NCBI GenBank assembly: GCA_021157805.1
Contig: JAGGVW010000116.1
Location: 1-15,158, forward strand
Reading direction: 5' to 3'
Length of the DNA: 15,158 nucleotides
Source: a bacterium
GTDB lineage: Bacteria; Ratteibacteria; UBA8468; B48-G9; JAFGKM01
The notes beneath the pieces are model-generated. The model searched no databases. It was not told where the DNA came from and worked only from the letters and a program-made list of their open reading frames with translations. Position numbers and translations under genes: made by a program. Positions 1 through 15,158 of this stretch are shown here, one piece after another (position 1 is the first letter of the stretch; every line of letters starts with the position of its first letter).

Positions 1-3000
1 ACAGATTTTACAGAATTTGCAGATGCTGTGAAAGAGAAAATTATAACTGAAGTTCATCTTGGAATATCTCCTCCAACATTACCAGATACAATTGCAGGTC
101 TTCCTTATTATCAGGATTTATCTGTTGAAGGAGGAGAACCACCTTATACATGGGGAATTGATTCAGGAGAATTTCCTCCTGGATTGGAAATAGACACTTT
201 AACTGGGGAAATAACAGGGGCTGTAACAACTGGAGGAACATATGATTTTGTTGTTGGAGTTACTGATTCTTCTGACCCACCAGTTCATCAATCTCAGAGT
301 TATACAATTACTGCTGATACACCCTCTTATGTACCAGTGGAAAGAACAGGTGGAAAATTGTTATATGTAAAGGATGTAGTGAGAGATACAGATGGAAATA
401 TTACAAATACAGGAAATTTATATATAAAGGATATTGAAACAAGAGAAGAAAGACCACTTACAAATTATACAGGAAATTTCATTATTCGCAACCCTTCTTT
501 TTCTTATAATGGAAGTCAGATAATTTATACAAGCAATGTAAGTGGAAGTTGGAAAATCTATTTAATAAGTTCAGAAGGAACTGTTTCTTCTTCAGACGAA
601 GGAGTAGTATGTGAGAACGGTTATCCCCATCCATATGCTGCTTTATCCCCGGATGGAAGGTTTATTGCATTTGTTCAGGAATATAATGGAAAAACCCAAT
701 TGTGGTACTATGATAGAGAAGAAAGAAAATATTCCATGATAAGAGATGAAAAAGAGTTAATAATTAGAGATATTGCTTTTCTAAATGATGATTACCTTGT
801 ATTTGTTGGAATTTCTCAAAACATTCAGGATATATATAAAATAAGTATAAGTGGATTATCTTTAACAAATTTAACAAATAACTCTCCACCAACTCCTCAA
901 TATGGAAGATTGATGACAACATGGAGATATACTGATTTAATTACTTTTTATGATTATATAAATGATATAACTTACAACCTCAATGAAATTATATACTCAA
1001 AAAGAAACTGGGACCAGTTTGATTATGGAAAGTGGGATATTTACTCATTTAATGCTGATTTTAGAACAGAAGTAAATTTAACAGATACACCTGATATGAA
1101 TGAATATGAACCATCTTTTGGAAATATAGCAGATTTCTGGAGAGGAGATATGTTTTATTCTGCTTCCATATTGGCTGGACCTGATGTATGGAGAGCAAAT
1201 TATGAATGGTATGACTGGTATACTGTAAGTAATTCTTTAAAAGACCAGTGGACAGGAACAACTTCAACAACAGAAAACACAGGAATGATTGATTTCATTC
1301 CATCAACATTCTTTGGAATTTCAGAAAAAATAATAACAATTCCAGAAACAAGATTTTTCTATATAGATGGAGGAAATATTTACAGAGGTGATTACGATGA
1401 AAATACTTCTAACTGGAATTTAATCCAGCCAATAACAACTCCTGCAACAAGAACAGAAATTTCAGGTGCAAAAAACGGAGGAGTTATTGCTTATACAGGA
1501 GGAACTTCACCTACTTATATAACAAAACTAAATCATGATGGAACAGGAGAAGGTATTTTTGCTTCTGATACAGTGAATTTAAGAAACTCATTTGTTTCTG
1601 CAGATGGAAGATGGATAATTTATGTAAAAGAAGAAAGTGGTGGAACTTATGGAATTTATGGAAAATTAACATCAGGGGGAGCAGAACAAACGATTTTATC
1701 AGGAATAACAGAAAGAATTGGAGAAGTTGCATTAAATCACGATATGACAAAAGTTGTATATTCAAAAGAAGAAATTAGTGGAAAATACGACATTTATATA
1801 AGAGATATAATTACTACAGCAAAAACCATAACTGGCAGTGGGACTCCAGTTAATCTTACAAATAGTCCAAATGCAGATGATAGGTATCCTTCATTTTCTC
1901 CTGATGGTCAACTAATAATTTTTGTTTCTGATATCTGGGATAGTACTTCCAGAATTTTCACTATGGATATAAATGGAAATGGACTTACCCTTATTGTTGG
2001 AGATGAAAATGGAAATCCAGTACATCCTGCATGGCCATTTTTTGGTCCTGTAAATTATGATGAAAGTAATTATTACATTTCTTATATTTCAGATAATCCA
2101 GCAGCAGGAACAAGAACAATAAAAGTTGCTTCTTTCCCAGAAACTGACCCAACCCCTGATGATGGAGAAAATCTTGCAACTTTATTATATGATACTAATA
2201 TATCCCCTTCTGATGATAGATATGTATGGGTGATAAAAAGAGAGAAAGGAACAATTGTAGGAGAAAGGAGAATACCTGAAAGAATTGGTTCAGGTTTAAA
2301 CTTTACCTATCAAATTGTCATAGATACAGATGAAGCAAGTTTACCTTCAAGTTTTACTTTAAATGAAATTTTACCAAATACTTTTAATATTAATTCAATT
2401 TCTATAGATGGAAATCCTATACCGACAACAAATTATTCAGTATTTAATAATTTTCCTTCCTCTGGACTTCAGACATTAAAAATTCTCTTTTACTCTGGAT
2501 ATAATTATGGGATAAAAGACCATCTTATTGAAATTGAAGTTCAATCTTCTTCAACTACTGGAAATTACTCAATTAGTGGAAATATTAAATACCTCCTTAA
2601 CGGATTTAATAGAGAAGAAACTATTTCTGGTAGTGGTAAAATAAGTGTTTCTCCTCCATTTATGCCTGTTGATATTTATGACCCTGATGATAATGCTCCT
2701 GATTCAAGTGGAAACAGAGTGCCAAATGGAAATACAGAAGAGCCCAATGGAATAATTGATGACTATGACTTACTTTATGCAATTGATTGCTGGACAATTG
2801 ATGCACAACTTCCAGGATACGGACCAAAATGGCCTTCTGATATAAGCAACTGGGATAACATAATTCTTGCTGTAATAGACATCTGGGCATCTCAGGGGAA
2901 AAAAGGATATTATGACCCAACAGGCGGAGGAGGAAATACACAGGTGAATAATCGTCAAACAAAACCTGGAGAATATGTATTTATTGGAGATAAAGATTCA

Positions 3001-3096
3001 CCTGGAGATAATTTACCTGAAATATATGCACCTGATGGAGCAACTCCTGGATATCCTGAGATGTTCTGGACCCAGGGAGAATGGGCTAATCCATAA
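1..3096 (+). CDS. Secreted TolB/PD40 propeller protein with He_PIG and dockerin-like modules (5' partial)
   Basis: The frame is open to base 1 with coding-like sequence (T-D-F-T-E-F-A-D-A-V), so the gene starts outside the window; the GTG at 28 is internal. 1031 residues are visible. The first ~20 residues could be the last helix of a VWA domain (weak guess). Residues ~27-101 match a He_PIG Ig-like domain (PPYTW, PPGLEIDTLTGEITG, Y-x-F-V-V-x-V-T-D). Residues ~117-705 carry irregular PD40/TolB-type blades, best seen as YNGSQIIYTS, SPDGRFIAFV, SADGRWIIYV and SPDGQLIIFVSD. Residues ~755-885 are probably a divergent copy of the sandwich domain shared across this window. Residues ~888-972 are a degenerate dockerin-like module (IDDYDLLYAID-x-W ... 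NWDNIILAVIDIWA ... GYYD), followed by a Gly-rich linker and a ~50-residue tail. It is probably a non-enzymatic surface or extracellular binding protein. Its closest relative here is the minus-strand gene at the right edge. Domain calls are good; function is inferred. Confidence 0.85.
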   Translation, partial: TDFTEFADAVKEKIITEVHLGISPPTLPDTIAGLPYYQDLSVEGGEPPYTWGIDSGEFPPGLEIDTLTGEITGAVTTGGTYDFVVGVTDSSDPPVHQSQSYTITADTPSYVPVERTGGKLLYVKDVVRDTDGNITNTGNLYIKDIETREERPLTNYTGNFIIRNPSFSYNGSQIIYTSNVSGSWKIYLISSEGTVSSSDEGVVCENGYPHPYAALSPDGRFIAFVQEYNGKTQLWYYDREERKYSMIRDEKELIIRDIAFLNDDYLVFVGISQNIQDIYKISISGLSLTNLTNNSPPTPQYGRLMTTWRYTDLITFYDYINDITYNLNEIIYSKRNWDQFDYGKWDIYSFNADFRTEVNLTDTPDMNEYEPSFGNIADFWRGDMFYSASILAGPDVWRANYEWYDWYTVSNSLKDQWTGTTSTTENTGMIDFIPSTFFGISEKIITIPETRFFYIDGGNIYRGDYDENTSNWNLIQPITTPATRTEISGAKNGGVIAYTGGTSPTYITKLNHDGTGEGIFASDTVNLRNSFVSADGRWIIYVKEESGGTYGIYGKLTSGGAEQTILSGITERIGEVALNHDMTKVVYSKEEISGKYDIYIRDIITTAKTITGSGTPVNLTNSPNADDRYPSFSPDGQLIIFVSDIWDSTSRIFTMDINGNGLTLIVGDENGNPVHPAWPFFGPVNYDESNYYISYISDNPAAGTRTIKVASFPETDPTPDDGENLATLLYDTNISPSDDRYVWVIKREKGTIVGERRIPERIGSGLNFTYQIVIDTDEASLPSSFTLNEILPNTFNINSISIDGNPIPTTNYSVFNNFPSSGLQTLKILFYSGYNYGIKDHLIEIEVQSSSTTGNYSISGNIKYLLNGFNREETISGSGKISVSPPFMPVDIYDPDDNAPDSSGNRVPNGNTEEPNGIIDDYDLLYAIDCWTIDAQLPGYGPKWPSDISNWDNIILAVIDIWASQGKKGYYDPTGGGGNTQVNNRQTKPGEYVFIGDKDSPGDNLPEIYAPDGATPGYPEMFWTQGEWANP

Positions 3097-3098
3097 AT

Positions 3099-3127
3099 TT
3101 GACTTTTACCTGAAAAAAATATATCAT
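3099..3127 (+). promoter_or_regulatory. Predicted sigma70-type promoter for the dockerin gene
   Basis: TTGACT (3099-3104), a 17-base AT-rich spacer, and TATCAT (3122-3127); each hexamer has five of six consensus bases. Transcription would begin near 3134-3135, only 4-5 bases before the ATG at 3139. There is no Shine-Dalgarno sequence in the gap, so the mRNA may be nearly leaderless. The promoter sits in the 42-base gap after the upstream stop codon and could also serve the PilZ gene. An alternative pair, TTTACC (3105) and TATATT (3128), would start transcription inside the gene and is less likely. Predicted from sequence only. Confidence 0.55.
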
Positions 3128-3138
3128 TATATTCAAAA

Positions 3139-3738
3139 ATGGGAAAAATAAATTTTTTGTTCATCATTTTCTCTATTTTATTTATGAACATTTCTCTCTT
3201 TACTTCAGATACAGCAACAAGAGACCTACCTGATTATTATACTGCGGGAAGTAATTTTGAAGTTACAATTTATGTTAATACAGATACTCAAAATCCTCCT
3301 ACAGGTGTTATAATCAGTGAAACTTTACCTTCTAACTGGTCAATTATTTCTTCAAATCCACAATGGTCAAAGTACCAGTCCTCAACAAATACATATAAAT
3401 GGCTTAAATTCAATTCTTCAGGTGTTTCTCCTTTTACAATAACTTATACAGTTTCAGTTCCGGAAGGAACAACGGGTACTTATGAGTTTTCTGGTATAAT
3501 AAATACAACTACCAGTGGAGAAGTTTCCATTGAAGGAGACACTTATATTTCCGATAATATCCAGAAAGGTGATATAAATGGAGATGGGGAAGTTGATATA
3601 AGTGATGTTATTTTATGTTTAAGGCAGGCAGTAGAACTTGACCCACCACAACCAGATTTAGCAGATATAAACGAAGATGGGGAAATTGATATAAGTGATG
3701 TTATTTTAATTTTGAGAATAGCAGTTGGTCTTGATTAA
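3139..3738 (+). CDS. Small secreted sandwich-domain protein with type I dockerin
   Basis: 199 residues. An N-terminal signal peptide (~1-23: MGKIN, then a hydrophobic core) is followed by one copy of the window's shared beta-sandwich domain (~27-137: RDLPDYYTAG, GVIISETLP, TYKWLKF, ITYTVSVPEG, IEGD). Then comes a textbook type I dockerin with two calcium loops, D145-x-N147-x-D149-G and D176-x-N178-x-D180-G, each continuing into a D-I-S-D-V-I-L helix. Dockerins bind cohesin domains on other proteins, usually in multiprotein surface or extracellular assemblies; no cohesin is recognisable in this window. The signal peptide and sandwich domain resemble the probable lipoprotein at 5810-6265, which lacks the dockerin, suggesting the two are paralogues. 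There is no ribosome binding site, but a good promoter lies just upstream. The PilZ gene follows after 31 bases. The dockerin is near certain; the ligand is unknown. Confidence 0.92.
   Translation: MGKINFLFIIFSILFMNISLFTSDTATRDLPDYYTAGSNFEVTIYVNTDTQNPPTGVIISETLPSNWSIISSNPQWSKYQSSTNTYKWLKFNSSGVSPFTITYTVSVPEGTTGTYEFSGIINTTTSGEVSIEGDTYISDNIQKGDINGDGEVDISDVILCLRQAVELDPPQPDLADINEDGEIDISDVILILRIAVGLD
3571..3708 (+). repeat. Duplicated dockerin half-repeats, nearly identical at DNA level
   Basis: Two 45-base units, 3571-3615 and 3664-3708, encode the two dockerin calcium-loop/helix motifs and differ at 3 of 45 bases by my hand alignment (one silent, two changing an amino acid: Gly/Glu and Val/Ile). 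The last 23 bases of the units are identical. This is the normal dockerin internal duplication, but unusually well conserved at nucleotide level, suggesting recent duplication or conversion between the halves. Confidence 0.85.
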
Positions 3739-3769
3739 ATCACATCGAAAGTTCCAGAAATTAAAATAA

Positions 3770-5773
3770 ATGATATTCAAAACAGATGAAAAATGTCTTG
3801 TTTTTCTAAAAGGAAAACTGTTCAGAGGGGTTATTATTTCTGTTGTCTCTGAAAATGAGATTGTTTTAAAAATTTATCCCCCATTTAAATATGAAGAAGA
3901 AAAAGTAGATGGAGAAATTTATTTTACAAGAAGTGCCAGGAGATTTTATGCTAAAGCACGATTTATTTTTATAAATGAAGTTGAAGTTATTGTAAAAGTT
4001 CTTTCTCCCATTTTACCTGATAGAAGGAAAGATATAAGAATTAAGTTATATCCTTTAAGTGTAAAACTTGTAAAAGGATTTAATGAAATAAATGGAGAAA
4101 TTATTAATATTTCCTTCTCTGGAGCAAAAATAAAAACAGATTACCCTTTAAAAAAAGGAGAAAATTACAAAATTGAGATTGATTTTGGTAAGGAAATTTT
4201 TAGAGGTGAATGTGTAGTGGCTGAAGTTTATACAGATTTTGAAGTGTATTACGGTATTTCTTTTGAAAATATTTCTTATAAGAATGAAGAAATCCTTGAA
4301 AAATTTTTGAAAATTATTGAAGAAGAAAACGAAATTGGCTTTTATAGAATAGTTAGAAAAATTTATTTAGATATTCTCGGGGATATTTCTACTGGTATTC
4401 ATAAAGTTAGTGGTAGAAACTGTATTATAAGAGAGATAAAAAAACAATTAATTAGAGAGGACTTCACAAAAGATATTGATAAAATCCGTTTTTTATCACA
4501 CCCAAACTTGACAAAAATAAACAGGATAATAAAAAGAGATGAATATTTTGTTATTATGGAAGAAGTAAAAGGAGAGATTTTATCTTCCCTTATAGAAAAT
4601 AAAGGTGTTTTTTCTATTTATTCTGCCTGCGAGATAATTTTACAGATTCTTGAAGGAATTAATTATCTTGAAAAAATGGGATTGAGACCTTCGTTTATTC
4701 TTCCATCAGGTATTTTTATTGACGATAATGGAAAAATTAAAATGTTTGATGTTATTTTTTCCTCTTATGTTGATATAAACCAACTTTTAAAATTGAATTT
4801 AAAAGGTTCTTTCATTTATTCCAGCCCTTTTTATCAAATAGAAATTCCATATTATTTAAGTCCATTATTAAAAAAAGGAAAAGAAGATTTAAATACTTAT
4901 TTTTATTCTATTGGTGCTGTTTTTTATAAAATGCTTTCCGGGATGCTTCCTGTGAGAATGAATAGAAATTTACCAGAAGGGTTTATGAATCTGATTTTAA
5001 AGCTCACATCTGCAGAAAAACTGGAAATAGAAGAAATTATGGAAGAAGTTGAGTTCCTGATGAGTGGAAGCGAAAGTCAGGGAAAGGATGGAAAGAGAGA
5101 AGAAAGAAAAGAATATAGAGAAAAAAGGAGCATAAGATTTAAAATACCAGATGTAAAACTTTTAGAAATTTCAAGAAAATTTTTTAAAAATATTATCGGA
5201 GAATTTAAGAAGTTCTTTATAAAGTATTTTTATTTCAAAAAAAGAGAATTATTCAAACCATACAAAAAAATTATTCTAATTTCAACAATTTCTATTCTTT
5301 TTCTTTCAACTATTTTTTACTGGATTTATTCTGAATTTTATGCTCCTGTTTTAATATTACAAAAACCACCGCCTGTTGAAGTAAAAGTAAAAAACTTCAA
5401 TGTAAAAAAAAACAGGAGAAAAGAACAAAATAAAGAAATAACAGTAAATATTAAAGTGCCAGAATTTAGAATAAAAGAAGAAGTAAATAAAGAAAATTTT
5501 GAAGAATTGCTTTTGAAATATAAATTACCTGTTTATACAATTAAAGATAAAAAATATATAAGTTTGAGAACAATGGAAAAAGTTTTGAGGTTTAAAAATG
5601 TTAAAGTTGGAAAGGACATAATATTTTTTGAATATAAAGATAAGGAAGTTTTGATAAATTTAAGAAAAAATGAGATAAACATAAATGGGAAAATTAAAAA
5701 ATTAGAAAATCCAGTTAAAACCATACTTGAAGAAAAATTAATATCTGTATCTACTATAAAAACAATTTTATAG
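3770..5773 (+). CDS. PilZ–pseudokinase–TM–Cu-amine-oxidase-N-like receptor
   Basis: 667 residues; an in-frame TAA directly before the ATG fixes the start. Residues 1-84 resemble a YcgR-type N-terminal PilZN barrel. Residues ~85-182 are a PilZ domain keeping both c-di-GMP motifs: R86-x-x-x-R90 and N113-x-S115-x-x-G118. Residues ~191-430 align with Hanks-type kinases (FLSHPNL, VIMEEVKGEIL, YSIGAVFYKMLSGMLP) but the catalytic residues are gone: VAIK Lys is Arg221, HRDxKPxN reads PSFILPSG, and DFG reads DVI. It should be a pseudokinase. After a basic linker, residues ~500-520 form one membrane helix with positive residues before it, placing the N-terminus in the cytoplasm. Residues ~585-667 match the copper amine oxidase N-terminal-like family (YISLRTMEKVL, ININGK, ISVSTI), outside the membrane. 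Likely role: signal transfer across the membrane in response to c-di-GMP (inference). No clear ribosome binding site; probably co-transcribed with the dockerin gene. Confidence 0.9.
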   Translation: MIFKTDEKCLVFLKGKLFRGVIISVVSENEIVLKIYPPFKYEEEKVDGEIYFTRSARRFYAKARFIFINEVEVIVKVLSPILPDRRKDIRIKLYPLSVKLVKGFNEINGEIINISFSGAKIKTDYPLKKGENYKIEIDFGKEIFRGECVVAEVYTDFEVYYGISFENISYKNEEILEKFLKIIEEENEIGFYRIVRKIYLDILGDISTGIHKVSGRNCIIREIKKQLIREDFTKDIDKIRFLSHPNLTKINRIIKRDEYFVIMEEVKGEILSSLIENKGVFSIYSACEIILQILEGINYLEKMGLRPSFILPSGIFIDDNGKIKMFDVIFSSYVDINQLLKLNLKGSFIYSSPFYQIEIPYYLSPLLKKGKEDLNTYFYSIGAVFYKMLSGMLPVRMNRNLPEGFMNLILKLTSAEKLEIEEIMEEVEFLMSGSESQGKDGKREERKEYREKRSIRFKIPDVKLLEISRKFFKNIIGEFKKFFIKYFYFKKRELFKPYKKIILISTISILFLSTIFYWIYSEFYAPVLILQKPPPVEVKVKNFNVKKNRRKEQNKEITVNIKVPEFRIKEEVNKENFEELLLKYKLPVYTIKDKKYISLRTMEKVLRFKNVKVGKDIIFFEYKDKEVLINLRKNEININGKIKKLENPVKTILEEKLISVSTIKTIL

Positions 5774-5809
5774 ATTTTCCCAGAACCGCGTCTTCCAAAC
5801 CAGGTCCTC
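5774..5809. other. Convergent intergenic junction with GC-rich block
   Basis: This 36-base gap separates the stop codons of two converging genes. Bases 5779-5808 are 18/30 G+C, clearly above the AT-rich surroundings. On the minus strand AGGACC (5808-5803) can pair with GGTTCT (5787-5782) with one G-U pair across a 15-base loop, giving a weak hairpin just after the stop. No T-tract follows in either direction, so I do not call a rho-independent terminator. Confidence 0.5.
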
Positions 5810-6265
5810 TTATGGATTATTCCTTATTTTTTTATCACCACCAATTGGTATATTTTTTTCTCTGAATGTTTTAATTACCCCCTTAAATTCCTTTTCTCCA
5901 TTTTCACCTTCCGGGATTTTAACTGTATATGTAATTTCAAAAGGTAAAATTTCCTTCCCGTAAAAGAGGTATTTATAAGTATTTTTCTCTCTTTTCATAT
6001 ACTGAGGGGTTGACTTGATTATTTCCCATCTTTCAGGGATTTTTTCTTCTACAATAATTCCTGGCGTTTTCTTTGCTGGAGAAACTACAATTTTTACTTT
6101 TATCGCTTTCCCTGCTTTATAATACTCTGGTAAAAATCTTATTGCAGTTGACCTGCTGGTAATTTCTTTCTCTTTTTTTATTTTCCCTAATTCTTTTTTG
6201 TTTGTTGAAGCACAGGACATAAAAAATAAAGATAAAATTGTGATTAAGGTATTTATTTTCCCCAT
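5810..6265 (-). CDS. Probable lipoprotein with one shared sandwich domain
   Basis: 151 residues and last gene of the minus-strand operon. The N-terminus has a short signal peptide ending F-M-S-C18, an imperfect lipobox, so lipid anchoring at C18 is likely but not certain. A Lys-rich linker (~20-40) leads to one copy of the shared beta-sandwich domain (~43-146): RFLPEYYKAG, GIIVEEKIPERW, TYKYLFYG, ITYTVKIPEG and a closing GGD. The protein stops where the plus-strand paralogue (3139-3738) continues into a dockerin, and the two signal peptides are alike (MGKIN ... FM). The start is supported by AAGGAGG three bases upstream, a short but strong site. It may act as a membrane-bound partner or adaptor for the secreted proteins; nothing enzymatic is visible. 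Confidence 0.85.
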   Translation of the reverse strand: MGKINTLITILSLFFMSCASTNKKELGKIKKEKEITSRSTAIRFLPEYYKAGKAIKVKIVVSPAKKTPGIIVEEKIPERWEIIKSTPQYMKREKNTYKYLFYGKEILPFEITYTVKIPEGENGEKEFKGVIKTFREKNIPIGGDKKIRNNP

Positions 6266-6268
6266 TTT

Positions 6269-6275
6269 CCTCCTT
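6269..6275 (-). promoter_or_regulatory. Ribosome binding site AAGGAGG
   Basis: A perfect AAGGAGG lies only 3 bases before the ATG at 6265. It supports that start despite the tight spacing and contrasts with the plus-strand genes, which show no such site. Confidence 0.75.
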
Positions 6276-6282
6276 CTTTTTC

Positions 6283-6295
6283 AGAACCCGGTTCT
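6283..6295. repeat. GC-rich palindrome overlapping a stop codon
   Basis: AGAACC-C-GGTTCT, a perfect 6-bp dyad around one central base. It overlaps two bases of the TAG stop (6294-6296) of the stalk-protein gene and precedes the ribosome binding site of the next gene. As RNA the loop is too tight for all six pairs, so it could be an intercistronic hairpin, a protein-binding site or a repeat remnant. No T-run follows. Confidence 0.5.
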
Positions 6296-7247
6296 ATAAA
6301 GTTGATTGTCCTGTTATTGTCCCCTTTCCTGCTGTTGTTTTATAACTTCCTGTTATTTTCCCTCCACCTTCTCCCTGTAAAGTATAATTTATTGTTTGTG
6401 ATGAAATACCCCTGCCATAAAAAAGCCATTTGTATGTCTTATCTGTCTTTTTTGCATATTTTGGAGAAGAATTAGTTATAGTGTAATTTGCAGGAATTGT
6501 CTCTGTTATTATAAGCCCTGATATGTTTTGTTTTATTTCTATATTCAGAGAAACATTTGCCCCACCTGAAAAAGTTGAAATACTTCTTGTTATTGTTAAT
6601 ATTTCAGGATTGTTGTTATTATCTTCTTCATTATTGTTTTCATCATTCTCATTGTTGTTCCCTTCATTTTCTCCTGTATTTGGTGCCGATGAATTTCCAG
6701 AATATTCAGTAGATGGACCTGATGTAATTGGCGTTCCCCCCATTGATGAAGAACTGTTATTATCTCCTTTATTACTTTTTTTTATATTTGAAGAAGAAGT
6801 TGTAGAGGATATACGAGATGAATATATGGGAGAAGAATTGTATTTTTGAGGAGAAGAATAGGTTGGAGTAAATTTAGAACCTGTTGAACTTCTCATTCCA
6901 ACTGATAAAGAAGAATTATTGTAAGAATTATGTTCCCATTTATCTTTATATTTTTCATTTAAAGCAAGTATTTTCTTTAACCATTCTTTCTTTTCTTTCT
7001 TTTCTCCTTTAATAAGTTTCTTTAGTTTTTCTTTCTTTTCTGATGGGATATTTTCAATTTTTTCTTTCTTCTTTTCTGTTTTTATCAATTTTTCTTTAAT
7101 TACTTCAGTTGGTGATACCTTTTCAATTGACTTTGAAACAGAGACATTTTTTTCTTTGTTTTTAGCAGGACCAATAAGAAAAAACATTATAATAATTAAA
7201 ACCCCTGATAAAAAACCTATAATTAGTTTAGTCATTTCTTTTTTCAT
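6294..7247 (-). CDS. Membrane-anchored stalk protein with C-terminal sandwich domain
   Basis: 317 residues. One N-terminal membrane helix (~8-26) acts as an uncleaved anchor or signal. Next come a highly charged Lys/Glu-rich stretch (~29-104), probably helical, and a long Ser/Asn/Gly-rich low-complexity linker (~107-214). The C-terminal ~100 residues are a copy of the shared beta-sandwich domain ([22 protein letters not shown]). The layout suggests a head held away from the membrane on a flexible stalk. The ATG overlaps the TGA of the upstream gene (ATGA), a hallmark of translational coupling; a modest AAGG lies just ahead. The low-complexity part will give poor homology hits, so the domain is easily missed. 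No catalytic motif is seen. Confidence 0.85.
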
Positions 7248-10200
7248 TTTACCTTGCTATAAAGACGAATTGAAAAAATAATTCCTGTATTAAGTAAAAA
7301 CAGGAAAAGGAGTAATAGGTATCTGGTCTTTAAGAATATATAAGCAAAAAGGTAAAGAGGAGTTAAGAAAATCCGTGTTAAAAATCTCAAAAATCCATTT
7401 TTAGCGATTATTGAAGCATATTTTGGGCTGTGTCTGTAATACCATCTGACAAATGCTTTTCCTGATTTGTTTGTAAGTAAATATTTATCTCTAAATTGTC
7501 TCAATATCCAGACATGTTTTTCCTGATATGAACCATAAGAAGCAGTTGCTATAAAACATCCACCCCCTCCACCTCCTTCATCTGGTTGTTGTCCATATGC
7601 CTGGACTGGTTCGGAAATTCCTGGTTTTGACTCTACAATTCCACCATTTTCAGCAATTCTTTGAGCATAAATTTCGTATCTGTAATCCACTGCAGTTTCA
7701 ATATCTGAATCAACATATGTATAATCAACCCAGTCAGGTTCAAAGTGAGCAGCAACTGGCATTTCAAAATATGTGTTATCAGTAAGATTAACTCTTCTTA
7801 TCAGAAACTGGGTTGCTCTTTTATCTGGATGGTCAGGGTCATAACTTCTATCTCTCCAGTAAATAGTTATTGAATTTATCCCACCAACTGCTCTTACATC
7901 ATCAGGGGACATATTATCAGGCCAGCCAAGTAATCTTCCTTTGTGGAAATAATAGGGGTCTGATGGGTCAGGAGATACATTTGAGTCAATTGTTTTCTCT
8001 TCTCCTCCCTGTAAATAATGCATCCTTACTATGTATTGATATTGAACGCCTTCTTCTGGCGGAAATGGACCATCAACTGAATTAAAATAAAAGTTTGTAT
8101 TGTAATTATGAATAGTGGCAATTGATTCAGTTATCCCAGTAGTTGTATCTGTTCTTAATATCTCATAATATAAGAAACTCTCAGGGGGTATGTAAGTACT
8201 ATTATTCCAATAAATCCATATTCCATTAAATTCTGAGAGTGTGTTAGCAAGGAAGGACTCAGAATAAATCGGATTAAATATACCTGATTGGGCTCTTACA
8301 TAAACATTGCTTTTTACTTCATTTATATCCGCAATTCCTATAGCACGGCTACCCCAGGTCTCCCAATCAGAAGTATCAATTCCCCATCCAACAATTCCAC
8401 AATCAAAAGAATCACCCGATGAAAATGTGCTTGAGGTTCTTATTACCACAAATAATGTTGCTGGAATTGCTACAGGATTTAGAAATTCAAATTGATATGT
8501 TGAAGGTGTTCCTGGATAACTTAAAATTCTATATCTTCTTATCAGAACAGGTGTATCTAAATCTTCATAAAAATTTCCATCCCCATCATCCTGATATATT
8601 ACTACTCCACACTGTTTTAATGCATCAATATTAAAATAAGTTACATCATACCATCCAGTAGAAGGGTTAAACACAGGGTATATTGGGTCAAATGAAGCAA
8701 GGTCATCAAGAGAAAAATTACCTCTATCATAAAATTCAACTGCCATCTGTTCAAGTTTCGGACTTTTTCCAGAATTATTGTCATTCAGTTCAACTTTAAA
8801 TACAGGTGTGGGAGGAGAATTCGGAACAAGTCCTGGATTTCCCGGGTCTGTTAAAGAAGTTATTTTTACAAATACATTTCCATAAATTTCTTCTGTTGAG
8901 CAAGATAAAGAATTGTAATAATCTTCAATTGGATAGGTTAATTTAAGTCCTCCATCTTCTGGAATTCTAACCCTGAATTTTGCTCCATAACTCATATTTT
9001 CTTTTGTTCTTATACAAACGAAAAAGTCATCTCCATAATAATTTGCCGGGAAAACACTTCCATTGTAACTGGAATGCCAGTCGTCAGGATAAATTTCTCC
9101 CTGGTCTTCTGCCATCGCAACTGTTGAAATTATACAGTAATAAAGATGACAAGGTCCATACTCAGGGTCATTTACAAATCCAGCATAAACCCAACCAGAA
9201 GAATTTGTTGGAACAAATGTATCAGAAGAATCAAAACTTCCAATATTACCCCTTTCTTTATTATCTCTCCACAAAGTTATCCCTGCCTTTTCATCTCCTG
9301 AACTTGAAAGAGGAGCAAGGTCTGTCCGAGGGTCAAAATTTTCAAAAGCAAGGATTTCAATCTTTATATCTCTTATCCTTGTCCCATCAAAACTATCAAA
9401 AGAGCCAAGGTCAGGAGCATTCTCTATATCTGAAGGACCTGAAGCAATATTTATTCCAAAGACCGGAATAACATTATCTGTTAAATCAACTTCACTTTCT
9501 GTTCTTTCAGGGTCAACTCTTCTTTGGGAAACATCCTCAAGATAAAGATTGCTATAAATTGTTTTTACCTGTCCGATATTTATTCCTGCATATTTTACAG
9601 GATATGAAACAGGTCCAAAAATAATATCTCCTGGATTTATCCATATTTTAAAGTCCCTTCCTATAACTGGTCTGTAAGAAGAATCCTCTGGGTTACTTCT
9701 TATAACTATAACAATAAAATAATCATAAATACCATCATATAAGTTTTCAATAGGTTCTTCATTTGCTGGAGTAATAATTGCTTTCCATTCATTGTCACCT
9801 GAAGGAAAAATTGAAAGGTTAATATCTATTATAGCATCAACATCTGGGTCCCATTTCCCATCTTGATTTGTATCTCTCCATAATTGTATTCCATTATATT
9901 TATCATCTACATATTCTGTTCTGAATGATTTTGTCGGGTCAAAATTACTTTTCCCGGTATCTGTTATTGTAAGTGTAATACTTGTTAAATATTCTGGTGG
10001 GTCCTGAATCTTCGGGCTTGCCGTTCCTGATGGAGTTACATTTCTCTGAGAACAACCAATTGCAAGAACTGCTGTTGGAGTTTCAAATGGTATTACCTGT
10101 GGAATTGGATGTTCTAAAGGATATGGAGAAAGGTTGTAGGTATTATTAAGATAATCGGGTCTTATCTGTTCTCCTGGTTGCCACTGGAAATAAGATGGAT

Positions 10201-10804
10201 ATTCCGGGGTTGAAGTTGAATTATGATGTGAGACATTGGTAAATTCAATAGGTAGAAGGTCAACAACTATTAATTCACAGATTATTGTATTTGTTGTTAA
10301 AGAAGGAGAATCAGCATCTCCTTCTTCTACAGGTGTCCAGGAAACTCTATCAATTTTAAAATTGGAGGAACTATCCATCAAACTATCATCTGTTGTTCTT
10401 ATTGCAATAAAAAAGTCATCTCCTTCATTTCCACCTTCATCATCTGCTGGAATAGCAATATTACAGGGAATAGTTCCTGTTCCTGAAATTGAAGCAAGAA
10501 CATTACCACTTCTATCTAATATTGCACTTCTATCAATGTCAAGTCCTCCATAAGTAGAGACAGGATTATTTGTAATGGTAACTCCTGTCAATCTCTGTCC
10601 TGAATCAGAAGCAATGTTAAGTCCAGCAATTATAATATAACCGTCATAAGGACTTTGATTATATCTATTGTTTGGTAATATTCCCTGTCCTGTTACTGTA
10701 TAATCAGTAAAAGATACTGTGGTTATTTTTGAGAGCCCTGTTCTTGCTGTAAATAAAATTAGAATAGAAAAAACTAATTGATAAATTACTTTTATTTTCT
10801 TCAT
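7244..10804 (-). CDS. Large CFI-box exoprotein with four unfamiliar repeats and two FN3-like domains
   Basis: 1186 residues from the ATG at 10804. I chose this over the ATG at 10858 because it begins a proper signal peptide ([12 protein letters not shown]...), has AGGAG ten bases upstream and avoids a 34-base overlap with the previous gene; the earlier ATG adds 18 charged residues and has no binding site. Four degenerate repeats follow (~55-155, 243-390, 445-615, 665-800). Most show G-[IV]-x-[LI]-[WY]-x-D plus an Asp-rich turn, and all end near [DF]F-x-x-IR-[TS]. I do not recognise this repeat. Two FN3-like domains (~857-945 and ~968-1070) come next. A Gly6 linker leads to the CFI-box (C1083-[21 protein letters not shown]-x-HSPKYA). 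Unlike the sister protein it ends with a further strongly hydrophobic helix and a basic tail. Probably exported and held at the envelope through the C-terminus; ligand unknown. Confidence 0.88.
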
Positions 10805-10824
10805 CTTTCCCTTTCTCCTTTTGA
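10805..10824 (-). promoter_or_regulatory. Ribosome binding region that sets the start at 10804
   Basis: The 20-base gap after the nucleotidyltransferase stop holds AGGAG (about 10 bases before the ATG) and a closer AAGGG. No comparable motif precedes the alternative ATG at 10858, so translation from 10804 is favoured. Confidence 0.65.
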
Positions 10825-11232
10825 TTATTTTACCTTCTTTTTTACTTTTTCTCTCCATCTGTAAAAGTCAATAACAAAGTCAGCAAAATCTTCTGCTTCT
10901 CTTGAAATTTTCAGCATATATTCATAATAAAATTTTTTATCTTTTATTTTTAGAGGTATTCCTCTTAATGCCTCCCAGACAATTGTTTCTCTTGCTTCAT
11001 TCATTACAATCAGGTCAACATTTTTTCCAAGTATTTCTTCCAGTTTATCCCAGACCTTATGAAGTTTCTTTAAATCCCATTTACGGGCAGTGTAAATTCC
11101 TATATCAACATCTGAAATATCTCTTTCTCTATTTTTTGCATAGGAGCCAAAAAGAAAAGCAAGAATAATATCCTTCTCTTTTTCTAAATAATCCTTTAAT
11201 TTATTTATCTTTTCTTCTTTTCCTTTTCCCAT
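10825..11232 (-). CDS. MntA-like minimal nucleotidyltransferase
   Basis: 135 residues, a full-length minimal nucleotidyltransferase of the DNA polymerase beta superfamily. The signature G29-S30, ten residues, D41-V-D43 fits the GSX10DXD motif of MntA-type proteins exactly, and D73 in NVDLIVM is the expected third metal-binding Asp. In HEPN-MNT toxin-antitoxin pairs, MntA transfers AMP to the HEPN (HepT) toxin to neutralise it. Here both neighbours are exoproteins and I find no HEPN gene (R-x4-6-H) next to it or elsewhere in the window, so it appears to be an orphan. It is predicted cytoplasmic, unlike the rest of the operon. It follows the upstream gene by 27 bases, where the only strong Shine-Dalgarno-like sequence lies in a hairpin 21 bases from the ATG. 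The target is unknown; it may be a degraded toxin-antitoxin pair or a reused nucleotidyltransferase. Confidence 0.92.
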
Positions 11233-11244
11233 TTTTAATTCTGT

Positions 11245-11259
11245 GGAGGTCGGACCTCC
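11245..11259 (-). promoter_or_regulatory. SD/anti-SD hairpin ahead of the nucleotidyltransferase gene
   Basis: GGAGGT-CCG-ACCTCC on the minus strand is a perfect 6-bp stem with a 3-base loop, starting directly after the TGA of the upstream gene. The 5' arm is a strong Shine-Dalgarno sequence and the 3' arm is its complement. The start codon is 12 bases beyond the hairpin with no other binding site. No T-run follows, so this is not a rho-independent terminator. It may reduce translation of the downstream gene or mark an RNA processing site. Confidence 0.55.
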
Positions 11260-13053
11260 TCATAGCAAAATTTTACAAAATGCAATAAGTGGTTTCAGCC
11301 CCATGCGAACAATTGCTTTAAGAACCGGTCTTTTTCTTATAAATCTTGCGTATTTTGGACTGTGTTTATAATACCATCTGACAAAAGCACGACCTAATTT
11401 ATTTTTAAGTAAGTATTTATCTCTAAATTTCTTTAAAACCACAACTTCTTTTGCCATAGGAGTTCCGTAGGCTGCTGTTGCTATAAAACAACCACCCCCT
11501 CCTCCACCTGAAGGAATAAAAGGATAGCCAAGGGAAAAATAATTCATTTCTCCCATATCTTCAACTTCAACTGTTATATATCCAATTGGGTCAGTTGCAT
11601 CTGTTTCCTCTATATCAACTATACTCAGTTCTTCCCATTCTCTTTTATCAGAATTCCACTGATAAACTTTTAAGTCATCTATTTTATTTACTCCTGCTGC
11701 ATCAAGGTCTGTTTGATGAACAGGAATTTTTATGTTTATAGGGGAAATAAGATTGACATTATTGGTTAAAACCCCATATATATTTGCAAAACCAAGAAGT
11801 CCAGAATGGATAGGTGCGTAATCAGAGTCAATATTTCCAAGATTAAAAGAAGCAGGTGGAGTGCCTGTTAATGAATTTTCAGGGATAATAAGTTCAAAAC
11901 CATCCATTGGAGTTGTTGTTCCATCAAGTAAATAATCAAAATCAGAGGAAAAATCGGTAATTTCTGGATTGGCAAGTGATTGCTGTGGTATTGCATTTGC
12001 AGAAAGTGGTGTTGAATAGTTTATGTCCGCAAAAGAATAAATATTATAGAAAATGTCTGTATCATTTATTATCTCATCAAAATAACTTGTAAGTTCATAA
12101 GTAACTTTAGTTTCACATTCACTTCCATCAGAAAGATTACTTGGATAACCATCTGGATTGCCTGGAACATCATAATAAATTCCATCAACAGGATTTGCTG
12201 TTATTGGAGAACCAATTCTTTTGAATATTATAATTCCTGTGTATTCATCCGGGTTTTCCCAGACAAGATATATTCCTCCAGGGACACCATAAGCAGAAAA
12301 ACTTTTAACTGGTGATGGACTTCCTACAATAAGAATAACATTTATTGTGGCATTACCATCATTACTTGCAAAATCAATAGTGGCTGTATGTGTTCCTGCT
12401 TCAAGACCTGCTCTATCAACATTTGCAGTTATAAATTCACTCTCCCCTGCCCCTAAAACTCCACTTGTCCTTGTTATTGTTAGCCATGCCTGAGATACAG
12501 TTGCTTCCCATAGTAAATTTGCTCCTCCAGTATTTGTCACTGTAAACTGGAGCGCTGTTTCATCTGTTCCGAAATTCAAGGTATCAGGACTTACAGCAAG
12601 TTGAGGTGGAACAGAAGTTAAAATTACTGTATCTCCTCCTATGTCATCTTCTATAGGTGCTCCAGTATCAACATCATTATATTTCAATTTTCCTGTAAAA
12701 TATTGTTCTCCTGAAGATGTTGGAGGAACACTTGCAGTATATGTTATGTCTCTATCTTTAACATTTCCTCCATAAAATAACCATTTATATGTTCCATCTA
12801 CAACACTATCATAAGGTGGAGAGGAAGAGGTAATTGTCCAGCCAGAAGGTGGTGTTTCTGTTACAATAAGTCCTGTTGGTGGGTGTGTATCATCAGTTAT
12901 ATCTATATTTATAATTACATCAACTGTTCCTCCAGGATTATACCAATCAGGTAATTCTCTTGTTCCTGTTACTTCTCTTTGAGCAAAAATTTTTACAACG
13001 AAAATTAAAAAAAACCAAGTCAATACATAAGAAATTAAGTTTCTAATTTTCAT
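11260..13053 (-). CDS. CFI-box exoprotein with sandwich, BACON-like, FN3-like and ZU5-like domains
   Basis: 597 residues. Signal peptide ~1-24 (cleavage probably after IFA). Next is a clear copy of the shared beta-sandwich domain (~31-142: [44 protein letters not shown]). Residues ~149-244 match a BACON-like domain (LAVSPDTLNFG, FTVTNTGGANLLW, AWLTI, SG, AGTHTATIDFASNDG), ~246-355 an FN3-like domain, and ~365-510 a ZU5-like region (IIPENSLTG, INIKIP, YQWNSDKREWEEL, NYFSLGYP). The protein ends with Gly6 and a CFI-box (C522-FIATAAYG, FRDKYLLKNKLGRAFVRWYY, HSPKYA, then a hydrophobic tail). CFI-box C-termini recur on exported proteins and are thought to act in surface retention or processing; the enzyme is unknown. 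GGAGGAGG seven bases upstream fixes the start. The upstream propeller gene ends 16 bases before. Confidence 0.9.
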   Translation of the reverse strand: MKIRNLISYVLTWFFLIFVVKIFAQREVTGTRELPDWYNPGGTVDVIINIDITDDTHPPTGLIVTETPPSGWTITSSSPPYDSVVDGTYKWLFYGGNVKDRDITYTASVPPTSSGEQYFTGKLKYNDVDTGAPIEDDIGGDTVILTSVPPQLAVSPDTLNFGTDETALQFTVTNTGGANLLWEATVSQAWLTITRTSGVLGAGESEFITANVDRAGLEAGTHTATIDFASNDGNATINVILIVGSPSPVKSFSAYGVPGGIYLVWENPDEYTGIIIFKRIGSPITANPVDGIYYDVPGNPDGYPSNLSDGSECETKVTYELTSYFDEIINDTDIFYNIYSFADINYSTPLSANAIPQQSLANPEITDFSSDFDYLLDGTTTPMDGFELIIPENSLTGTPPASFNLGNIDSDYAPIHSGLLGFANIYGVLTNNVNLISPINIKIPVHQTDLDAAGVNKIDDLKVYQWNSDKREWEELSIVDIEETDATDPIGYITVEVEDMGEMNYFSLGYPFIPSGGGGGGCFIATAAYGTPMAKEVVVLKKFRDKYLLKNKLGRAFVRWYYKHSPKYARFIRKRPVLKAIVRMGLKPLIAFCKILL

Positions 13054-13060
13054 CTTTTAT

Positions 13061-13068
13061 CCTCCTCC
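13061..13068 (-). promoter_or_regulatory. Strong ribosome binding site GGAGGAGG
   Basis: GGAGGAGG lies 7 bases before the ATG at 13053 and starts one base after the upstream TAA, so the gap is almost entirely a translation signal. It argues for one continuous transcript across the junction. Confidence 0.8.
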
Positions 13069-13069
13069 T

Positions 13070-15158
13070 TTATCTGGGTTTCCACCATGGTTTTTGTTGA
13101 TTTATACTTTCATTCTGGTCATACTCATATCCGTCATTATCTGCCCAGAAATCAATAAGTTTCAAAAGGTATATATCCCAGTTATTTAAATCTTCTGGCC
13201 ATCCATGAATCTGTGTATTTGTTGCCCAGTAATCAATTGCATTTAAAAGTTCTTCATCTGAAATTTTCCAGTTCTCATCCGTATCTACTGGAATTGTCGG
13301 TTCTCCTATTGTTATATATGCATCTCCTTTCGTGGTATAGTAATTGTCTCCTTCAAAAAAGCCACCATTTATACATCTTATTTCTCCAGTAGTATCTCCT
13401 GAAAGGTCAACAGTTAATTCAAGAGTTCCTCCAGTTAACTCATCCATAGGAAAGTTTGTTCCAATAATCCATTTTAGTGTTCCTGTCGTTGCATTATTGT
13501 CTGGTAGAAAATTTGTATCATTATATGTTGCATCTGTTAATTCCCAGTCAACTGCTGAGTCAGGAGTTGTTGGCAGTATTTCCTGTAAAATTATATTTGA
13601 AGGTGGATTTATCTCATTAACCTCTATTATGAGTTTATATCTGAAAGGAATATTAGGGTCAACTTTTGAATAAATAAACTGCCTTGTTACTATTATTCTC
13701 TGTAAGTTATATTTTGCCCAGTCAAATTTTTTATATGTTTCTATAGAAGGAGAAAGTTTTTCCGCCTCACCTGTTTCAATATTCCCAATGTAAATTTCTC
13801 CATCTGAAATATAAGCAATTTCATTTTCACCATAAGGATTGAAAACAGGATAACCTGGATTGACAGGTGAAGGAGTTAAATTCACAGAATGCTGGTCTGT
13901 TCCATCAGAATTCATTATGAATATTATAGGAGTTCCTGTTCTTGTTGAAACAAAAACAATCTTGTTCCCATCAGGAGAAAAAGAGGGATTATAATTTTCA
14001 TGTCCAGTATCATTTGTTAAATTTACTGGTTCTCCATCAACTCTCACTGTGGTTTCAAAAATTGTTATTGGAAGAGAGAAAATCTGAAATCCAGAAGATG
14101 TTTCTCCTGAATAAATCAAAAATTTCCCATCTGGAGAAATATCAAGGTTTTGTTTTGAATATTGAGGGATGTTTGTTAATTTCTGTGGTAAAATGGTCTT
14201 ATCAATTCTTCTTGCATAAATATCATTATCTTTAATATAGAACAACCATTCCCCATCCGGAGAAATAACAGGATATTTTGCATCAAATGTATTATCAACT
14301 TGAGTATTTCCTGTTCCATCAACTTTCATAACCCAAACGCCATTTCCTGAATATGCAATATAATTTCCTGATATATCAAAAGCAGGATAATTATTAAGAT
14401 TTACAGTATCTGTGAGTTTCTTATCCTGCCCATCATAAGTTCTCATCCATATCTGATCATCGCTACCAACATAAACAAATTGAGTTGGTTGAGGTAGTGG
14501 AAGGAAATAGTAAGGGAAAGAAGCATTTAATGAAGATGGTATTTTATTTAAATAAGGAGATTGAGTATTAAAAATTGTAAAGTAAAGATATAGGTCTCCA
14601 GTTGTGTATTCTTCCCCTTTAAAAATAAACTGTCCTGTATTAACGAAAACAGGCATCGGGTCTGGCTGATTTTCCGGGTCTTCTGTGTAATAAAGTCCTG
14701 TTAAAACCTTTGCTTCTCCTCCAGAAACATTTCTTGTATAAATTTCCCAGTCAGAATATCCACTTGCATCCTGTGTCTGTTTTCCATAAATAATCATTGT
14801 TTTTTCTGAATTTAACATTGGTCTTCCAAGTTTTGGAAAATATGGAGAAAGTTGAGAGTTATATGTAATATTTGTAGGTTCTGCTCCAGTTGTTGAAACA
14901 ATATAATAATCCTGTAAAGTTGAATTCACCTCATCAACTCTAAACAAAATATGGCTGTCATCTATAAAAACAGGGTATGAACAATCCCAGTTTTCAAATG
15001 TAAGTTGATAAAGTCGTTTCTGTCCTGTTAATTCTTTCAACCATATTTGTTTTCCACCCGGCATACTCTCAATACTTTCAGCAGCAAAAGCAAGTAATGT
15101 TTTATCTGAATTTAATGCTCCATATTCTTGATTTTTAGTTGCCTGATTTAAGTTATAT
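13070..15158 (-). CDS. Secreted TolB/PD40 propeller protein with dockerin-like C-terminus (5' partial)
   Basis: The frame stays open upstream of the ATG at 15064 to the window edge and encodes propeller sequence (YGALNSDKTLLAFAAESIES), so that ATG is internal; 695 residues are visible. About ten PD40/TolB-type blades fill residues ~12-470, with clear units such as SPDGEWLFYI, SPDGKFLIYSG and SPDGNKIVFVSTR, each ending in short IW/IY-x-x and K-L-T/NLT strands. Residues ~488-618 are probably a divergent copy of the shared sandwich domain (IILQEILP, TLKWI, GDAYITI). Residues ~624-680 form a degenerate dockerin-like module (DTDENWKISDEELLNAIDYW ... NWD-x-x-LLKLIDFWA ... GYEYD). The C-terminal order matches the plus-strand protein at the left edge. 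It is the first visible gene of the minus-strand operon, and its promoter and signal peptide lie beyond the window. A Tol-Pal TolB role is unlikely given the extra modules; surface binding is more plausible. Confidence 0.87.
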   Translation of the reverse strand, partial: YNLNQATKNQEYGALNSDKTLLAFAAESIESMPGGKQIWLKELTGQKRLYQLTFENWDCSYPVFIDDSHILFRVDEVNSTLQDYYIVSTTGAEPTNITYNSQLSPYFPKLGRPMLNSEKTMIIYGKQTQDASGYSDWEIYTRNVSGGEAKVLTGLYYTEDPENQPDPMPVFVNTGQFIFKGEEYTTGDLYLYFTIFNTQSPYLNKIPSSLNASFPYYFLPLPQPTQFVYVGSDDQIWMRTYDGQDKKLTDTVNLNNYPAFDISGNYIAYSGNGVWVMKVDGTGNTQVDNTFDAKYPVISPDGEWLFYIKDNDIYARRIDKTILPQKLTNIPQYSKQNLDISPDGKFLIYSGETSSGFQIFSLPITIFETTVRVDGEPVNLTNDTGHENYNPSFSPDGNKIVFVSTRTGTPIIFIMNSDGTDQHSVNLTPSPVNPGYPVFNPYGENEIAYISDGEIYIGNIETGEAEKLSPSIETYKKFDWAKYNLQRIIVTRQFIYSKVDPNIPFRYKLIIEVNEINPPSNIILQEILPTTPDSAVDWELTDATYNDTNFLPDNNATTGTLKWIIGTNFPMDELTGGTLELTVDLSGDTTGEIRCINGGFFEGDNYYTTKGDAYITIGEPTIPVDTDENWKISDEELLNAIDYWATNTQIHGWPEDLNNWDIYLLKLIDFWADNDGYEYDQNESINQQKPWWKPR

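Follow-up and report, generated by a model that had tools for sequence, protein, structure and literature searches.

A YcgR-type c-di-GMP module joined to a membrane pseudokinase: a candidate c-di-GMP-gated scaffold in a small protein family

We identified a 667-amino-acid protein that joins a c-di-GMP module to a dead kinase fold, a membrane helix, and an exodomain. Its gene lies at 3770..5773 of the window, the whole 15,158-nucleotide stretch of bacterial DNA that was analyzed (G+C content, 32%). The parts follow in the order N-barrel, PilZ, pseudokinase, linker, helix, and exodomain. This anatomy is real, conserved, and well defined. The arrangement is new, its component domains are known, and we infer its function. 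From sequence, structural models, and analogy to described systems, it is probably (about 0.55) a membrane-anchored c-di-GMP receptor whose output would be protein docking and not phosphorylation. The gene, its parts, and its upstream neighbor lie at the following positions:

3139..3738 (+), upstream gene for a DUF11-dockerin protein, ending 31 bases before the gene (Dockerin_1, E = 1.1e-7)
3770..5773 (+), whole gene, with YcgR-type c-di-GMP module, pseudokinase, membrane helix, and exodomain (ORF list)
3770..4015 (+), N-terminal beta-barrel, YcgR-N-like, residues 1-82
4016..4336 (+), PilZ domain, residues 83-189
4025..4039 (+), RxxxR motif, R86-R90, both Arg in 9/9 members
4106..4123 (+), [N/D]xSxxG motif, residues 113-118, in 9/9 members, with N in four and D in five
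4337..5059 (+), pseudokinase domain, residues 190-430 (PF00069, AF2, and kinase matches by Foldseek and VIA)
4421..4435 (+), degenerate VAIK motif, CIIRE, with Lys replaced by Arg221 (Arg in 9/9)
4688..4711 (+), degenerate catalytic loop, PSFILPSG (307-314) in place of HRDxKxxN (9/9)
4748..4756 (+), degenerate DFG motif, DVI, with Asp327 kept (Asp kept and Phe-Gly lost in 9/9)
5060..5260 (+), basic, poorly conserved linker, residues 431-497 (14 of 67 positions invariant)
5264..5326 (+), single membrane helix, about residues 499-519 (hydropathy)
5495..5770 (+), C-terminal domain past the helix, residues 576-667, divergent and suggestive of PF07833 (sub-threshold Pfam match, AF2)

The family is small. 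Searching some 5.8 billion proteins at E <= 1e-5 gave 10 rows, which were the query, eight full-length relatives, and one generic kinase covering 25% of the query. Seven relatives were 84-99% identical to the query, and the eighth (P0009) was 49% identical. A profile search returned the same nine members and eight generic kinases that covered 25-33% of the query. With the kinase part masked and three of the nine sequences used as query, only the nine members were returned. Each protein search scored about 8000 candidates (7998 in the first) that shared most words with the query, so distant relatives may be missed. The contigs of the eight relatives are at most 12.2 kb long. Scans of species genomes (63 and 210 pattern stretches) and viral contigs (188) gave no confirmed relative. 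With a relative's protein as query, 39 plasmid records matched and none covered more than 80%; among the matches listed (10 of 39), only the kinase part was matched.

All nine members match PilZ and Pkinase in Pfam, and match PF07833 weakly. The reading frame is open across all parts in every one. The arrangement is thus a stable feature of a small family, and not a one-off fusion or an assembly error. One member (P0008) lacks 15 residues near residue 66, from the last strands of the N-barrel, and its remaining frame is open. Mean identity of the eight close members to P0009 was 51% for the N-barrel, 53% for PilZ, 56% for the pseudokinase, and 56% for the C-terminal domain. It was 36% for the linker, 33% for the helix, and 22% for the juxtamembrane segment. 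Invariant positions numbered 112/241 in the pseudokinase, 51/107 in PilZ, 5/23 in the helix, and 9/55 in the outer flank. The dead kinase shows the same level of conservation as PilZ and the exodomain while the linker and juxtamembrane segment drift, which argues that selection keeps the fold without catalysis.

The AF2 model of the full-length protein had a mean pLDDT of 48.9, so only its residues 1-180 and 577-667 were used. In Pfam, PilZ and Pkinase exceeded their cut-offs and Cu_amine_oxidN1 did not. The PilZ match (PF07238) spanned residues 84-180 with an E value of 3.4e-10 and 40.6 bits (cut-off, 22.5), and the eight relatives scored 35.0-45.7 bits. A reading made earlier from the sequence only had named intact RxxxR (86-90) and NxSxxG (113-118) motifs. 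Both lie where it placed them and are conserved in all nine members; residues 113-118 here are NISFSG. It had described the front of the protein as a PilZ domain. The PilZ domain is intact, and a preceding barrel (residues 1-82) had been overlooked, so the front is a two-barrel module of the YcgR type. The PilZ barrel forms part of a fold that resembles solved YcgR-type receptors, and the nearest two-barrel folds by structure comparison were MotI/DgrA, VCA0042, YcgR, and MrkH. With a barrel before its PilZ domain, the protein belongs with the YcgR-type two-barrel receptors. The conserved motifs suggest that the module is competent to bind c-di-GMP.

The Pkinase match (PF00069) spanned residues 204-402 with an E value of 1e-14, above the cut-off. 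AF2 gave residues 184-436 a pLDDT of 86.6 and a pTM of 0.88. That model was built on a 17-row alignment with eight generic kinases, which help it adopt a kinase fold, and the independent support is the protein's own Pfam score. The kinase fold proposed earlier for residues 185-430 is thus borne out by both prediction and profile, and the domain belongs to the protein kinase fold. The closest kinase structures by Foldseek and VIA were Stk1/PknB and CDPK. The best sequence match to a solved structure was Staphylococcus aureus PknB/Stk1. The best named NCBIfam match was PknB_PASTA_kin at 42.8 bits, far under its cut-off of 450.

Motif columns were assigned by alignment to kinases with intact motifs. 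The catalytic loop carries Phe for Asp, Leu for Lys, and Gly for Asn in all nine members. The DFG site is DVI or DIL. The APE Glu, the helix-F Asp, and the middle Gly of the glycine loop are also lost in 9/9 members. The acidic residue of helix C varies (D in five, Y in three, and E in one). A 22-column gap is present in all four family rows aligned with intact-motif kinases (four of the nine members); it falls where helix G presumably sits in kinases. The sequence-only reading had the catalytic Lys, HRD, and DFG all missing. This holds for Lys and HRD, and needs amending for DFG, which keeps Asp327 and has lost Phe-Gly. The domain does not group with active Ser/Thr kinases, as the Lys and the HRD Asp are absent and the DFG Asp is present in 9/9 members. 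In the available text of a 2025 review, a bacterial pseudokinase is defined by loss of at least one of three catalytic residues (PMC12599244). Two of the three are lost in every member. The conserved substitutions indicate that kinase catalysis has probably been lost.

Two pseudokinase families described in the same text were compared (PMC12599244). ActPs2 has Arg for Lys, Asn for the HRD Asp, and a DFG deletion, and DYD has Arg for Lys, a catalytic-loop Asn, and a DYD motif. The Arg for Lys fits both. The Phe at the HRD Asp, the Gly at the loop Asn, and the DVI or DIL at DFG exclude membership in either. A defense reading was also rejected. Matches were obtained to 18 PADLOC families (17 PD-T4-6 models and mad6), and their best stretches all lay within residues 185-414, so they reflect the shared kinase fold.

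The earlier call of one membrane helix holds, as a single clear hydrophobic stretch lies at about residues 499-519. The Kyte-Doolittle peak is 2.24 at residue 501, and the next best elsewhere is 1.61. Residues 440-498 contain 20 Lys/Arg and 9 Asp/Glu. By the positive-inside rule, a basic segment before the helix places the N terminus in the cytoplasm. The outer flank (residues 518-560) is also net basic (9 versus 4 charges), and with basic charge on both sides of the helix the argument from this rule is of moderate strength only. The PilZ-kinase front belongs in the cytoplasm and supports the same topology, so with moderate confidence the N terminus is predicted to be cytoplasmic.

A compact domain is predicted for the C-terminal 92 residues (AF2 block pLDDT, 58-82). 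The Cu_amine_oxidN1 match in this protein spanned residues 583-664 with an E value of 0.039, below the cut-off. Matches to PF07833, the Cu amine oxidase N/stalk domain, were sub-threshold in 9/9 members (best, 22.7 bits against 24.2; best E value, 1e-4). When aligned by hhalign with PF07833 domains from a single Paenibacillus plasmid (using 11 of 15 matches), the exodomain was in register, with a probability of 6.3% and an E value of 0.0059. The alignment scored 19.6, whereas 50 column shuffles reached at most 16.4 and five segments from elsewhere in the protein at most 10.7. The Cu-amine-oxidase-N-like exodomain named earlier therefore stands as a resemblance, in register and above 50/50 shuffles; as a family assignment it does not, with 0/9 members passing the cut-off. 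We describe the exodomain as PF07833-like and nothing beyond, and even this is only suggestive. A search of solved structures with the C-terminal profile gave four rows (best E value, 0.23), none of them credible. Pfam and NCBIfam recognized no ligand-binding family in the exodomain.

The dockerin neighbor and the facing exoprotein genes had both been noted earlier, and both are there. Upstream is the DUF11-dockerin gene. A beta-propeller gene lies 42 bases upstream of the dockerin gene; its start is close to the end of the contig, and it may be truncated. A convergent minus-strand cluster faces the gene, and it encodes apparently exported proteins with a DUF11-like or CFI-box-CTERM domain. 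TolB/PD40-like beta-propeller proteins lie near both contig ends (28-3096, +; 13070-15064, -), and in both the propeller is followed by a weak DUF11-like match. The DUF11-like domain of the dockerin protein (about 110 residues) recurs strongly in three of the eight other ORFs compared (5810-6265, 6294-7247, and 11260-13053; E values, 2e-26 to 1e-12) and weakly in two more (13070-15064 and 28-3096). These ORFs, which lie on both strands, encode apparently exported proteins of one family that has spread by duplication. CFI-box-CTERM ends two large proteins, at 7244-10858 (-) and 11260-13053 (-), with 94.4 and 101.6 bits (cut-off, 40). Between these two exoprotein genes lies one for an MntA-family nucleotidyltransferase antitoxin (10825-11232, -; 70.1 bits against 60). 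Among the neighboring ORFs of at least 80 amino acids, none was recognized as its HEPN partner.

A promoter and terminator scan of 3000-6400 was at chance (17 promoter-like sites against 17.1 expected and 1 terminator-like site against 1.4), so only the 31-base gap points to cotranscription with the dockerin gene. Five of the eight relatives have a predicted 14-residue N-terminal extension that resembles the intergenic stretch at 3728-3770, which in the dockerin frame reads LD, stop, ITSKVPEIK. The start codons of those five were therefore probably called too early. The same gene probably lies upstream in those five relatives. The link of the protein to exoprotein genes comes from this one contig, with an indirect trace in the intergenic sequence common to five of the eight relatives.

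The sequence-only reading did not recognize the architecture as a described family, and we did not find the combination in print in the open-licence literature searched. Among the open-licence papers and listings examined, no PilZ-pseudokinase protein appeared. One candidate paper, as far as its text was available, was unrelated (PMC12802240), and the other matches listed with it looked, from titles and abstract openings, like hits on an author's name. In its main text, the 2025 bacterial pseudokinase review contains no occurrence of PilZ or c-di-GMP (PMC12599244). The combination of PilZ, pseudokinase, helix, and exodomain thus appears undescribed within this literature.

Several known systems share some of the parts. 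Pkn1 of Myxococcus xanthus is described, in the available text, as a Ser/Thr kinase with a PilZ domain predicted not to bind c-di-GMP (PMC8316039). Both it and the protein described here join a kinase fold to PilZ, but here the kinase is dead and the PilZ motifs are intact. That description of Pkn1 mentions neither an N-terminal barrel nor an exodomain, which sets it apart. YcgR and MotI (DgrA) have the same two-barrel fold with RxxxR and [N/D]xSxxG. Among the matches listed, the solved two-barrel chains are 209-247 residues long, whereas here the module forms the N-terminal part of a membrane pseudokinase protein. Alg44, in the available account, has an N-terminal PilZ domain, one membrane helix, and a C-terminal periplasmic domain (PMC8461298). 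It resembles the present protein in its PilZ domain, single helix, and outer domain. It differs in that the outer domain is a membrane-fusion domain, it works with the polymerase Alg8, and the same account mentions no kinase fold (PMC8461298). EssB/YukC and MviN are described as membrane proteins that use a pseudokinase as a scaffold; they share the membrane pseudokinase, but no c-di-GMP receptor is described for them in the available text (PMC12599244).

The two-barrel module, dead kinase fold, helix, and outer domain come from the sequence and predicted structure, and the scaffolding role from the precedent of EssB/YukC and MviN. In the YcgR family, c-di-GMP reorients the two barrels. Here, c-di-GMP would bind at R86-R90 and residues 113-118 and reorient the barrels in the same way. 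This would alter a docking surface of the pseudokinase, or its dimerization, on the inner side of the membrane. The exodomain would anchor the protein at the cell envelope or engage it, perhaps near exported proteins like those of the adjoining genes. Taken together, the protein would act as a c-di-GMP-gated scaffold, with the logic of EssB/YukC or MviN and a second-messenger receptor in front. The restriction to one narrow lineage, the 15 residues missing from the N-barrel of P0008, and the only moderate charge argument for topology count against this explanation. The kept DFG Asp and the Arg for Lys leave room for nucleotide binding, and they count against a pure scaffold.

Signal transmission to the outside is possible. 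A one-protein relay with LapD-like logic had been proposed in the sequence-only reading. In such a relay, c-di-GMP binding would change the exodomain by way of the pseudokinase, linker, and helix. The intact receptor motifs inside, the adjoining exoprotein genes, and an exodomain conserved to the same degree as the other parts (56% identical to P0009) would fit it. The conservation of the membrane part bears on it in two ways. In the comparison with P0009, conservation is lowest in the helix and outer flank; a segment that relays a specific change would not be expected to vary so much, and the pattern favors anchoring. Among the eight close members, conservation is highest in the helix (mean identity, 91.1%), which supports the relay and speaks against the anchoring reading; the juxtamembrane segment (85.3%) is not unusual there, and the other parts are at 80.6-90.6%. 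LapD has a degenerate GGDEF-EAL and relays through a HAMP element. Pfam gave no match to GGDEF-EAL or HAMP at E values up to 1, so the protein is not a LapD and the relay would lack a recognized HAMP. We consider the relay unlikely. The same low standing applies to a new class of second-messenger receptor, in which a c-di-GMP-gated transmembrane pseudokinase run from inside would change conformation and pass this change through the membrane to control surface proteins.

Signaling in the opposite direction is less probable again. The exodomain would be the sensor, detecting a ligand in the envelope in the manner of the outer region of PASTA kinases, and the PilZ-pseudokinase would integrate that input with c-di-GMP. 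The PASTA kinases PknB/Stk1 have the order kinase fold, helix, and outer domain, and the present protein has the same order. They are also its top kinase matches by sequence and Foldseek, with PknB_PASTA_kin the top named profile. They are active enzymes with PASTA repeats, whereas this protein has a dead kinase, a c-di-GMP module, and no PASTA match in Pfam at E values up to 1, and it is not a PASTA kinase. It would have no catalytic output to switch, and its exodomain has no recognized ligand-binding family.

It is improbable that the kinase fold still binds nucleotides or, like SelO, carries out a reaction other than phosphotransfer. The DFG Asp and the Arg for Lys, each in 9/9 members, would suit such a role, and ATP binding is proposed from AlphaFold3 models for ActPs2 and DYD, both with Arg for Lys, in the available review text (PMC12599244). 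The lost glycine-loop Gly and the Gly at the catalytic-loop Asn (both 9/9), and a helix-C acidic residue that is not fixed, argue against it. Decay of a receptor kinase that can do without its kinase part would explain the loss of nearly every catalytic residue and the shortened N-barrel of P0008, but it is very improbable given that the frame is open over all parts in 9/9 members and that conservation of the pseudokinase matches that of PilZ.

The available text of the review describes bacterial pseudokinases as mostly unexplored by experiment (PMC12599244). If the c-di-GMP-gated scaffold is correct, it would join c-di-GMP control with bacterial pseudokinases, which are unconnected in the literature searched. 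It would offer a single-gene system for asking what small-molecule gating makes a dead kinase do. The candidate ligand-controlled input would make the output of a pseudokinase testable.
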